A DNA stretch of 64,000 bases from Candidatus Binatia bacterium (lineage in GTDB: Bacteria > Desulfobacterota > Binatia > UBA12015): the NCBI GenBank assembly GCA_029248525.1, contig JAQWJE010000039.1, forward strand, positions 186,001 through 250,000. Direction: 5' to 3'. Below the pieces are notes generated by a model. The model was not told where the DNA came from and ran no database searches. It was given only the letters and a program-made list of their open reading frames with translations. This document shows positions 1-64,000 of the stretch, in pieces (position 1 is the first letter of the stretch; the number at the start of each line of letters is the position of its first letter). The position numbers were made by a program, and so were the translations under genes.

Positions 1-8
1 AGGCATAG

Positions 9-137
9 CTGTTGGTGGAACTGCCCGACGGGGGCAGGCATCGGAACTGGTTGAGGGGATTTGCGGTGGAAGCTGAAGCTGATGGAGCCACGGACGGTTT
101 GTTGAGGGTTTGCTTCAGGCAACGGGGACTGCGATGA
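9..137 (+). other. Short open frame running into the kinase start
   Basis: After a TAG at 6-8 this frame stays open to a TGA at 135-137, which overlaps the ATG at 134 of the next gene in an ATGA arrangement. It could be a very short gene starting from GTG at 15 (about 40 codons) or the tail of a broken upstream gene. I do not recognise the peptide. Its main use is to support 134 as the kinase start. The true upstream gene lies outside the window, so this is a weak call. Confidence 0.2.
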
Positions 138-883
138 GCGCGGCTCCCAAAAGGGCGCGGGTAGCTGATCCGGATCCTTCCGGCCGTGAGCGGCTGCGGC
201 AGGCCGAAAACCTGGCGGCGTTGAACATCTTGCTGGCCGGGATCGCTCATAACCTCGCGAACCCGTTGGCGGCGATCGGGAATTTTCTCGCATTGGTGCC
301 CGACCAATGGGAGCAGAGCGAGAGCTTTCGAACCGCGGACTACCAGCGCGCTCTGCAGGATTTGAGTCGGGTGCAGGAGCAGATCGAGAGTTTGACCAGG
401 ATCGCGGTCGCGCCGGATCTGGAGACGGTCGAACCTTGGCGTGTAGAGACGCTCGCTGCCGAACTTCATCTTTACGCGCTTGGTGCCGCAGCCGAGAGAG
501 GGATTTCGATCGATTACCAGATCGAGCGACCCGAGAACCCGTCCTTGCAGCCGCGTGAGGTCCTCAAGCAGATCTTGATCGTCCTTTTGGACAATGCGAT
601 CGGATTTGCTGCCGAAAGTGGCACGGTCCACTTGGGGGTTTCGGTCGAGGCGCGGTCTGACGATATCTGGTTGAAGATGCTGGTTCGGGATGACGGACCG
701 GGCATACCGGCAGCCTCCGTCGAGAGGATCTTCGAGCCCTTCTATTCGACCAGAAACGGCGGAATGGGCATCGGCCTTTTCGTGGGCCGACAGCTGGCGC
801 GAGCCTACGGAGGAGATCTGCGGCTGGAATCAAACGGTCCGGGCGCTTCTTTTGCGTTGATGATTCCGCTCGCAGCTCCGTGA
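134..883 (+). CDS. Soluble sensor histidine kinase
   Basis: Protein of about 249 residues holding only a dimerisation/phosphoacceptor helix and an ATPase domain. An H-box-like motif, GIAHNLANPLAAI, lies near residues 40-53. It is followed by an N-box region (LLDNAIGFA), a G1 box (DDGPGIP), an F-box (IFEPFYST) and a G2 box (GGMGIGLFVG). There is no signal peptide, membrane segment, PAS or GAF domain, so the signal must come from a partner or an upstream protein. The residue after the presumed phospho-His is Asn rather than the usual Glu or Asp. I chose ATG at 134 because it forms an ATGA overlap with an upstream open frame; TTG at 110 is in frame and possible. No response regulator is visible nearby. 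Confidence 0.8.
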   Translation: MSAAPKRARVADPDPSGRERLRQAENLAALNILLAGIAHNLANPLAAIGNFLALVPDQWEQSESFRTADYQRALQDLSRVQEQIESLTRIAVAPDLETVEPWRVETLAAELHLYALGAAAERGISIDYQIERPENPSLQPREVLKQILIVLLDNAIGFAAESGTVHLGVSVEARSDDIWLKMLVRDDGPGIPAASVERIFEPFYSTRNGGMGIGLFVGRQLARAYGGDLRLESNGPGASFALMIPLAAP

Positions 884-943
884 AAAAATCACCCATGTCG
901 GCGGCCCCCGGAATGGCCGCCGACATGCGTTTCCATATTTTTT

Positions 944-1834
944 CTAGAGTGCGGGGTTCGGCTTGGCGGGACGATCCGAATAGTCGTAGAAGCCGAGCTT
1001 GGTCTTCCGACCCAATTGCCCCGCGAGAAGGAGTCTACGCAGGATCGGAGGCGGGGCGAAGCGTGCCTCACCGTATTCCTCGTAGAGATTGGTCGCCATC
1101 TCGTTGACGACGTCGAGTCCGATGAAGTCTGCGAGAGTGAAGGGGCCCATCGGATGAGCTGCTCCGTTGCACATGGCCGTGTCGATGTCCTGGACGGATC
1201 CGTTTCCACGTTGCCATTCGAGCATGGCGTCGATCATATAAGGGACCAGCAGTCGGTTGACGACAAATCCGGTCGAGTCCTTGAGAACAATCGGTGTCTT
1301 CCCGCAGCTCTCGGCGAAGGCGCGCGCTGTTTCGGTGACGTCCGCTCTCGTCTGCAGGGTGGCCGCGACCTCGACCAGTTTCATGGCCGGCGCCGGGTTG
1401 AAGAAATGCAAGCCGACAACTCGCTCCGGGTGCTTTGTTTTGACGGCAATTTCGGTCAGGCCAAGCGAGGAAGTGTTGCTGCCGAATATGGCGGTTTCGG
1501 AACAGATCGAATCCAGTCGATCAAAAGCGCTGTGTTTGATCTCGAGATCCTCAATAATGGACTCGACGACCAGATCGCAGGGGGCGAGAGCTTCGAATTC
1601 GGTGGTGACGGTCAATCGTCCCGCAGCAGCGTCCCGGTCCGCTTGTTCCATCCGCCCCTTCGAGACGAGTTTGTCCCAGCCACCCAGAATCTTCGCCGTC
1701 AGTTTTTCCGTGTCTCCGGGGGTGGCCTTTACCAATACGGTCTCGTAGCCAGACTGTGCGGCGACTTGCGCTATGCCCAATCCCATCTGTCCTGCCCCGA
1801 GAACGCCTACCTTCTTGATATCCGCTGTGCTCAT
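944..1834 (-). CDS. 3-hydroxybutyryl-CoA (3-hydroxyacyl-CoA) dehydrogenase
   Basis: Protein of 296 residues, the usual length for stand-alone NAD-dependent 3-hydroxyacyl-CoA dehydrogenases (Hbd, FadB2, PaaH). The N-terminus has the Rossmann motif GAGQMGLGIAQVAAQSGY. The catalytic His lies in the conserved GLHFFNPAPAMKLVEV segment, and the C-terminal helical dimer domain contains HPMGPFTLADFIGLDV. It interconverts 3-hydroxybutyryl-CoA and acetoacetyl-CoA, or longer homologues, in the cytoplasm. It is divergent from the lipoprotein-ecm-mcd genes, which makes a role in the ethylmalonyl-CoA pathway or polyhydroxybutyrate metabolism plausible (inference). Family is certain; exact substrate is not. 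Confidence 0.92.
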   Translation of the reverse strand: MSTADIKKVGVLGAGQMGLGIAQVAAQSGYETVLVKATPGDTEKLTAKILGGWDKLVSKGRMEQADRDAAAGRLTVTTEFEALAPCDLVVESIIEDLEIKHSAFDRLDSICSETAIFGSNTSSLGLTEIAVKTKHPERVVGLHFFNPAPAMKLVEVAATLQTRADVTETARAFAESCGKTPIVLKDSTGFVVNRLLVPYMIDAMLEWQRGNGSVQDIDTAMCNGAAHPMGPFTLADFIGLDVVNEMATNLYEEYGEARFAPPPILRRLLLAGQLGRKTKLGFYDYSDRPAKPNPAL

Positions 1835-1914
1835 GGGCCAAACACTTACGTTAAGAGGGGTCTATCGGCAACTGGGGTGCCACTTGATCGAATCTGCTAG
1901 GAGATCATAATCAT

Positions 1915-2247
1915 ATGATGGGATATCGACGTTTCTGGCTGTTTTTGCCGCTCCTGCTGGTTTTATTGCCGGCAGGCTGCAGCAGTGAACGGGGTGAGGA
2001 TCGTGTAGCCTATGAAGTTCGCGGTAGAGTCATCCGCATCGAGGCGGCTCGTCGGTCGGTCGTGATCGCGCATGAGCCGATTCCGGGCTTTATGGAAGCC
2101 ATGACCATGCCCTTCGAGGTGAGGGATTCTTCGATTCTGGATGGCATTCAGAAGGACGAAGAGGTGCAGTTCCAGCTCCTGGTTCAGGGGAACCATGCCT
2201 GGATCTCCACGATAGGGCCCGCATCCCCGGCTGCCGAGGAGCAATAG
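1915..2247 (+). CDS. CusF-like copper-binding lipoprotein
   Basis: Protein of 110 residues beginning with a lipoprotein signal: a hydrophobic run and the lipobox LPAGC near residue 20, so it is probably membrane-anchored outside the cytoplasm. The mature part is a small beta-barrel-like domain with IPGFMEAMTMPF, the His/Met-rich signature of the CusF_Ec copper-binding family found near Sco1/SenC and copper efflux systems. It would bind Cu(I) and either deliver or buffer it. A purine-rich AGGAGAT near 1900 is a reasonable ribosome site. It sits 28 bases before ecm; no copper oxidase or efflux gene is visible in the window. Confidence 0.82.
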   Translation: MMGYRRFWLFLPLLLVLLPAGCSSERGEDRVAYEVRGRVIRIEAARRSVVIAHEPIPGFMEAMTMPFEVRDSSILDGIQKDEEVQFQLLVQGNHAWISTIGPASPAAEEQ

Positions 2248-2275
2248 TGTCTCCCACGACCTCGATCCAATTGCT

Positions 2276-4258
2276 ATGGTGGTGCCTGTGAATCGTGACA
2301 GACCATGGGTGATGCGGACGTATTCCGGCCATAGCAGCGCGGCAGCGTCGAACGAACTCTACCGTCTCAACTTGAGCAAGGGTCAGACTGGCCTTTCGGT
2401 CGCCTTCGATCTGCCGACGCAGACTGGCTACGATAGCGACGACCCCCTCGCGCGAGGTGAGGTCGGCAAGGTCGGTGTGCCGATTTCCCATATCGGCGAT
2501 ATGGAGCGCCTCTTCGATCAGATTCCGCTGGAGGCCATGAACACCTCCATGACGATCAACGGGACCGCCGCATGGCTTCTAGCTCTTTATATTGCTGTCG
2601 CCGAGAAGCAGGGTGTGGACCCGGCTGTGCTCAAGGGGACGACCCAAAACGATATCATCAAGGAGTACCTGTCCCGCGGTACGTATATTTTCCCCCCGGC
2701 AGCCAGCATGCGCTTGAAGGGGGATATCGTGCGATACACGGTGCGGGAGGTTCCCAAGTGGAACCCGACGAACGTGTGCAGCTACCACCTGCAGGAGGCT
2801 GGAGCGACCCCCGTGCAGGAGGTTGCATATGCTCTCGCCGCAGCAATCGCGATTCTTGATGAGGTCAAGTCTTCGGGCGAGTTCGATGCCAAGGCGATTG
2901 CGAAGGTCGTCGGGCGCATCAGCTTTTTCGTGAATTCGGGCATTCGGTTTGTCGAGGAAATCTGCAAACTCCGCGCCTTCGGTCGTTTATGGGATGAAAT
3001 CACTCGCGAGCGCTATGAGGTCGAAGATCCTGCGATGCGGCGCTTTCGTTACGGTGTGCAGGTGAATTCCCTCGGCCTGACGGAGGCCCAACCCGAGAAC
3101 AATATTACCAGAATTGTGCTCGAATCCCTCGGGGTGACGCTTTCGAAAGACGCCCGGTGTCGGGCCCTTCAGTTGCCCGCCTGGAACGAGGCGCTAGGTC
3201 TCCCGCGTCCCTGGGACCAGCAATGGAGTCTGCGAATTCAGCAAGTGCTTGCGTTCGAGACCGACATCCTTGAATACGGCGATATTTTCGAGGGTTCCAC
3301 CGTGATCGAAGCGAAGGTCGAGGAGATTGCCGCCGCAGCGAAAGCCGAACTCGAAGAGGTTCTCGAGCAGGGTGGGATCGTTGCTGCGGTTGATTCCGGC
3401 TGGGTCAAGCAGCGTCTCGTTCGATCCCAATTCGATCGCCTTCGGCGGATCGAGGACGGCGATCAGACCGTCGTCGGCGTCAATCGGTTTCAGGAAACAG
3501 CGGAGTCGCCACTTGGCGGCGGCGGTGCCGAGGCCATTTTACAAGTGGACGAAGCAGCCGAACGAGATCAGATTGCCTCCCTCGAGGCTTTCCGAGCCGA
3601 ACGTGATTCGGCGCGGGCCGAGGCCGCATTGGCCGAGATGGTCGAAGCCGCCAAGAGTGGTGCGAATATCATGCCCTCGTCGATTCGCTGCGCCCACGCC
3701 GGGGTGACGACCGGGGAATGGGCCGGCGCGCTTCGCGAACTCTTCGGAAATTACCGCGCACCAACCGGGATTGCCGCTTCGGGCGCGAGTCCGACGGAGG
3801 CGAATCCCCGATTGCTGAGTCTGCGCGAGCATGTCGACGAGGTCTCGGAGCGTATTGGGCATCGTCCCAAGGTCCTGATCGGAAAGCCCGGTCTTGATGG
3901 CCACTCAAACGGCGCCGAGCAGATTGCTGTCGCGTGCGCAGACGCGGGGCTCGAGGTTATTTACGGAGGGATCCGACTGTCTCCGGAGGAGATCGTCGCC
4001 ACGGCCTGCGACGAATCCGTCGACATTGTCGGCCTGAGTATTCTTTCCGGTTCCCATCTCACTCTGGTTCCCCAAATCCTGGACGGACTGCGAGCCCGCG
4101 GTGGCGGCGATATCCCCCTAGTGCTCGGAGGGATTGTTCCGGACGAAGATGCCGAGACTCTGAAAAAACGTGGTGTGGCTCGAATCTACACCCCGAAGAA
4201 CTACGATTTGCTCGCGATCATTGACGATATGGTTGAGGTCGCAGCGGCCGCCACCTGA
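2276..4258 (+). CDS. ecm: Ethylmalonyl-CoA mutase
   Basis: Protein of 660 residues with the fused architecture of B12-dependent acyl-CoA mutases: a TIM-barrel catalytic domain (about residues 1-500) and a C-terminal cobalamin-binding domain. The segment GLDGHSNGAEQIA, with lower ligand His near residue 543, is the form typical of ethylmalonyl-CoA mutase rather than the GQDGHDRG of methylmalonyl-CoA mutase. The N-terminal RPWVMRTYSGHSSAAASNEL also fits. It converts (2R)-ethylmalonyl-CoA to (2S)-methylsuccinyl-CoA, and the next gene encodes the enzyme for the following step, which supports the assignment strongly. It starts at ATG 2276, 28 bases after the copper lipoprotein. Crotonyl-CoA carboxylase/reductase is not in the window. 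Confidence 0.9.
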   Translation: MVVPVNRDRPWVMRTYSGHSSAAASNELYRLNLSKGQTGLSVAFDLPTQTGYDSDDPLARGEVGKVGVPISHIGDMERLFDQIPLEAMNTSMTINGTAAWLLALYIAVAEKQGVDPAVLKGTTQNDIIKEYLSRGTYIFPPAASMRLKGDIVRYTVREVPKWNPTNVCSYHLQEAGATPVQEVAYALAAAIAILDEVKSSGEFDAKAIAKVVGRISFFVNSGIRFVEEICKLRAFGRLWDEITRERYEVEDPAMRRFRYGVQVNSLGLTEAQPENNITRIVLESLGVTLSKDARCRALQLPAWNEALGLPRPWDQQWSLRIQQVLAFETDILEYGDIFEGSTVIEAKVEEIAAAAKAELEEVLEQGGIVAAVDSGWVKQRLVRSQFDRLRRIEDGDQTVVGVNRFQETAESPLGGGGAEAILQVDEAAERDQIASLEAFRAERDSARAEAALAEMVEAAKSGANIMPSSIRCAHAGVTTGEWAGALRELFGNYRAPTGIAASGASPTEANPRLLSLREHVDEVSERIGHRPKVLIGKPGLDGHSNGAEQIAVACADAGLEVIYGGIRLSPEEIVATACDESVDIVGLSILSGSHLTLVPQILDGLRARGGGDIPLVLGGIVPDEDAETLKKRGVARIYTPKNYDLLAIIDDMVEVAAAAT

Positions 4259-4325
4259 AGGCGACCGGAGCAAGCAAACGACCACAAATTTGATAACAAT
4301 CGAGAACAACAAGCAGGAGTATCTG

Positions 4326-5993
4326 ATGGTAGCCACGAATGAAGCAATGGACCTGACCGAGAGCCAAACAGAAGCGCTGGCGGGAGTTTCCCGCGTCGCC
4401 AAAAGTCTGCGAGAGATCGTCGATGCGGCGTTGGCCTCCGGTCGGGAACGAACCAATGGTGGGCGGGATATTGACAGCCATCAGGTGCATACCGAGCGAC
4501 TGGCTAATTTGGCAACCGAGGTCGAGGCTGCGGAGTCGCTTCTCGCCTATGCGGAACAAGCGGCTGACCACGATGATTTCGCCGTCGAAACCGCGGCTAT
4601 CTTCACGGCGATGGTGGCCTCTCGGGCCCGCACTTCCGCCTTCGAGCAGGGCGACGTTTTCGGTGTGTCGAGCGAGCAGATCGAGGCTACGCTGGGCAGT
4701 GCGGAAACTCAGGCATTCATCCGGGCAGGAATGGATGATCGCAGGATCGAAGCTCTGGGCCAGCGGGTTGTCGATCTGGGGACCACGCCCGACGTCTGGT
4801 GGGAGGATGACCTCGAGAGGATGACCCGCGATACCGTTCGGTCGTTTGCGCGTGCCGAAATCGCACCTCATGCTCAGGAAATCCACATGAATGATGATCT
4901 CGTTCCCGAGAGCTTCATTACGAAGATGGCCGAGCAGGGTTATTTTGGTTTGGCGATCCCGGAAGATTACGGCGGCCAGGGTATGAGCAACGTTGCGATG
5001 ATCGTGACGACGGAGGAGCTGTCGGTCGCTTCCTTGGCAGCAGCCGGGAGCTTGATAACGCGGCCGGAGATCCTCTCGAAGGCACTGATCACCGGTGGGA
5101 CCGAAGAACAGAAACAGGCCTGGCTTCCCAAGTTGGCAAGTGGCGAAATCATGGCAGCAATCTCGGTGACGGAGCCCGATACGGGCTCTGACGTCGCCAG
5201 CGTAAAAGTTCGCGCGGAAAAGGGCGAGCTCGACGGTGTGGAGGGTTATTTCCTCAACGGTGCGAAGGCCTGGTGCACATTCGCCGGCCGGGCGAACGTG
5301 ATCGCCATGCTGACCCGCACGGATCCCGACGTCTCGCTTGGGGCCAAGGGGTTGTCTTTATTCATCGTGCCAAAGGACTCTTTTGAGGGTCATGCATTCG
5401 AAATGAAGCAACCGCATGGCGGCTCCATTTCCGGCAAGGCTGACCGCACCCCCGGTTATCGCGGGATGCACTCCTATACCCTCGGAATCGAGAATTATTT
5501 TGTACCGGCCGAGAATCTGGTCGGTGGCGAGGGTCGGGGGTTCGTCTTGCAGATGGGCGGTTTTGCCGCCGGGCGTCTGCAGACGGGTGGCCGTGCGACA
5601 GGCCTTTCGCAGGCCGCGATCGAGGCTGCAGCAGCCTACGCGAACGAGCGTTCGCAGTTCGGCAAGACCCTTGGGTCCTACCAATTGACGCAGCATAAAC
5701 TTGGCAAGATGGCGGTTGAGGTGGCGGCAGGTCGCCAGCTGACCTACCACGCAGCCCGGATTATGGATTCGGGAGACTATCGCTCCCCGGTTGCCGCGAT
5801 GGCCAAGCTCTTTACCTGTGACGTTGCCGTCCGCACGACGCAGGAGGCACAAATTCTTCACGGAGGATGGGGCTACGCAGAGGAGTACGCAATTTCACGG
5901 TTTGTGGTGGATGCTCTGGTCCTGCCGATCTTCGAGGGGGTAAAGCCGATCCTCGGTCTCAAGGTGATCGGTCGGAGCCTCCTCTCCGCCTGA
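4326..5993 (+). CDS. mcd: (2S)-methylsuccinyl-CoA dehydrogenase
   Basis: Acyl-CoA dehydrogenase family flavoprotein of 555 residues. The usual ACAD fold (about residues 155-555) includes AAISVTEPDTGSDVASVKV and a C-terminal region with LHGGWGYAEEYAISRF. The roughly 150-residue N-terminal helical extension is typical of methylsuccinyl-CoA dehydrogenase, which is near 550 residues, and not of ordinary 380-residue ACADs. It oxidises methylsuccinyl-CoA to mesaconyl-C1-CoA and passes electrons to ETF. The open frame continues upstream into ecm, but ATG 4326 with CAGGAG just upstream is the sensible start. Its 3' end overlaps the convergent antiporter gene by 35 bases. Confidence 0.88.
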   Translation: MVATNEAMDLTESQTEALAGVSRVAKSLREIVDAALASGRERTNGGRDIDSHQVHTERLANLATEVEAAESLLAYAEQAADHDDFAVETAAIFTAMVASRARTSAFEQGDVFGVSSEQIEATLGSAETQAFIRAGMDDRRIEALGQRVVDLGTTPDVWWEDDLERMTRDTVRSFARAEIAPHAQEIHMNDDLVPESFITKMAEQGYFGLAIPEDYGGQGMSNVAMIVTTEELSVASLAAAGSLITRPEILSKALITGGTEEQKQAWLPKLASGEIMAAISVTEPDTGSDVASVKVRAEKGELDGVEGYFLNGAKAWCTFAGRANVIAMLTRTDPDVSLGAKGLSLFIVPKDSFEGHAFEMKQPHGGSISGKADRTPGYRGMHSYTLGIENYFVPAENLVGGEGRGFVLQMGGFAAGRLQTGGRATGLSQAAIEAAAAYANERSQFGKTLGSYQLTQHKLGKMAVEVAAGRQLTYHAARIMDSGDYRSPVAAMAKLFTCDVAVRTTQEAQILHGGWGYAEEYAISRFVVDALVLPIFEGVKPILGLKVIGRSLLSA

Positions 5994-7617
5994 GTTTGCG
6001 ATGGAGGGCCGCAGCCTTGTCGATGATCTGGCTGCGTGCCCCTCGTTCCTCGAGGTCGATTTCCCGCTCGATTTTCGCGAAGCTCCCCTGGCTTAATTTA
6101 TGACCACGGAACAAACGGTGCAGCTCACGTCTCTCGACTCTGAGTAGTTGCAGGTAGAGGTCGAGGCCACGGTTCTGCACCTGGCGCTTTCTCTCGGGGT
6201 CTTCTCCCCCTTCGACAAAGGCCAACCTGCCCGCGAGACTCTGGCGAACCCACATGACGTCGGCGGGTGCCAACGGCAATTTCTCATCCTCCATGCGCCG
6301 GTCGAATTCCGCGATTGGCGCCTTGAGAATGGCAATCCGCGCTTCTCTCTCCTGTTCGATTGAGCGGTGTGTTCCCGGGCCGCCGAACGCGCCTGCGATG
6401 AAGGGCAGGCTCAGGCCGTTGACCACGAGGGTCACGAGCACGACAGCGGCGGTCAGAAAGATAATCAGACTGCGGTCGGGGAATGCCTCGCCCGCACTGT
6501 TGGTCAGCGGTAGCGCCAGCGCTGCCGCCAGCGATACGACCCCCCGCATGCCGGCCCAGCCCACCAGAACATGATCTTTCCAATGCAGATCGGGGTAGCT
6601 GCCGTGGGGCAATCGCTTGAGGAGGACACCAACGAGTCGAGCGACAGGATAGGCCCAAAGCAGGCGGATCCCGAGCACCAGCCCGGCAGTCAGAGCCGCG
6701 AAGCCCACGAGTTCGAGATTTGTCCACCCGGAAAGGCCGTGGAGGATGCTCTGAAGCTGGACGCCAATCAGGAGGAAGATCGCGCCATTGATAAGGTATT
6801 CAACGGTGGCCAGGACGGCATGCGTGTCCATGCGGGAGTTGGCGCTGAACACCTCTTCTCGGCGTCGGCTGATCGAAAGGCCCGCCGCAACAACCGCCAG
6901 TACGCCGGAAAACCCCAGTTCTTGAGCCCCCAGAAAAGTCAGAAAGGGAAGCGTCAACGTGAACGTGATTTCGGCCACCGGGTCATCCATTCGGCGAAAC
7001 ACAGCAATCGCAAAGATACCGACAAGGACTCCGACGCCCAAACCCCCACCGACTTCCAGCAGGAATCGAAGACCGGCATCCGTCCATTCAAAGGCTCCCG
7101 ACACCACGGCGAGGACCGCGAATTGATAGGCCACAAGTCCGCTCGAATCGTTCACCAGGCTCTCGCCTTCGAGGATCGCAATGACCCTGTCGGGGATATT
7201 CAAGCGTCTGGCGATCGCGACCGCAGCGACGGCATCGGTGGGTGCGACAATCGCACCCAGTGCGAAGCCCGCAGCCAGAGTCATGCCCGGGATCAGTGCG
7301 TGAGCCGCAAATCCGATCGCGCCCGCGGTAACCAGCACGAGGCCGAGGGCGAGCCCGCTGATCGGGGCGAGGTTTTCACGAAATTGATGCCACGGCATTC
7401 GTATGGCCGCGGAGAACAGAAGGGGCGGCAGGCAGCCGAGAAAGATTACGTCCGGATCAATGGAGATCGAGGGGAATCCGGGTGCCAGACCCAGTCCGGC
7501 GCCCGCGAGCACCAGCAGGATCGGGAACGGAAACGCAACCTTTCTCGCGATGACCGAAAGAATCACCACCGCACAGAAGAGAAAAACCGCTAGTTCGATG
7601 CTGTACTGAATGGACAC
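5959..7617 (-). CDS. CPA1-type Na+/H+ antiporter
   Basis: Integral membrane protein of 552 residues with about 12 hydrophobic segments over the first 410 residues and a charged cytoplasmic C-terminal domain of about 140. The CPA1 signatures are present: GAIVAPTDAVAAVAIARRL and GESLVNDSSGLVAY, the latter holding the Asn-Asp ion-binding pair. This matches the bacterial Na+/H+ exchanger family (NhaP/YjcE type), which trades cytoplasmic Na+ for external protons. It is convergent with mcd and looks monocistronic. Ion specificity cannot be told from sequence. Confidence 0.9.
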   Translation of the reverse strand: MSIQYSIELAVFLFCAVVILSVIARKVAFPFPILLVLAGAGLGLAPGFPSISIDPDVIFLGCLPPLLFSAAIRMPWHQFRENLAPISGLALGLVLVTAGAIGFAAHALIPGMTLAAGFALGAIVAPTDAVAAVAIARRLNIPDRVIAILEGESLVNDSSGLVAYQFAVLAVVSGAFEWTDAGLRFLLEVGGGLGVGVLVGIFAIAVFRRMDDPVAEITFTLTLPFLTFLGAQELGFSGVLAVVAAGLSISRRREEVFSANSRMDTHAVLATVEYLINGAIFLLIGVQLQSILHGLSGWTNLELVGFAALTAGLVLGIRLLWAYPVARLVGVLLKRLPHGSYPDLHWKDHVLVGWAGMRGVVSLAAALALPLTNSAGEAFPDRSLIIFLTAAVVLVTLVVNGLSLPFIAGAFGGPGTHRSIEQEREARIAILKAPIAEFDRRMEDEKLPLAPADVMWVRQSLAGRLAFVEGGEDPERKRQVQNRGLDLYLQLLRVERRELHRLFRGHKLSQGSFAKIEREIDLEERGARSQIIDKAAALHRKLRRRGGSDRSP

Positions 7618-7659
7618 GCAGCACCTAATTGTCGGGAAATACGCCCTCGTGCAAGCGGC

Positions 7660-7929
7660 TCACTGGGTCTCATCCGGGCTCAGGGCGCGGACCGCGAGAG
7701 CATGAATTTCAGCGGGCATCATCTCATCGACCGCATCATAAACCGCTCGATGTCGATCGAGTGTCGGCATTCCCGCAAAGCAGGGGGCCACCACCGTCAC
7801 GTTGAAATGTCCACCGCCGCTGCGCGCACCGGCGTGTCCTGCGTGGCTGGCGCTATCATCTTCGACAAGAACTGAGGAAGCCGACAGCTTGGCACGGAGA
7901 AGGGATTCAATTCGTTCGACGCGATCCAT
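7660..7929 (-). CDS. BolA family protein
   Basis: Protein of 89 residues with the class II KH-like BolA fold. The GGHFNVTVVAPCFAGMPTLDRHRAVYDAV segment spans the conserved central strand and helix, and DEMMPAEIHALAVRA is the C-terminal signature. BolA proteins bind monothiol glutaredoxins through a bridging [2Fe-2S] cluster. A His-rich loop (SHAGHAGARSGGGH) lies in the cluster-binding area. A second paralogue sits at 38.8 kb beside grx4, so this copy may be the DNA-binding/stress version, although that division of labour is inference. It lies 42 bases downstream of the antiporter start. Confidence 0.85.
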   Translation of the reverse strand: MDRVERIESLLRAKLSASSVLVEDDSASHAGHAGARSGGGHFNVTVVAPCFAGMPTLDRHRAVYDAVDEMMPAEIHALAVRALSPDETQ

Positions 7930-8108
7930 TCAAGTACTTTCGGCATTCCTCCACCACTTGTGCAAGCGCAGCGCTTGCCGGGGCGAGGGTCTGGCGTGTA
8001 TGCTTGGGCGTGCGGGTCAATCTCGAGACAAGCCTGGTCGAAGAGTCCGGCCGGTAGTCTCGGCGCTTGATTTCAATAAAATTGGAAAGGCACTGCGGCG
8101 GCCAGCTT

Positions 8109-8840
8109 ATGTCGATACCCACAGCAGGGATTATTGTTATCGGAAACGAGATACTCTCGGGGAAAGTTCTGGATGCGAATTCAAACTTCCTCGCGGTGGA
8201 ATTACGCAAGCTCGGAGTCGAATTGCGTCGGGTGCTGACGATCCCGGACGAGATCGACCTGATCGCGGCTACCGTTCGGGAGTTTCATCACGCCTATGAC
8301 CACGTATTTACCTCGGGCGGAATCGGGCCCACCCATGACGATGTCACGATCGCGGGAGTGGCCGCTGCGTTCGATCGTCCGGTGATTCAAGATGAGAAGC
8401 TGGCGGCCTCGATCCGAGGGTACCTCGGCGATCGCGTCAACGAGCACCATTTGAAAATGGCCGAAGCACCCGAGGGCGCGGAGTTATTGGAAGACTCTCA
8501 GTTGGGATTCCCGACGGTCTCGATCGAAAATGTATATATCCTGCCCGGGGTCCCCGAGATTCTTCGCAAGAAATTTGCCGCGCTGGCAGATCGTTTTTCG
8601 AGCCAGCCCTATCACCTGCGAGTGATTTACAGCCGGCACCACGAAAGCCAGATAGCGGGTTTTTTGAATGATGTTACCGCGCGCTTGCCGGCGGTCGCGA
8701 TCGGTAGCTACCCGAAGATGGATACGACGGATTACAGCGTGAAGCTGACCATTGAGTGCAAGGATGAATCCGTCGTCCAGCAGGCCTTCGACCTGCTGAT
8801 CGAAATGCTGCCGGACGAAGCGATTTTTGCTACAGAGTAG
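8109..8840 (+). CDS. CinA/MoaB-domain molybdopterin-binding-like protein
   Basis: Protein of 243 residues from ATG 8109. It corresponds to the N-terminal MoaB/MoeA-like domain of competence/damage-inducible protein CinA, with TAGIIVIGNEILSGKVLD at the start and the TSGGIGPTHDDVT loop. The C-terminal nicotinamide-nucleotide deamidase domain of full-length CinA (about 415 residues) is absent. In the family this domain acts as an ADP-ribose/CoA pyrophosphatase-like hydrolase, but the function of the short form is unsettled. An in-frame TTG at 8067 would add 14 residues; I prefer 8109 because the conserved domain begins at once. Confidence 0.85.
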   Translation: MSIPTAGIIVIGNEILSGKVLDANSNFLAVELRKLGVELRRVLTIPDEIDLIAATVREFHHAYDHVFTSGGIGPTHDDVTIAGVAAAFDRPVIQDEKLAASIRGYLGDRVNEHHLKMAEAPEGAELLEDSQLGFPTVSIENVYILPGVPEILRKKFAALADRFSSQPYHLRVIYSRHHESQIAGFLNDVTARLPAVAIGSYPKMDTTDYSVKLTIECKDESVVQQAFDLLIEMLPDEAIFATE

Positions 8841-8860
8841 CCAGAGGACAACTTTTCATT

Positions 8861-9349
8861 GTGGAGGTGGATGTGGACGGTAGACAGGGATTGAGATTGA
8901 AACGTTGGCTGGTCGTCGGAATTTGTGGGGCCTTTCTCTTCGGCTCGGTCGGGTCAGCGAAGGCAGAAGAGTCGTTCTGGCGCGAGGCGGGTCTTGGGGT
9001 TGGGGCCGGGTTTGCAACCGTTCTCTACGTTCCGGCGAAGGCCGTCTATGCGCTCCTTGGGGCTGCTACTGGCGGTATCGCTTACTGTGTGACCGGGGGC
9101 GACGTCGAGGTGGCGAATGAGATCTGGAATGCTTCGATCAACGGAACCTGGGTATTGACGCCTCCGATGCTGGACGGCGCAGAGAAGATACACTTCAATG
9201 CACCGCCGCGGCCGATGGCAAGCACGCTGCGTGAATATGACGCACCAGCGGCGGTGAGCGAACGAGAGACTGGAGATTCGGGTTATGGCACGCCGGCACC
9301 GCGATACGAGGACTCGAGCTCAGGCGCCGGCGGCTCGGGCTGGAACTGA
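8861..9349 (+). CDS. Exported small protein of unknown function
   Basis: Protein of about 162 residues with no family I recognise. It has a basic N-terminus, a hydrophobic signal segment (about residues 15-33) and a likely cleavage site after SAKA. A glycine/alanine-rich hydrophobic stretch follows (GVGAGFATVLYVPAKAVYAL and LLGAATGGIAYCVTGG), then a polar Ser/Gly-rich tail. The GxxxG-like spacing could insert in or associate with a membrane. The start is a GTG, with further GTG codons just downstream, so the N-terminus is uncertain by a few residues. The 3' end overlaps engB by 65 bases in another frame. Confidence 0.6.
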   Translation: MEVDVDGRQGLRLKRWLVVGICGAFLFGSVGSAKAEESFWREAGLGVGAGFATVLYVPAKAVYALLGAATGGIAYCVTGGDVEVANEIWNASINGTWVLTPPMLDGAEKIHFNAPPRPMASTLREYDAPAAVSERETGDSGYGTPAPRYEDSSSGAGGSGWN

Positions 9350-9971
9350 GAAGCGGCCGCCGAAGCCCAAGCGGATTACCGGCGGAGCGTGGCGATTTGC
9401 GGGCGCGATCGGGGTCACCGGCGAGCCTCCGGATCTCGGCATGCCCGAGGTCGCCTTCGCAGGCCGTTCGAATGTGGGCAAATCCTCTCTGATCAACTGT
9501 TTCACGCGTCACGGTGGATTGGCCCGGACGAGCAAGACGCCCGGTCGGACACAAGAAGTAAATTTCTTCGTCGGTCCCAGTCCGATCTCTCTGGCGGACC
9601 TTCCGGGCTACGGTTTTGCTCGCGCCCCAGCCAATATTCGCGCGCAATGGCGTCCAATGGTGGAGCGCTATATTTCTGGTCGCGAGACTCTTCGGGCGAT
9701 CGTGGTTGTGGTCGACAGCAGGCGCGGGATCACGCCTGGGGATCGAGTCATGATCGATTTTGCACATGCTCACGACAAGGAGATTCTGATTGTTGCGAGC
9801 AAGGTCGACAAGCTGAAAAGAGAGGCGCGACGAAAATCCCTCGATGGTATCCGCCAGGAAGTACCCGAGGTATTTGCCTTCTCGGCCCTATCCAAGGAGG
9901 GTATTCTCGAGATCCGTCGACGCCTTGAGAGTTACGGGCGCGTGCCGGGGTTGAAGTCCGATGAGTCCTGA
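9285..9971 (+). CDS. engB: Ribosome biogenesis GTPase EngB (YihA/YsxC)
   Basis: Protein of 228 residues. G motifs are clear: G1 GRSNVGKSS, G2 region TPGRTQ, G3 DLPGYG and a G4-like SKVDK (usually TKxDK). EngB acts in late assembly of the 50S subunit. Length is slightly above the usual 190-210 because of a basic N-terminal tail rich in Arg/Pro/Lys. GGAG about 9 bases before ATG 9285 supports this start even though it lies inside the preceding gene. It leads the engB-murI-secA run; murI starts within its last codons. Confidence 0.93.
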   Translation: MARRHRDTRTRAQAPAARAGTEKRPPKPKRITGGAWRFAGAIGVTGEPPDLGMPEVAFAGRSNVGKSSLINCFTRHGGLARTSKTPGRTQEVNFFVGPSPISLADLPGYGFARAPANIRAQWRPMVERYISGRETLRAIVVVVDSRRGITPGDRVMIDFAHAHDKEILIVASKVDKLKREARRKSLDGIRQEVPEVFAFSALSKEGILEIRRRLESYGRVPGLKSDES

Positions 9972-10839
9972 GAAGCCAAAGAAGCCGGGTGCCAGAGGCC
10001 GAGCCGGAGACGATCGCCCGATCGGAGTTTTCGATTCCGGGGTCGGTGGACTGACGGTCCTCTCCTCGATCGCCGAACTGCTCCCCAAGGAGAATCTGAT
10101 GTACCTCGGGGATACTGCACGAGTTCCCTATGGCACGAAGTCGGCAGAGACCATCAACGCTTATGCACTGGAAACAGCGGAGTTCTTTGCCGCGCGCGGG
10201 GTCAAGGCGATGGTGATCGCCTGCAATACGGCATCGGCAATGGCCCTGCCCATGCTTCGCGAGAGGTTCTCAATGCCGATTCTTGGCGTGGTCGAACCCG
10301 GGGCGGCCGCGGCGGCAAAGCAGACGGTGAACGGGCGTGTCGGCGTGATCGGGACGGAGGCGACAATGGCGAGCGGGGCCTACCCCCAAGCGCTTCTGTC
10401 CGTAAATCCCGAGATCGAGATATTTACCCGTGCTTGCCCTCTTTTTGTGCCTCTGGCCGAGGAGGGTTGGGTGGACAACGACGTCGCGCGAAGGGTGGTG
10501 GCTCGATATCTATCCAGTTTGAAAGCCAGCGGGGTCGACACATTGGTTCTCGGCTGCACCCATTACCCGCTTCTGGGGGAAGCCATCGGGCGCTATTTGG
10601 GAGAAAACGTAGATATTATCGACTCTGCAGCCGCAACGGCACGGGCCCTCCGCACGGCACTTCGACGGGACGGGTTGCTGAAACCGCGAGGACGCGGTGA
10701 GGCGAGCTTCTTTGTGACGGACGTACCCGACCGATTTATGCGTCTGGGCACTCGTTTCTACGGTGAGAGCGTGTCGTCTGCCGTACGCGTGGTTTTGCGG
10801 GGTGCCGAGGGTTTTGCAGGGAACAACGTCGCCGGTTAG
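9961..10839 (+). CDS. murI: Glutamate racemase
   Basis: Protein of 292 residues converting L- to D-glutamate for peptidoglycan. Both catalytic Cys motifs are present: ACNTASAMALPML near residue 85 and LGCTHYPLL near residue 197. The N-terminal GVFDSGVGGLTVL holds the conserved Asp-Ser. The start overlaps the end of engB by 11 bases, which suggests translational coupling. secA follows 12 bases later. Confidence 0.95.
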   Translation: MSPEKPKKPGARGRAGDDRPIGVFDSGVGGLTVLSSIAELLPKENLMYLGDTARVPYGTKSAETINAYALETAEFFAARGVKAMVIACNTASAMALPMLRERFSMPILGVVEPGAAAAAKQTVNGRVGVIGTEATMASGAYPQALLSVNPEIEIFTRACPLFVPLAEEGWVDNDVARRVVARYLSSLKASGVDTLVLGCTHYPLLGEAIGRYLGENVDIIDSAAATARALRTALRRDGLLKPRGRGEASFFVTDVPDRFMRLGTRFYGESVSSAVRVVLRGAEGFAGNNVAG

Positions 10840-10851
10840 GCTCGATGCAAG

Positions 10852-13515
<2,664 letters not shown>

Positions 13516-13551
13516 AGAGGGTTCACGCCTTTTCCCCTCTCGAAAGAAAAG

Positions 13552-13579
13552 AAAAAGCCCTGATAAATCAGGGCTTTTT
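13552..13579. terminator. Bidirectional rho-independent terminator (secA/HU)
   Basis: Inverted repeat with arms AAAAAGCCCTGA and TCAGGGCTTTTT around a four-base loop. The GC core is flanked by an A run on one side and a T run on the other, so it can end transcripts from secA on the plus strand and from the HU gene on the minus strand. Confidence 0.9.
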
Positions 13580-13596
13580 CCAATCCGTCTACCAAG

Positions 13597-13612
13597 GGCG
13601 CCTCGAGGCGCC
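13597..13612. repeat. 16-bp perfect palindrome
   Basis: GGCGCCTCGAGGCGCC is a perfect palindrome lying between the secA/HU terminator and the HU stop codon. It could form a short hairpin or be a protein-binding site. Nothing else in the sequence identifies its role. Confidence 0.5.
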
Positions 13613-13629
13613 TCGGGTGAGCAAGAATT

Positions 13630-13917
13630 TTACTTCTTTTTGACGCCAAGAACCCCATCTTTGAATGCCTTGGCAACTGTGAAGCCGACCTTCTTGCGGG
13701 CCGGAATCTTGATCGCTTCACCCGTCTGCGGATTCCGCCCCATGCGGGCCTTCATCTTGCGCAGACGCAAGATACCCAAACCGGGAATCTTGACCGGATC
13801 GCCCTTCTTGACTGCCTTCGCAGCCGTCGTGACCAGCGTCGTCAATACCTGATCTGCCTGCTTCTTTGTGATGTCCGCAGACTCGGCGAGTACCGTCAGC
13901 AATTCCGTCTTTGTCAT
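13630..13917 (-). CDS. HU-family DNA-binding protein
   Basis: Protein of 95 residues, matching HU/IHF length. The signature GRNPQTGEAIKIPARKKVGF forms the DNA-bending arm, and a lysine-rich tail ends the protein. As a dimer it would bend and compact DNA. A strong AAGGAGATG precedes the ATG. Gene and secA share the convergent terminator. I cannot tell HU from IHF-like roles from this sequence; HU is more likely because no partner subunit is adjacent. Confidence 0.93.
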   Translation of the reverse strand: MTKTELLTVLAESADITKKQADQVLTTLVTTAAKAVKKGDPVKIPGLGILRLRKMKARMGRNPQTGEAIKIPARKKVGFTVAKAFKDGVLGVKKK

Positions 13918-14063
13918 TCTTGCATCTCCTTCAAAACCAGTTGAAATTATGTGCTGTCTTCAGCGTGCCCCTGAGTACGCGAATGGCTGGGGCGTGTCAA
14001 GGAATCGGAGAGCATCCGATTAAAAAAGTCCCTGTGCCGCAAGGGGTTCCACCGCTAATGCTC

Positions 14064-14774
14064 TCAGCGAATCTGATCGGAAAGTTTATTTTGGAACGAT
14101 CGGATACGTGCGGCGTTCGCCCCCAGATCGCTTTTCCCGTCGCGGGACTTCGAGCGGATATCCACGATGCTTCCCGAATCGCTCGGGCGGACGCGCACCA
14201 CGATGTCGTCCTGGAATCCGAAAATGAGTGTCGAAGCAGTCGCCTCGATGGTGCCATTTTCTGGATTGACGAGGACGACGGTCCACTGCGGTTCAGCCTC
14301 GGCGATTGCCGCGGCCGCTGCAAACGTTTCTGAAGATTGGGTTGAAAATGTTTGCGGTGCGAGGTCGCCGCAGCATTCCGTTTGCTGCGCCGCGTACTCT
14401 TTCGGATATTCCATATCGCGTCCAAGGTTTGCGGGGAGCGTGCGGGCGTGGGCAAAGCTAGGAGGCTCCTGAAGATCGGTGGTGAAGTCGTTGATCGGAG
14501 GCCCATCCCCCGAGGATGTCAGAACAGCAAGGATGAACGCGAGTCCGGCAGCCACAGTCGCGAGACCGGGTGCGCCCAGGGGGTGTCCGCGCAGGCGTCG
14601 GACGAAGAAAGCCCCCGAAACCAGCGCAGCGCCGATGCCACCGAGAGCAAAAAGATAGAAAGCGGTTAGAGCGGCGCCGAGGCGCAGCCAACCCACGAGG
14701 ATCCCGGCGAAAAGCAGTAAGGCAAAGAAGGAGCCGATGCGATCGAGCCATTGAGAACGTTTTTGCGTGACCAT
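14064..14774 (-). CDS. DUF1499 membrane protein
   Basis: Protein of about 236 residues from ATG 14774. Three hydrophobic segments occupy the first 95 residues; a soluble DUF1499 domain follows, opening with PPINDFTTDLQEPPSF and closing with IVDIRSKSRDGKSDLGANAA, both characteristic of the family. DUF1499 proteins occur as lipoproteins or membrane proteins of unknown function. The open frame reaches 14864, but that would overlap the divergent gene at 14821, so the internal Met is preferred. Confidence 0.78.
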   Translation of the reverse strand: MVTQKRSQWLDRIGSFFALLLFAGILVGWLRLGAALTAFYLFALGGIGAALVSGAFFVRRLRGHPLGAPGLATVAAGLAFILAVLTSSGDGPPINDFTTDLQEPPSFAHARTLPANLGRDMEYPKEYAAQQTECCGDLAPQTFSTQSSETFAAAAAIAEAEPQWTVVLVNPENGTIEATASTLIFGFQDDIVVRVRPSDSGSIVDIRSKSRDGKSDLGANAARIRSFQNKLSDQIR

Positions 14775-14820
14775 GGTTCCTACTTGACTGTGGACCGTCA
14801 CAACTGCAACACCTGCGGGC

Positions 14821-15360
14821 ATGTTTTCCCGTTTATTGATCTCGCTTGCTGTTTTTTTTCTCATTGCTGGGGGACTCGGGGCCGCCGAGACAGGTCAACC
14901 GGGGCCGACGCCCGGTAATCCCGAGGATCGCGTGGGCGCGTTGACGGTTTTTGCGGATGGCGATGAGACGATGGGGGCGATTCCTCTGGGGGTGCAATTG
15001 GACGTCGAGGTTCTGCCCGGCACCGGGGTACCACCCTATCGCTACCATTGGGACTTTGGTGACGGCACGACATTCAGCGATCAGCAAAACCCTTCGCACG
15101 TCTACCGGGTACCGGGGAGCTTTCGCGCGAGTGTGATCGTGATTGACGGTCGAGAGGAGGTCGATCAGGACTACGTGGATGTGACCGTTTACGAAGTCGT
15201 GGGCGAAGGGGATGTGACGGCCCGAGAGTTGCAAGCGTGGGTGTCATCTCAAGGCAAGACAGGTGGCGTGGCGCCCTTCGTTGTCCGGCCGAGTCCGGGG
15301 GCCGATTCGGGGGCATCGCAGGGCGCAACGATCCCGGAGAGGTCGGCCTCGGGGAAGTAG
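14821..15360 (+). CDS. Secreted PKD-domain protein
   Basis: Protein of 179 residues. It has a signal peptide (hydrophobic run, cleavage near GLGAAE), one PKD domain carrying the diagnostic YHWDFGDGTTFSDQQNPSHVY with a following beta-strand VTV, and a Ser/Gly/Pro-rich tail of about 45 residues. PKD domains are Ig-like modules found on bacterial surface and secreted proteins and usually mediate binding. It is divergent from the DUF1499 gene. A single PKD module with no enzymatic domain leaves the role open. Confidence 0.75.
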   Translation: MFSRLLISLAVFFLIAGGLGAAETGQPGPTPGNPEDRVGALTVFADGDETMGAIPLGVQLDVEVLPGTGVPPYRYHWDFGDGTTFSDQQNPSHVYRVPGSFRASVIVIDGREEVDQDYVDVTVYEVVGEGDVTARELQAWVSSQGKTGGVAPFVVRPSPGADSGASQGATIPERSASGK

Positions 15361-15364
15361 GGAT

Positions 15365-15814
15365 TCAGTAAAGAATTGGCCCGTCAACCATCGCGCCCGC
15401 TGGTGAAGCGCAATATTGCTGAGCGTTCAGGCTTTGGCGGTCGAGGCCGATCGCGAGGGCCATCTGGCGGAAGTTCGCACATCCGGGTAACCCGTCCCCC
15501 TTGTTTTCGATCGTCCGCAGCTTGGACTCGAAACGCGCCTGCGCTCTACCCAGACAGGACTCCAGTTTATGGGGTTTCCCTTTGGCGACATTTCGAACGC
15601 CCTTGCTGTGGCATTTTTCGAAACTGGTCGAGAGCCGTGCCAATTCCTTGGATGCCGACGCCAGGTTTCTCTGGACACTTGACCCTTCGGGAACAAAGGC
15701 TCGATCTCCGGGAAGTGTGAAAATATCCGGCAATCGATCCGCGGCGAGGCTATCGCCGGTCGAGACGAGGCCAAGCAGGAAAAGAACGGTCAGAACTGTA
15801 GGAATCTTCTTCAT
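15365..15814 (-). CDS. Exported small Cys-containing protein, unknown function
   Basis: Protein of 149 residues with a clear signal peptide: MKK followed by a hydrophobic run and a likely cleavage after DSLA. The mature part is about 123 residues, largely helical by composition, with Cys residues (FEKCHSK, LESCLGR, PGCANF, QYCASP) spaced so that two disulfides are possible. I recognise no family. It is convergent with the PKD gene, four bases apart, and has no evident operon partner. Confidence 0.6.
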   Translation of the reverse strand: MKKIPTVLTVLFLLGLVSTGDSLAADRLPDIFTLPGDRAFVPEGSSVQRNLASASKELARLSTSFEKCHSKGVRNVAKGKPHKLESCLGRAQARFESKLRTIENKGDGLPGCANFRQMALAIGLDRQSLNAQQYCASPAGAMVDGPILY

Positions 15815-15887
15815 TTTGGGGGTGTCTTGCTTTAGGTGACTCGCGGTACGATTGGAGCAGAAATATCTCTGTCGGGAAAGGGTGTTT

Positions 15888-17393
15888 TTACTCGGGAGCG
15901 GCCAGTTGGGCCCGTAGGGCCTCGTTGACAGCTTTCGGGTTCGCTTTGCCCTGCGTCTCTTTCATGACAAGGCCGACAAAGAATCCGATAAGTTTATCCT
16001 TGCCACCGCGATATTCCTCGACTTTATCGGGATGAGCCGCGATCACGCTGGTAACGACCGCTGCGATCGCGCCCGGGTCTGTCACTTGCCGGAGGCCCTG
16101 TTCCTCGATGATCTGATCGGCGTCCTTGCCGGATTCCAGCATCTGCTCGAAAACGTTTTTTGCGATCTTCCCGCTGATGGTCTGGTCGTCGATTCGCATC
16201 ACCAAATTACCGAGTGTAGTGGCCGCCACCGGCCACTCTTCAATCACGAGAGCATCGTCGAGGCGGCGGTCTCTGACAATCCGCTGGACATCGCCCATGA
16301 CCCAGTTGGCGATCGATTTGGGATTGTCATGGGCGGCGACAGCGGCTTCGTAATAATCCCCGAGGTCGCGACGGCTGGTGAGGATCGCCGCATCATATGC
16401 GGACAGGCTGTAGTCTCGAACAAAGCGATCCCGGCGTTGGGCCGGGAGCTCGGGGAGGTCCGCGCGAATGGCTTCGATCCATTCGGGCTCGACGCGCAAT
16501 GGCGGAAGGTCGGGTTCCGGAAAGTAGCGATAATCATGAGCGTCTTCCTTGGATCGCATCGACTCGGTGCGCTCGCGGTCTGCATCCCAGAGACGCGTCT
16601 GCTGGACGACGGAGCCGCCGTCCTCGACCAGATCAATCTGACGCAGGATCTCCCAGTCGACGGCTCGCTCGATATTCCGGAAAGAATTCATGTTCTTGAT
16701 CTCGGTGCGCGTACCCAGTTGCTCGGTCCCGCGCTTGCGGATCGAGACATTTGCGTCACAGCGCATACTTCCCTCTTCCATATTTCCATCGCAGGAGCCG
16801 ATATGCTGGAGGAGGACGCGAAGCGTCCTCATATACTCGGCGGCCTCTTTGGGGGATCGGATATCGGGCTCGCTGACGATCTCCATCAAAGGTACACCCG
16901 CCCGATTCAAGTCGACGCGCGAATAAGCTTCCTGAGGATCATGAATGCTCTTGCCCGCATCCTCTTCCATATGAATGCGCGTGAGGCGCACGCGAGTTGT
17001 TCCACCCTCGAGCGGGACGTCGAGATGACCGCCAACGGCGAGTGGTTCCTCGTACATGCTGACTTGATAGCCCTTGGGCAGGTCCGGGTAGAAATAGTTC
17101 TTGCGCGACCAGATTGCGGTCTCAGGCAAGGAGCATCCGGTCGCGAGAGCGGTGCGCACCGACAACTCGACGGCGCGTCGGTTGAGCACGGGTAGAACGC
17201 CAGGCATGCCCAGACAGACCGGACAGGTATGGGCATTCGGCTCGGCCCCGAACGAGGTGGAACATCCGCAGAAGAGTTTGGAGACGGTCAGAAGCTGTGC
17301 GTGAACCTCAAGGCCGATCACGGGCTCCCAGTCCCCATAGCGCTGACTCGAGGGATCCCCCGGAGCGGTATCCATTTGCTTGTCTCCGTTCAT
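15888..17393 (-). CDS. gatB: Aspartyl/glutamyl-tRNA amidotransferase subunit B
   Basis: Protein of 501 residues when started at ATG 17393, which forms a TGATG overlap with the gatA stop. Signatures include EPVIGLEVHAQL, the Cys-rich FCGCSTSF...HTCPVCLG zinc-type site, and the C-terminal YqeY-like tRNA-binding domain. GatB activates Glu or Asp on mischarged tRNA with ATP and receives ammonia from GatA. The open frame continues upstream inside gatA, but that extension is not family-like. gatC, gatA and gatB form one operon. Confidence 0.95.
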   Translation of the reverse strand: MNGDKQMDTAPGDPSSQRYGDWEPVIGLEVHAQLLTVSKLFCGCSTSFGAEPNAHTCPVCLGMPGVLPVLNRRAVELSVRTALATGCSLPETAIWSRKNYFYPDLPKGYQVSMYEEPLAVGGHLDVPLEGGTTRVRLTRIHMEEDAGKSIHDPQEAYSRVDLNRAGVPLMEIVSEPDIRSPKEAAEYMRTLRVLLQHIGSCDGNMEEGSMRCDANVSIRKRGTEQLGTRTEIKNMNSFRNIERAVDWEILRQIDLVEDGGSVVQQTRLWDADRERTESMRSKEDAHDYRYFPEPDLPPLRVEPEWIEAIRADLPELPAQRRDRFVRDYSLSAYDAAILTSRRDLGDYYEAAVAAHDNPKSIANWVMGDVQRIVRDRRLDDALVIEEWPVAATTLGNLVMRIDDQTISGKIAKNVFEQMLESGKDADQIIEEQGLRQVTDPGAIAAVVTSVIAAHPDKVEEYRGGKDKLIGFFVGLVMKETQGKANPKAVNEALRAQLAAPE

Positions 17394-18874
17394 CAGTTTT
17401 TGCCCCCGGTCAGATCTGCCATTTCCTGATGCCAGGCGGTGTCTTGCTGGTAGGCATCGCCGATCTTCAAGGCAGTCGCCTCGCCGAACGAGGGGGCGAG
17501 GATCTGCAGACCTATCGGAAGTCTTTTGGTGTCGAATCCGCACGGTACGACCAGCCCCGGGATTCCAGCGAGATTGGCGGAGTTGGTGAAAACGTCCGAG
17601 AGATACATGGACAAGGGGTCGGAGGCCTTTTCTCCGAGCCGGAACGCTGTCTGGGGCGCGGTCGGGGTGACGATGGCATCGCAGTGGGCATAGGCCTTCT
17701 CGAAGTCTTCCCGGATCAAGGTGCGCGCCTGCAGAGCCTTGCGGTAGTAGGCATCATAGTAGCCCGCCGAGAGCGCATAGGTGCCCAGAATGATACGGCG
17801 TTTGACCTCTGGCCCGAATCCCTCCACTCGGCTTTCCCGGTACATCTCGAGCAGGTTGGTGGCCTTGGCGGTCCGATGCCCATAGCGCACGCCGTCGTAG
17901 CGTCCGAGATTCGAGGAGGCTTCTGCTGTCGCAATCAGATAGTAGGTCGCGACTGCGTATGGCGTATGAGGAAGGTCGACCTCGACCAATTCAGCGCCGC
18001 GCCCTCGCAGGACCTCCAACGCTTCGCGTACGGCTCGCTCGACATCCTCGGAGATCCCTCCCTCGAAATATTGCCGGGGCAAGCCGAGTTTCAGACCCTT
18101 CAGATCGCCGCTGAGTTCCGCGCGGTAGTCGGGTACGGCAACCTCTGCAGAGGTCGAGTCCTTTGGGTCATGACCCGCGATGACGCCCAGCACCATCGCC
18201 AAATCTTCAGCTGTTTTCGCGAACGGTCCAACCTGGTCGAGGGAAGACGCGTAAGCGATCACGCCGTACCGGGAGACTCGACCGTAGGTCGGTTTGAGTC
18301 CGCTGACCCCGGTAAAGGCTGCCGGCAGTCGAATCGAGCCTCCGGTGTCGGTACCCAGAGACGCGAGGGCTTCGCCGGCTGCGACGGCAACCGCGGACCC
18401 GCCTGAGGATCCTCCGGGCACGCGATCGAGATCCCAGGGGTTTCGACAAGCGCCGTAAGCGGAGTTTTCATTGGAAGACCCCATGGCGAATTCGTCCATA
18501 TTCGCCTTGCCCATGAGGATAGCGCCGGCCGCCGCCAGTCGTTCAGTGGAATCGGCATCGTAGGGCGGCACAAAATTCTCCAGGATTCGTGAGGCGCAGG
18601 TGGTCCGAATTCCTTTGGTCGCGAAGATATCCTTCAGAACGATCGGGATTCCGAGCAGGGGCTTGGAGATGCCCGCCGAAAGCTCCTCGTCGGCTCGGGC
18701 GGCGTCTTCGAGCGCGCGTTCCCCGGTAACGGCGAGCAGCGCGTGCAGCCGGCCTTCGACAAGGCTGATCCGGTCGAGCAGGGCGCGTGTCAGCTCTGTG
18801 GCTGTGATTTCTCGCGCGTCGAGGCTCCGACGAGCCTCGGCAACAGAAAACGTTCTGGGGTCGAGTAAATTCAT
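17393..18874 (-). CDS. gatA: Aspartyl/glutamyl-tRNA amidotransferase subunit A
   Basis: Protein of 493 residues of the amidase signature family. The Ser-cisSer-Lys triad is present: Lys in [12 protein letters not shown] near residue 80, and the serines in [16 protein letters not shown] and [14 protein letters not shown]. It hydrolyses glutamine and channels ammonia to GatB. It lies 15 bases after gatC and is coupled to gatB. GatCAB implies that Gln-tRNA, Asn-tRNA or both are made by transamidation in this organism. Confidence 0.96.
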
Positions 18875-18889
18875 CGCAGGGAATCCGAT

Positions 18890-19177
18890 CTAGTCGAGAA
18901 TCTTGGGAACACGAAGGAAGGTTTCGTCCGGGTCTGGTGCGCCGGCGACCATCTCGCGGGCTCGTTCCGGGTTGGTCACGGCATCTTCCCGCAGGACCGG
19001 GCGCTCGTTCCCGGACCCCAGAGTGGGCAGAACACCGTCGGTGTCGAGTTCCTGGAGCTTTTCGACGTATGCCAGGATCGACTCCAACTCCCCTCGCAAC
19101 GAATGCTTTTCTTCCTCGCGCAGGCCAAGCCTGGCAAGGCGTGCCATGTTTTCCACATCCTCGATAGTCACCGCCAT
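18890..19177 (-). CDS. gatC: Aspartyl/glutamyl-tRNA amidotransferase subunit C
   Basis: Protein of 95 residues. The GatC pattern is present: VEDVENMARLARLGLREEE at the start and a conserved DPDETFLRVPKILD C-terminus. It stabilises the GatA-GatB interface. It is first in gatC-gatA-gatB and divergent from the DUF2760 operon, whose promoter must lie between about 19178 and 19249. Confidence 0.93.
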   Translation of the reverse strand: MAVTIEDVENMARLARLGLREEEKHSLRGELESILAYVEKLQELDTDGVLPTLGSGNERPVLREDAVTNPERAREMVAGAPDPDETFLRVPKILD

Positions 19178-19249
19178 GAGGTGTCTTTACATGGCGGTTG
19201 GGGAAGCGGCAATTTGCACGAGGGAGCCCCGACCGCGAAACTAGGTTTC

Positions 19250-19966
19250 ATGGGAATGCAGGCAGGTGGGCAGCGTCGTTTTTTTTGGAGCTTTGCAGGG
19301 TTGGTGGTCTCCTGGGCCGGAGTTTTCTGGGCGCTCGCGGCGCTTGGTTCCATCAACGCGGCCGCCTGGGTGGCTTACCAGGAGGCGTGGACGGCCGGTG
19401 ACCCGCAGATCATTCTGAGGGCGACCGGCGAGTCGCCCGGCCTCCCCGCTTTTGTGGCGCTCTTTCTTGGTCCTGTGGTCGCCCTTCTGGCCGGGCGGAT
19501 GAGCGGTTCGGGTGTCCCGGTGAAGGTGGAGACGGAAGCACGCCCTCCCGAACCGCCGGAGGCGCCGGTCGGCCCGGATCCGGATGCTGTGGCGCTTCGT
19601 CTGCTGGCTACTCTGCAGGAAGAGGCTCGCCTTCTGGATTTTGTGTCGGAAGATGTGGCCGGCTACAGTGACGAGGAGGTCGGGGCCGCGGCAAGGGGCG
19701 TGCACGCAGGTCTCGTGAGAGCGCTGCGAGATCGGGTTCGCCTTGCACCCCTGCGTGAGGAGGAGGAGGGCGCTCCGGTGGTTCTGGAGGAGGGTTTCTC
19801 GCCGGTCTCCATCCGGCTGCAGGGGAGCCCGACGGGCCAGGCTCCGTGGCAGGGCGTTCTTGTGCATCCTGGCTGGATCGCAACCTTTGTGGAGCTCCCG
19901 CGAGCCACCGAAGGAAGTGACCCTCGGATTTTGGCGCCTGCGGAAATCGATGTGAATCAAGGATGA
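19250..19966 (+). CDS. DUF2760 protein, first gene of an Hsp70-like operon
   Basis: Protein of about 238 residues. Two hydrophobic segments (about residues 15-40 and 65-85) form an N-terminal membrane anchor. After a Pro/Glu-rich linker comes the DUF2760 domain, recognisable by ALRLLATLQEEARLLDF and the following SEDVAGYSDEEVGAAARG. No function has been assigned to the domain that I know of. ATG 19250 (or 19256) is preferred over the longer frame, which overlaps gatC. Its stop overlaps the start of the first Hsp70 gene in ATGA. A membrane anchor next to two soluble chaperone-like ATPases suggests a recruiting or docking role (inference). Confidence 0.78.
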   Translation: MGMQAGGQRRFFWSFAGLVVSWAGVFWALAALGSINAAAWVAYQEAWTAGDPQIILRATGESPGLPAFVALFLGPVVALLAGRMSGSGVPVKVETEARPPEPPEAPVGPDPDAVALRLLATLQEEARLLDFVSEDVAGYSDEEVGAAARGVHAGLVRALRDRVRLAPLREEEEGAPVVLEEGFSPVSIRLQGSPTGQAPWQGVLVHPGWIATFVELPRATEGSDPRILAPAEIDVNQG

Positions 19967-21783
19967 GTGCAAGTCCCGACGGAAGCCGATACGTCGTTGG
20001 CATCGACCTCGGTACCACCAATTCCGGAGTTGCCTGGATCGACCTAGAGAATATTTCGGTCGGTGTCGAGATGTTGGCGATCCCGCAAGTGGTTGCGGCC
20101 GGGTCGGTCGAGGCCCTCACTTCGCTTCCTTCCTGTCTCTATCTTCCCCGGCGTGATGAGCAGGAAATTGGTTCGCTGCAATCACCGTGGGGCCCGACAC
20201 CTCCAGGCGTCGCCGGTACCTTCGCTCTGCGGCGATCGGGGGCAAATCCGGATCAGGTGATTCATTCGGCGAAGTCCTGGCTTTGCCATCAGGCCGGTTT
20301 TGCCGGTGAACCTCTGCTCCCCGAAGGCGTTGGCGAGGAGTTCGTGCGAATTTCGGCGCTGGAGGCGAGTACGGCGTACCTGCGGCATTTGCGGGAGGCA
20401 TGGGATTGGCAGATGGCCGGCAAGGATGCGGGCCTTCGTCTGGAACATCAAGATGTCGTGCTGACGGTGCCGGCTTCGTTTGATGCAGCCGCGCGAGAGC
20501 AGACAATCGCGGCTGCTCGCGACGCGGGCATCCAGAATCCGCAATTGCTCGAAGAGCCTCAGGCAGCGGTGTATCACTGGGCAGGACTGGATGGAGCCCG
20601 ATTACGGGAGAATCTGGTTCTGGGCGACTCCGTGCTCGTATGTGACGTAGGGGGCGGGACGACCGACTTCAGCTTGCTCGTTGTTGACGAGCAGGATGGC
20701 GAACTTCATCTTGAGCGGGTCGCGGTGGGCGACCATCTTCTGCTGGGCGGGGATAATATGGATCTCGCGCTCGCGTTTGATGTGCGTCAGAAATTGGCGA
20801 AGGAAGGTACCCGTCTGGACCCGCAACAGTTCCGCTCACTGGTGGCATCGTGTCGCGAGGGGAAAGAAAGTCTTCTCGCGGAGGGCGGACCCGACGAGTT
20901 CCCGCTCACCGTGCTCGCTCGGTCTCGGAAGCTTTTGGGTGGGACGATTCGCGCCACGCTGCTTCGAGCCGATATGGAGCGATTGTTGCTGGGCGGGTTT
21001 TTTGCGGAGGTCCCGGCGAATCATGAGTCGAGCCCTCAGGATCAGGAGGGGCTCCAGGAAATAGGGCTTCCTTTTGCTCGGGACCCCTCGATCACGGCTC
21101 ATCTGGCGACCTTCCTCCGAAATCATGGTCATCAGCTCGAAGGCGCCAGCGGCCCAACCTGCCTGCTTCTGAATGGCGGGGTGCTCGCGGCACCCCCGAT
21201 CGTCGGCAGGTTGGAGTCGGTTTTGGGCAAATGGGCGGCGGAAAAGGGTGGGACTCCGCCGCGGCTTCTGCAAGGCGCAAATTTGGCGGAAGGTGTCGCA
21301 CGTGGCGCTGCGGTCTTCGGGGCGGCGCGTCGCGGGGAGGGTCTGCGAATCCGCAGCGGCGCTGCGCGCTCGTATTATATCGGCATGGCGAGTTCCATGC
21401 CGGCGGTGCCGGGGCAGGCTCCGGCGCAGAGAAGTATCTGCGTGGTTCCCTTCGGACTCGAGGAGGGAAGTTCGGTCGTGATCCCCGGGATGCAATTGGG
21501 ACTTTTGCTTGGCGCCCATGCGGAGTTCCGGCTCTATGCCTCCTCGACTCGCAATGACGACTGCGCCGGAACGCTGCTCGATGAGTTTGAAACCGAGGAA
21601 CTCGACGAGCTGGCGCCGTTGGGCGTTGAGCTATCCGGGGTGGCCGGCGCTCGCGTGCAGGTCCACATGGAATCGCATTTGACGGAAATCGGTACGCTCG
21701 AAATTTTCTTCGTCGCGGAGGGGGACGGTCGCTGGCAACTGACCTTCGGGGTAAGGGCCGAAGGGGGAGCTGAGCATGGCTGA
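19963..21783 (+). CDS. Divergent Hsp70-family protein 1
   Basis: Protein of 606 residues with an intact actin-like ATPase domain (about 1-450): phosphate-1 loop GIDLGTTNSGVA, VVLTVPASFDAAAREQT, connect region LLEEPQAAVYHW, phosphate-2 loop VCDVGGGTTDFSLL, HLLLGGDNMDLALA and the adenosine motif LLNGGVLAAPPI. About 150 residues follow that look like a beta-sandwich substrate domain with THE-family phrase LTEIGTLEIFF. The alpha-helical lid of DnaK and its EEVD-like tail are missing. There is no DnaJ or GrpE gene nearby. It overlaps both neighbours and is clearly paralogous to the next gene. Confidence 0.85.
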   Translation: MSASPDGSRYVVGIDLGTTNSGVAWIDLENISVGVEMLAIPQVVAAGSVEALTSLPSCLYLPRRDEQEIGSLQSPWGPTPPGVAGTFALRRSGANPDQVIHSAKSWLCHQAGFAGEPLLPEGVGEEFVRISALEASTAYLRHLREAWDWQMAGKDAGLRLEHQDVVLTVPASFDAAAREQTIAAARDAGIQNPQLLEEPQAAVYHWAGLDGARLRENLVLGDSVLVCDVGGGTTDFSLLVVDEQDGELHLERVAVGDHLLLGGDNMDLALAFDVRQKLAKEGTRLDPQQFRSLVASCREGKESLLAEGGPDEFPLTVLARSRKLLGGTIRATLLRADMERLLLGGFFAEVPANHESSPQDQEGLQEIGLPFARDPSITAHLATFLRNHGHQLEGASGPTCLLLNGGVLAAPPIVGRLESVLGKWAAEKGGTPPRLLQGANLAEGVARGAAVFGAARRGEGLRIRSGAARSYYIGMASSMPAVPGQAPAQRSICVVPFGLEEGSSVVIPGMQLGLLLGAHAEFRLYASSTRNDDCAGTLLDEFETEELDELAPLGVELSGVAGARVQVHMESHLTEIGTLEIFFVAEGDGRWQLTFGVRAEGGAEHG

Positions 21784-24514
21784 TTTTGTTGTCGGAATTG
21801 ATTTGGGTACGACCAATTCATCTCTGGCCTTCGCTGATTCGAGTGGTGACTCGCGGCCGCAATCGTTTCAGATTCCGCAATTGGTCAGCGAAGGGGAAGT
21901 TGCGGGTCGTGCGACACTGCCGTCCGCCCTCTACCTCGCCGGCGAGCACGATGTCGCGGCGGAAGCGATTGTGCTGCCTTGGGCGAGTCCGCAGGAGGAG
22001 GTGGTGGGCACTCTGGCGACAGCCTTGGGAACGCGTCAGGCAGGGCGTCTGGTGACCTCGGCCAAGTCCTGGTTGTGTCACGGCGGGGTCGACCGCGAGT
22101 CGGCCATTCTTCCGTGGGGTGCCGATGCAGAGGTCCGCAAGCGGTCTCCCGTGGAGGTTTCTTCTCGATTTCTCGCCCATATGAAGGCGGGCTGGGATGC
22201 CCGGCATCCCGATTCCCCTCTCTCCCGGCAAGATGTGGTTTTGGCGGTTCCGGCATCGTTTGACGAAGTCGCTCGCGAACTCACCGTGCAGGCCGCTTCG
22301 CTCGCCGGGTTGGAAAGAGTCCGCCTTCTCGAGGAACCTCAGGCAGCTCTCTATGCGTGGACCGCCACCCACGAGAACTGGCGAAGCCTTCTCGAAGGTA
22401 TTTCCCTGATCCTTGTGGTGGATGTCGGCGGCGGAACGACCGATTTCTCGTTGGTGGCAGTGCGCACCACCGCCACGGGACGCGGGCTCGAACGCACCTT
22501 CGTCGGAAACCATTTGCTTGTGGGGGGCGACAATATGGATCTGGCGTTGGCGCACGCAATCGTCGGCGATCGACGTTCCGGGCTGGACGCGCCTCGCTGG
22601 CAGCAGCTCACCTTGCAGACACGACTCGCCAAGGAGCGAATCCTCGATGCCAACGATCCCGCCGATTCCGTCGAGATTGCGGTTGCCGGGGGTGGGCGGC
22701 GTCTGCTCGGGAATACCTTGAGAGGCAGTCTGGCCGGTTCCCTCGCCGAGAAGACCCTTCTCGAGGGTTTTTTTCCGCTGGTGGAGGCGGATGCTCGACC
22801 GCTGGAAACCGAGGCAGGCCTGCAGGAGTTTGGCCTTCCGTTTGCGGCAGATCCGGCGATCTCGCGTCATCTGGCGGCCTTTCTGGGTCGCGCCTCTGCT
22901 GCTCTCGGGACCGGAGTGGTCCCCGATGCCGTTCTTTTTAATGGTGGGGCCCTCAAGCCTGAGCCGATCCGGAAACGCCTTTGCGAGCAGCTCCTTCGTT
23001 GGACAGGGCGATCCCCAGTCGAGCTGGCCGATGCCGATCATGACCTTGCGGTCGCTCGAGGGGCCGTCGCGTACGGAAAAGCTCTGCGAGGAAGCGGGAA
23101 CCGGATCTCCGGGGGCTCGGCGCGTTCGTACTTTCTGGGGGTTGCCGGTCGCGAGCCGCCCACGATGGTCTGCCTGGCCAGCCGGGGAATGCAGGAGGGC
23201 GAAGAGGTTGAACTGAGCGAGCCACTCCTCGAGCTCGCCACCAACCAGCATGTGCAATTTCCGCTCTTCGTGTCGACCACAAGGATGGGCGATACACCCG
23301 GAGCGCTGTACCCGCGGGATAGCGACAGCGTTACCGCTCTGCCGCCGCTGGGCAGTCGTCTGCAGTTCGGCAAGTCTCTGGAATCTCGTCCTGTTCCAGT
23401 GAGTTTGCGAGCACTTCTCACAGAAACGGGGACCCTGGAAGTCTGGTGCGAATCGAGGGAAACCACGCATCGCTGGAAATTGTCCTTCGATCTCCGTACC
23501 CAAGCCACGTCGGAGACATGGGCGCCCGAAGGGGGAGAGGAATCCTCTGGTGCCGAAACGGTGTTCGCGCCCGAGGCGCTCGCGAAAGCAGAGACGGTCC
23601 TTGCCCAAGCCTTTGTCGGGGATGCGGATCCGGTCCGGGTGATGGCAAGGCTGGAGGACGTTCTGGGTCTGTCGCGCAGTGGCTGGCCGATGCCCGCATT
23701 GCGCCATTTATGGGATGTTCTCCTCGCGCATGAATCCTTCCGTCGGCGTTCGCCGGAGCACGAATCACGGTGGTTGAACCTTTGTGGCTACCTGCTTCGC
23801 CCAGGCTATGGAGAACTTGGAGACGATCTCCGTTCGGAGAAGGTCTGGCGGCTCTTCAACGAGGGACTCTACTTCCCGAAATCGAGTCAATGCGGTGCCG
23901 AATGGTGGGTTCTCTGGAAGCGGGTCGCCGGGGGGTTGAGTCGGCCGCAGCAAACAGCGCTTTTGCAGGAGTTACGCCCCGTCTTGTTGCCCGGGAATCG
24001 TCGGCGCAAGAACCGGAAGCGCTCCGCAGCCCAGCAATTCCGTGAAATGTGGCAGGTTGCCGGCTCGCTCGAGCGAGTCGGTGTCGGGCCCAAGGGCGAA
24101 GTTTTCGATGGCCTCCTCGGCAAGACGGCCGATTTGCAATCGCTCTCGGACGCAGAGGTCTGGGCGCTGGGTCGGATGGGGGCTCGCGAACTCGTTTATG
24201 GTCCAGCGGATACTGTTCTTCCGCCCGCACGGGTGGCCGAAGTCTTGCGGGCGTTCCTGAACTGCCCCGGAGATCTTTCTCCGTCGCAGGCCTTGGCCGT
24301 CGCCCAGATGGCACGTCGTTCGGGTGACCGCGCAAGAGACCTCGAGGAGGATTTACGCGAGGCATGTGCGCAACGCCTTTCCGGGAACGAAAACACCCGC
24401 GAACTCGCGGCGATCGTTCGGACGGTTCAGCCTGCGAGTCCCGAACTCCGAGCCCGCATCGTCGCCGACAGTCTTCCCACCGGCCTTCGCATCGTCCTCG
24501 ATGACAATCCGTAG
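21776..24514 (+). CDS. Divergent Hsp70-family protein 2 with long C-terminal extension (DUF3731-like)
   Basis: Protein of 912 residues. Residues 1-580 parallel the preceding Hsp70 protein: GIDLGTTNSSLAFA, VVLAVPASFDEVAREL, LLEEPQAALYAW, VVDVGGGTTDFSLV, LLVGGDNMDLALA, LFNGGALKPEPI and LTETGTLEVWC. Residues 580-912 form an extra, mainly helical region (for example YLLRPGYGELGDDLRSEKVW, then a basic NRRRKNRKRSAAQQF) resembling what is annotated as DUF3731 in such operons; my recollection of that name is moderate. The gene overlaps the previous one by 8 bases. The pair probably works as a hetero-complex (inference). Confidence 0.82.
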   Translation: MADFVVGIDLGTTNSSLAFADSSGDSRPQSFQIPQLVSEGEVAGRATLPSALYLAGEHDVAAEAIVLPWASPQEEVVGTLATALGTRQAGRLVTSAKSWLCHGGVDRESAILPWGADAEVRKRSPVEVSSRFLAHMKAGWDARHPDSPLSRQDVVLAVPASFDEVARELTVQAASLAGLERVRLLEEPQAALYAWTATHENWRSLLEGISLILVVDVGGGTTDFSLVAVRTTATGRGLERTFVGNHLLVGGDNMDLALAHAIVGDRRSGLDAPRWQQLTLQTRLAKERILDANDPADSVEIAVAGGGRRLLGNTLRGSLAGSLAEKTLLEGFFPLVEADARPLETEAGLQEFGLPFAADPAISRHLAAFLGRASAALGTGVVPDAVLFNGGALKPEPIRKRLCEQLLRWTGRSPVELADADHDLAVARGAVAYGKALRGSGNRISGGSARSYFLGVAGREPPTMVCLASRGMQEGEEVELSEPLLELATNQHVQFPLFVSTTRMGDTPGALYPRDSDSVTALPPLGSRLQFGKSLESRPVPVSLRALLTETGTLEVWCESRETTHRWKLSFDLRTQATSETWAPEGGEESSGAETVFAPEALAKAETVLAQAFVGDADPVRVMARLEDVLGLSRSGWPMPALRHLWDVLLAHESFRRRSPEHESRWLNLCGYLLRPGYGELGDDLRSEKVWRLFNEGLYFPKSSQCGAEWWVLWKRVAGGLSRPQQTALLQELRPVLLPGNRRRKNRKRSAAQQFREMWQVAGSLERVGVGPKGEVFDGLLGKTADLQSLSDAEVWALGRMGARELVYGPADTVLPPARVAEVLRAFLNCPGDLSPSQALAVAQMARRSGDRARDLEEDLREACAQRLSGNENTRELAAIVRTVQPASPELRARIVADSLPTGLRIVLDDNP

Positions 24515-24553
24515 GTGATTGGATGGTCCGAGCCGAACCATCAAGCTCAATCG

Positions 24554-24931
24554 ATGGCCAACCGGGGGGGAAATCAGCGTCAACGATACGGACGAGATGG
24601 AGAGTCCGCAGCGGCAGCCTATCTGGAAACGCTTGGCTACGATCTTCTCGAGCGGAACGTCCAATGCGGTCGATGGGAGCTGGACCTCATCGCGCGGACC
24701 GGATCAACTCTGGTTTTTGTCGAGGTTCGTTCTCGGTCGACGTCTCGATATGGGTGTCCTTCCGAGACGGTAGGCACTCGCAAGCAGGCGCATATCGTCA
24801 ACGCGGCCTCCTTATGGCTGCGGGGCCGGCGTCTGGCGGGCCCGGTTCGATTCGATGTGATCGCGGTCAACTGGGAGGCAGGCCGGCCTTTTTGTCGGCA
24901 TTTTCCGGACGCATTTCGCAGTACCTTCTAG
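24554..24931 (+). CDS. YraN/UPF0102 family nuclease-like protein
   Basis: Protein of about 125 residues from ATG 24554, matching the family's usual size; a GTG at 24515 immediately after the previous stop would add 13. The endonuclease-like core is visible: GRDGESAAAAYLETLGYDLLERN, WELDLIARTGSTLVFVEVRSR, with acidic E/D and ExK-like residues, and RFDVIAV. UPF0102 proteins resemble Holliday-junction resolvases and restriction enzymes; activity has rarely been tested. It lies in the operon between the Hsp70 pair and serS. Confidence 0.83.
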   Translation: MANRGGNQRQRYGRDGESAAAAYLETLGYDLLERNVQCGRWELDLIARTGSTLVFVEVRSRSTSRYGCPSETVGTRKQAHIVNAASLWLRGRRLAGPVRFDVIAVNWEAGRPFCRHFPDAFRSTF

Positions 24932-24976
24932 CCCGAGTTTGCGGGGAGCGACTTTCGATTCTACGACAATAGACTG

Positions 24977-26257
24977 ATGCTCGATATTCGAAAGATTCGT
25001 GAGACCCCGGACCTCTGCCGGGAGGGTTTGGCCAAGGTGCAGGCCGATCCGTCCCTGATCGACCAGGTACTGGAACTGGATACCCGACGCCGCGAGGCAC
25101 TCCATGGTCTGGAGTCCCGTCGCGCCGAGCGCACCAAGCGCTCCAAGGAGATCGGCAAGCTTCCCCCTGAGGAGCGCAAGGCTGCCGGAGCCTCGGTCAG
25201 CTCACTGGCCGCAGAGATCGCCGATCTTGAAAAAGTGGTCGACGAAGCCACTACGGCCTTCAGGAATTTGATGCTGGAGATCCCGAACTTGCCGCACCCG
25301 GCGGTTCCCGAGGGTGCCCACGACGCCGACAACGTCGTGCTCCGCACCGAGGGAACGCCGGTGTCTTTTTCGTTTACAGCCAAGCCTCATTGGGAAATTG
25401 GCCCGGCGCTCGGGGCGATTGATTTCGAGCGAGGCGTGAAGATCTCGGGATCTCGCTTCTACGTGCTGACCGGGCCCGGCGCGCGCCTGCAGAGAGCCCT
25501 GATCAGTTTCATGCTGGACGTCCATACGCGGGAACACGACTATGTCGAGATTTACCCGCCGGCGATGGTCAAGGAGCATTGCCTCGTCGGGACAGGCAAT
25601 CTGCCGAAGTTTGCAGAGCATCTCTATCGGGATATCGAGGGTGAGCATTGGTGGGTGCCGACGGCTGAAGTCCCGGTGACGAACCTGTACCGCGATGAAG
25701 TTCTTCCCGAGGCTGATCTGCCGGTCCGGCACGTCGCGTATTCACCATGCTTTCGCCGCGAGAAAATGTCGGCAGGTCGCGACGTGCGCGGGATAAAACG
25801 AGGCCACCAATTCGACAAGGTCGAGATGGTGAAGTTTGTGCATCCCGAGCATTCCGACGCGGAGCTGGAGAGTCTTCTGGGCGATGCCGAGGACATCTGC
25901 AAGCGCCTGGGCCTGACCTATCGTGTCATTCAGATGTGCACGGGGGACCTCAGCTTCGTCGCAGCGATCAAGTTCGATATCGATGTATGGGCACCGGGCA
26001 GTGAGGAGTGGCTTGAGGTCAGCTCTTGCGCGAATTTCGGAGATTTCCAGGCCCGCCGTGCCAACCTTCGTTTCCGGCCAGAGGCTGGGGGCAAGCCGGA
26101 CTTCCTGCATACCCTGAACGGTTCCGGTCTGGCGCTGCCAAGAATCATGATCGCGATTCTCGAGACCTACCAGCAAGAGGACGGGAGTGTCGTCGTGCCG
26201 GAGGTCCTGCGTCCCTATCTGGGCGGTGAGAGTCTCCTGACGGTGAAGGGCGAATAA
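24977..26257 (+). CDS. serS: Seryl-tRNA synthetase
   Basis: Protein of 426 residues, class II. The N-terminal coiled-coil tRNA-binding arm covers about residues 30-100. Catalytic motif 2 is HVAYSPCFRREKMSAGRDVRGIKRGHQFDKVE, and motif 3 is GSGLALPRIMIAILETYQ. It charges tRNA-Ser and tRNA-Sec. The stop TAA shares its last A with the ATG of the ETF gene (TAATG), so the two are coupled. Confidence 0.97.
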   Translation: MLDIRKIRETPDLCREGLAKVQADPSLIDQVLELDTRRREALHGLESRRAERTKRSKEIGKLPPEERKAAGASVSSLAAEIADLEKVVDEATTAFRNLMLEIPNLPHPAVPEGAHDADNVVLRTEGTPVSFSFTAKPHWEIGPALGAIDFERGVKISGSRFYVLTGPGARLQRALISFMLDVHTREHDYVEIYPPAMVKEHCLVGTGNLPKFAEHLYRDIEGEHWWVPTAEVPVTNLYRDEVLPEADLPVRHVAYSPCFRREKMSAGRDVRGIKRGHQFDKVEMVKFVHPEHSDAELESLLGDAEDICKRLGLTYRVIQMCTGDLSFVAAIKFDIDVWAPGSEEWLEVSSCANFGDFQARRANLRFRPEAGGKPDFLHTLNGSGLALPRIMIAILETYQQEDGSVVVPEVLRPYLGGESLLTVKGE

Positions 26258-28143
26258 TGGACACTACCGTGGGCCCCCGTATTCTGGTGCTCGTGAAGCA
26301 GGTTCCCGAGGTCACCGAGCAAAGCCTCGATCCCGAGACCGGACGTTTGCGGCGCGAGGGCGTGGACCTTCTGATGAACCCTTTCGATCGACGCGCCGCA
26401 CTGGAGGCCTGTCGTTTGCGCGAGGATGCCGGCGGCGGTTGGGTTTGTGCTGTGACCATGGGGCCACCGCAGGCCGAGTCGATCCTGCGCGAATGTCTGG
26501 CTCTTGGCTTCGACGAGGCGTTTCACCTTTGCGACCCCGGTTTTGGGGGCGCGGATACTCTCGCCACGGCGCGGGCTCTGGCAGACTTGATCGAGCCTAT
26601 GCGACCGGACCTCATTCTCGCCGGGCGCTACAGTATTGACGCCGAAACGGGACAGGTGCCTTCCGAAGTAGCGGCCTTTATCGGTGCGGCGCATTTGCCC
26701 GGGGCACGACGACTCGAACTCAAGCCGGATCCCGAACAAACCCGGGGCTTTATCGCTGTCGCGGAATGCGAAGGCGATGATGGTGCGGTGACGGGTGAAG
26801 CACTGTGTCCGGTTGTCGTGACTTGCACGGATCGCTGGAAGACACGCATGCCCCGAAGATTGCCCGACGAGGATCGGGAGAAGAATGCCCCGGTCGATCG
26901 CCGCGGTGTCAGTGACCTGGCGGGTCCGGCCGAGGTTTATGGGAGCGCCGGGTCTCCGACATGGGTGGAAGATGTTCGCATGGTCCCGCTGGCGAGGGCG
27001 CAACGAACAAGAAATGCCGAGGGTGACCCGGAAGGTGCGGCGGAAGATATTCTGGATCTGGTGCGGGAGAAGTTGTCGCATGCCGAGTCGCGCGCAGGCG
27101 TTCCCAAGGTCGCCCATCTGTCCCTGCCGGTCGGGCCCGGTGGAATTGTCGTCGTTGGGGAATTGGACCCGGAAGGACAGATCCGGCCCGTGACCTTCGA
27201 GCTGCTCGCCGCGGCTGATCGGCTGGCCAGTCACCTCAAGGCCTCGGTCGCCGTTTTTCTTTTGGGCCCGGCGTGGGGACGGCAGCCTGACTGGCGCGAT
27301 GGCACTGCCTGGAGCGAAGAGATCCGTGCCGAGCTCGGTCACTTCGGCGCCGACTACTGGATTCGACCGGAAGAGAGTTCCGGGACCGCACTTGGTGCCA
27401 TCGGGGTGCTCGAGAGTGCGATCGAGGAAATCCAGCCGGCAATCGCACTGGGGCCCGCGACCTCCCTGGGGCGCGATCAATTGCCTCATTTGGCCGCACG
27501 TCTGGGCCTCGGATTGACCGGCGACGCGATTGGCGTCGAGATGGACCCGAGCCATGGCTTGCTCGCCCTCAAGCCGGCCTTCGGGGGGCAATTGGTCGCA
27601 CCGATCGCCTCCCGGACTTTACCGGCATTCGCGACCCTGCGGGCAGGGGTTCTCGACAGGAGCGAACCCGACCGAAATCGCGCTCCGGCAGAGATCCTCG
27701 AGTTCGGGGACGAAGAGACGCTGATGGAGCCCCATTGGCACGATTTCGTTCGCGAAACAGAGTTGGGTGGGGTCGATCTGGATCAGGCTTCGCTGGTGAT
27801 TTGCGCGGGCTTCGGTCTCGGTGGGGACGAACATATGGCCAAGGTCACCAGGCTCGCAGAGAAGCTCGGGGGGGTCGTTTGCGGGACGCGGCGAGTCTGT
27901 GATCTGGGTTGGTTGCCGCGTCAGGCTCAGGTGGGATTGTCCGGGCGCTATATTGGTCCCCACGTTTACCTCGGGCTCGGGGTTCGGGGTTCCTTCAATC
28001 ATACGGTCGGGATCCGGCGGGCTGGAACGGTCATCGGAGTCAATAATAACCCGAAGGCGGAAATCTTTGCGGCCTCGGACCTTGGGGTACTCGGCGACGC
28101 CCCGGCGATGCTCGAAGCGTTGCTGGCGGTAGCTCGCGGCTAG
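26257..28143 (+). CDS. Single-chain electron transfer flavoprotein (EtfB-EtfA fusion)
   Basis: Protein of 628 residues that carries a complete beta-subunit-like half followed by an alpha-subunit-like half. Residues 1-260 show the EtfB start [29 protein letters not shown] and [15 protein letters not shown]. Residues about 310-628 show EtfA features, including the FAD-binding end [16 protein letters not shown], then [20 protein letters not shown] and [15 protein letters not shown] carries electrons from acyl-CoA dehydrogenases to ETF:quinone oxidoreductase; Mcd at 4.3 kb is a possible client. Separate etfB and etfA genes are the rule, so the fusion is unusual. It has no frameshift, so the fused frame is continuous as read. 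Confidence 0.85.
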
Positions 28144-28754
28144 TCCAGAATCGCTTTTTCGCGAACCTCGCCAGCTTCCGTCATTTGGTAAACCAGCGGA
28201 ATTCCGGTGCCGATATTTACCTCGAGGATCTCCTCGGGTGTCAGCCCCTCCAATTCCATCACAATCGCTCGCAGGCTATTTCCATGAGCCGCGACAAGCA
28301 CATCCTCGCCCTTGCGAATCGCCCCGAGTACGGTTTCTCGAAACCAGGGCAGGGTTCGGGCGGCGGTGTCCTTGAGGCTCTCTCCGTTTGGTGGGGGAAT
28401 ATCGAAGCTGCGACGCCAGATATGGACCTGCTCGTCGCCGTATTTTTTGGCCGTCTCACCTTTGTCGAGTCCCTGCAGGTCGCCGTAATGCCTCTCGTTG
28501 AGCGCCTCGTGTCTGATGACGCTCATGTCGGGCGTCCCCATTTCCTCGAGAGCCAGAGCGAGCGTGATTTGAGCTCGTTGGAGGTTCGATGTGAAGCACT
28601 GGTCGAAGCTGATTTTCTCGGCCAGCATCCGCGCACCGGCGCGTTGCGCTTCGGTGCGACCGAGTTCGGTAAGAGGCACGTCCTCCCACCCGGTGAAGCG
28701 GTTGTCGAGGTTCCATTGGGACTGACCGTGGCGAAGAAGAACTAAACAGGGCAA
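28140..28754 (-). CDS. gpmA: 2,3-bisphosphoglycerate-dependent phosphoglycerate mutase
   Basis: Protein of 204 residues of the histidine phosphatase superfamily. The phosphohistidine motif is [20 protein letters not shown], Glu lies in [13 protein letters not shown], and the second catalytic His is in AAHGNSLRA. The short length resembles the compact GpmA forms of some proteobacteria rather than the 250-residue E. coli enzyme. It interconverts 3- and 2-phosphoglycerate. The start appears to be TTG at 28754 with AAAGG upstream. It overlaps the convergent ETF gene by 4 bases. Confidence 0.9.
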
Positions 28755-28802
28755 TTTAATGGGCCTTTCGGGTAATCGCAGACTTCGATTGATCTCGGGG
28801 CA

Positions 28803-29126
28803 TCAGCCCGTGAGGGGCCGTTCTGGTTCGCCTATGCAATAAGCACAGCGACACAGGGAGCGTAATTCGGTCAGGAGATACCAGGTCTCGTGGTCATCGG
28901 ACCATTTCAGGTGGAGGTTCTGATCGCCGACGAGTTCCACTCCGGCTATGGCGATGTCGGCTGAACCCGGGGGCCGTTCTTCCGCGCGGACAGCCTCGCA
29001 GGTGTCGCAAGGGCAATGGGCGCGAAGATGACGCAGGGGCAAGATGGACTCGTGTCCGTCCGTCCAGTTCAAATTGAGCGCGTAGTGGCCCATTTCACCC
29101 AGCGATCGCAAACCCAGAGTGCTCAT
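28803..29126 (-). CDS. DUF971 (GBBH-like N-terminal domain) protein
   Basis: Protein of 107 residues consisting of the DUF971 domain alone, the small module also found at the N-terminus of gamma-butyrobetaine hydroxylase. Two Cys pairs stand out: CPCDTC near residue 40 and CRCAYC near residue 94, a likely metal or cluster site. The stand-alone form commonly accompanies Fe-S genes such as mrp, but here it follows tatA, overlapping it by four bases (ATGA). Role unknown; a link to Fe-S maturation is a guess from known contexts. Confidence 0.8.
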   Translation of the reverse strand: MSTLGLRSLGEMGHYALNLNWTDGHESILPLRHLRAHCPCDTCEAVRAEERPPGSADIAIAGVELVGDQNLHLKWSDDHETWYLLTELRSLCRCAYCIGEPERPLTG

Positions 29127-29404
29127 GATTCGTTTTTCTCGCTCTTTGCTTGGACCGTTGACTCGTCGGTCGTTACGGTGTCGGATGCCTCGGGATGGAA
29201 CTCGGGGTGGCCCTCAGGGTTGCGAGTGGCAGGTTCCGGGGCGGCTTGAGACTCCTCGGAATCGCTCCTCTGATCGAGCGCTTCTCGGAAGTCCTTGAGG
29301 GATCGACCGACAAAGGTACCCAATTCGGGCAGTTTTCTCGGCCCAAAAATAAATAGAACCACGACGAGAATGACTATGAGCTCCGGTACACCGAGTCCGA
29401 ACAT
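29123..29404 (-). CDS. tatA: Twin-arginine translocase subunit TatA
   Basis: Protein of about 93 residues from ATG 29404: MFGLGVPELIVILVVVLF, then the hinge IFGPRKLPELG and an amphipathic helix, then a polar acidic tail. This is the TatA/TatE layout; TatB usually has a longer helix. It forms the protein-conducting part of the Tat system. tatB and tatC are not in the window. A likely Tat client, the Rieske protein, is encoded at 62.4 kb. It is divergent from murJ, with 47 bases between starts. Confidence 0.9.
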   Translation of the reverse strand: MFGLGVPELIVILVVVLFIFGPRKLPELGTFVGRSLKDFREALDQRSDSEESQAAPEPATRNPEGHPEFHPEASDTVTTDESTVQAKSEKNES

Positions 29405-29451
29405 ATGTAGGATACCACCCCCCCGCGGCCAGACTGTCAAGAGGGCAAGTC

Positions 29452-31098
29452 ATGTCGTCTGAAAAGTTGGCTCGTTCCACAGGGATTGTGGGCCTGGCGG
29501 TGATGGGAAGCCGAATTCTCGGTGTGGTGCGCGAACAGATATTCGCGGGGCTCTTTGGCGCCGGGCGCGAGCTCGATGCTTTCGTGACGGCCTTTCGAAT
29601 TCCCAATCTTTTCCGAGATCTGTTCGCTGAGGGCGCCCTGAGTGCTGCGTTCGTCACCACATTTGCCCAGAAGCGCGAGACTGACGGCGATGAGGCTGCC
29701 TGGCGTCTGGTGAATTTGGTTCTGCATGCGCTTTTGCTGGTGGCGGGTCTTGTGGTCGCGCTCGGCATGATCTTCACCCCGGAACTGGTCGATTTGATTG
29801 CCCCCGGCTTCGCTGAGGTGCCCGGAAAGACCGAACTTACCGTTCAACTGACGCGGGTGCTGTTTCCCTTCCTGCTTTTTATCGCGATGGCAGCGCTGGC
29901 GATGGGCGTGCTCAACTCGCGGAATCAGTTTGGCGTCGCGGCGTCAGCGTCCATTTTCTTTAATCTTGGATCGATCTTTATCGGTCTTCTTGGCGTGTGG
30001 TGGATGGCACCGGGTTATTGGCAGGGCGTTCTGCAAGGCGATTGGGTGACCACGGGTCCGGAGGCATCGCGTGCGATGACCGGCATGGCCTGTGGCACTC
30101 TGGTAGGCGGAGCCCTGCAGTTTTTGGTGCAGGTTCCCTCGGTGTTCCGGGTGGGGTTCCGCTATCGTCCGATCCTGTCGTTTTCGGATCCGGGTGTGCG
30201 GGCGGTGCTGCGGCTGATGGGGCCCGCGACTCTTGGCGCTGCGGCCGTTCAGGTCAATGTCCTTGTGAATAACAACTTTGCTTCGGGTCTGGGTGACGGC
30301 GCCGTGAGTTGGTTGAACGTAGCGTTTCGTTTCATGCAGTTGCCGCTTGGTGTTTTCGGGGTAGCCGTGGGCGTCGTAGCTTTGCCCGCCGTGTCCCGGA
30401 GGGTAGCGCATGCAGACCTGGCGGGGATGCGGTCGATGTTGGTCCGCGCCCTGCGCCTTGTGTTGAGTCTCTGCTTGCCGGCTGCGGCGGGGCTTGCGGT
30501 ATTGGCACCTGACATGATCGGCCTCGTCTATCAGCACGGCAAATTCGACGCGCACGATACCCAGATGGCCGCCAGCGCCTTGATGGCCTACGCACTGGGT
30601 CTGGCGGGCTACGCTAATATCAAGGTGCTGGTCCCCGCATTCTACGCCCTCGGTGATGCGCGAACACCAGCGCTGATCAGTTGTGGCTCGATCCTGGTCA
30701 ATGCCGCGCTGGGCTGGACGGCAATTCACGTCCTGGGACTCGGGCATGTCTCGCTCGCCTTGGCGACGTCGGTCGTGGCGTGCAGCAATTTTGCCCTACT
30801 ATTCGTGATCTTGAGCCGAAGAGTTGGCAAATTGGAGGGATTGACCTCGAGTTTGGTGCCGATTGCAGGTGGCACGTTGGTTGTCGCGCTGATCGCGGCC
30901 GGTTCGCGATCGATTGGCGGGATGTGGCTGACCGAGGGAGAATTTCTCACGCGTGTGGTGATTGTCGGCCTCGCCGTGCCCGGGGCCGCTCTGGGCTTTG
31001 CGCTTTCAAGTGCGGCCCTTGGTCTGCGCGAAACGAGAGACCTGCTGCTGTGGGCCCAGCGTCGCTTGCCTCGCTCCGGAAACGGAGCCGGCGGATGA
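29452..31098 (+). CDS. murJ: Lipid II flippase MurJ
   Basis: Polytopic membrane protein of 548 residues of the MviN/MOP superfamily with about 14 hydrophobic segments. The family signature GLFGAGRELDAFVTAFRIPN and LFAEGALSAAFVTTF near residues 28-67 is clear. It flips lipid II to the periplasmic face for peptidoglycan assembly. The stop overlaps the methyltransferase start (ATGA). Confidence 0.94.
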   Translation: MSSEKLARSTGIVGLAVMGSRILGVVREQIFAGLFGAGRELDAFVTAFRIPNLFRDLFAEGALSAAFVTTFAQKRETDGDEAAWRLVNLVLHALLLVAGLVVALGMIFTPELVDLIAPGFAEVPGKTELTVQLTRVLFPFLLFIAMAALAMGVLNSRNQFGVAASASIFFNLGSIFIGLLGVWWMAPGYWQGVLQGDWVTTGPEASRAMTGMACGTLVGGALQFLVQVPSVFRVGFRYRPILSFSDPGVRAVLRLMGPATLGAAAVQVNVLVNNNFASGLGDGAVSWLNVAFRFMQLPLGVFGVAVGVVALPAVSRRVAHADLAGMRSMLVRALRLVLSLCLPAAAGLAVLAPDMIGLVYQHGKFDAHDTQMAASALMAYALGLAGYANIKVLVPAFYALGDARTPALISCGSILVNAALGWTAIHVLGLGHVSLALATSVVACSNFALLFVILSRRVGKLEGLTSSLVPIAGGTLVVALIAAGSRSIGGMWLTEGEFLTRVVIVGLAVPGAALGFALSSAALGLRETRDLLLWAQRRLPRSGNGAGG

Positions 31099-31763
31099 GC
31101 GAGGAACGAATCGGCGAGTTTCGGGTCGGTTATCAGTCTCTGAATTTCGGAGGTCGGGATGTCGAGCTGGCGATGATCCCGGATCTGGAGCAGTACCTCG
31201 ACCGGGAGCGACTCCTCTCGGACTCCAACTACGAGCCGCCCTACTGGTCGCTGGTTTGGAGCGGAGCGCAGCTTTTCCTGCCCGGCTTTTTTTCACGGCA
31301 CGGCATGGCCGACGTGGATCTCCTCGATGTGGGTTGCGGTCTGGGTGTCGTGGGTGTGGCAGCGGCAGTGGCCGGCGCCAGAGTCACGGCTATCGATCGG
31401 GAGGTGATGCCTCTGGAGTTCCTGGCCAGAAGTTGTTCGCGAAACGATGTGGAGGTGGAAACACATGCGATTGAACTCGCGGCCTTCGCTCCGGAGCGCA
31501 CTTTTGACCACGTGATTGGGGCGGAGCTTCTCTACGAGCGGGATTCGTTCCCGCAACTTGCCGCAGACTTGCTGGATCGGTTGCGCCCGACAGGCCGGCT
31601 GACCATTGTCGATGCCCATCGGGTGGACACCTCAGGATTCTACGAGAGCCTGCACGCTCGCGGTGCCCGGATTGTTTATTCCGAGAAGATCGAGGTTCGA
31701 GAGGAGAAAACTCTGGTTCGCATCGACGTGGCCGAGTTTGCGGTGTCCGTCGGCTGCTCATAG
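31095..31763 (+). CDS. Class I SAM-dependent methyltransferase (METTL20/Methyltransf_16-like)
   Basis: Protein of 222 residues started at the ATG that overlaps the murJ stop; the open frame extends upstream within murJ but is not used. SAM motif I is LLDVGCGLGVVGVAAAVAGA, followed by VTAIDRE and, after motif II, HVIGAELLYERD. The preceding EPPYWSLVWSGAQLFLP resembles the PYWxxxWpG segment of the protein-lysine methyltransferase group that includes ETF-beta methyltransferase METTL20. Substrate is unknown. Given the ETF gene 3 kb away, ETF-beta is a testable target (inference). Confidence 0.75.
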   Translation: MSEERIGEFRVGYQSLNFGGRDVELAMIPDLEQYLDRERLLSDSNYEPPYWSLVWSGAQLFLPGFFSRHGMADVDLLDVGCGLGVVGVAAAVAGARVTAIDREVMPLEFLARSCSRNDVEVETHAIELAAFAPERTFDHVIGAELLYERDSFPQLAADLLDRLRPTGRLTIVDAHRVDTSGFYESLHARGARIVYSEKIEVREEKTLVRIDVAEFAVSVGCS

Positions 31764-31850
31764 CTCCGCACAGGCGGACCTGTCGCTCGGGCCGGATCCG
31801 AAAATGGGGCGTGGGCCGGCCGGCGCTCTGGCGACGGTCGGGAACTTCGC

Positions 31851-32072
31851 TCAGTCGATATGGGTGCGGTACTCGACCTGATTATCAAGCAAAACCTGAC
31901 CATCGTCGGTCATCCAGCCCATTCGGGTAGTCCGCTTGCCCGAGATCAGATGGTTCACGAGCTTCACTCGATTGACCTCTGCTCCCGATTCGCGGGACAC
32001 GTGCCATGCTTTTTTGGTCACTTTGCCTCGGGTGGAGGCTCGTGCGGTCTTACTGAGTGTGGAATCGGCCAT
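31851..32072 (-). CDS. Small protein of unknown function
   Basis: Open frame of 73 codons with ATG at 32072 and GGGAGAG about 10 bases upstream, which resembles a ribosome site. The product is hydrophilic and basic at its N-terminus (KTARASTRGKVTKKAW) and ends with VLLDNQVEYRTHID. I do not recognise it. No known gene covers this stretch on either strand, and the frame shows no rare-codon pattern that would exclude it. It could be a real small protein or a chance frame. Confidence 0.42.
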   Translation of the reverse strand: MADSTLSKTARASTRGKVTKKAWHVSRESGAEVNRVKLVNHLISGKRTTRMGWMTDDGQVLLDNQVEYRTHID

Positions 32073-32546
32073 AATCTGAAACTCTCCCGTGCGGCCAAGC
32101 AGGCCGAAAATGATTAGTACCGATCGGTTTCCGGTCGCGCAACCGAAAGCCTCACTCGGGCCGGAAAACCAGCAGAGCGGCCCGGAAAGCTAGAAAAAAC
32201 AAGGGTTTGGAGCAATGGTCGATGGAACCAAGGCGATCCTTGCATCAGCTAAGCTTTCATTTGGGTGTCGGGTAATGCAAATTTTATTATCCTTCTGTTT
32301 CCAAAAAAAACCCATCGTGCTATGGTCGGCTCTCCTTGCGAAAGTGACGCGGCTTAATGATGCGAACACAGAGGCCCCAAGGGTCCCGTTCGATCGCGGG
32401 CATACAGACCTCGCCGCGACTCTCGCTTATATTCGAAACTCTATGATGTGCTTGGGGACGCAGCAATGCGAAAGCACATAAGTGCCCGGTTGAGCCGCGA
32501 GTCGGTACGTGCCGAGGCCGAAGATTGACGAGGGAATGGAAGAACC
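32073..32546. other. 474-bp intergenic region upstream of the sigma factor
   Basis: This is the longest stretch without a supported gene. It contains an AT-rich block at about 32260-32315 with A and T runs (unusual in this GC-rich window) and a 7-bp inverted repeat CGGGCCG/CGGCCCG at 32157-32184 without a T tract. It probably holds promoters for the divergent small gene and the sigma factor gene. I see no convincing RNA gene. An 88-codon open frame (32215-32481) crosses it, but the product looks like chance sequence. Confidence 0.5.
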
Positions 32547-33791
32547 ATGCGAAGCGCGACAACGTCGATTGACGTAGAAACGACTGAAACAGAGTGGAAT
32601 GAGCCCGTTGGGGACGGTCCAGCTCAAACAGCCGATGCCGCAAATGATGTTCCGGGCGAGATGGAAACCGAAGCCACGCCAGCCGAGACGAAAACTCCGG
32701 CCAAGGGCGCTGCCTCGGACCCTCTGGTCGGGGATCTCGATGTTTTGGGCCGCTTTTACGCGGACCTGGCCAAAACGCCTCTTCTCGATCGCGAGGAGGA
32801 GCGCACACTCACGACCGAAATCAGCAAAGCCCGGGATTCCGTGGTGCGTTGGCTCCGCCGAAACCCTCGAATCGTCAATGTGACGTTGACCGAGCGGGGC
32901 CGCGGCGTAATTCGCCCCACCGAAGAGTTCCGCGAGCGCGAAATTCTGCTGGTGGCCGATCGAGCGCGCCGTCTGGCACGCAGCCCGGCAAAGTTGCGAG
33001 AGCTTAAGTTGCAGCGCGAACGTGTGGCGAAGTTCGCCAAGGAATTGGATATTCGCCTCGAAACTTACCGCTCGGCGCGGGATTCCATGCTGCGGGCGAA
33101 CCTCCGTTTGGTGGCAGCGATTGCACGTAAGCACGCGCGCCGCGGGTTGCCTTTGCCGGATTTGATCCAGGAAGGGACGCTCGGCCTTCTGCGCGCCGTC
33201 GAAAAGTTCGACCCAGCAAAGGATATCAAATTCTCGACCTATGCGGTCTGGTGGATTTGGCAGTATATCGCCCGCTCGATCGATAATGATCGTTCGGTGG
33301 TCAGGACGCCGGTTCACTGGCACGAGCTTCGCCGGAAAGTGGGTCGTCTGTCGCAGGCATTGGAGAGCAAACTCCACCGCGCCCCGACCAAGGACGAGAT
33401 CATCGAAGCCGGTGGACTCGACGAGAACCAGCTCGAGATGATGGCTGAGCCGGCTCACGTGCTCTCGTTGGATATGGAACTGGGCCACGATGATGATCGG
33501 ACCCTGTCCGAGGTGATCCCCGATGACGGCGGCGAGCGTCCGGAGCAGCGGAGCGTCGACGGTGACCTTTCGCGACATCTGGAAACCGTGTTGACGGAAC
33601 TGCCGGATCGGGAACAGGCGATCATTCGCTTGCGCTTCGGCCTCGACGACGATCAGGTTGAGACGCTTGAAGAGATCGGCGTGCGGTATGGCGTGAGCCG
33701 AGAGCGCATCCGACAGTTGGAGGCAAAAGCTCTGACGCGGTTGCGCGACCTCTGCGGCACCGCGGGTCTGGAATCCTTTTTGGACGTTTGA
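32547..33791 (+). CDS. RpoD/RpoS-like sigma-70 factor
   Basis: Protein of 414 residues. An acidic, low-complexity N-terminus of about 60 residues replaces region 1.1. Region 1.2 starts at DVLGRFYADLAKTPLLDREEE, region 2 is RANLRLVAAIARKHARRGLP with DLIQEGTLGLLRAVEKFDP and FSTYAVWWIWQYIARSI, region 3 follows, and region 4 is LPDREQAIIRLRFGLDD with YGVSRERIRQLEAKALTRLR. Region 2.4 departs from housekeeping RpoD at residues that touch the -10 element, and the size is too small for most RpoD proteins, so an alternative (RpoS- or group 2-like) factor is likeliest. A strong terminator follows at once, so it is monocistronic. Confidence 0.88.
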   Translation: MRSATTSIDVETTETEWNEPVGDGPAQTADAANDVPGEMETEATPAETKTPAKGAASDPLVGDLDVLGRFYADLAKTPLLDREEERTLTTEISKARDSVVRWLRRNPRIVNVTLTERGRGVIRPTEEFREREILLVADRARRLARSPAKLRELKLQRERVAKFAKELDIRLETYRSARDSMLRANLRLVAAIARKHARRGLPLPDLIQEGTLGLLRAVEKFDPAKDIKFSTYAVWWIWQYIARSIDNDRSVVRTPVHWHELRRKVGRLSQALESKLHRAPTKDEIIEAGGLDENQLEMMAEPAHVLSLDMELGHDDDRTLSEVIPDDGGERPEQRSVDGDLSRHLETVLTELPDREQAIIRLRFGLDDDQVETLEEIGVRYGVSRERIRQLEAKALTRLRDLCGTAGLESFLDV

Positions 33792-33813
33792 TTCCAGGTT
33801 GTTTTGACGATGG

Positions 33814-33846
33814 AAAAGGGGTGCTCGAAAGAGCACCCCTTTTTTT
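33814..33846 (+). terminator. Rho-independent terminator of the sigma gene
   Basis: Thirteen-base stem (AAAAGGGGTGCTC paired with GAGCACCCCTTTT) closed by a GAAA tetraloop and followed by a run of Ts. The flanking A run means it can also work for the convergent GH57-like gene on the minus strand, whose stop lies inside the T tract. Confidence 0.95.
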
Positions 33847-35308
33847 ATTGCGAGAGAGATGTTCCGGAAAATCCGAGCCTTGGCTGCTCTGAATCGCCCA
33901 GAAAGGTTTGCGGGTCGAGCGCAGGAACGATCCGGTGTCGGGCTTCGAGCGCAAGGAGATTCTCTCCTGACACGTCTCCCGCAGCGACCTGTCGGAGCAA
34001 TTCATGGCAGTGGGTCAAATGACTGCGGAATCTCTCTGTGGCAGAGGGCGCCTGCTTGAGGATCGCCTCGGCGAGATCTGCGGATTGGGCAAGTAGAAGC
34101 TCGCGGCCCGCCTGCATCAGTGCGCGACGAGCCGTGCTGTCGCGCGCCAGCCCGGCGCTGGCGACGTCATGAAAGCACTCGGCAGCGTAATGCAAATGAG
34201 GGTAGATCCAGTCATTTCCGGGCTGAATCCACGCTCGAAAGGAGCCGCATGCTTGATGCGAGCCGATAGCCGCATGGGCATTTGTCGGTTCCGCGATCGC
34301 CCGGAGGGGCTCCGATAGGGTGGCGCAACGGACGATTGCGGTGGGCGCCGCGGTGGCCCGCAGAAACGACTCCAACCAATCGATCCCTTCGAGCCAGGTG
34401 GTGCCAAGGAGTCGCGCGGGCAGCGCGCAGGCGACCACAGGCTCCCGCGATAAATGACCGAATCGTATAATCGCAGCCTGCGCGGATTCGACAAACTGGC
34501 GGCCTTGCTCGGCCGCGATCCAGCGCGCACGGTGCGCGTCATAGGGCATGGTGCGACCCTTGGCGTGAAAGAAAACAGGAACGGAAGGATATCCTTTTTC
34601 GGGGGACGAGATCTCTGCGGAGAGGGCGAGATCCAGTCCCTGGAGTCGAAGGCCGGAGGGCCCGATCAGGCTGAGTGCGGGCGGGTGACCTTCTGCTGCG
34701 AGCGTTCCCTGCTCGACGAAGGTATGCGCCAGACCGGCACCGACGAGATTGTCTTCGAGCCCCGGAACGTAGGCGGCGCCGGGAAGCCAGAACCCACGTG
34801 GCGCGCGGCCCAGGATTCGTCGATGCTCTCGGACTCCGTTGACGATCTGGCCGCGAACGGCTCCGGGGGTCGGTGCCAGCAGAGGCAGGCAGGCCCGTGT
34901 TGCGGTGGAGGCCAAAAGTTCCAGTCGCCCGGCAGCCTCGAGGGCCGCGAAGCCGCCAGCAATTCGCCCCTGATATCTTTGTGACCAGAGGTCTGCCGAT
35001 TTCTGCGTGCGATCGCGAAGTGGCTGTGGAAGGTCCGCTCGGAGTCGGGACTCCAGATAATGACCGAAAGCGATCTGAAACGCGGAGTCGCTGAGCATCA
35101 AGAGAAGCGTTGGCGAAAGCGCCATTGTCAGCCGGTAGGGAATTTCCAGTGAGGCCATCGATTGGAGTCTCTCGAGGAGAGGCAAATAGGTCAGCGTGAC
35201 CTCCTCGAAGAAGCCGTCGAGTTCGCTATGGGAGGCTCCGGGCCGCGTCTCGATAAAAGGAGCATGGGCGTCGAGGACCAGCGCGACTCGTCCAGTATCG
35301 AATTTCAT
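33845..35308 (-). CDS. GH57/DUF1957-like protein lacking the catalytic residues
   Basis: Protein of 487 residues related to GH57 alpha-glucan branching enzymes (DUF1957 group). The N-terminal VALVLDAHAPFIET corresponds to the HxHxPF motif, then come VTLTYLPLLERLQS and LTMALSPTLLLML, and EISSPEKGYPS matches the conserved EGYPG region. The nucleophile segment, normally WLPECAY, reads WLPGAAY (Gly near residue 177), and the acid segment PYDxELFGHWW reads ALPARLLGTTW (Pro near 297). Both catalytic acids are therefore gone, and branching activity is unlikely. Start ATG 35308 overlaps the stop of the DUF4912 gene (ATGA); the longer upstream frame is not used. Confidence 0.75.
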   Translation of the reverse strand: MKFDTGRVALVLDAHAPFIETRPGASHSELDGFFEEVTLTYLPLLERLQSMASLEIPYRLTMALSPTLLLMLSDSAFQIAFGHYLESRLRADLPQPLRDRTQKSADLWSQRYQGRIAGGFAALEAAGRLELLASTATRACLPLLAPTPGAVRGQIVNGVREHRRILGRAPRGFWLPGAAYVPGLEDNLVGAGLAHTFVEQGTLAAEGHPPALSLIGPSGLRLQGLDLALSAEISSPEKGYPSVPVFFHAKGRTMPYDAHRARWIAAEQGRQFVESAQAAIIRFGHLSREPVVACALPARLLGTTWLEGIDWLESFLRATAAPTAIVRCATLSEPLRAIAEPTNAHAAIGSHQACGSFRAWIQPGNDWIYPHLHYAAECFHDVASAGLARDSTARRALMQAGRELLLAQSADLAEAILKQAPSATERFRSHLTHCHELLRQVAAGDVSGENLLALEARHRIVPALDPQTFLGDSEQPRLGFSGTSLSQ

Positions 35309-35883
35309 CCGAGGGAACCTCGCAGTGGATCGATTTGCTCCCGCGCTGCCGACGGCTTGGTTGGTGCCCGGCCACGGATTGTGGCGATGGAGGAGCACCG
35401 GGTCCAGGAGCCGTTTGTAGTGTAACCAATCTCCAGACAATGGAGTCCGGGAGCCTCCGGTCTGTCGAGATAGGTGGACTCCTGTCCCGCGCCAATGGCC
35501 ACGAAACGAGTGACCTCGCTGGACGCGGCGTCGATCTCTCGCAACGCGAAAGTTTTCCCCGCAGGAATCGGCGGGAGGCGAAACCAGAGAAAGACCTCGG
35601 TGGGGCCGCACGGAAGTATATGCAATTCAGGTGTGACCGGGAGCTGGGGTAGCGCCGTGGAGGTCGAGCGGGCGCCTTGCTCAACCGGATCGGTGCTCGA
35701 GAGGTTCGCCTCCCGAGCGGTCGGATGAGAAGCTCCGGAGTTCCGAGGCAACACGGCGAGGGCGATCGATGTCAGGGTCTCGGCGACGAAGATGATCTGA
35801 TTGGATACCAGAAGGAAAGGGTCCACCAATGACCACGGCCTTCGGAAAGACGGTCGCTCCTGTTTGGAGGGAGTTAAACCCAC
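35305..35883 (-). CDS. DUF4912-like protein
   Basis: The C-terminal 100 residues match the DUF4912 pattern: PELHILPCGPTEVFLWFRLP (strand, then WxxxP-type turn), a FALREID strand, then PGLHCLEIGYTTNGSW near the end. Such proteins commonly precede GH57/DUF1957 genes, and here the stop overlaps the GH57-like start in ATGA, which makes the gene believable. The start is uncertain: GTG 35883 is given, giving about 192 residues, but TTG or GTG near 35826-35829 also fit and the frame is open further upstream across the divergent gene. Function of the domain is unknown; it may bind glucan (inference). Confidence 0.55.
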   Translation of the reverse strand: MGLTPSKQERPSFRRPWSLVDPFLLVSNQIIFVAETLTSIALAVLPRNSGASHPTAREANLSSTDPVEQGARSTSTALPQLPVTPELHILPCGPTEVFLWFRLPPIPAGKTFALREIDAASSEVTRFVAIGAGQESTYLDRPEAPGLHCLEIGYTTNGSWTRCSSIATIRGRAPTKPSAAREQIDPLRGSLG

Positions 35884-36037
35884 AGCATCTTGGTATCGCA
35901 GGAAGAAGATTTGATCCAGTGGTCGGGCGCCGGAGGGCTCGCGATGCTGCCGGAATCGCGGTGTCCGTCTCGGGGGCCTGATTGTACGGATCAGGCTTTC
36001 TGGTAGGGAAACTTGTGGGCTATGTCCCGCGTGTCTT

Positions 36038-38359
36038 ATGAGTGAGCATGAAAGCGGCGGATCGGGAGGTCGATTCGGGAACTGGCCCAAGCGATTGGGC
36101 CCGGATCGTCCAGCAGATGGCGGTGCGGGAAAGGCACCCCCGCGCGGTCCGGGTTGGGGGCAGGGCAGCCGCTTTGGCGCTTCACCGCAACCCGATCCAG
36201 CCCTGCCGCCCGAAAAGACTCTGCCTGTCGAGAGCCCGCAGCCGAAACGGCGTCGAAAAAAAGCCGAGCCAAAGCACCCGCGGCACACGGTCCCGGTAAT
36301 TTCCGCCAAGGTCACGATTCATCGCGACAAACAGGGAACAGCCCATATTCGCGCCAAGCAGGAGCACGATGCCTGGGCGGCTCTGGGGTTCTGTTGTGGC
36401 GAGGACCGCCTATGGCAGATGGATGTGCTGCGGCGTATCGCGTGGGGGCGAGCGTCCGAGGTATTCGGCCAGGATTGGCTGCTGCACGACAGCCTGGTGC
36501 GGACAGCGGGTGTGGGGCGGCGGGCGACCGCGGCCGCCCAACGCATTCAGGGACTGGCGCATGAGATGTTGGCTGCCTACGCAGGCGGAGTAAATGCGGC
36601 CCGGGCAACCGGTCAACCGCCGGAAGCGACGGCCCTCGAGTATGAAGTGGCGCCGTGGACGGTGGCCGACAGTCTCGCTTTGGAGCTCTACTGGGCGTGG
36701 TCCTCAAGTTGTCGGGTCTGGCCAGAAAAGCTTCGGGCCGCCTTAGGGCAAGGGGACGAAACCGCTGGAGCTCAGCCGGACCCTCGCGAGGCTCTCTGGG
36801 CACGTCTTGACCCCCGTGTTGCATCCTTGGCCGCCGAGCTCCGCGTTGCGGAGTTGCCGGGAAGTTTGGGCTTCGTGACTCCCGCGGGAAAAGCCGCTCA
36901 GCTCGCTACACAATTTAATGGTCCACCCGGAGCTCTTGGGCTCCCCTACGCGGCGCATCTGAGGAGTCCGGAGATCGACATCACCGGATTGGTAATTCCG
37001 GGGACGCCGATTTTCATTGCGGGCCGCAACAAGACGATCGCATGGAGCGCCTCGGCTGTTGTCACTGATGATGTGGACCTGGTCATGGAGGAGCTCGATG
37101 GCATCGGGAATTTCCGCGCGGCAGGCGGGCGCGAGAAGGCCGCCCGTCGACAGGAACTGGTCCGCGTGCGCGGCGGGGACGATCGCCGCATCGAGGTCGT
37201 GGAAACCCGACATGGGCCTCTATTGTCAGGGCTCGCCTCGCAATTTCACGGCGCGCCGGAAGATACGCGAATCTCGATTGCCGTGCGTTGGGGACTGAAC
37301 TCTCTGGGTACCTCCCAATCCGGTTGGTTGGCACTGGCCCGGGCGGCGAACGTTGCACAAGCGAAGGAGGCCTCACGGCTTCTGGGGTCGGGACCGCTGG
37401 CGTTCGAGTTGCTCGTGGCGGATCACGAGGGTCAGGAAGCACGCTACCGGGCTGGTCGCGTGCCGATTCGTTCCGCAGCGAATGATTTGCCGGTGCGTGG
37501 ATGGCACGGAGAGAGCCGTTGGAGTGGCGCCGTTTTCCTGAGCTACGAGGTTGGGGCGGCTGCGGGCAAGGAAGGAAAGTTGTCACGGCTTCGGGAGTCC
37601 GAGGCCCCGGCCAACCACCGGTTGCGCCGGATTCTGGCTGGGGAAGAACTCGATGGCCCAGGCGCCGCGCTGGTTCTCAGCGATGTTGCTGACGATCAGG
37701 CCGAGACAGTTGCGGCAATGCTGAATCGTCATCTCGACCCGGCGTCGCTTGGGGCCCAATCCCTGTCTGCATGGAACGGAGCGGCGGTGCCCGACAGTGC
37801 AGGTGCGGCCTTTTTTTGGGTATTGGTACTCAAATACCTGGCGAAAGCATTATGCAGCGAGAGGGAATTGCAGAAGCTTGGCCGAGCACCGACCGAACTG
37901 ATGGCCATCCTTGTGGCCGAGGGCCGGGTCGAGAATGCCGAGCCGGCCCTTGTGCGCGACGCGGCGGCGCGGACCGAAGAGTTTCTGCTGGCTTCTTGCG
38001 GGTCGGAATGGCGTTGGGAAAGGGTCTGTCAGGTCGATCGGGAGCACATCCTCGGATCGATGGAGCTCTTCTCGTCAGCGGGCCTTCCAGCTCGCACCCA
38101 GATGGGGTCCCCGGGATCGATCTTCCAGGTGGGACTGGCCGACGACCCGGATGGAGTCCGGGTGATCACAGAGCCCTGCGCCCGTCTCATCTGCGATTTG
38201 GGGACCAGTCACGCCGCGATGGTTCTGGCCGGAGGTGTCTCCGGGGTCTCGAGCTCTGTTCATTTCGCCGACCAATCAGCTTCCTTCAATGAAGGTCGGC
38301 TGACCAGCTTTCCCGTTGACGATGACGTACAGGGTGACCTGAGCGAGCTTCTCCCCTAA
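36038..38359 (+). CDS. Divergent penicillin acylase-family (Ntn hydrolase) protein, no signal peptide
   Basis: Protein of 773 residues. After about 85 disordered, basic, Gly/Pro-rich residues (ending near PKRRRKKAEPKH) comes the alpha-chain-like domain with the family phrase IRAKQEHDAWAALGFCCGED and RLWQMDVLRR. The beta-chain region is recognisable by LPYAAHLRSPEIDITGLVIP and RNKTIAWSASAV. The nucleophile segment, usually GSNNW, reads GSLGF with Ser near residue 276, and the DPH motif that follows is replaced. Family members are normally exported; here no signal peptide or membrane helix precedes the domain. Acylase activity is doubtful, though the Ser may be retained. Divergent from the DUF4912 gene. 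Confidence 0.8.
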   Translation: MSEHESGGSGGRFGNWPKRLGPDRPADGGAGKAPPRGPGWGQGSRFGASPQPDPALPPEKTLPVESPQPKRRRKKAEPKHPRHTVPVISAKVTIHRDKQGTAHIRAKQEHDAWAALGFCCGEDRLWQMDVLRRIAWGRASEVFGQDWLLHDSLVRTAGVGRRATAAAQRIQGLAHEMLAAYAGGVNAARATGQPPEATALEYEVAPWTVADSLALELYWAWSSSCRVWPEKLRAALGQGDETAGAQPDPREALWARLDPRVASLAAELRVAELPGSLGFVTPAGKAAQLATQFNGPPGALGLPYAAHLRSPEIDITGLVIPGTPIFIAGRNKTIAWSASAVVTDDVDLVMEELDGIGNFRAAGGREKAARRQELVRVRGGDDRRIEVVETRHGPLLSGLASQFHGAPEDTRISIAVRWGLNSLGTSQSGWLALARAANVAQAKEASRLLGSGPLAFELLVADHEGQEARYRAGRVPIRSAANDLPVRGWHGESRWSGAVFLSYEVGAAAGKEGKLSRLRESEAPANHRLRRILAGEELDGPGAALVLSDVADDQAETVAAMLNRHLDPASLGAQSLSAWNGAAVPDSAGAAFFWVLVLKYLAKALCSERELQKLGRAPTELMAILVAEGRVENAEPALVRDAAARTEEFLLASCGSEWRWERVCQVDREHILGSMELFSSAGLPARTQMGSPGSIFQVGLADDPDGVRVITEPCARLICDLGTSHAAMVLAGGVSGVSSSVHFADQSASFNEGRLTSFPVDDDVQGDLSELLP

Positions 38360-38439
38360 CGGTTCGTCAGCTGCTTTTCCGTCGACCTTCGCCGGACGAC
38401 ACTCGGTGCTGGATGTTTACTGCGCCGGCCGGACAGCGC

Positions 38440-38757
38440 TCAGGCGAGGGCCTTGGTGATCACCGGGGCGAGCTCGCCGCCGGCGTGCATTTCGCGAACG
38501 ATATCGCAGCCGCCGAGGAATTTACCCGAGACATAGACCTGAGGAATCGTCGGCCAGCGTGAGAAGAGTTTGATTCCTTCCCGGATCTCAGGATCCTGCA
38601 AGACGTCTACCGTCTCGTAGGGCACATCGAGGGCATTGAACACCTCGATCGTGGCGGCGGAGAAACCGCACATGGGAAAGGAGGGCGAACCCTTCATGAA
38701 GATGACAATCTTGTTGGCATCAATGGTTTCCTGAATCCTGGTGTCGACTGCTGACAT
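38440..38757 (-). CDS. grxD: Monothiol glutaredoxin (Grx4 family)
   Basis: Protein of 105 residues from ATG 38757. The active site is CGFS in GSPSFPMCGFSAATIEVF, typical of class II monothiol glutaredoxins, with the glutathione-binding WPTIPQVYV and GGCDIVREM. It holds a [2Fe-2S] cluster with glutathione and passes it to targets, often with BolA. The bolA gene lies directly upstream in the same direction (22 bases), so the pair is very likely co-expressed. Confidence 0.94.
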   Translation of the reverse strand: MSAVDTRIQETIDANKIVIFMKGSPSFPMCGFSAATIEVFNALDVPYETVDVLQDPEIREGIKLFSRWPTIPQVYVSGKFLGGCDIVREMHAGGELAPVITKALA

Positions 38758-38779
38758 GATCGTGCTTCCTTCCGTCGCT

Positions 38780-39028
38780 TCAGTGCGACTGGCCCGCTTG
38801 CTCTGGAGTTTTGGTTGAGAGAGAAAGGGCGTGGATCGTTCGCCCATCCACGTCGGCACCCAGAGCCTCGTAGACCATCTGGTGACGTTCGACAGGGGTT
38901 TTGCCCTCAAACGCCGTCGCGACGACGCTGACCTCGAAATGGTCCCCTGTACCGGTGTAATCTCGCACCTGCGCTTGCGCGCCCACGATGGAGGCTTCGA
39001 TCCGTTCCTGTATTTCTAGGGGACTCAT
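38780..39028 (-). CDS. BolA/IbaG-like protein, Grx4 partner
   Basis: Protein of 82 residues with the BolA signature: DHFEVSVVATAFEGKTPVERHQMVYEAL and IHALSLSTKTPEQ at the C-terminus. BolA-Grx4 heterodimers bridge a [2Fe-2S] cluster through conserved His and Cys residues. The operon bolA-grx4 is a common arrangement and supports a shared role in Fe-S trafficking. It is one of two BolA proteins encoded in this window. Confidence 0.9.
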   Translation of the reverse strand: MSPLEIQERIEASIVGAQAQVRDYTGTGDHFEVSVVATAFEGKTPVERHQMVYEALGADVDGRTIHALSLSTKTPEQAGQSH

Positions 39029-39066
39029 GGTTCTCTATTCTAGCACGAGAAGCATCGCTCCGCAGG

Positions 39067-40056
39067 TCAACCGCCGAGGTGATGCATGGCGCGCTGGAGC
39101 GGCTCCACGCCGCGTTCCAGAGCGTGTCCGGTCGGCTTTGCCCCGACGGCATGCAGGAGAATTTCGCCAATCTTTTCCGTATTGGCTCCGGCTCGCAGGG
39201 CTCGTCGCACATCGAGCTCGTCATCGTGAAGCAAACAAAGATGAAAACGCCCGTCAGAGGTAAGCCTCATTCGATTGCAAGTTCCACAATAGGGAGCCGA
39301 AACCGGACTGATAAAGCCGATAACGCCACGAAATCCTGATGCCTGATAGTTCGCGGATTCGTCTGCCGGATTCACGCGGGGGAGGGCTTCCAGGCGGCCG
39401 AGAGCCGTCTCGATCCGGGCTTGCGTATCGACGTTCGAGACAAATCTGCTGCGGGAAACTTCGGCACACTCCCCGCCGCCCAGCGGCATCAGCTCGATGA
39501 AGCGCACGTGCCAATCGTTATCGCGGGTGAGCAAAGCCAGATCCACGACCTCGGTATCATTGAGCCCACCTGTCACCACACAATTGAGTTTGAGCGGCGA
39601 GAATCCGGCCTCGACCGCGGCTTCGATGCCGGCACGAATGGCCGCTGCCGTGCCGCGCCGCATCAGCTTGGGCAGCGAATCTTCGCGCAAGCTGTCCACG
39701 TGAATATTCACTCGATCCAACCCCGCTTCACGAAGGGCTTCTGCCAATGGTGGGAGCAGGATTCCATTGGTCGTCATGGCGACATCGTTAATTCCGTCGA
39801 CGGAGCTGCAGCGCGACACAATTTCGACGAGATCCGGGCGTAGTGTGGGTTCCCCGCCGGTGAAACGTATGCGCCGAAAACCGACGCCGGCCGCAGCGGT
39901 CACTACCGACTCGATCTCGTCCGCCGTCAGAATTTCCTCACGGTCCGCATAGGGTACCTCCCCGAGGGGCATGCAGTAGACGCATCGGAGGTTGCAGTGG
40001 TCCGTGAGGGAGATTCGAAGGTAATCGATCTCGCGATGAAAGCGATCGAGGGGCAT
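39067..40056 (-). CDS. moaA: GTP 3',8-cyclase (molybdenum cofactor synthesis)
   Basis: Radical SAM protein of 329 residues. The N-terminal cluster motif is CNLRCVYC, preceded by YLRISLTDH; FTGGEPTLRPDL binds SAM. The C-terminal second-cluster region contains CGTCNRMRLTSDGRFHLCL, and the protein ends in Gly-Gly as MoaA proteins do. It makes the 3',8-cyclo-GTP precursor of molybdopterin. No other moa gene is adjacent. Confidence 0.95.
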   Translation of the reverse strand: MPLDRFHREIDYLRISLTDHCNLRCVYCMPLGEVPYADREEILTADEIESVVTAAAGVGFRRIRFTGGEPTLRPDLVEIVSRCSSVDGINDVAMTTNGILLPPLAEALREAGLDRVNIHVDSLREDSLPKLMRRGTAAAIRAGIEAAVEAGFSPLKLNCVVTGGLNDTEVVDLALLTRDNDWHVRFIELMPLGGGECAEVSRSRFVSNVDTQARIETALGRLEALPRVNPADESANYQASGFRGVIGFISPVSAPYCGTCNRMRLTSDGRFHLCLLHDDELDVRRALRAGANTEKIGEILLHAVGAKPTGHALERGVEPLQRAMHHLGG

Positions 40057-40133
40057 GACTCACTTAACGCTACTGATGCTTGCGGCAGGTTTCCAGCGGA
40101 TCTCGCGGAAATCAGAGCCAAATCCCAACCGCG

Positions 40134-41135
40134 TCAGGAGGTACGGTCGAGGAGGTCGCGGGTCACTTGCTCGAGGGCGCCGCGATAGATCGAGTCCGGC
40201 AAAGTATCGAGGCAGGCCAGAGCCGAACGGATCCGCGACCGGGCCATCTCCCGAACCTGATCGAGGATATCGGATTGACGCAGTGCGGAAAGCGCATTCT
40301 CTACATCAGTTTTGCTCGGGTTGTCCTTGGTGAAGACCTCGGCGACCTCGGCGTGCGAGGCCAGTGCGAGCACGGTGGGCAGCGCCGGGGCGCCTTCCCG
40401 CAGGTCTGAACCGACAGGTTTCCCGATAATTTCTTCCGGACCGACGACGTCGAGGAGATCATCGACCATTTGAAAGCCGACGCCGATTTCGTCTCCGAAT
40501 CTTGCCAGAGTGTCCACAGCTGCAGGGTCCATTTTTGCAAAATGGGCTCCGATCCGGGCCGATTGACGAAAAAGGGAGGCTGTCTTGCAGTGCGCAATGG
40601 TCAGGTAGTTTTCCAGCACGACTTCCGGGTTGCGGCGGTAGCGGTTCTGGAGCATCTCGCCTTCGCAGAGCTGGACACAGGCTTCGGCAGCCCAGCCCAC
40701 GACTTTCGCGTCGAAGCGGCCAGCGACACTGAATGCCTTGGCAAAAAGGAAATCTCCGCCAACGAGGGTCGGCGTGAGGCCGAACTGGGCATAGGGAGAG
40801 GGCTGCCCACGTCTGACAGTGCCAGAATCAAGGATATCGTCGTGCAGCAGGGTCGCCGAGTGAATCAGCTCGATCGCTGCGCCCACGTCGATGGTATCAG
40901 CGGGTTCCGTGCCGCCAGCGGCACGAAACACCAACAGAGCCAGCGCCGGGCGAATCCGCTTCCCCCCGGAGGCAATCAGCGAATGCCCGACTCGAGTGAG
41001 CAAGACTTCCTTGGAATCGAGAAGATCCAGAATTCGGTCCTCGACCACTTGAAGTTCGTCGGCAACCAGCTCTACAGGTGAACTGGGTCCCCCGGGATCG
41101 AGCCGGGCTACGGATGTCGTGGAAGCAGGTATCAT
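40134..41135 (-). CDS. Polyprenyl diphosphate synthase
   Basis: Protein of about 333 residues of the trans-prenyltransferase family. The first Asp-rich motif is HDDILD with preceding ELIHSATLL, the second is MVDDLLDVVG, and GGKRIRPAL is the family start. It extends isoprenoid chains (octaprenyl or similar) for quinones. The family is certain and the chain length is not. ATG 41135 is preferred; an ATG at 41174 would add 13 residues. Divergent from mrp. Confidence 0.9.
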   Translation of the reverse strand: MIPASTTSVARLDPGGPSSPVELVADELQVVEDRILDLLDSKEVLLTRVGHSLIASGGKRIRPALALLVFRAAGGTEPADTIDVGAAIELIHSATLLHDDILDSGTVRRGQPSPYAQFGLTPTLVGGDFLFAKAFSVAGRFDAKVVGWAAEACVQLCEGEMLQNRYRRNPEVVLENYLTIAHCKTASLFRQSARIGAHFAKMDPAAVDTLARFGDEIGVGFQMVDDLLDVVGPEEIIGKPVGSDLREGAPALPTVLALASHAEVAEVFTKDNPSKTDVENALSALRQSDILDQVREMARSRIRSALACLDTLPDSIYRGALEQVTRDLLDRTS

Positions 41136-41210
41136 ATGCGATGCTCTGTTCCCGATTCGGGTAGGAGAACCCAAAACAGGATGCTATATGTTTAAAAGGT
41201 ACCGCAGGGT

Positions 41211-42272
41211 ATGAGCGACCACAAGATCGATGAAGCAGAAGTGCGAGCATTGCTCGCAGGAGTCAAGCCTCGCGGCGCGCCACGGGACATTCTCTCGTTG
41301 GGAATGGTGGAATCCATCCGCACAGACGGGGGGCGGGTCTCTATCGTGCTGCGCCTGCCCGGTGGCCGAAAGGAAGTCCCGCCCGAACTCGAAAAGGCAA
41401 TCGGTTCGGCTTTGTCGTCGATCGAGGCGCCTCTGGAGCTTGCGGTGGCAGAGGCCGCCGCGGATGCCGCCGGCGATACGAACGGGGCCGGTCTGGACGG
41501 TGTGCGCAAGATTATCGCCGTGAGCTCGGCGAAGGGCGGAGTGGGAAAGTCCACGATCGCGACGAATCTGGCCTGCGCTTTCGCTGCCGACGGGCTTCGT
41601 GTGGGCCTGCTGGATGCCGACGTCTATGGACCCAGCTTGCCGATCATGATGGGTCTGGATGAGCGGCCGCGCGCGGCAGGTGGAAAAAATTTCCATCCCG
41701 TCGAAAAGTTCGGCGTCCGATGCATTTCGATGGGTTTCTTTCTCGACGACGATTCGCCCGTGATCTGGCGTGGTCCCATGGTTTCGGGGCTTGTGCAGCA
41801 ATTCCTGGGCGACTGCGTTTGGGGAGAGCTCGATATTCTGGTCATCGATCTACCGCCGGGCACCGGAGATGCACAACTGACGCTGGCGCAGCAGGTTCGC
41901 CTGGACGGGGCGGTTATTGTCACGACCCCGCAGGATGTCGCGATTCGCGATGTGGTTCGAGGCGTTGCCATGTTCCGCCAGGTGCAAGTGCCGATGCTTG
42001 GTGTTCTTGAAAACATGAGTCACTTTCATTGCGAAAGTTGCGGCCATGACGATCCGATCTTTGGTACCGGTGGTGGGGCCTCTGTCGCGGAGGCCGCGGG
42101 AACGCAGCTTCTGGCGCAAATACCTCTGGAGGAGAGCGTGCGTGCTCAAGGCGACGCGGGCAAGCCCGTGGTTCTCGGGCAGCCCGATTCCATCGCCGCA
42201 CGAGAGCTTCTGAGCGCGGCGAATCGTCTCCGAACCGGCCTGTCCTTGACCGACGCGCCCGGGGCCCCGTGA
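41211..42272 (+). CDS. mrp: Mrp/NBP35-family Fe-S cluster carrier ATPase
   Basis: Protein of 353 residues. The first 90 residues are a MIP18/DUF59-type domain with the ILSLGMVESI strand. Then comes the deviant Walker A SSAKGGVGKSTIATNLA, LLDADVYGPSLPIMM, and LVIDLPPGTGDAQLTLAQ. The cluster-binding Cys pair is in HCESCGH near residue 275. It assembles and transfers Fe-S clusters, probably for clients such as MoaA and the Rieske protein. Its stop overlaps the next gene's GTG start. Confidence 0.95.
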   Translation: MSDHKIDEAEVRALLAGVKPRGAPRDILSLGMVESIRTDGGRVSIVLRLPGGRKEVPPELEKAIGSALSSIEAPLELAVAEAAADAAGDTNGAGLDGVRKIIAVSSAKGGVGKSTIATNLACAFAADGLRVGLLDADVYGPSLPIMMGLDERPRAAGGKNFHPVEKFGVRCISMGFFLDDDSPVIWRGPMVSGLVQQFLGDCVWGELDILVIDLPPGTGDAQLTLAQQVRLDGAVIVTTPQDVAIRDVVRGVAMFRQVQVPMLGVLENMSHFHCESCGHDDPIFGTGGGASVAEAAGTQLLAQIPLEESVRAQGDAGKPVVLGQPDSIAARELLSAANRLRTGLSLTDAPGAP

Positions 42273-43273
42273 AGGCATCCCTGCAATTTGCTTTCTCGGT
42301 TGCCGTGTCGGCCGCGGCGGTTTGGTACAGCGTGCAGGGTGTAAACTTCGATCAATTTGTCTCGGATTTCGGTGCAGCAAAGGTCGCTTGGCTGGCGCCG
42401 ATGGTCGCTGCGGCGGTGCTGGCCATGATTCTGAGGGCGTGGCGTTGGCGGGTGATCCTCGAGACGCTCGCCCCGCTTGAGAAGACTCCGGTTCTGCACG
42501 CGACAAATATCGGTTTTATGGGGAATATGGTGCTTCCCCTTCGGGCCGGCGAGGTCCTGAAACCTCTGGTCGTGGCACGCGCCGGCGAGGTCGGGGCTCC
42601 GGCGGCTCTGGCGTCCGTCGCTGTGGAGCGCATCTGCGACCTGCTGATGCTGGCGGTGTTGGCCGTCGTGACGGTCGGCTTGGTGCCAGGCGACAACTTC
42701 TTGCGTTCCCAGCTGCCCGCACTCTCGGGGGCAGTTGCCGGCATGATCGTGATCCTGGCCTTTGTGGTTGTCTACCGCGAACCCGTCCAGAAGTTGGTAG
42801 ATTGGATCAGCGAATATTTGCCGAAGTTCCTCGGTGAAGCCTTGCGGGATGCAAGTCGCGGCGGTCTGCGGGTTCTGTCGGGGCTGACTCAGCCAGCCTC
42901 GTTTCTTGCGGTCATGGCCATCAGCACCGGGGTTTGGCTTGCGGCAGCAGGTGGTTTCGTTTTCGGCGCTCTTGCTTTGGATATTGAGGCACCGTATTTC
43001 GCGCTGGGGATTGCCACATCCGTAATCGTCGCGGTTGCTGTTTCCGTTCCTTCAGCGCCTGGCTTCATCGGTGTGTTCTGGGCTGGTTCGGAGATTGCGC
43101 TTGGTCTCTTCGGGGTGGATCGCTCTCTGGCCTTCAGCTTCGGCGTTCTCAATTGGTTGGTGCAAATGGTTGTGATTTGCTCGATGGGCGCCTGGTCGCT
43201 CGGGGTCCTGCAAATATCGCTGAAGGATTTACGTGGTAAGGACTCGGATTCAGCCGCAGGGAAGCTCAACTGA
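42269..43273 (+). CDS. UPF0104/LPG-synthase transmembrane-domain protein
   Basis: Membrane protein of 334 residues with about eight hydrophobic segments. Family features are RAWRWRVILETLAPL, GFMGNMVLPLRAGEVLKPLV, ASVAVERICDLLML and, near the end, SVPSAPGFIGVFW. This module forms the flippase part of lysylphosphatidylglycerol synthase and occurs alone in many bacteria, probably moving a lipid or lipid-linked precursor. The substrate is unknown. Start is a GTG overlapping the mrp stop. Confidence 0.83.
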   Translation: MKASLQFAFSVAVSAAAVWYSVQGVNFDQFVSDFGAAKVAWLAPMVAAAVLAMILRAWRWRVILETLAPLEKTPVLHATNIGFMGNMVLPLRAGEVLKPLVVARAGEVGAPAALASVAVERICDLLMLAVLAVVTVGLVPGDNFLRSQLPALSGAVAGMIVILAFVVVYREPVQKLVDWISEYLPKFLGEALRDASRGGLRVLSGLTQPASFLAVMAISTGVWLAAAGGFVFGALALDIEAPYFALGIATSVIVAVAVSVPSAPGFIGVFWAGSEIALGLFGVDRSLAFSFGVLNWLVQMVVICSMGAWSLGVLQISLKDLRGKDSDSAAGKLN

Positions 43274-43288
43274 GCGAGGGATGTGGTC

Positions 43289-44485
43289 ATGCTGAACGGG
43301 AGTACGGTCATACTGGCAGTTGGCGGCGGAATTGCCGCCTACAAAGCCCCCGAATTGGTTCGTCGCCTGCGTGACGAGGGTGCTCGGGTTCGAGTTCTTC
43401 TGACCCGGAATGCACAGCAATTCGTGAGCCGCCTGACCTTGCAAACCCTTTCGGGGGAACCGGTTGCCACGGACCTTTTCGACCTGACGCAGGAGTCCGA
43501 AATCGGACATATCGATCTGGCGGATTCCGCGGATGCGATTCTGGTGGCTCCCGCCACCGCAAACGTGATCGGTAAACTCGCCAACGGGATTGCTGACGAT
43601 TTGCTGACAACGGTCCTTCTGGCCACCCGAGCACCAGTTGTACTGGCGCCGGCCATGAATGTTCATATGTACGAAAACGAGGTTGTGCAGGCCAACCTTG
43701 AAAACCTTCGACGTCGAAATTGTAAGGTAATCCCCCCGGATAATGGTGCACTCGCCTGTGGATACGAAGGGCCGGGACGGCAACCGGATCCACCCGTGCT
43801 GCTCGAAGCATTGGCGGGTGCTCTTGGCCGCAGGGATCTGGAGGCGGAATCCGTCTTGATCACGGCAGGCCCGACTCGAGAGCCTCTGGATCCCGTTCGC
43901 TACCTGTCCAATCGTTCCTCGGGTAAAATGGGCTACGCGCTGGCACGGGCGGCGCTTCGTCGCGGCGCTCACGTTTCGCTCGTCGCAGGCCCGACCGGGC
44001 TCGAAACGCCCGCGGGAGTGGAGTTTCATCGAGTCGAGACCGCCGCCGAAATGGCCGCTCGGGTGGAGGCGTTGTGCGAGACGGCAACGATCGTCATCGC
44101 AGCTGCGGCTGTCGCCGACTACGCGCCCTCCGATATAGCAGCTCAGAAAGCAGCGAAGGCGGCCGGGGGGCTATCCCTCGAGCTTGTGGGGACGCAAGAT
44201 ATCGTCGCCGACGTGGTTCCCCGACGCGCGAGTTTATATGTGGTCGGTTTCGCCGCGGAGACACAGGACGTTCTGGCTCGAGCCGCGAAGAAACGAGAGC
44301 GCAAGAAGCTCGATATGATCGTTGCGAATGACGTGGCCCGAGCTGGCGCTGGTTTCGACGTGGACACAAATATTGTCACAATTCTGGATCGGGCGGGTTC
44401 CCTCGAACTGCCGATGCTTTCGAAAGATGAGGTCGCGGATCGAATCCTGAACCGAATCCGCGAAAACCAATCTTCCCGAGATTGA
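43289..44485 (+). CDS. coaBC: Phosphopantothenoylcysteine decarboxylase/synthetase
   Basis: Bifunctional protein of about 398 residues. The CoaC half (1-185) begins ILAVGGGIAAYKAPELVRRL, has the catalytic His in GHIDLADSADAILVAPATAN, and the substrate-loop Cys in NGALACGYEGPGR. The CoaB half (186-398) starts at AGPTREPLDPVRYLSNRSS and includes DYAPSD. It makes 4'-phosphopantetheine from 4'-phosphopantothenate and cysteine, on the way to CoA. ATG 43289 is preferred over an upstream GTG. Confidence 0.95.
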   Translation: MLNGSTVILAVGGGIAAYKAPELVRRLRDEGARVRVLLTRNAQQFVSRLTLQTLSGEPVATDLFDLTQESEIGHIDLADSADAILVAPATANVIGKLANGIADDLLTTVLLATRAPVVLAPAMNVHMYENEVVQANLENLRRRNCKVIPPDNGALACGYEGPGRQPDPPVLLEALAGALGRRDLEAESVLITAGPTREPLDPVRYLSNRSSGKMGYALARAALRRGAHVSLVAGPTGLETPAGVEFHRVETAAEMAARVEALCETATIVIAAAAVADYAPSDIAAQKAAKAAGGLSLELVGTQDIVADVVPRRASLYVVGFAAETQDVLARAAKKRERKKLDMIVANDVARAGAGFDVDTNIVTILDRAGSLELPMLSKDEVADRILNRIRENQSSRD

Positions 44486-44530
44486 CGATTGGGCTCGACT
44501 TCTCCCGCACAAGGCATAATGTCGTAGGTG

Positions 44531-45295
44531 ATGCAGGACAACGTCAACGAGCTGGCCAGAGACCTTTTGACGCATGTTCGCAGCTTGCGTGACGCCGGAA
44601 TTCTATCCGTGGCACGGAGCAAATCGAGTTTCGATGGTGATTTCTCCGATCCGTCTCGGGGGGACGGCAATGCGGACGGGGCCGTAACAGCGCCGGCTCG
44701 CATATCTGCCTCTGCGCGAACTCGGGAGGATTCTGCAGCGCAACTTTCGGCGATCGAGCGTGAGCTCGTCGGGTGCGAGCTCTGCCGGCTTTCCCGCGGT
44801 CGCCAACAAATCGTCTTCGGGACGGGAAATCCGGACGCTCGGATTCTTTTCGTAGGCGAGGGACCCGGCAAGGACGAAGACGAGTCCGGCAAACCCTTTG
44901 TCGGCCCGGCGGGTCAATTGCTGACGGATATCATCGAAAAAGGAATGAAGATCCCGCGGGACGAGGTCTATATCTGCAACGTGGTGAAATGCCGACCGCC
45001 CGGCAACCGCAACCCGGAGGAGGACGAAGTCGCGAGTTGCCGTCCTTTCCTCCAGCAACAGATGCAGGCGGTTGCCCCCGAGGTGGTCATCGCACTCGGC
45101 AAGTTCGCGGCGCAGACAATTCTGGGGACGACCGTGCCGATCACCAGACTTCGAGGGAACTGGCAGGATTATGATGGGATTCCCGTGATGCCCACCTTTC
45201 ATCCCGCCCACCTTCTCCGTAATCCCGCCCTCAAGCGAGATGTGTGGACGGATATTCAGCAGGTGATGCGTCACCTGGGGATGCCGGGGGTTTGA
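44531..45295 (+). CDS. Uracil-DNA glycosylase, family 4
   Basis: Protein of 254 residues. Residues 1-75 are a variable N-terminal extension. The catalytic domain has the four cluster-type Cys (CELCRL near 82, CNVVKC, and a later one), GEGPGKDEDESGKPFVGPAG (motif 1) and the substrate motif HPAHLLRNP. It removes uracil from DNA. The family 4 motif contains Glu-Asp and matches the [4Fe-4S] class. The stop overlaps the start of nfeD (TGATG). Confidence 0.9.
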   Translation: MQDNVNELARDLLTHVRSLRDAGILSVARSKSSFDGDFSDPSRGDGNADGAVTAPARISASARTREDSAAQLSAIERELVGCELCRLSRGRQQIVFGTGNPDARILFVGEGPGKDEDESGKPFVGPAGQLLTDIIEKGMKIPRDEVYICNVVKCRPPGNRNPEEDEVASCRPFLQQQMQAVAPEVVIALGKFAAQTILGTTVPITRLRGNWQDYDGIPVMPTFHPAHLLRNPALKRDVWTDIQQVMRHLGMPGV

Positions 45296-46623
45296 TGGAA
45301 CGTCGAGGTATCAAATGGCATTTCGTGCTGACGGCCCTTTGCGCCCTGGTCCTGTTCGGCCCGGAGATTGGCGCCTCCTGGTCGTGGGCCGGTGAGGTGC
45401 GCGTGCTCACGATCGACGGGCCCATTCAGCCCGCGAGCGAAGAGTATTTGCGCACGGGGATCAACGACGCGGCAGAGGCCGATTCGGTCGCGGTTCTGGT
45501 GATTCTCGACACGCCGGGAGGACTCCTCCAGTCGACACGAGAAATGGTCAAGACGCTTCTGGCAGCCCCGCTGCCTGTGATTTTTTACGTGGCCCCCGGT
45601 GGTGCTGGGGCCGCCTCGGCCGGTGTATTTCTGGTGATGGCTGCGAACGTGGCCGCGATGGCGCCGGGGACCAGTATTGGGGCGAGTACCCCTGTGAGCG
45701 CGGCCGGGGGCGAGGAGATCGAGGGGGCCATGGGCGCCAAGATTCTCAACTCGACAGCGGCTTTTGCGAAATCGATCGCCGAGCAACGGGGTCGCAATAT
45801 CGAATGGGCCGAGCAGGCTGTCCGCGAAGCCGTGTCCGCGACGGATACGGAAGCCCTTGAACTCGGCGTCATTGATCTCATCGCCAGCGACACGCAGGAC
45901 CTGCTGGCCCAGTTGGACGGGCGAATCGTCGAGGTCGACGGGCAGGAGCAAATCCTGAACCTGCGGTCGGCGACAATGGTTCAGATCGAGCCCACCTTCC
46001 GCCAGCAGGTGGTAGGCTTTCTGGCCGACCCGACCATCGCCTACTTTCTCCTCCTGGCCGGAATTCTCGGTCTCTATCTGGAGCTGAGCAATCCGGGCGG
46101 GATGGTGCCCGGAGTGATTGGTGCAATTTTCCTGTTTGTCGCGGCGGCTTCCTTCCAGATTCTGCCCCTGAACATGAGCGGCCTCGCTCTGATGGTTCTC
46201 GGGATAGGCCTCCTGGTAGCGGAACTCTTTGTGCCGAGCTTCGGGATTCTCGGCTTGGGAGGCTTTGTGTCCTTCGTGCTCGGATCCTTGTACCTGTTCG
46301 AGGCCCCCGGCGGGGGTTTGGTCGTGGATCGCGGGGTGATCGCCGGCGCGGCCGTTGCGGTTGCCACGGTGATGCTGGTGATGGCCACTCTGGTTGTGGG
46401 AACCTTCGGCAAAAAGCCGGTGACCGGGGCTTCGAGCCTGATCGGAAGGACGTGCGCGGTCCGGGACGGCGGGGAGTCCTCAGGCCACGTCATGCTGAAT
46501 GGCGAGATCTGGGCGGCCAACTGGTCAGGTGTTATGGAAGTCGGTGATCTCGTGGAGGTCACGAAAGTTGAAGGGTTGTCGGTGACGGTGAGCCGTGCCG
46601 ATCTTGAAAAGGAGCGGGGATGA
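45295..46623 (+). CDS. NfeD-family membrane serine protease
   Basis: Protein of 442 residues. After an N-terminal signal/anchor (about 10-30) comes a ClpP-like serine protease domain: [19 protein letters not shown], then the Ser nucleophile region [16 protein letters not shown], then [14 protein letters not shown] with the general-base Lys. Four or five hydrophobic segments follow (about 250-370), and a C-terminal NfeD beta-barrel domain ends the protein. NfeD proteins cleave and cooperate with stomatin homologues; the next gene encodes one, four bases overlapping. This is the full-length form. Confidence 0.92.
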
Positions 46624-47384
46624 GTTTCGCAGCAGTTCTGATTTTTGTGCTTTTGGTCATTCTCGGTAGCTCAATCAAGATCACGCAGGAGTACGAGCGT
46701 GCGGTGATTTTTCGTCTCGGTCGTGCCGTGGGCGTCCGTGGTCCCGGTCTTGTCCTGATCATTCCCTTTATCGAAAAGGCTCGGCGTGTGGATCTCCGTA
46801 CGATCACCATGGATATCCCGGCGCAGGAAGTCATCACGCGAGATAACGTATCGGTCAAAGTCAGTGCTGTCCTGTACTTTCGGGTTGTCGATCCGATGCC
46901 TGCCATCATTGCGATCGAGAACTATATATACGGCTCAAACATGATTGCTCAAACCACGCTGCGCAGCGTTTGTGGACAGGTCGAGCTTGATGAATTGCTG
47001 GCAGAGCGCGAAAAAGTCAACGATCAGATTCAGGCCATTGTGGACCAGCAGACAGAGCCTTGGGGCGTCAAAGTTTCAAGTGTCGAGATCAAGGATATTG
47101 ATCTCCCGCAGGATATGCAGCGAGCCCTGGCCCGCCAGGCTGAAGCCGAGCGTGAACGACGCGCCAAGGTAATCGCGGCAGAAGGCGAATTTCAGGCCTC
47201 CGCAAAACTGGCCGAAGCGGCAGCGACTTTGGCGACACACCCTGCGGCTTTGACCCTGCGCTACCTCCAGTCTTTGACCGAGATTGCGGGTCCCAATAAT
47301 TCGACCACGGTGTTTCCGTTGCCGATCGATATGCTGCGACCCTTTCTCGATGCGCAGATCAGCTCGGATGCAAAAAAAACCTGA
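46620..47384 (+). CDS. Slipin/stomatin-like SPFH protein
   Basis: Protein of 254 residues. One N-terminal hydrophobic hairpin/anchor (about 5-20), then the SPFH domain: [40 protein letters not shown], and [20 protein letters not shown], and an Ala/Glu-rich coiled region. Stomatin-type oligomers organise membranes. The nfeD-slipin pair is conserved widely. It overlaps nfeD by 4 bases and queA by 17. Confidence 0.93.
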
Positions 47385-48444
47385 TCCGACGGAAGACGGC
47401 CCGGCCAGCTCGGACTTCAATTATGAACTCCCGCAGGACCTGATCGCTCAGTCGCCGGCGGCCAAGCGAGACGGATCGAGAATGATGCGTGTCCATCGGG
47501 AGCGAGCCGTTCGCCCGGAAGCATCGCTGGTTCGTTCTCTGGCGGACTATCTGGAGCAAGGAGACCTGCTGGTGCGCAATCGCACGCGTGTTTTTCCGGC
47601 GCGGCTGCGTGGACAAAGACTACCGGGGGGTGGAGCAGTGGAGGTGCTCTTGCTCCAAGCCTCCCCCGATCAAGGGCCTGACTGTTGGCAGGCGCTGGCC
47701 AAACCCCTGAAGCGGCTGCGACCCGAGCAGAAGTTGAGCTTTTCCGGGGGCGGCTCTGACGGCGGAACGATCGAGGCTCGTGTGCGCGCGATCCGGAACG
47801 GATATTTATGGCTTGATTTCGCGCCCGGGACCGAGGTTCTGGCCTGCGCCGAGCGGCTCGGGGAAATTCCTTTGCCTCCCTATATCGAGCGCCCCGAGGG
47901 GCCGACACCAGAGGATCGCGCGCGCTACCAGACCATCTACGCCAGCGACACAGGGTCGGTGGCGGCACCCACGGCAGGTCTTCATCTGACGGAAGCGATC
48001 TTTGAATCGCTCGCGCTTAAGGACGTCGGTGTGGCGGAGGTCGTGCTGCACGTCGGTGCGGCAACTTTCCTCTCGGGTCAGCCCGGTCGGGGGTCGGGGA
48101 CCGTTGAACCCGAAACATATTTTGTTCCGGAGGAAACCCGCCGAAGCATCGAGAATTGCAAGGGGCGGGTGGTCGCGGTCGGAACCACGACAACAAGGGC
48201 ACTCGAGTCGGCCGCGCGGCAGGGATGGCCGTCCCGGCCGACGTCGACGGGGCTGGTGCTCCAACCGGGGGATCCTTTCCATGTCGTGCAAGGGATGCTC
48301 ACCAATTTCCATTTGCCGGGTTCGTCGCTGCTGGCACTGGTGGCCGGGTTCGGTGGCACGGAGCCGATTCGCGAGGCCTACCGGATCGCGGTCGCCGAGA
48401 AATATCGCTTTTATAGCTACGGCGATGCGATGCTGATTATCTGA
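47368..48444 (+). CDS. queA: S-adenosylmethionine:tRNA ribosyltransferase-isomerase
   Basis: Protein of 358 residues from ATG 47368, overlapping the slipin gene. Family features: [19 protein letters not shown] at the start, [34 protein letters not shown] and [15 protein letters not shown], plus [15 protein letters not shown]. It adds the cyclopentane ring precursor (epoxyqueuosine) to preQ1-modified tRNA. It precedes tgt, which performs the preceding step, as in many genomes. Confidence 0.95.
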
Positions 48445-48477
48445 CGGGAGCGGCCTCTTTTGCTAGAAGGCCGTGCG

Positions 48478-49647
48478 ATGAACGAAACCATCGCGACCGC
48501 AGGGGAGGGGAGCCACTCTCCCTCCTTCCAGCTCAGGGCGAGAGATCCTCATTCCAGGGCGCGTCGGGGAACTCTGATGACCGCTCATGGCCCGGTTCAG
48601 ACGCCGGCATTCATGCCGGTCGGGACCTACGGTGCGGTCAAAGGCGTGGCCCCTTGGGAGCTTCGTGACCTCGGCGCAGAATTGATCCTCTCGAATGCCT
48701 ACCATCTCGCGATGCGGCCGGGCGCCGATGCCATTGGAGCCATGGGTGGCTTGCATCAATTTATGGGATGGAAGGGGGCGATCCTCACCGACTCCGGCGG
48801 ATTTCAGGTTTTCAGCCTGAAGGGAATGCGAAAAGTGACCGATGAAGGAGTTCTTTTCCAAAGCCATATTGACGGAAGCCGCCGGTTTTTCAGCCCGGAA
48901 GACGTGGTCAGCAATCAAGAGAAGCTTGGCGTCGATATCGCGATGATTCTCGATGAATGTCCTCCTGCCGGTGCGCCTCCCGAAGATGTCGCGAGGGCCT
49001 TACGCCGCACGACTGACTGGGCCAGACGTTCTCGCGAGGCGCATAGCCGCGCGGACCAGATGCAATTCGGGATCGTGCAAGGTGGACTCGACCCGGCAAT
49101 GAGAGCGCAAAGTGCGGACGAGTTGCAGGGGATCGGATTTGACGGCTACGCGGTTGGCGGACTTTCGGTAGGGGAAGGGCGTGCCGAGACCCTCGCAGTC
49201 GGTTCGTATACGGTAAACCTTCTGCCGGAGGAGAAACCGCGCTACTTGATGGGGGTCGGGACTCCGGAAGAGTTGGTGCGTTTCGTGGCCGCCGGTTTTG
49301 ATATGTTCGATTGCGTGATGCCCAGCCGCAACGCTCGAAATGGGATGGCCTTTACCTCGGAGGGCCGGGTGGTGATCAAAAATGCAATCCACCGCGATTC
49401 GCTCGTGCCACTCGACCCGATGTGCGGATGCACGACCTGCGCAAATTTTTCGCGGGCCTACTTGCGGCACCTGTTCCTGAACGGTGAGATGCTATCGGCG
49501 CGGCTCCTGACAAATCACAACCTTTATTTTTATGTTAACTCGATGAAACGCCTGCGGTCTGCGATTGAAAATGGTACGTTTCGTGCCGAGGCGGCGTCGA
49601 TGGGCGTCGATTTGGATCAGATCGAAGACGAGGAAAAGAGGCAGTAA
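48478..49647 (+). CDS. tgt: tRNA-guanine transglycosylase
   Basis: Protein of 389 residues from ATG 48478; the frame also offers TTG at 48460. Catalytic and binding motifs: PVGTYGAVKGVAPWELRDLG, the active-site Asp in ILTDSGGFQVFSL, GIVQGG, YAVGGLSVGEG, and the zinc site CGCTTCANFSRAYLRHLF. It exchanges guanine-34 for preQ1 in tRNAs for Asp, Asn, His and Tyr. It is followed directly by yajC. Confidence 0.96.
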   Translation: MNETIATAGEGSHSPSFQLRARDPHSRARRGTLMTAHGPVQTPAFMPVGTYGAVKGVAPWELRDLGAELILSNAYHLAMRPGADAIGAMGGLHQFMGWKGAILTDSGGFQVFSLKGMRKVTDEGVLFQSHIDGSRRFFSPEDVVSNQEKLGVDIAMILDECPPAGAPPEDVARALRRTTDWARRSREAHSRADQMQFGIVQGGLDPAMRAQSADELQGIGFDGYAVGGLSVGEGRAETLAVGSYTVNLLPEEKPRYLMGVGTPEELVRFVAAGFDMFDCVMPSRNARNGMAFTSEGRVVIKNAIHRDSLVPLDPMCGCTTCANFSRAYLRHLFLNGEMLSARLLTNHNLYFYVNSMKRLRSAIENGTFRAEAASMGVDLDQIEDEEKRQ

Positions 49648-49953
49648 ATGAGTGGAACCCCAGCAGACAGCGCACTTTTGCAATTATTGCCCTTCGCATT
49701 GATTCTGGTCGTTTTCTATTTCCTTCTGATTCGCCCCCAGCAACAGAAGGCAAAGGAAACCGAGGCCATGCTCGAGGCCCTGAAGCCGGGCGATAATGTG
49801 GTCACTACCGGCGGTCTCTTCGGAAAAATCGTAAAGATTCAGGAAAACGAAGTTTCTCTGGAAATCGCCTCGAACGTAAAGATTCGGCTTGAGCGCTCAT
49901 CGGTCGGCCAGGTCGTAAAAGCCGGTAAAGCCGCGGAAAGCACAAAGTCATGA
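49648..49953 (+). CDS. yajC: Sec translocon accessory protein YajC
   Basis: Protein of 101 residues with one N-terminal transmembrane helix (LLPFALILVVFYFLLIR) then RPQQQKAKETEAML and the beta domain LKPGDNVVTTGGLFGKIVKI. It belongs to the SecDF-YajC complex that assists SecYEG. It starts right after the tgt stop and overlaps secD by four bases. Confidence 0.94.
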   Translation: MSGTPADSALLQLLPFALILVVFYFLLIRPQQQKAKETEAMLEALKPGDNVVTTGGLFGKIVKIQENEVSLEIASNVKIRLERSSVGQVVKAGKAAESTKS

Positions 49954-51497
49954 ATCCCGGAACTGTGAATTATCGACTCGGCGGACTGATCGCCGTCACT
50001 CTGGCCGCTTTCATCTATTTGTCGCCGGTCTTTCTGCCTGAGGGAGTTCGCTTGCCCTTTGCCCCCGTCGAAAATCCGATCCATCTCGGTCTGGATTTGC
50101 GGGGCGGCACGCATCTACTGTTCACGGTCGATGTTGATGAGGCCGTTTCCTCCACCTTGGATCGGACGCGTCAGGACGTCGCACGCGCCGCTGCAGAAGA
50201 CGATATTGCTGTCGATAGTTTTGTGCGTGAAGGCGATACTCTCGTTTTGACGCTCGCGGATGCCGGCGAACGATCGGCGGTCGATACCCTGATTACAAAC
50301 CGGTATCCGGGGCTCGTGATCGCGGGCGGGTCAGGCAGTGTTCTGAATCTCACCCAGAGTCGCCGCCAGATCGAGCAGATCAAGCGCCTCGCAATCGACC
50401 AATCCCTGGAGACCATCCGTAATAGAATCGACCAGTTCGGCGTCGCCGAACCCACAATCCAAAGGCAGGGCAGCACGGAAATCGTCGTGCAGCTGCCCGG
50501 CGTTCAGGATCCGCAGAGGGCGAAGGACCTGATCGGGAAAACGGCCGTTCTTGAATTTCGACTCATCGCCGATGGGACGAGTGCCGATGTCGAGACCCTG
50601 GGCAGCTCGAATCTGGCTTCACCCGGCAGCCCGACCACATGGGAAGTCGAGAAGCGGGTTCTGCTCAGCGGGGTCCAACTTGCGGATGCTCGTGTGCGAC
50701 CCGCCGCTCAGTTTGAGGGTCCGCAAGTCGAGTTGACGATGACCGACACCGGTGCGGTCGACCTCGAAAGCGCCTCCGGCGATAACGTCGGCCGCCGCTT
50801 GGCGATTATTCTCGACGACAAGGTGGTGATGGCGCCTTCTTTGAACGAACGGATCGGAGGCGGTCGTGCCGTGATCTCCGGTAACTTCGACCTCACCACG
50901 GCTCGGGACCTCGCGATTGTTCTCCGTGCGGGTGCGCTGCCTGCACCTATCCGGATCATCGAGGAACGGACGGTAGGCCCCTCGCTTGGTCGTGATTCGA
51001 TCGAGCAGGGCGTTCTCTCTCTGCTGGTCGGCGGCATCCTGGTGGTGCTCTTCATGGCCTATTATTATCGCGGAGCCGGCGTGCTCGCCGACACCGCGCT
51101 TCTGTTGAATGTGGCTTTCCTGATGGCCGTGCTCGCCGGCTTCGGAGCGACTCTGACACTGCCCGGAATCGCCGGGATCGTGTTGACGATGGGCATGGCA
51201 GTCGATGCAAATGTGTTGATCAACGAGCGCGTCCGTGAGGAATTACGCCTCGGGAAGACCCCTCGGGCCGCGCTCGAAGCGGGTTATGAGCGAGCTTGGG
51301 CTGCGATTCGGGACTCGAACATCACAACTTTTGTGTCCGGGATCATTCTTTTTCAATTTGGCTCCGGGCCGGTCAAAGGCTTCGCTGTGACGCTTTGCGT
51401 CGGGATCGTCACGACGGTGTTCACCGCGGTCTTTGCCACTCGGATTTACTACGATTTCCGGCTGGAACAGCGCAATCTCAAGACGATCTCCATCTGA
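49950..51497 (+). CDS. secD: Protein translocase subunit SecD
   Basis: Protein of 515 residues with one N-terminal helix, the periplasmic P1 domain with GLDLRGGTHLLF at its head, and five C-terminal helices. The D-type motifs are visible: RNRIDQFGVAEPTIQRQGS, IVVQLPGVQDPQRAKD, IIEERTVGPSLGRDSIEQG, and GMAVDANVLINERVREEL (with the functional Asp). SecD uses the proton gradient to pull exported chains. The gene usually heads a secD-secF pair, but here a hairpin terminator follows and no secF-like frame exists to the end of the window. Confidence 0.95.
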   Translation: MNPGTVNYRLGGLIAVTLAAFIYLSPVFLPEGVRLPFAPVENPIHLGLDLRGGTHLLFTVDVDEAVSSTLDRTRQDVARAAAEDDIAVDSFVREGDTLVLTLADAGERSAVDTLITNRYPGLVIAGGSGSVLNLTQSRRQIEQIKRLAIDQSLETIRNRIDQFGVAEPTIQRQGSTEIVVQLPGVQDPQRAKDLIGKTAVLEFRLIADGTSADVETLGSSNLASPGSPTTWEVEKRVLLSGVQLADARVRPAAQFEGPQVELTMTDTGAVDLESASGDNVGRRLAIILDDKVVMAPSLNERIGGGRAVISGNFDLTTARDLAIVLRAGALPAPIRIIEERTVGPSLGRDSIEQGVLSLLVGGILVVLFMAYYYRGAGVLADTALLLNVAFLMAVLAGFGATLTLPGIAGIVLTMGMAVDANVLINERVREELRLGKTPRAALEAGYERAWAAIRDSNITTFVSGIILFQFGSGPVKGFAVTLCVGIVTTVFTAVFATRIYYDFRLEQRNLKTISI

Positions 51498-51514
51498 AAA
51501 TTCCTCCGAATGGA

Positions 51515-51565
51515 GGGGCGTCTGCTCTCGGACCTGAGGGATCCTCAGTGAAAGCAGCCCCTTTT
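51515..51565 (+). terminator. Hairpin terminator after secD
   Basis: Outer stem GGGGC...CTGCT paired with AGCAG-CCCC (three-base bulge), enclosing a second perfect hairpin CTGAGG-GAT-CCTCAG, followed by TTTT. It lies 18 bases after the secD stop and would close the nfeD-to-secD transcript. The bulge and short T run make it moderate. Confidence 0.6.
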
Positions 51566-51690
51566 GCGGAATCCATAACTCTTTGTTTTCACGGAGGAAA
51601 AATTTTCATAGGCGGTTTCCTGAAGCCCTCTCGCTCCCATCGGAACCTTGACGCTCCATGGGGCCGGTGATACTCAAGGCATCAGGAACT

Positions 51691-51888
51691 ATGATGTCTT
51701 TCAGCGACAGCGAAAACCTCTTGAATAGCCGTGACGTGGCGCGTCTTTTGGACATGAGCCCCGACGCGGTGAATGAATATGCGCGCAAGGAAATCCTCCC
51801 AGCCTTCAAGGCCGGGAGGCAATGGCGGTTCCGCCGGCAAGACATCACCTCGTTCCAGCAACAGGTCCGGGCTGCAAGCGCTGCTTGA
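51691..51888 (+). CDS. Small excisionase/MerR-type HTH DNA-binding protein
   Basis: Protein of about 65 residues from ATG 51691 with AGGA just upstream (a GTG/ATG at 51658 would add 11). The winged HTH_17 pattern is complete: LLNSRDVARLLDMSPDAVNE for the helices and LPAFKAGRQWRFRRQDITSF for the wing. Such stand-alone proteins control genes or act as excisionases; no recombinase or integrase is nearby, so regulation is more probable. Targets unknown. Confidence 0.78.
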   Translation: MMSFSDSENLLNSRDVARLLDMSPDAVNEYARKEILPAFKAGRQWRFRRQDITSFQQQVRAASAA

Positions 51889-51910
51889 TCGCTGCTCTGC
51901 ATGACTCGCC

Positions 51911-51974
51911 GGCCTTCTTGGTCGCTGGCCTTCTTGGTCGCTGGCCTTCTTGGTCGCTGGCCTTCTTGTTGGCT
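51911..51974. repeat. 16-bp tandem repeat, four copies
   Basis: Three perfect copies of GGCCTTCTTGGTCGCT in a row (51911-51958), followed by a fourth copy with two changes in its second half (51959-51974). The period is not a multiple of three, so it is not a coding repeat. It lies in the 241-base gap between the HTH gene and the IscA-type gene. Copy number may vary between strains by slippage (inference). Confidence 0.93.
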
Positions 51975-52129
51975 GGCCCGGTCGCGCCTGCGAGAGCACA
52001 TGCTTTCCCGGTGGTGGCCGGGAAAACGACTAAAGCTCTCCGGCGTGTCTGTCCGGTTCAGGCGGCGTCCGCCTGGCGGGCGAATTTTGTCGAGTTGACC
52101 CGACGGTTTAGCGGAGGTAATTTTTCAAC

Positions 52130-52492
52130 ATGGAAGAAATCCAGGTGGATACGGGAACCGGTGTCGGACTCTCCGAGGCAGCGATCGTGCGGGTTCAGCA
52201 GCTTTTGGCCAAGGAGAAGCGGCCGGCGACTGGCGGTCTTCGCGTTGGGGTTGTTAACGGCGGTTGCTCGGGCATGAGCTACACGCTTGGCCTCGATGAT
52301 CAGCCCTCGGATGCGGATAATGTTTTTGATATGGGTGCTGTGAAAATTTTCGTCGACCCCGAAAGCCTGCCCTACCTCGAAGGCATGGTTGTCGACTTCG
52401 CCGACGGACTGCATGGCGCCGGCTTTCGCTTCACAAACCCCAACGCCGAGCGCACCTGCGGTTGCGGCACCTCCTTCGCTCCGAACGAATAG
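52130..52492 (+). CDS. A-type Fe-S carrier (IscA/ErpA family)
   Basis: Protein of 120 residues with the A-type Cys trio: GGCSGMSYTLGLD near residue 45 and ERTCGCGTSF near the C-terminus. These bind Fe or an Fe-S cluster and pass it to apo-proteins. It could be ErpA, IscA or SufA; the sequence does not decide. An upstream GGAGG (about 52113) fits the start. Confidence 0.92.
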   Translation: MEEIQVDTGTGVGLSEAAIVRVQQLLAKEKRPATGGLRVGVVNGGCSGMSYTLGLDDQPSDADNVFDMGAVKIFVDPESLPYLEGMVVDFADGLHGAGFRFTNPNAERTCGCGTSFAPNE

Positions 52493-52584
52493 AGCTGGGA
52501 CTCGGACGTCCGCAGTCTGGTTGCCCGGGGACTCCCTGAACTACAGATGCAGGGCACCCGTGAGGGCAAAGGACTTCGAGAAAG

Positions 52585-53310
52585 GTGGACTTGGCAGATA
52601 CCGCCCATCATATCGTCTGGGATCTCGACGGAACGCTGGTGGACTCGCGGTCCGACCTTGTCGCGGCCGTCAATGAGGCACTACGCACGATCTCATGTCC
52701 GGGCTTGCCAGCCAGCGTGGTCCTCTCCTTTGTCGGTGATGGCGTGGCAGCTCTGGTCCGTCGAGCGGTCCGCGAATCCCATGCCCCGGCGGCAGCCGAG
52801 GTCCCGGCCCTCGAGGCTTTGGAGGCCTACTATTTTGACCATTGCCTGGAGAATACGATGCTCTATCCGGGGATTGCGGAGGTTCTGGACAAGCTCCTCG
52901 AGGCGGGTCATGAGCTCTCTGTTCTGACCAACAAAAAAGAGGTGTTCACCCGGAGAATCCTCGAAGGCCTCGGGCATGCCGATACATTTTCGCGTGTCGT
53001 GGGCGGCGACTCAGGTTGGGGTCTGAAGCCGAACCCCGCTGGTTTGCGATGGCTGCTGGGCCAGTCGTCGATCGCCCCCCGAAATACCTGGATGGTGGGC
53101 GACTCCGGCGTGGATATCGCAACCGCCATCTCGGCAGGAACTCGGGCGGCCGCGGTTTCGTGGGGGTTTAATTCCCCCGCAGCCCTCCGGGCAGCAGGGG
53201 CTTCGATATCTCTCGGGTCTCCGGGGGAGATCCTTCAGCTTTTGGGCTTGGGCGCCAGCGCGACTTCCAGCACGTCGCCTATTTCGGACGCAAAAGTGAA
53301 ATCGATTTGA
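52585..53310 (+). CDS. HAD-superfamily phosphatase, phosphoglycolate phosphatase-like
   Basis: Protein of about 241 residues. The HAD motifs are: I, WDLDGTLVDSRSD near residue 15 (nucleophile Asp and second Asp); II, SVLTNKKE; III, Lys near GWGLKPNPAG; IV, WMVGDSGVDIATA. The cap-domain arrangement matches Gph, which removes 2-phosphoglycolate formed during DNA repair or oxygenation. The start is GTG 52585 or TTG 52591; the latter has AAGGTGG upstream. The 3' end overlaps convergent lon by 76 bases. Confidence 0.88.
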   Translation: MDLADTAHHIVWDLDGTLVDSRSDLVAAVNEALRTISCPGLPASVVLSFVGDGVAALVRRAVRESHAPAAAEVPALEALEAYYFDHCLENTMLYPGIAEVLDKLLEAGHELSVLTNKKEVFTRRILEGLGHADTFSRVVGGDSGWGLKPNPAGLRWLLGQSSIAPRNTWMVGDSGVDIATAISAGTRAAAVSWGFNSPAALRAAGASISLGSPGEILQLLGLGASATSSTSPISDAKVKSI

Positions 53311-55640
53311 TCACGAATCTTCTCGGGCACATCATGGAGGTCCTTTCGGTTCCTCTCGGGCAGAACAATATGCGTAATCCCCGCCCGCGCAGCAGCAAGC
53401 ACCTTTTCCTTGACGCCGCCGATCGGCAAGACGGCGCCTCGGAGCGTCAGCTCGCCTGTCATCGCCACATACGGGAGGACGGGTCGTTCGGTCAGTAACG
53501 AGGCCAACGACGTCGCCATCGTGACTCCGGCGGACGGGCCATCCTTCGGTGTGGCGCCGGCGGGAACATGAATATGAAGGTCGGTTTCCTCATAGAAATC
53601 AGCCGGAACTCCGAGCGACTCGGCTCTGGAGCGAATCAGCGACAGCGCAGTTTGCGCTGATTCCTTCATCACATCGCCAAGCGAGCCCGTCAGCGTAAGG
53701 CCTTTTTTACCCGGCATCCGCGTGGATTCGACGAAAAGGATATCGCCACCGGCGGCAGTATAGGCCAGGCCCGTCACGACTCCGATCTGTGCCTTCCGGT
53801 CGGCCACCTCCGCGAAGAAGGTCGCCGGACCGAGAAGATCGGCGACCATTTTTTCGTCAATCCGGAACGGACCAGTATCCCCTTCGGTGACGCCTCGGGC
53901 GATCTTTCGGCAGGTGCGTCCGATCTCTCGCTCCAGGTTTCGCAACCCGCCTTCTCGCGTATAGTTGCGGATAATTGACTGCAGGGCTTCGGTCTCGAAC
54001 GCTATCTCGACAGAAGCCAGCCCGTTTTCCTCTATCTGACGCGGGACGAGATGCCGGACCGCGATCTCGAGCTTCTGTTCCTCGGTGTATCCGGAGATTT
54101 CGATGACCTCCATGCGGTCACGGAGGGCATGAGGAATTGGTTCCAACTGGTTGGCGGTCGTGAGAAAAATTGCTTGCGAAAGGTCGAAGGGGACGTCGAG
54201 ATAATGATCCGAGAATTTATCGTTTTGCTCGGGGTCCAGAACCTCGAGCAGAGCACTTGCCGGGTCCCCGCGAAAGTCGGCCCCGATCTTGTCGATTTCA
54301 TCAAGAATGAAGAGCGGATTTCTGGTGCCGGCGGTGCGCATATTTTGAATGATTCGCCCGGGCAGCGATCCGACGTAGGTGCGGCGGTGCCCTCGAATTT
54401 CAGCTTCATCACGAACGCCACCGAGAGACATCCTGACAAATTCCCGACCCATGGCGCGTGCGATCGATCGGCCAAGAGACGTCTTCCCGACGCCCGGGGG
54501 GCCCGCAAAGCAGAGGATCGGACTTTTCGGATCCTCCCGAAGTTTTCGCACGGCGAGGTATTCAAGAATCCGGTCCTTGACCATATCCAGTCCGAAGTGG
54601 TCCTCATCGAGGACTTCGCGGGCATGTGCGATGTCGAGGTTGTCCTCGGAGGTATGGTTCCACGGTAGATTGGCAAGCCATTCAAGGTAAGTGCGGACCA
54701 CGGAGTGCTCGGCAGATTCGGGAGGAATCAGACGCAAACGATCCATCTCGGCATCCGCGGCCTTCCGCGCGTCGGGAGGCAAGTCTGCTTCGTCGAGCTT
54801 CTGACGCAGTTCATCGAGGTCTGCGCCCCGAGAATCGGACTCGCCCAACTCCTTCTGGATCGCGCGGAGCTGTTGGCGGAGATAGAATTCCTTTTGGTTT
54901 TGCGCGAGCTCCGTCTGCACCTGGCTCTGGATCTTGGACCCAAGCTCGAGCATATCGATCTCTCGACCAATGATCTTGATCAGGCGATCCATCCGGGAAT
55001 GAATGTCCGAGGTGTTGAGCAGTTCCTGCTTTTCCTCGAGCCCGATATTCAAATTTGAGGAAATCAAATCCGTGACCTTGCCCGGATCCTTGATATTCAT
55101 CACTACCAGTTGCAGTTCGTCCGGGAGGTAGGGGATGAGCGAGACGAATTTTGCGAATTGGTTGACCAGGTGGGTTTGTCTGGCGGCAAGCTCGTCCTCG
55201 GGGCCATAGGCGTCCTCGACGGGAAGGATGCGCCCCGAGAAGTATGGCGACTCCTGCTCGAGGTCGACGACATCCACTCGACGAATTCCCTGGACCAATA
55301 TCCGGACGCTCTGGTCCGGATATTTCAACATCTTGAGCAGGCGACCGACGGTGCCTCGTCGATGGATGGAATGGCGAGAGGGAGTTTCCTCCTCGGCATC
55401 CTTTTGCGCGACAAGCGCCAGGAGCCGATCGCCTGCAAGGACCTCTTCGACTAACTCCAGCGATGGCTTGCGGGAGATCGGAAGCGGGACAATCGCACTG
55501 GGGAAGATGACGACTCCCCGCAAGGCAAGCACGGGTAGATGATCGGGTATTTCGACGTTGCCGGTATCTTCCTCAAAGCCGTAGAACTTTGCGTTGGCGT
55601 CGAGATCCTCGATTCCTGCTTCCTCGTTTTCATCAGACAT
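53235..55640 (-). CDS. lon: ATP-dependent protease Lon
   Basis: Protein of 801 residues. The N-terminal LON domain starts LPVLALRGVVIFPSAIVPL. The AAA module has Walker A GPPGVGKTSLGRSIARAMG and Walker B region NPLFILDEIDKIG. The protease domain contains the catalytic Ser in KDGPSAGVTMATSL and Lys in GGVKEKVLAAARAGI. It degrades misfolded and regulatory proteins. AAAGGAG precedes the start. It is 17 bases downstream of trmI and probably in the same operon. Confidence 0.97.
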   Translation of the reverse strand: MSDENEEAGIEDLDANAKFYGFEEDTGNVEIPDHLPVLALRGVVIFPSAIVPLPISRKPSLELVEEVLAGDRLLALVAQKDAEEETPSRHSIHRRGTVGRLLKMLKYPDQSVRILVQGIRRVDVVDLEQESPYFSGRILPVEDAYGPEDELAARQTHLVNQFAKFVSLIPYLPDELQLVVMNIKDPGKVTDLISSNLNIGLEEKQELLNTSDIHSRMDRLIKIIGREIDMLELGSKIQSQVQTELAQNQKEFYLRQQLRAIQKELGESDSRGADLDELRQKLDEADLPPDARKAADAEMDRLRLIPPESAEHSVVRTYLEWLANLPWNHTSEDNLDIAHAREVLDEDHFGLDMVKDRILEYLAVRKLREDPKSPILCFAGPPGVGKTSLGRSIARAMGREFVRMSLGGVRDEAEIRGHRRTYVGSLPGRIIQNMRTAGTRNPLFILDEIDKIGADFRGDPASALLEVLDPEQNDKFSDHYLDVPFDLSQAIFLTTANQLEPIPHALRDRMEVIEISGYTEEQKLEIAVRHLVPRQIEENGLASVEIAFETEALQSIIRNYTREGGLRNLEREIGRTCRKIARGVTEGDTGPFRIDEKMVADLLGPATFFAEVADRKAQIGVVTGLAYTAAGGDILFVESTRMPGKKGLTLTGSLGDVMKESAQTALSLIRSRAESLGVPADFYEETDLHIHVPAGATPKDGPSAGVTMATSLASLLTERPVLPYVAMTGELTLRGAVLPIGGVKEKVLAAARAGITHIVLPERNRKDLHDVPEKIRDQIDFTFASEIGDVLEVALAPKPKS

Positions 55641-55657
55641 CCAACCGCACTCCTTTT

Positions 55658-56605
55658 TTAGGGCGACTCTCTATCCGGGTTGTTGTCATGATCCGAGGCT
55701 GCGGGCAAAGAGGGCTCATCCTTGCCTTCCGTCGGCAGAGTTTCGCCTTCTGCTCCGGGGGGCTCGGACGAGCTATCCGCTCGAACCTCCGGGTCGTCGA
55801 TCTCGGCGAGACGCCAGGCGGTCATCAGGAAACCTGTGTGGCCGACCATCCGATGGTCCGGCCGCACGGAATTATAGGCGACATGCCAATAGCGCTGCAA
55901 GATCTCCGAGGTTCGGGCTTCGACCAGCAGTGGTTCGGCGCGGACGGCTGCGCCCAGCGTGTCGAGCTGCAGGGTTGTCGGTACCCAGCAGGCCAGCATT
56001 CCTCCTGGCCGCAAGGCCTGAACGGCAGCCGGAATCACCGGCGCAGGGTCCGGCATGTCGAGGAGAATGCGGTCGACCTCGCGCTCCGGGATCTCCTCTT
56101 CGGCATCTCCGAGAACGAGCGACCAATTCGGCGCATCGCCGTGGAACATCGCGATATTCTCGCGAGCCATCTCTATATGGTCCTCGCGGCGCTCAATGGA
56201 CACGAGACTACCTGTTGGCCCCACTGCCCGGAGAAGCGCGATTGTCATTGCGCCCGGACCTACGCCGCTCTCGATGACACGAGCCCCGGGATAGACATCC
56301 AGTTGCGTGAGAATGGAGCCCGAGTCCTTTGGGTAGATGACCTGAGCCTTGCGGGGGAGATGGGTGATGAGCCGGTCGTACGTCGGACGAAAAATATAGA
56401 CGGTACCGCCCTGACTGGTGCGCATTTTCAGCCCATCCGGGCGGCCGACGATCTGATCCACATCGAGATGCCCCTTCTTGAAGCTCAAGCGGCGGCCCGC
56501 ACGAACCTGACGCAGGTATTCGCGACCTTTCTCGTCGATGAACAAAAGGGTTTCTCCCAGTTCGATCGGACCTGTCATCTTGGGCTGGCTCGGTGTTCCA
56601 CTCAT
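55658..56605 (-). CDS. trmI: tRNA (adenine-58-N1)-methyltransferase TrmI
   Basis: Protein of 315 residues when started at ATG 56605 (TGATG overlap with ttuA). The N-terminal beta domain has LLFIDEKGREYLRQVRAG, the SAM site is ESGVGPGAMTIALLRAVGP, and the catalytic loop is ILLDMPDPAPVIPA. A polar acidic tail of about 50 residues ends the protein. It would methylate N1 of A58 in the T loop. In Thermus thermophilus, m1A58 promotes 2-thiolation of position 54 by TtuA, so the adjacency is meaningful. Confidence 0.9.
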   Translation of the reverse strand: MSGTPSQPKMTGPIELGETLLFIDEKGREYLRQVRAGRRLSFKKGHLDVDQIVGRPDGLKMRTSQGGTVYIFRPTYDRLITHLPRKAQVIYPKDSGSILTQLDVYPGARVIESGVGPGAMTIALLRAVGPTGSLVSIERREDHIEMARENIAMFHGDAPNWSLVLGDAEEEIPEREVDRILLDMPDPAPVIPAAVQALRPGGMLACWVPTTLQLDTLGAAVRAEPLLVEARTSEILQRYWHVAYNSVRPDHRMVGHTGFLMTAWRLAEIDDPEVRADSSSEPPGAEGETLPTEGKDEPSLPAASDHDNNPDRESP

Positions 56606-57537
56606 CAGTTTTTTTCCCTTCCGGGGTTTCTGTCGGTACGCTTGCGTTCCACTTCGCGGCGAAGGGAACAAAAAGAACATAGCTCGTGAAACGCCGGCAT
56701 CCCACAATTCGTGCAGGTACCGCCATCCGAACGACTTGCCGGCTCCGCGAAGTTGGCCCTGCCGCGGCGCAGGAAATCGCCGACAAAGGCGCTTTTGCTG
56801 CCGGGGCTTTCATGTTCGAGGTCGTCGAGCATTCGTTTGTAAGTCAGTTGCGTGGCGCCCGCTGCATTCGGGCATTCCTGCACTTGGTAATCGATTTTAC
56901 GCATGAATGCGTAGGCGGCGATTTCGTATTCGCTGGCGAGAAAAAACGGTTTGACCTTGCGAACAAACTTTGGATGGCGAGACTGCAGGACCGGGCTTTG
57001 GCGGAAGAGCTGTTCCTCTCGCCAGCGGAGAACATTGCCCAGGAGACGGGCCGCCTCATCGTCGAGGTTGTGACCCGTAACGAGCACCTCACATCTGAAC
57101 TCGAGGGCCGCCTGATCAAAATAGTAGCGCTTGGCCTTGCCGCAAGCGGCACACGGCGGGCGGTGGGTCGCGCTGGCCATCTCGGGGACCGCCAGGTTGG
57201 CGGCGGCCAGCGAGCGGACCTCGAAGCGGAGGCCCCGAGCCTCGGCGAACGCCTGACACCGATCGAGCGACTGCCGGGAATAGCCATCAATTCCCAGCTC
57301 CAGATGAAAGCCAAGCGTGTCGTGGCCAGCCCGGGAAAGTAGTTCCCAAAGTGCGAGGCTATCCTTGCCTCCGGAGACGGCCACAAGGAGTTTTTGTCCC
57401 GGTACGAACATCGCCTCGTTTTCGATCTGTTTGAGGGTTCGTCGTTCAAACCAGAAGAGAAAACAGGGCCGGCAGAATGAAGCATTATGGGCCCGAAGAG
57501 CGATTTCAGCGGGTTCCCCGCATCGTGTACACTTCAT
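56605..57537 (-). CDS. ttuA: TtuA-like tRNA 2-thiolation enzyme
   Basis: Protein of 310 residues of the TtcA/TtuA/Ctu1 group (TIGR00269-like). It has an N-terminal zinc finger (CTRCGEP and CRPCF), the PP-loop AVSGGKDSLALWELL near residues 53-67, Cys in PPCAACGKAK and ECPNAAGA that could hold the Fe-S cluster, and a C-terminal zinc finger (CTNCGMP and CSFCS). It adenylates and thiolates a tRNA uridine using sulfur from a ThiS-like carrier, encoded just upstream. With trmI downstream, position 54 in the T loop is the likely target; U34 thiolation as by Ctu1 is the alternative. Confidence 0.83.
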   Translation of the reverse strand: MKCTRCGEPAEIALRAHNASFCRPCFLFWFERRTLKQIENEAMFVPGQKLLVAVSGGKDSLALWELLSRAGHDTLGFHLELGIDGYSRQSLDRCQAFAEARGLRFEVRSLAAANLAVPEMASATHRPPCAACGKAKRYYFDQAALEFRCEVLVTGHNLDDEAARLLGNVLRWREEQLFRQSPVLQSRHPKFVRKVKPFFLASEYEIAAYAFMRKIDYQVQECPNAAGATQLTYKRMLDDLEHESPGSKSAFVGDFLRRGRANFAEPASRSDGGTCTNCGMPAFHELCSFCSLRREVERKRTDRNPGREKN

Positions 57538-57543
57538 TGGGCT

Positions 57544-57798
57544 TCAGCCTCCACTGATCACCGAGCGGATTTCGATTTCGTCATCGGGTTCCAAAACCGC
57601 GTCTTCGGTCAGAAGCGCGTCGCCGCGAATCACCAGCACGGTGCTCGGTAGCAATTGCAATCGGTGGAGGAGGGCATGCACCCTCCGAACTCCGCTCATC
57701 TCGGACTCTTCTCCTGAGGGGCTGAATCGGACCTTTACCAAGCGTAACCGGCTATCAGAGTCACCGCGAAGCGGCCAGCTTGAATTCCGGTTCTCCAA
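57544..57798 (-). CDS. ttuB: Ubiquitin-like sulfur carrier (TtuB/MoaD/ThiS family)
   Basis: Small protein that ends in ...EIEIRSVISGG, the C-terminal Gly-Gly used for thiocarboxylate formation. The beta-grasp fold is suggested by VHALLHRLQLLPSTVLVIRG and DDEIEI. The frame given is 84 codons; a TTG near 57741 would give about 65 residues, the size of TtuB, so the start is uncertain. It is six bases upstream of the ttuA-like gene, which is good evidence that it is the sulfur donor for that enzyme. The E1-like activating enzyme is not in the window. Confidence 0.75.
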   Translation of the reverse strand: MENRNSSWPLRGDSDSRLRLVKVRFSPSGEESEMSGVRRVHALLHRLQLLPSTVLVIRGDALLTEDAVLEPDDEIEIRSVISGG

Positions 57799-57865
57799 TC
57801 AAGACACTCTGAATGGGTGCGGGCTCCGGTTTTTTCTGGAAGGCGGCCCCGAGGGGGGCAGACTG

Positions 57866-58237
57866 ATGGCGAGGGCCAAGAAGAAGACCACAAAGGGCGG
57901 GGCGGCCAAGAAGCAGGGCTTCAGCCTGTGGGGCGACAAGAAGAAGACCGAAGAGGCGTCTGAGGGCTTGCCCAAGGACGAGGCCGGTCGGCTGAAGATC
58001 AAGCGCCAATATGAGGAGCTCCTGGGAATCCGCATCAGCAAGCTGGCTGGCAGGATCCTGAACCGCGAGAGAATCGACAAGACCGTCGAGGGCATCTATT
58101 TCCTCTGCGCCAATTGCAAGCAGGTCTGCCATAATCTGGACGAGGGCTTGATCGAAGATCCGGAGAATCAGAAGAATATCTGCGAGAGTTGCCCGTCTGG
58201 TCCTGCACCGACACGCAAGAGCGCGAAGGCCACTTGA
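57866..58237 (+). CDS. Small basic protein with a zinc-ribbon-like Cys cluster
   Basis: Protein of 123 residues from ATG 57866; the frame is open further upstream, across ttuA/ttuB, but not in a plausible way. Residues 1-35 are very basic and Ala/Gly-rich (KKKTTKGGAAKKQG). The middle is helical, with RLKIKRQYEELLGIRISKLA. Near the C-terminus two Cys pairs, CANCKQVC and CESC, form a probable zinc site. I know no family. A basic tail plus zinc ribbon suggests nucleic-acid or ribosome binding (inference). Confidence 0.62.
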   Translation: MARAKKKTTKGGAAKKQGFSLWGDKKKTEEASEGLPKDEAGRLKIKRQYEELLGIRISKLAGRILNRERIDKTVEGIYFLCANCKQVCHNLDEGLIEDPENQKNICESCPSGPAPTRKSAKAT

Positions 58238-58250
58238 GCCGGGGCTCGCT

Positions 58251-59162
58251 TTAGATCGGATCGTCGCTCGAGCGAACCCATTCCGGCCACCACGAAGGAA
58301 TCGGTGCCCGTTCGACAATCCTCGACCCCGAGGCGGGGTCCGACCACCCGATAGTTTCGCCGTGCAGGTAATGACCGGGAAGCTGGTCGTCGGCCGGCGG
58401 GCCATACAGGCCATCGTTCACGACGGGATGTCCGATGCTCGCCAGGTGCACACGGACCTGATGCCTGAGCCCGGTCCGGGTTTCGACTCTCACGAAAGTC
58501 TGCGCACCATCGCTCCGCAGGGGAGTAATGCGACTGAAGGCGGAGTGCGCAGCATATCGTGCGGCTTTGGCTGGATCACGAACCGGCACCATGCGCCGTC
58601 GGCTCTTTGGATGTTGACCGATCGCAAGGTCAACGGTCTGTGTCTCGTCGAGTCGGCCCTGCACCAGGCTTAAATAGGTCTTCTGCCAAGCTCGGTCGCG
58701 CGTTTGCTGTCGCAACTCCGACCACAATCTCTCATCGCGGGCCACCAGCAGTACGCCCGAGGTTCCTGCATCAAGACGGTGCACGATCCCGGACTCGAGA
58801 GGTGGTCCCGGCCATTGGCCGTCCGGTCGAGCAGCGGCGATCCGGGCCGCCATCGAATCGCCGGCCTGTCCGGCCAAAGCAACGGTGGGCAATCCGGCCG
58901 GTTTGTTCAGGACCAGGATCTCCGAGGTTTCGCGCAGGCAATCGAGCGAACCCTCGAGGGCTTCGGATGGCACCAGAGTAATTGAATCGCCGACAGCCAG
59001 GGCCTGTCCTGGCCTGGCGATCCGGCCGTTGACTCTGGCGCCGATCGAAAGACGACGAGCCCCACGGCGTCCGAGGCCTGCCCGGCGCGCCAAAAACGCG
59101 TCCAATCGCAGACCGGCTTCGGGCGAGGTAACGATATAGGGAGCTGAAGGTGCAGGAATCAC
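58251..59162 (-). CDS. RluA-family pseudouridine synthase
   Basis: Protein of 303 residues with an N-terminal S4-like RNA-binding domain (RLDAFLARRAGLGRRGARRL) and the catalytic motif HRLDAGTSGVLLVAR with its essential Asp. Then RTGLRHQVRVHLASIGHPVV closes the core. It isomerises uridine in rRNA or tRNA; the exact site cannot be told. It is convergent with the zinc-ribbon gene and divergent from plsB, with starts close together. Confidence 0.92.
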   Translation of the reverse strand: MIPAPSAPYIVTSPEAGLRLDAFLARRAGLGRRGARRLSIGARVNGRIARPGQALAVGDSITLVPSEALEGSLDCLRETSEILVLNKPAGLPTVALAGQAGDSMAARIAAARPDGQWPGPPLESGIVHRLDAGTSGVLLVARDERLWSELRQQTRDRAWQKTYLSLVQGRLDETQTVDLAIGQHPKSRRRMVPVRDPAKAARYAAHSAFSRITPLRSDGAQTFVRVETRTGLRHQVRVHLASIGHPVVNDGLYGPPADDQLPGHYLHGETIGWSDPASGSRIVERAPIPSWWPEWVRSSDDPI

Positions 59163-59185
59163 CCAGACAACGTAAGCTCAAGAAC

Positions 59186-61786
59186 ATGGACTCCGAAACC
59201 CCCAGGGTCACAGCCCGTCCCACCGAGGGCGGCTTACGTGGATGGCTCACGCGCTGGCTGACAGCCTACGTCCATATTGATGCGGCGGGTTTGCAACAGG
59301 TAGCGGATCGGAGCCGGCAGGGCCGCCTCATCTACGTGCTTCGGCAGCGGTCCCGACTCGACGCCTATATCGTCTCGTGGCTTCTCGGCCGGGAGGGGTT
59401 GCCCCTGCCCGCGCACATTTGCAGCATTCCCGGGCCCTTGTCGGATGCTCGTCGGAGACTCGGAAAATGGTTCCGCGCACCCTTCTGGCCGGGGGTGAAA
59501 AGCCGCCAGAAGAGAGACCTTCGCGCCGTGATCGCCACGCTCGAGGCAGGCGAACCCGTTTTGCTCTTTCTTCGGGCGAGGAACCCGGGACTATTTCGGG
59601 GACGTCGGGAGTCCCTGAAGGCCGCTCGCCCGGGGAATCTGATTCTCGAAGAAATTGTGGAATGGGCGCGGGAATCGAAGCAGACAACCCACCTCGTGCC
59701 ACTCTCGGTATTCCGCGGGCGTGTTTTTCGGCATCAGGAGCGCCGACTGGCGGCGCTCGCCTATTCGGTGCATGACGCTCCAAGTGACGTCAAGAAATTA
59801 CTGACTTATGCTTTCAATCGAGAGGATTTACTGGTCAGCATTGGTCGAATCACGAATCTGCAGCCGTTTCTGGAGCGCTGCCGGCGTCTCCACCCGTCGC
59901 GAGTCGCTCGACGACTGGGCAATTCCTTGCAACGCGAGTTGGCACAGGAGGAAAGGGCCGTATGGGGGCCGCTGCTGGAATCGCGAGAAGTCCTTGCGGA
60001 GCGAGTTTTCGAAGGGGCGGATGTCGAGCGCCAAGTGCGTGAAATCGCGGCCGAGCGTGGCATATCGGAGGCCAAGGCCTGGCGTGAGGCGCGAAAGTCG
60101 TTTTGGGAAATGGCCGCAAACTTCAATGGATTTGCTTTCGGGCTGATCGAGGGTGCTTTTCATCAAATTTGGAAACGGGCGTTTAGCGGTCTCGAAATTC
60201 GCGGCCTCGACCGCGTGGTGGACAAGGTCAAACATTCGCCCGTTGTCCTAGTTCCGTGCCACCGGAGTCATTTCGACTACCTCGTGCTGTCGTATCTTTT
60301 CCGGGAAAACTTTCTGTCGCCTCCCCATATTCACGCTGGCGATAATATGGCCTTTTGGCCTCTCGGGCCCTTCCTGCGCGGCGCCGGCGCATTCTTTGTG
60401 CGACGCAGCTTTGACGGCGACGCTCTCTACAAGATGGTGTTTCACCGATATCTCGGGACACTGATCCGGAAGGGTTACACACTCGAGTTTTTCATCGAGG
60501 GTGGGCGCAGCCGAACGGGCAAGATCCTCACCCCGAAACTTGGGGTGCTTGCCAGTATCGTTCGAGCTTTTCTGCAAGGCGTGCGCAAGGATCTCTACCT
60601 GGTACCGGTCTCGATCCATTACGGTCGAATCGCCGAGGAAAATGCTTACGACGCGGAACTCGGCGGAGCCGAAAAGCAACAGGAGTCGCTGGGAGCCTTG
60701 CTGCGAGCCCGCTCGATCCTGCGGCAGCGCCACGGTACCGTGTATGTGAGCTTTGCCGAACCCCTTTCGCTTCGAGAGATGCTCGGCGAAAATCGGGAAC
60801 GCTTCTCACATCCTGAATTGTCTCCCGAGGTCGAGGCGGAGCACCGGCGATTCGTCCAAAAGCTCGGGTTCAAGCTCCTGCGCGAAGTGAACGAAGCCAC
60901 AGTTGTCGGTGCCACCTCCCTTTCGTCGACAGTGCTTCTGGCCGGGAATTCCAGCGGATTGCAACTCTCGGATTTTGCCGCCTCCAGTCGGATGCTGGCC
61001 GAGATCCTGCGCTGGCGTGGCGCGACGTTTACGCCTTCGTTGGAGCGAAATTTGGGCCGGAGCAATTTTTCCGAGATCGTCGCGTTTCTGCAGTCGTCCG
61101 GTCTGATCGAAGTGCAGCCCGGGCCAAACGGCCCCCAGCTCAAGATCGCTGCGGGGAAGCGGACCGCACTCGATTTTTACAAGAATAACTCGATTCACTT
61201 CTTTCTTGTGCCCGCGCTGGTCGCACACGCGACTCTTCGCGGCGTTGCTCGAGAAGATCTCGAAGCAGAGGTCTGGTGGTGGCTGGAGCTTTTCCGGTGG
61301 GAGTTTCCGCTGCCCGAAAAAAGCGATGTAGGGCCGCGCATCGAGCGCTGCCTGGCCTATTTCGAGGCGCATGGAGCTGCTCTTGGGCAGGAATCACAGC
61401 CAGTGCCGCTCGTGCTGTCCCTCGCGGGGATTCTCGAGAACTTTCGAGAAGGTTATTGGATTACGGCTCGCGCCATCGATCGTCTCAGCCCCGAAACGCC
61501 GATTGCCGACGCCAAGTGGAGCGAGGCGATTCTCAAGAGCTTCGAGGCAGCGCAGTTGCTCGGGGAGGTCGTCCGGCCCGAGGCAGCCAATCCGGTCCTG
61601 TTCAAGAATGCCACCTCACGGTTCGCTGAATTGGGTTTTTTGCAGGTTTCAGAGGGTGCAAAGCCTCGGGATCGCGTGTTTTGTCGGGCGGGACACGAGC
61701 AGGAACTGGCGGGATTGATCCAGCGGCTCGGGTCGGCGCTGCTTTTACCCGAAGGTGACCGCTCCTACGAGACGCCCCAGCTTTAG
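59186..61786 (+). CDS. plsB: Glycerol-3-phosphate acyltransferase PlsB-like
   Basis: Protein of about 866 residues from ATG 59186, similar in size to PlsB (about 800). The acyltransferase motifs are: I, HRSHFDYLVLSYL (HX4D); II, GAFFVRRSFDGDALY; III, FIEGGRSRTGKIL; IV, LVPVSIHYGRI. The flanking helical domains are of PlsB type. It acylates sn-glycerol 3-phosphate, using acyl-ACP or acyl-CoA, on the inner membrane. The upstream GTG at 59150 lies within the divergent gene's start region; 59186 is more plausible. Confidence 0.93.
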   Translation: MDSETPRVTARPTEGGLRGWLTRWLTAYVHIDAAGLQQVADRSRQGRLIYVLRQRSRLDAYIVSWLLGREGLPLPAHICSIPGPLSDARRRLGKWFRAPFWPGVKSRQKRDLRAVIATLEAGEPVLLFLRARNPGLFRGRRESLKAARPGNLILEEIVEWARESKQTTHLVPLSVFRGRVFRHQERRLAALAYSVHDAPSDVKKLLTYAFNREDLLVSIGRITNLQPFLERCRRLHPSRVARRLGNSLQRELAQEERAVWGPLLESREVLAERVFEGADVERQVREIAAERGISEAKAWREARKSFWEMAANFNGFAFGLIEGAFHQIWKRAFSGLEIRGLDRVVDKVKHSPVVLVPCHRSHFDYLVLSYLFRENFLSPPHIHAGDNMAFWPLGPFLRGAGAFFVRRSFDGDALYKMVFHRYLGTLIRKGYTLEFFIEGGRSRTGKILTPKLGVLASIVRAFLQGVRKDLYLVPVSIHYGRIAEENAYDAELGGAEKQQESLGALLRARSILRQRHGTVYVSFAEPLSLREMLGENRERFSHPELSPEVEAEHRRFVQKLGFKLLREVNEATVVGATSLSSTVLLAGNSSGLQLSDFAASSRMLAEILRWRGATFTPSLERNLGRSNFSEIVAFLQSSGLIEVQPGPNGPQLKIAAGKRTALDFYKNNSIHFFLVPALVAHATLRGVAREDLEAEVWWWLELFRWEFPLPEKSDVGPRIERCLAYFEAHGAALGQESQPVPLVLSLAGILENFREGYWITARAIDRLSPETPIADAKWSEAILKSFEAAQLLGEVVRPEAANPVLFKNATSRFAELGFLQVSEGAKPRDRVFCRAGHEQELAGLIQRLGSALLLPEGDRSYETPQL

Positions 61787-61976
61787 GTCGGAAGGGGAAA
61801 GAGCCATAGAAACCCGGCGATTTTAGATCCGGAGTATGTTGACAATCACGCTGTTGTCGACTAATTCGATAGCGTTTTCGCGCTGCAAAACAGCGTATCT
61901 GCTCTGAGTATCTGGTGAGCAGAAGAAACGGGGGGAACAGATCGAGCCGAAGGACCCAACTGCGGAAGAGTCGCGC

Positions 61977-62318
61977 GTGGACAAGCTCACAAAAGAGCTG
62001 GCCGAGGCGATTAACGAGACGCAACCGGACTTCAAGCCGGGCATGAGGGATTACGCGATCGAAGTGTTGCGTGAAGCGGTTGAAGAACCGCCGCCCGAAG
62101 CGGAAAGGGTCGCTTTGGCTGCGGCCGGGACGCCAGCCCCGCTGAATCCGCTCGCTTTCGGGATTCCGTTGGTCGCCGTCGGATTCTTTCTCGCGCTGAT
62201 TTTCCCGCCGGTCGGTCTGACGATCATGGCCCTCGGCGCAGTTACAGTTATAATTGGAGTCGCATCGGCGATCGTTCGATCGCTTTTGGCGAAAATTTCG
62301 TTTGGCAAGGCAAGCTAA
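61977..62318 (+). CDS. Small two-helix membrane protein
   Basis: Protein of 113 residues with GTG start and GAAGAG upstream. The N-terminal half is charged (KELAEAINETQPDFKPGMRDYAIEV) and ends in a Pro-rich linker. Then two hydrophobic segments follow (about 58-80 and 82-104: FGIPLVAVGFFLALIFPPVG and IMALGAVTVIIGVASAIV). I recognise no family. It lies just before the Rieske/cytochrome b operon in the same direction, 98 bases away, but a link is not shown. The 190 bases before it contain a perfect -35 TTGACA (61839-61844) but no clear -10. Confidence 0.55.
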   Translation: MDKLTKELAEAINETQPDFKPGMRDYAIEVLREAVEEPPPEAERVALAAAGTPAPLNPLAFGIPLVAVGFFLALIFPPVGLTIMALGAVTVIIGVASAIVRSLLAKISFGKAS

Positions 62319-62416
62319 TGAAGCACTTTGCTGATCTTATTGGTGGGTGCGCGCAGCGATTTCTAATGTTGCTCCAAACCCGATGTTTGACCGAACACGA
62401 AGGCTGAGAGTTTTCC

Positions 62417-63022
62417 ATGGCAAGTGGTGAAGCAACAGTACCTGAGACCTCTGACGACGCGGCAGCCGTTGCGTCCAGAAGACGCGAAGAGCAGCGTCTC
62501 GAGCGCGCCAAGCGACAGCGCGAGAAAGCGCAACTCGGGGGCTTATGGTCGCGGCGCGACGTGATCGGACGCGTCGGTTGGATGCTTTTTGGCGTCTTCT
62601 CGCTGACTTTCCTGCTTGCGGCTCTTCGAGCGGCTTTCCCCCGGATCCTGTTCGTCCCGCCGAGCAGTTTCAAGGCAGGCGTGCCCGGCGATTTCGCCAT
62701 CGGCGAGGTGGATCGCAAATACGAGAAGGATTTCCGGGTCTGGATCGTGCGCGAACCCGAAGGGTTCTACGCATTGTGGGCGAAATGCACCCATCTCGGC
62801 TGCACCCCTCGTTGGCTCAACGCCGAAGCAAAATTCAAATGCCCTTGTCACGGCAGCGGCTTCTACAAAAGCGGCATCAACTTCGAGGGGCCGGCACCAC
62901 GGCCGCTGGTCCGCCTGAAAATCGCTCTGGCCGAGGACGGCCAGATCAAGATCGACAAAAGCACCAAGTACCTGTTCGAAAAGGGCCAGTGGGGAAAACC
63001 TGGTTCGTTCCTGAAAGCTTGA
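62417..63022 (+). CDS. Rieske [2Fe-2S] protein of a cytochrome bc-type complex
   Basis: Protein of 201 residues. A basic N-terminal stretch ends in WSRRDVIGRVGW (Tat-like, with the twin Arg near residues 46-47), then one transmembrane helix (55-73). The Rieske domain has C124/H126 in CTHLGC and C142/H145 in CPCHGSG. C129 and C144 likely form the stabilising disulfide. It passes electrons from quinol to a cytochrome. The arrangement Rieske then cytochrome b marks a bc/b6f-type operon. Confidence 0.95.
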   Translation: MASGEATVPETSDDAAAVASRRREEQRLERAKRQREKAQLGGLWSRRDVIGRVGWMLFGVFSLTFLLAALRAAFPRILFVPPSSFKAGVPGDFAIGEVDRKYEKDFRVWIVREPEGFYALWAKCTHLGCTPRWLNAEAKFKCPCHGSGFYKSGINFEGPAPRPLVRLKIALAEDGQIKIDKSTKYLFEKGQWGKPGSFLKA

Positions 63023-63098
63023 TTTCCGTCCGGCACGACAATGTGCCGAGACCGTCACGTTTGGCTGAATAACATTTCTGCCCTGAGGAGGGGCCCCC

Positions 63099-63869
63099 AT
63101 GAGTTGGTGGGACGAAACAAAAGAACAAATCACGGAGTCGCAGGTTTGGAAGTCAATCTTCCGCCACGGCTATGATGATACGCCGCGAAACCGCATCTTG
63201 ATGGTTTCGGGGAACGTCTGGCTTCATCTTCACCCGTCGAAGGTGCGCCGGCATGCAACACGGCTGCGCTTCACGTGGTGCATGGGCGGAATCACCTTCC
63301 TCATGTTCTTGATCACGGTCGTCACGGGCATCTATCTGATGTTCTACTACCGGCCCGTGACCCAGTACGCCTACGCGGACATGAAGTACCTCGAGTTCGA
63401 CATGCCCTTCGGTATGGTAATGCGCAACATGCACCGCTGGGCAGCACACGGCATGGTGATCGCTGTATGGCTGCATATGTTCCGGGTGTTCCTGACCGGT
63501 TCCTACAAGCCGCCTCGCGAGTTCAACTGGATCGTCGGCGTCATCCTTCTCGTCCTGACTTTGTTGCTGAGCTTCACCGGCTATCTGCTCCCTTGGGATC
63601 AGTTGGCGATCTGGGCTGTAACCGTGGGTTCGAACATGGGTGCGGCGACGCCATTAATGGGGAACGAGGGGCCGTTCAAGGAGTTGCTCGGAGCAAATCC
63701 GATCTACGACGTGCGGGCCTTCCTCTTCGGTGGCGGCGAAGTCGGACCGGCTACACTGCTTCGGTTTTACATTCTGCACTGCATTTTTATTCCGCTCGTC
63801 ACGAGTCTTTTCCTGGCGGTTCATTTCTGGAGAATTCGTCGTGATGGCTTCTCTGGTCCGGCACTGTAG
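63099..63869 (+). CDS. Cytochrome b, N-terminal (b6-type) subunit
   Basis: Protein of 256 residues with four transmembrane segments and both pairs of haem-ligand His. The first pair is 13 residues apart (MHRWAAHGMVIAVWLHM), the second 14 apart (ILHCIFIPLV through AVHFW), the latter as in b6-type chains. The C-terminal cytochrome b half (subunit IV-like) is absent, so it is a split protein. A strong GAGGAGG precedes the ATG at 63099. The operon continues with a micro-ORF and a partial gene. Confidence 0.94.
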   Translation: MSWWDETKEQITESQVWKSIFRHGYDDTPRNRILMVSGNVWLHLHPSKVRRHATRLRFTWCMGGITFLMFLITVVTGIYLMFYYRPVTQYAYADMKYLEFDMPFGMVMRNMHRWAAHGMVIAVWLHMFRVFLTGSYKPPREFNWIVGVILLVLTLLLSFTGYLLPWDQLAIWAVTVGSNMGAATPLMGNEGPFKELLGANPIYDVRAFLFGGGEVGPATLLRFYILHCIFIPLVTSLFLAVHFWRIRRDGFSGPAL

Positions 63870-63886
63870 GGGAGGGGGACTATCAG

Positions 63887-63970
63887 ATGCGCGTACTCGT
63901 TCTTCCAATTCTTTTCGTCGTAATCGTCTGGGCCTTGTACGTTCTGGCCGCGCCCCCAAAGGATCTCTAG
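63887..63970 (+). CDS. 27-residue single-helix membrane peptide
   Basis: ATG at 63887, stop TAG at 63968-63970. The product is almost all hydrophobic (VLPILFVVIVWALYVLAAP) with a short polar tail KDL. A very strong GGAGGGGGA ribosome site lies about 8 bases upstream. Position directly after cytochrome b and before another start four bases later suggests a small complex subunit like the PetL/PetG class (function inferred from size and place only). It is too short to be scored by usual gene finders. Confidence 0.65.
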   Translation: MRVLVLPILFVVIVWALYVLAAPPKDL

Positions 63971-63973
63971 ATC

Positions 63974-64000
63974 ATGGCGACAACCACGAAACCACCCGCA
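63974..64000 (+). CDS. Partial CDS running off the window
   Basis: ATG at 63974, with AAAGGATCT upstream inside the micro-ORF, opens a frame reading MATTTKPPA to the window end. From the operon layout (Rieske, split cytochrome b, small subunit) the C-terminal half of cytochrome b or a cytochrome c is expected. Only nine codons are visible, so the product is not established. Confidence 0.45.

Follow-up and report, generated by a model that had tools for sequence, protein, structure and literature searches.

Three genes on the forward strand of the window, by which we mean the whole stretch of 64,000 nucleotides analysed, encode a DUF2760 protein (A), a shorter Hsp70-type ATPase (B) and an Hsp70-type ATPase that also carries DUF3731 (C). 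The genes overlap, as stated in the initial annotation. A and B share 4 bp, the stop codon of A and the start codon of B together forming the ATGA at 19963-19966, while B and C share 8 bp, and a UPF0102 frame begins with GTG at the base immediately after the stop codon of C. The trio is flanked on its 5' side by gatCAB on the opposite strand, with gatC (PF02686) starting at 19177 (-), and on its 3' side by serS and an EtfB-EtfA fusion. DUF2760 and DUF3731 are each present in one copy in the 4.27 Mb genome.

Coordinates of the trio and of the gap upstream of it, with the evidence for each feature
Feature	Position	Strand	Evidence
A, DUF2760 protein, 238 aa	19250..19966	+	PF10816 E 3e-40; hydropathy; AF2; 31-homologue alignment
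B, Hsp70-type ATPase, 606 aa	19963..21783	+	PF00012 E 4e-16; PDB DnaK matches E 1e-13; 26-homologue alignment; motif counts
C, Hsp70-type ATPase, 912 aa	21776..24514	+	PF00012 E 2e-18; PF12531 E 9e-73; AF2 model
gatC-A intergenic gap	19178..19249	.	between divergent genes

The promoter of the trio would most simply be placed in the gap between gatC and A, where no sigma-70-like site is reported. Scores for the CIRCE heat-shock element upstream of the trio loci were at chance. Sigma-32-like sites with p <0.01 were found in 3/54 upstream regions, all of them gammaproteobacterial and none in the window, a weak hint of heat-shock regulation. Neither a J-protein nor a GrpE gene lies near the trio, just as first noted; those of the genome are located on other contigs, where we found a grpE-dnaK-dnaJ cluster (C49), an HscB/HscA-like J/Hsp70 pair (C35) and a further J-domain (C52). 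Since the genome has its own grpE-dnaK-dnaJ cluster and HscB/HscA-like pair elsewhere, the trio is an additional Hsp70 system.

Protein A matches DUF2760 (PF10816) with 137 bits against a Pfam cut-off of 25. This was the sole profile reported up to E 1, and no J-domain was detected. The hydropathy profile, which peaks at residue 15 and again at residue 64, marks two N-terminal hydrophobic helices, placed by the AF2 model (pLDDT 82.6) at residues 5-34 and 65-85. The DUF2760 domain is helix-rich in one half and beta in the other, with pLDDT >90 in most blocks of residues 121-210. The protein of the window ends in the tail APAEIDVNQG, and a (P)AEVE(L/I/V) tail is found at most 4 residues from the C-terminus in 50 of the 55 A proteins; this near-terminal stretch is plausibly a docking strand. 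Foldseek retrieved no significant PDB or viral match to the fold (best E 0.12 and 0.057), which is no proof of a new fold, and the best hit of a VIA structure comparison (Z 5.4, rmsd 8.9 over 97) was likewise not significant. No known co-chaperone matched A significantly in structure; GrpE ranked third in Foldseek, with an E of 0.63 and a probability of 0.11 that fall short of significance.

Membrane docking through A, as proposed in the initial annotation, holds for the window and for many relatives but not for the family as a whole. Two hydrophobic helices are present in the window and in most of its phylum, and one transmembrane helix in most of the Gammaproteobacteria seen. However, eight intact A proteins have no transmembrane segment above threshold, those without an anchor coming from Paraburkholderia, another Pseudomonadota bacterium, Solibacter, Sulfotelmatobacter, Spartobacteria and Cloacimonadota. 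At the anchor position, the A proteins of Burkholderiales show mild amphipathicity (the segment, chosen as the best one, has a muH of 0.50-0.53 and a shuffle fraction of 0.02-0.06), weak evidence for peripheral membrane contact. As the number of helices varies between two, one and none, membrane anchoring is a frequent feature of A and not a defining one; what defines A is the DUF2760 domain together with the tail.

Both B and C score above the cut-off of the Hsp70 superfamily profile (PF00012) and retain its catalytic residues. Intact ATPase motifs had been noticed at the outset, and they extend across the family: D8, T11, K70, E171, D194, T199 and D201 (DnaK numbering) are invariant across all 103 proteins compared (50 B and 53 C). 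B consists of a nucleotide-binding domain and a beta substrate-binding-like domain, after which it ends. In C, the nucleotide-binding and beta domains occupy residues 1-577 and are followed, at the position of the lid, by the all-helical DUF3731 (approximately 599-895). The corresponding profile (PF12531, 'DNA-K related protein') matches residues 659-906, C-terminal to the Hsp70 ATPase, with 245.6 bits. The earlier statement that the DnaK lid is lacking is thus right for B, which has nothing in its place, but it missed the large helical domain that C carries there instead. Modelled with AF2 (pLDDT 82.7, pTM 0.80), C superposes on a DnaK model (9a5j_A; Z 39.3, 463 residues, rmsd 4.2) and on open, ATP-bound DnaK (4b9q_A; Z 33.5, 467 residues, rmsd 3.8), in searches with the whole model in which the Hsp70 part dominates the matches. 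Residues 1-577 of the model also superpose on BiP.

The residues through which Hsp70s are controlled, in contrast, are mostly not kept. N170 and T173 of DnaK take part in docking J-proteins. The former is glutamate in 103/103 B and C proteins and is kept in 46/49 control Hsp70s; the latter is kept in 3/103, being nearly always Q or L in the rest, compared with 47/49 controls. R167 is kept in 10/103 (controls 46-47/49). In all 50 B and all 53 C proteins a gap stands where the interdomain linker VLLLD (DnaK D388-V394) would align, and in the controls L390 is present in 46/49, L391 in 48/49, D393 in 47/49 and V394 in 46-48/49. In canonical Hsp70s this linker raises ATPase activity about 40-fold, the HPD motif of DnaJ touches L391 and R167, and R167, L391 and D393 are documented as J-domain or allostery residues (PMC8215388). 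Judged by their sequences, B and C are unmistakably Hsp70s in their ATPase, yet they fail the defining features of the DnaK or HscA type. They appear to have lost most of the J-docking residues, and a J-protein could dock differently.

These replacements bear on the possibility that B and C are divergent canonical Hsp70s that borrow DnaJ or HscB and GrpE, with A as a mere membrane tether, in the way that HscC works with tail-anchored DjlB and DjlC. J-proteins and GrpE are indeed encoded elsewhere in the genome, HscC does have membrane-anchored partners (PMC8215388), and three gammaproteobacterial loci have near-consensus heat-shock promoters. Nevertheless, the linker is deleted and the J-docking residues are replaced in nearly all B and C proteins, DUF2760 has no J-domain match, and A is kept with C even where it is unanchored. 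We consider such borrowing quite improbable.

The beta domains invite another reading, in which B and C are ATP-driven switches or scaffolds that operate in an actin-like manner and assemble a membrane complex by way of A; the beta domain and DUF3731 would then serve to dock proteins and not to grip clients. The residues that line the peptide groove of DnaK cannot be clearly recognised in B and C, in a region where the register of the alignment is unsure, so either protein may fail to bind clients in the manner of Hsp70. The loss of the allosteric linker, the proline-rich loop (AMPAVPG) that B proteins conserve in their beta domain and the large helical domain in place of the lid point in the same direction. 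However, nucleotide-binding and beta domains are arranged in C such that about 460 residues can still be superposed on DnaK and BiP, and Hsp70 profiles outscore the actin-like MreB profile by far (Pfam). On balance, a switch or scaffold of this type is rather unlikely.

B and C had been described as diverged paralogues, and the phylogeny agrees that they are old ones. In a tree from a short search, built with 50 B proteins, 53 C proteins and 10 further Hsp70s, B forms a single clade with a support of 99, C may be paraphyletic, and the combined branch that parts the two together from the outgroup Hsp70s measures about 6.4 changes per site. This topology fits one old duplication followed by joint inheritance of B and C. 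The distance matrices of A, B and C are correlated (r 0.64 to 0.86), a correlation that shared descent alone would give. An apparent fusion of C at one locus was rejected, the long frame being an overlapping reading frame.

The trio was expected to recur in other genomes, and a comparison of neighbourhoods and co-occurrence, which was able to refute this, strongly supported it. Among 395 genomes sampled from the phylum of the window and searched for both domains, DUF3731 was detected in 54 and DUF2760 in 54, 51 of the 57 positive genomes having both (Fisher p 1e-56). Three genomes had only the one and three only the other. All six exceptions are explicable by contig edges or incomplete assembly: in five of them a contig edge falls where the missing partner is expected, and the sixth is an assembly 85% complete from a genus in which A-B lies kilobases away from C. 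A sample of 369 Gammaproteobacteria gave the same result, with both domains in 13 genomes, C only in one and neither in 355 (p 5e-23); the single exception encodes B and C on a contig whose edge coincides with the start of B. The two domains co-occur even when unlinked on single-contig chromosomes, as in G161, G269 and G204. The order A-B-C is kept across phyla, including Pseudomonadota, Desulfobacteraceae, Lentisphaerae, Verrucomicrobia and others, and named carriers comprise Desulfobacteraceae, Caballeronia, Paraburkholderia, Methylococcus, Methylohalobius, Chromatiaceae, Vibrio hibernica, Photobacterium, Lentisphaerae, Chthoniobacter and Riflebacteria. DUF2760 and DUF3731 were absent from 14/14 control genomes, E. 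coli and B. subtilis among them. The surveyed loci had no recurrent neighbour genes beyond lineage-specific ones, so the genomic context suggests no client. A defence or phage origin was also considered and rejected, the matches being limited to a single weak one in PADLOC and to generic Hsp70-like PHROGs.

A conjugative plasmid of Bradyrhizobium barranii carries the trio.

Within this conserved set, B is the dispensable member. Whole-genome searches with a B profile showed that B is missing, with A and C kept, in at least nine genomes: at least eight of the phylum of the window and a Solibacter genome. Two of them, G269 and G204, are 99-100% complete and consist of one contig each, and in three others, the Solibacter genome included, C directly follows A. 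Mapped on the C tree, the presence of B requires 4 changes, corresponding to about four independent losses. B was present in every gammaproteobacterial carrier tested, and none of the examined genomes had B but not C, assemblies cut by a contig edge aside. As B goes missing while C stays, and B is not found without C, A and C form the core and B is accessory.

The 'obligate hetero-pair' of B and C proposed in the initial annotation is therefore ruled out by the B-less genomes that keep A and C. A B-C heterodimer that works only when paired, with A as its membrane holder, would account for the joint inheritance of B and C and for the occurrence of B only alongside C. However, the B-less genomes, two of them on single contigs, the roughly four independent losses and the fact that the membrane anchor is not universal make this reading very improbable.

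The absence of an assigned function, remarked on from the start, was confirmed by the literature searched, in which neither a function nor a study of the trio was found. A search that left most subscription journals outside it returned no mention of DUF2760, DUF3731 or their Pfam accessions, and annotators name the proteins 'DUF2760 domain-containing protein' and 'Hsp70 family protein'. As far as this literature shows, both families are catalogued and apparently unstudied. One proteomic study of Burkholderia pseudomallei K96243 lists a 65 kDa 'Hsp70 family protein' (WP_004524146) whose level drops in a mutant of a short-chain dehydrogenase (PMC7085900). The forward qPCR primer of that study encodes GEHILL and finds its best match in gene B in five Burkholderiaceae loci, with 2-4 mismatches; B of B. 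cenocepacia reads GEHILLGGDNMDLAL. It is likely, going by the primer match, that WP_004524146 is B, and hence that the B protein is made, an identification that is unproven because the reverse primer has no good match.

Because B and C are without the parts that switch ordinary Hsp70s on, the trio is probably an unstudied chaperone machine with a dedicated partner. That A and C function together is very probable. In the mechanism we propose, A would bind C, and also B when present. It would act as a stand-in for a J-protein, bringing C to its place or client and triggering or timing ATP hydrolysis, and in many lineages its one or two helices would hold the machine at the cytoplasmic face of the inner membrane. 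C would grip the client by its beta domain and by the helical DUF3731 in place of the lid, and would no longer answer J-proteins in the usual way. B would tune C, likeliest as a nucleotide-exchange or co-ATPase partner comparable to Hsp110 with Hsp70, and could be lost. We give about an even chance to this overall picture of an A-C core, with A in the role of a J-protein and B as an accessory. A more tentative proposal is that of a new bacterial class of Hsp70s, spread over several phyla and working without J-proteins or GrpE, in which DUF2760 would be a novel type of Hsp70 cofactor, DUF3731 a novel substitute for the lid and B an optional, built-in exchange partner. B as an exchange factor, an idea drawn by analogy, is in itself doubtful. 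In the prevailing view, J-proteins are needed to target and trigger Hsp70s. A conserved Hsp70 family that retains the catalytic centre without the J-docking residues and the allosteric linker, and that is tied to a single small protein in several phyla, would make control by something other than a J-protein testable.

A review of prokaryotic Hsp70s recognizes only DnaK, HscA and HscC (PMC8215388). If our reading of the trio is true, it would add a further bacterial type with a dedicated, often membrane-anchored partner. B and C resemble DnaK in their full catalytic set and beta substrate-binding-type domain, and C superposes on it over 463-467 residues. They differ from it in lacking the VLLLD linker, in their replaced J-docking residues and in their C-termini, where B ends without a lid and C carries DUF3731; in contrast to the GrpE-DnaK-DnaJ system, no J-protein or GrpE gene adjoins the trio. 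Of the NCBIfam profiles, that of HscA matches B and C best (E 8e-24 and 2e-23, respectively), and HscA, too, is an Hsp70 specialised to work with a single partner, HscB. However, the scores of B and C (77-84 bits) are far from the cut-offs for an HscA match (620-709), HscA keeps both linker and lid, and the genome of the window has a separate HscA-like protein beside a J-domain gene. HscC, which works with the membrane-anchored DjlB and DjlC (PMC8215388), is similar in being an Hsp70 with partners of this type, but its partners are J-proteins, whereas DUF2760 has no J-domain; no HscC model was among the NCBIfam matches of B and C. The eukaryotic pairing of Hsp70 with Hsp110 differs in that the indispensable member of the trio is C and not the shorter B, and no closer kinship to Hsp110 than to other Hsp70s emerged. 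As an analogy of working, it nonetheless offers a pair of Hsp70s that have diverged and of which one is extended at its C-terminus, and the nucleotide-binding domain of Hsp110 (6gfa) is among the structural matches of C (Z 33.1 over 346 residues, rmsd 3.2).

The complete trio, comprising the genes for the DUF2760 protein (A), the lidless Hsp70-type ATPase (B) and the Hsp70-type ATPase with a C-terminal DUF3731 (C), was found on pCC829_3 of Bradyrhizobium barranii. This plasmid is conjugative and the trio is flanked by trb and tra genes, indicating that the module can move. Plasmid pTs485 of Candidatus Thiodictyon syntrophicum carries A and B, with C absent, and the pair adjoins genes annotated as anti-phage (DUF499, DUF3780, DUF1156 and phospholipase D-like). 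In Cupriavidus sp. UYMMa02A, the trio is split into overlapping frame fragments, reflecting either decay or poor sequencing. In the window, a single reading frame of 628 residues joins the beta and alpha parts of an electron transfer flavoprotein.

Coordinates of trio loci in other genomes and of further genes in the window
Feature	Location	Strand	Remarks
A-B-C, pCC829_3	L172 7387-12796		
A-B, pTs485	L174 9321-11839		
Fragmented trio, Cupriavidus sp. UYMMa02A	L109 5516-10898		
Fused electron transfer flavoprotein beta + alpha	window 26257-28143	+	PF01012 and PF00766
Small PKD-domain protein	window 14821-15360	+	N-terminus signal-like

Candidate sigma-32-like promoters near consensus lie 5' of gene A in three gammaproteobacterial loci (L088, L089 and L090), with 11/12 consensus matches and shuffle p values of 0.003-0.006.

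Threonine at the position of DnaK T173, one of the J-protein docking residues, occurs in only 3 of the 53 C proteins (L047, L049 and L057). It was not found in C of the remaining lineages lacking B, and the three proteins that carry it belong to one clade, itself without B.
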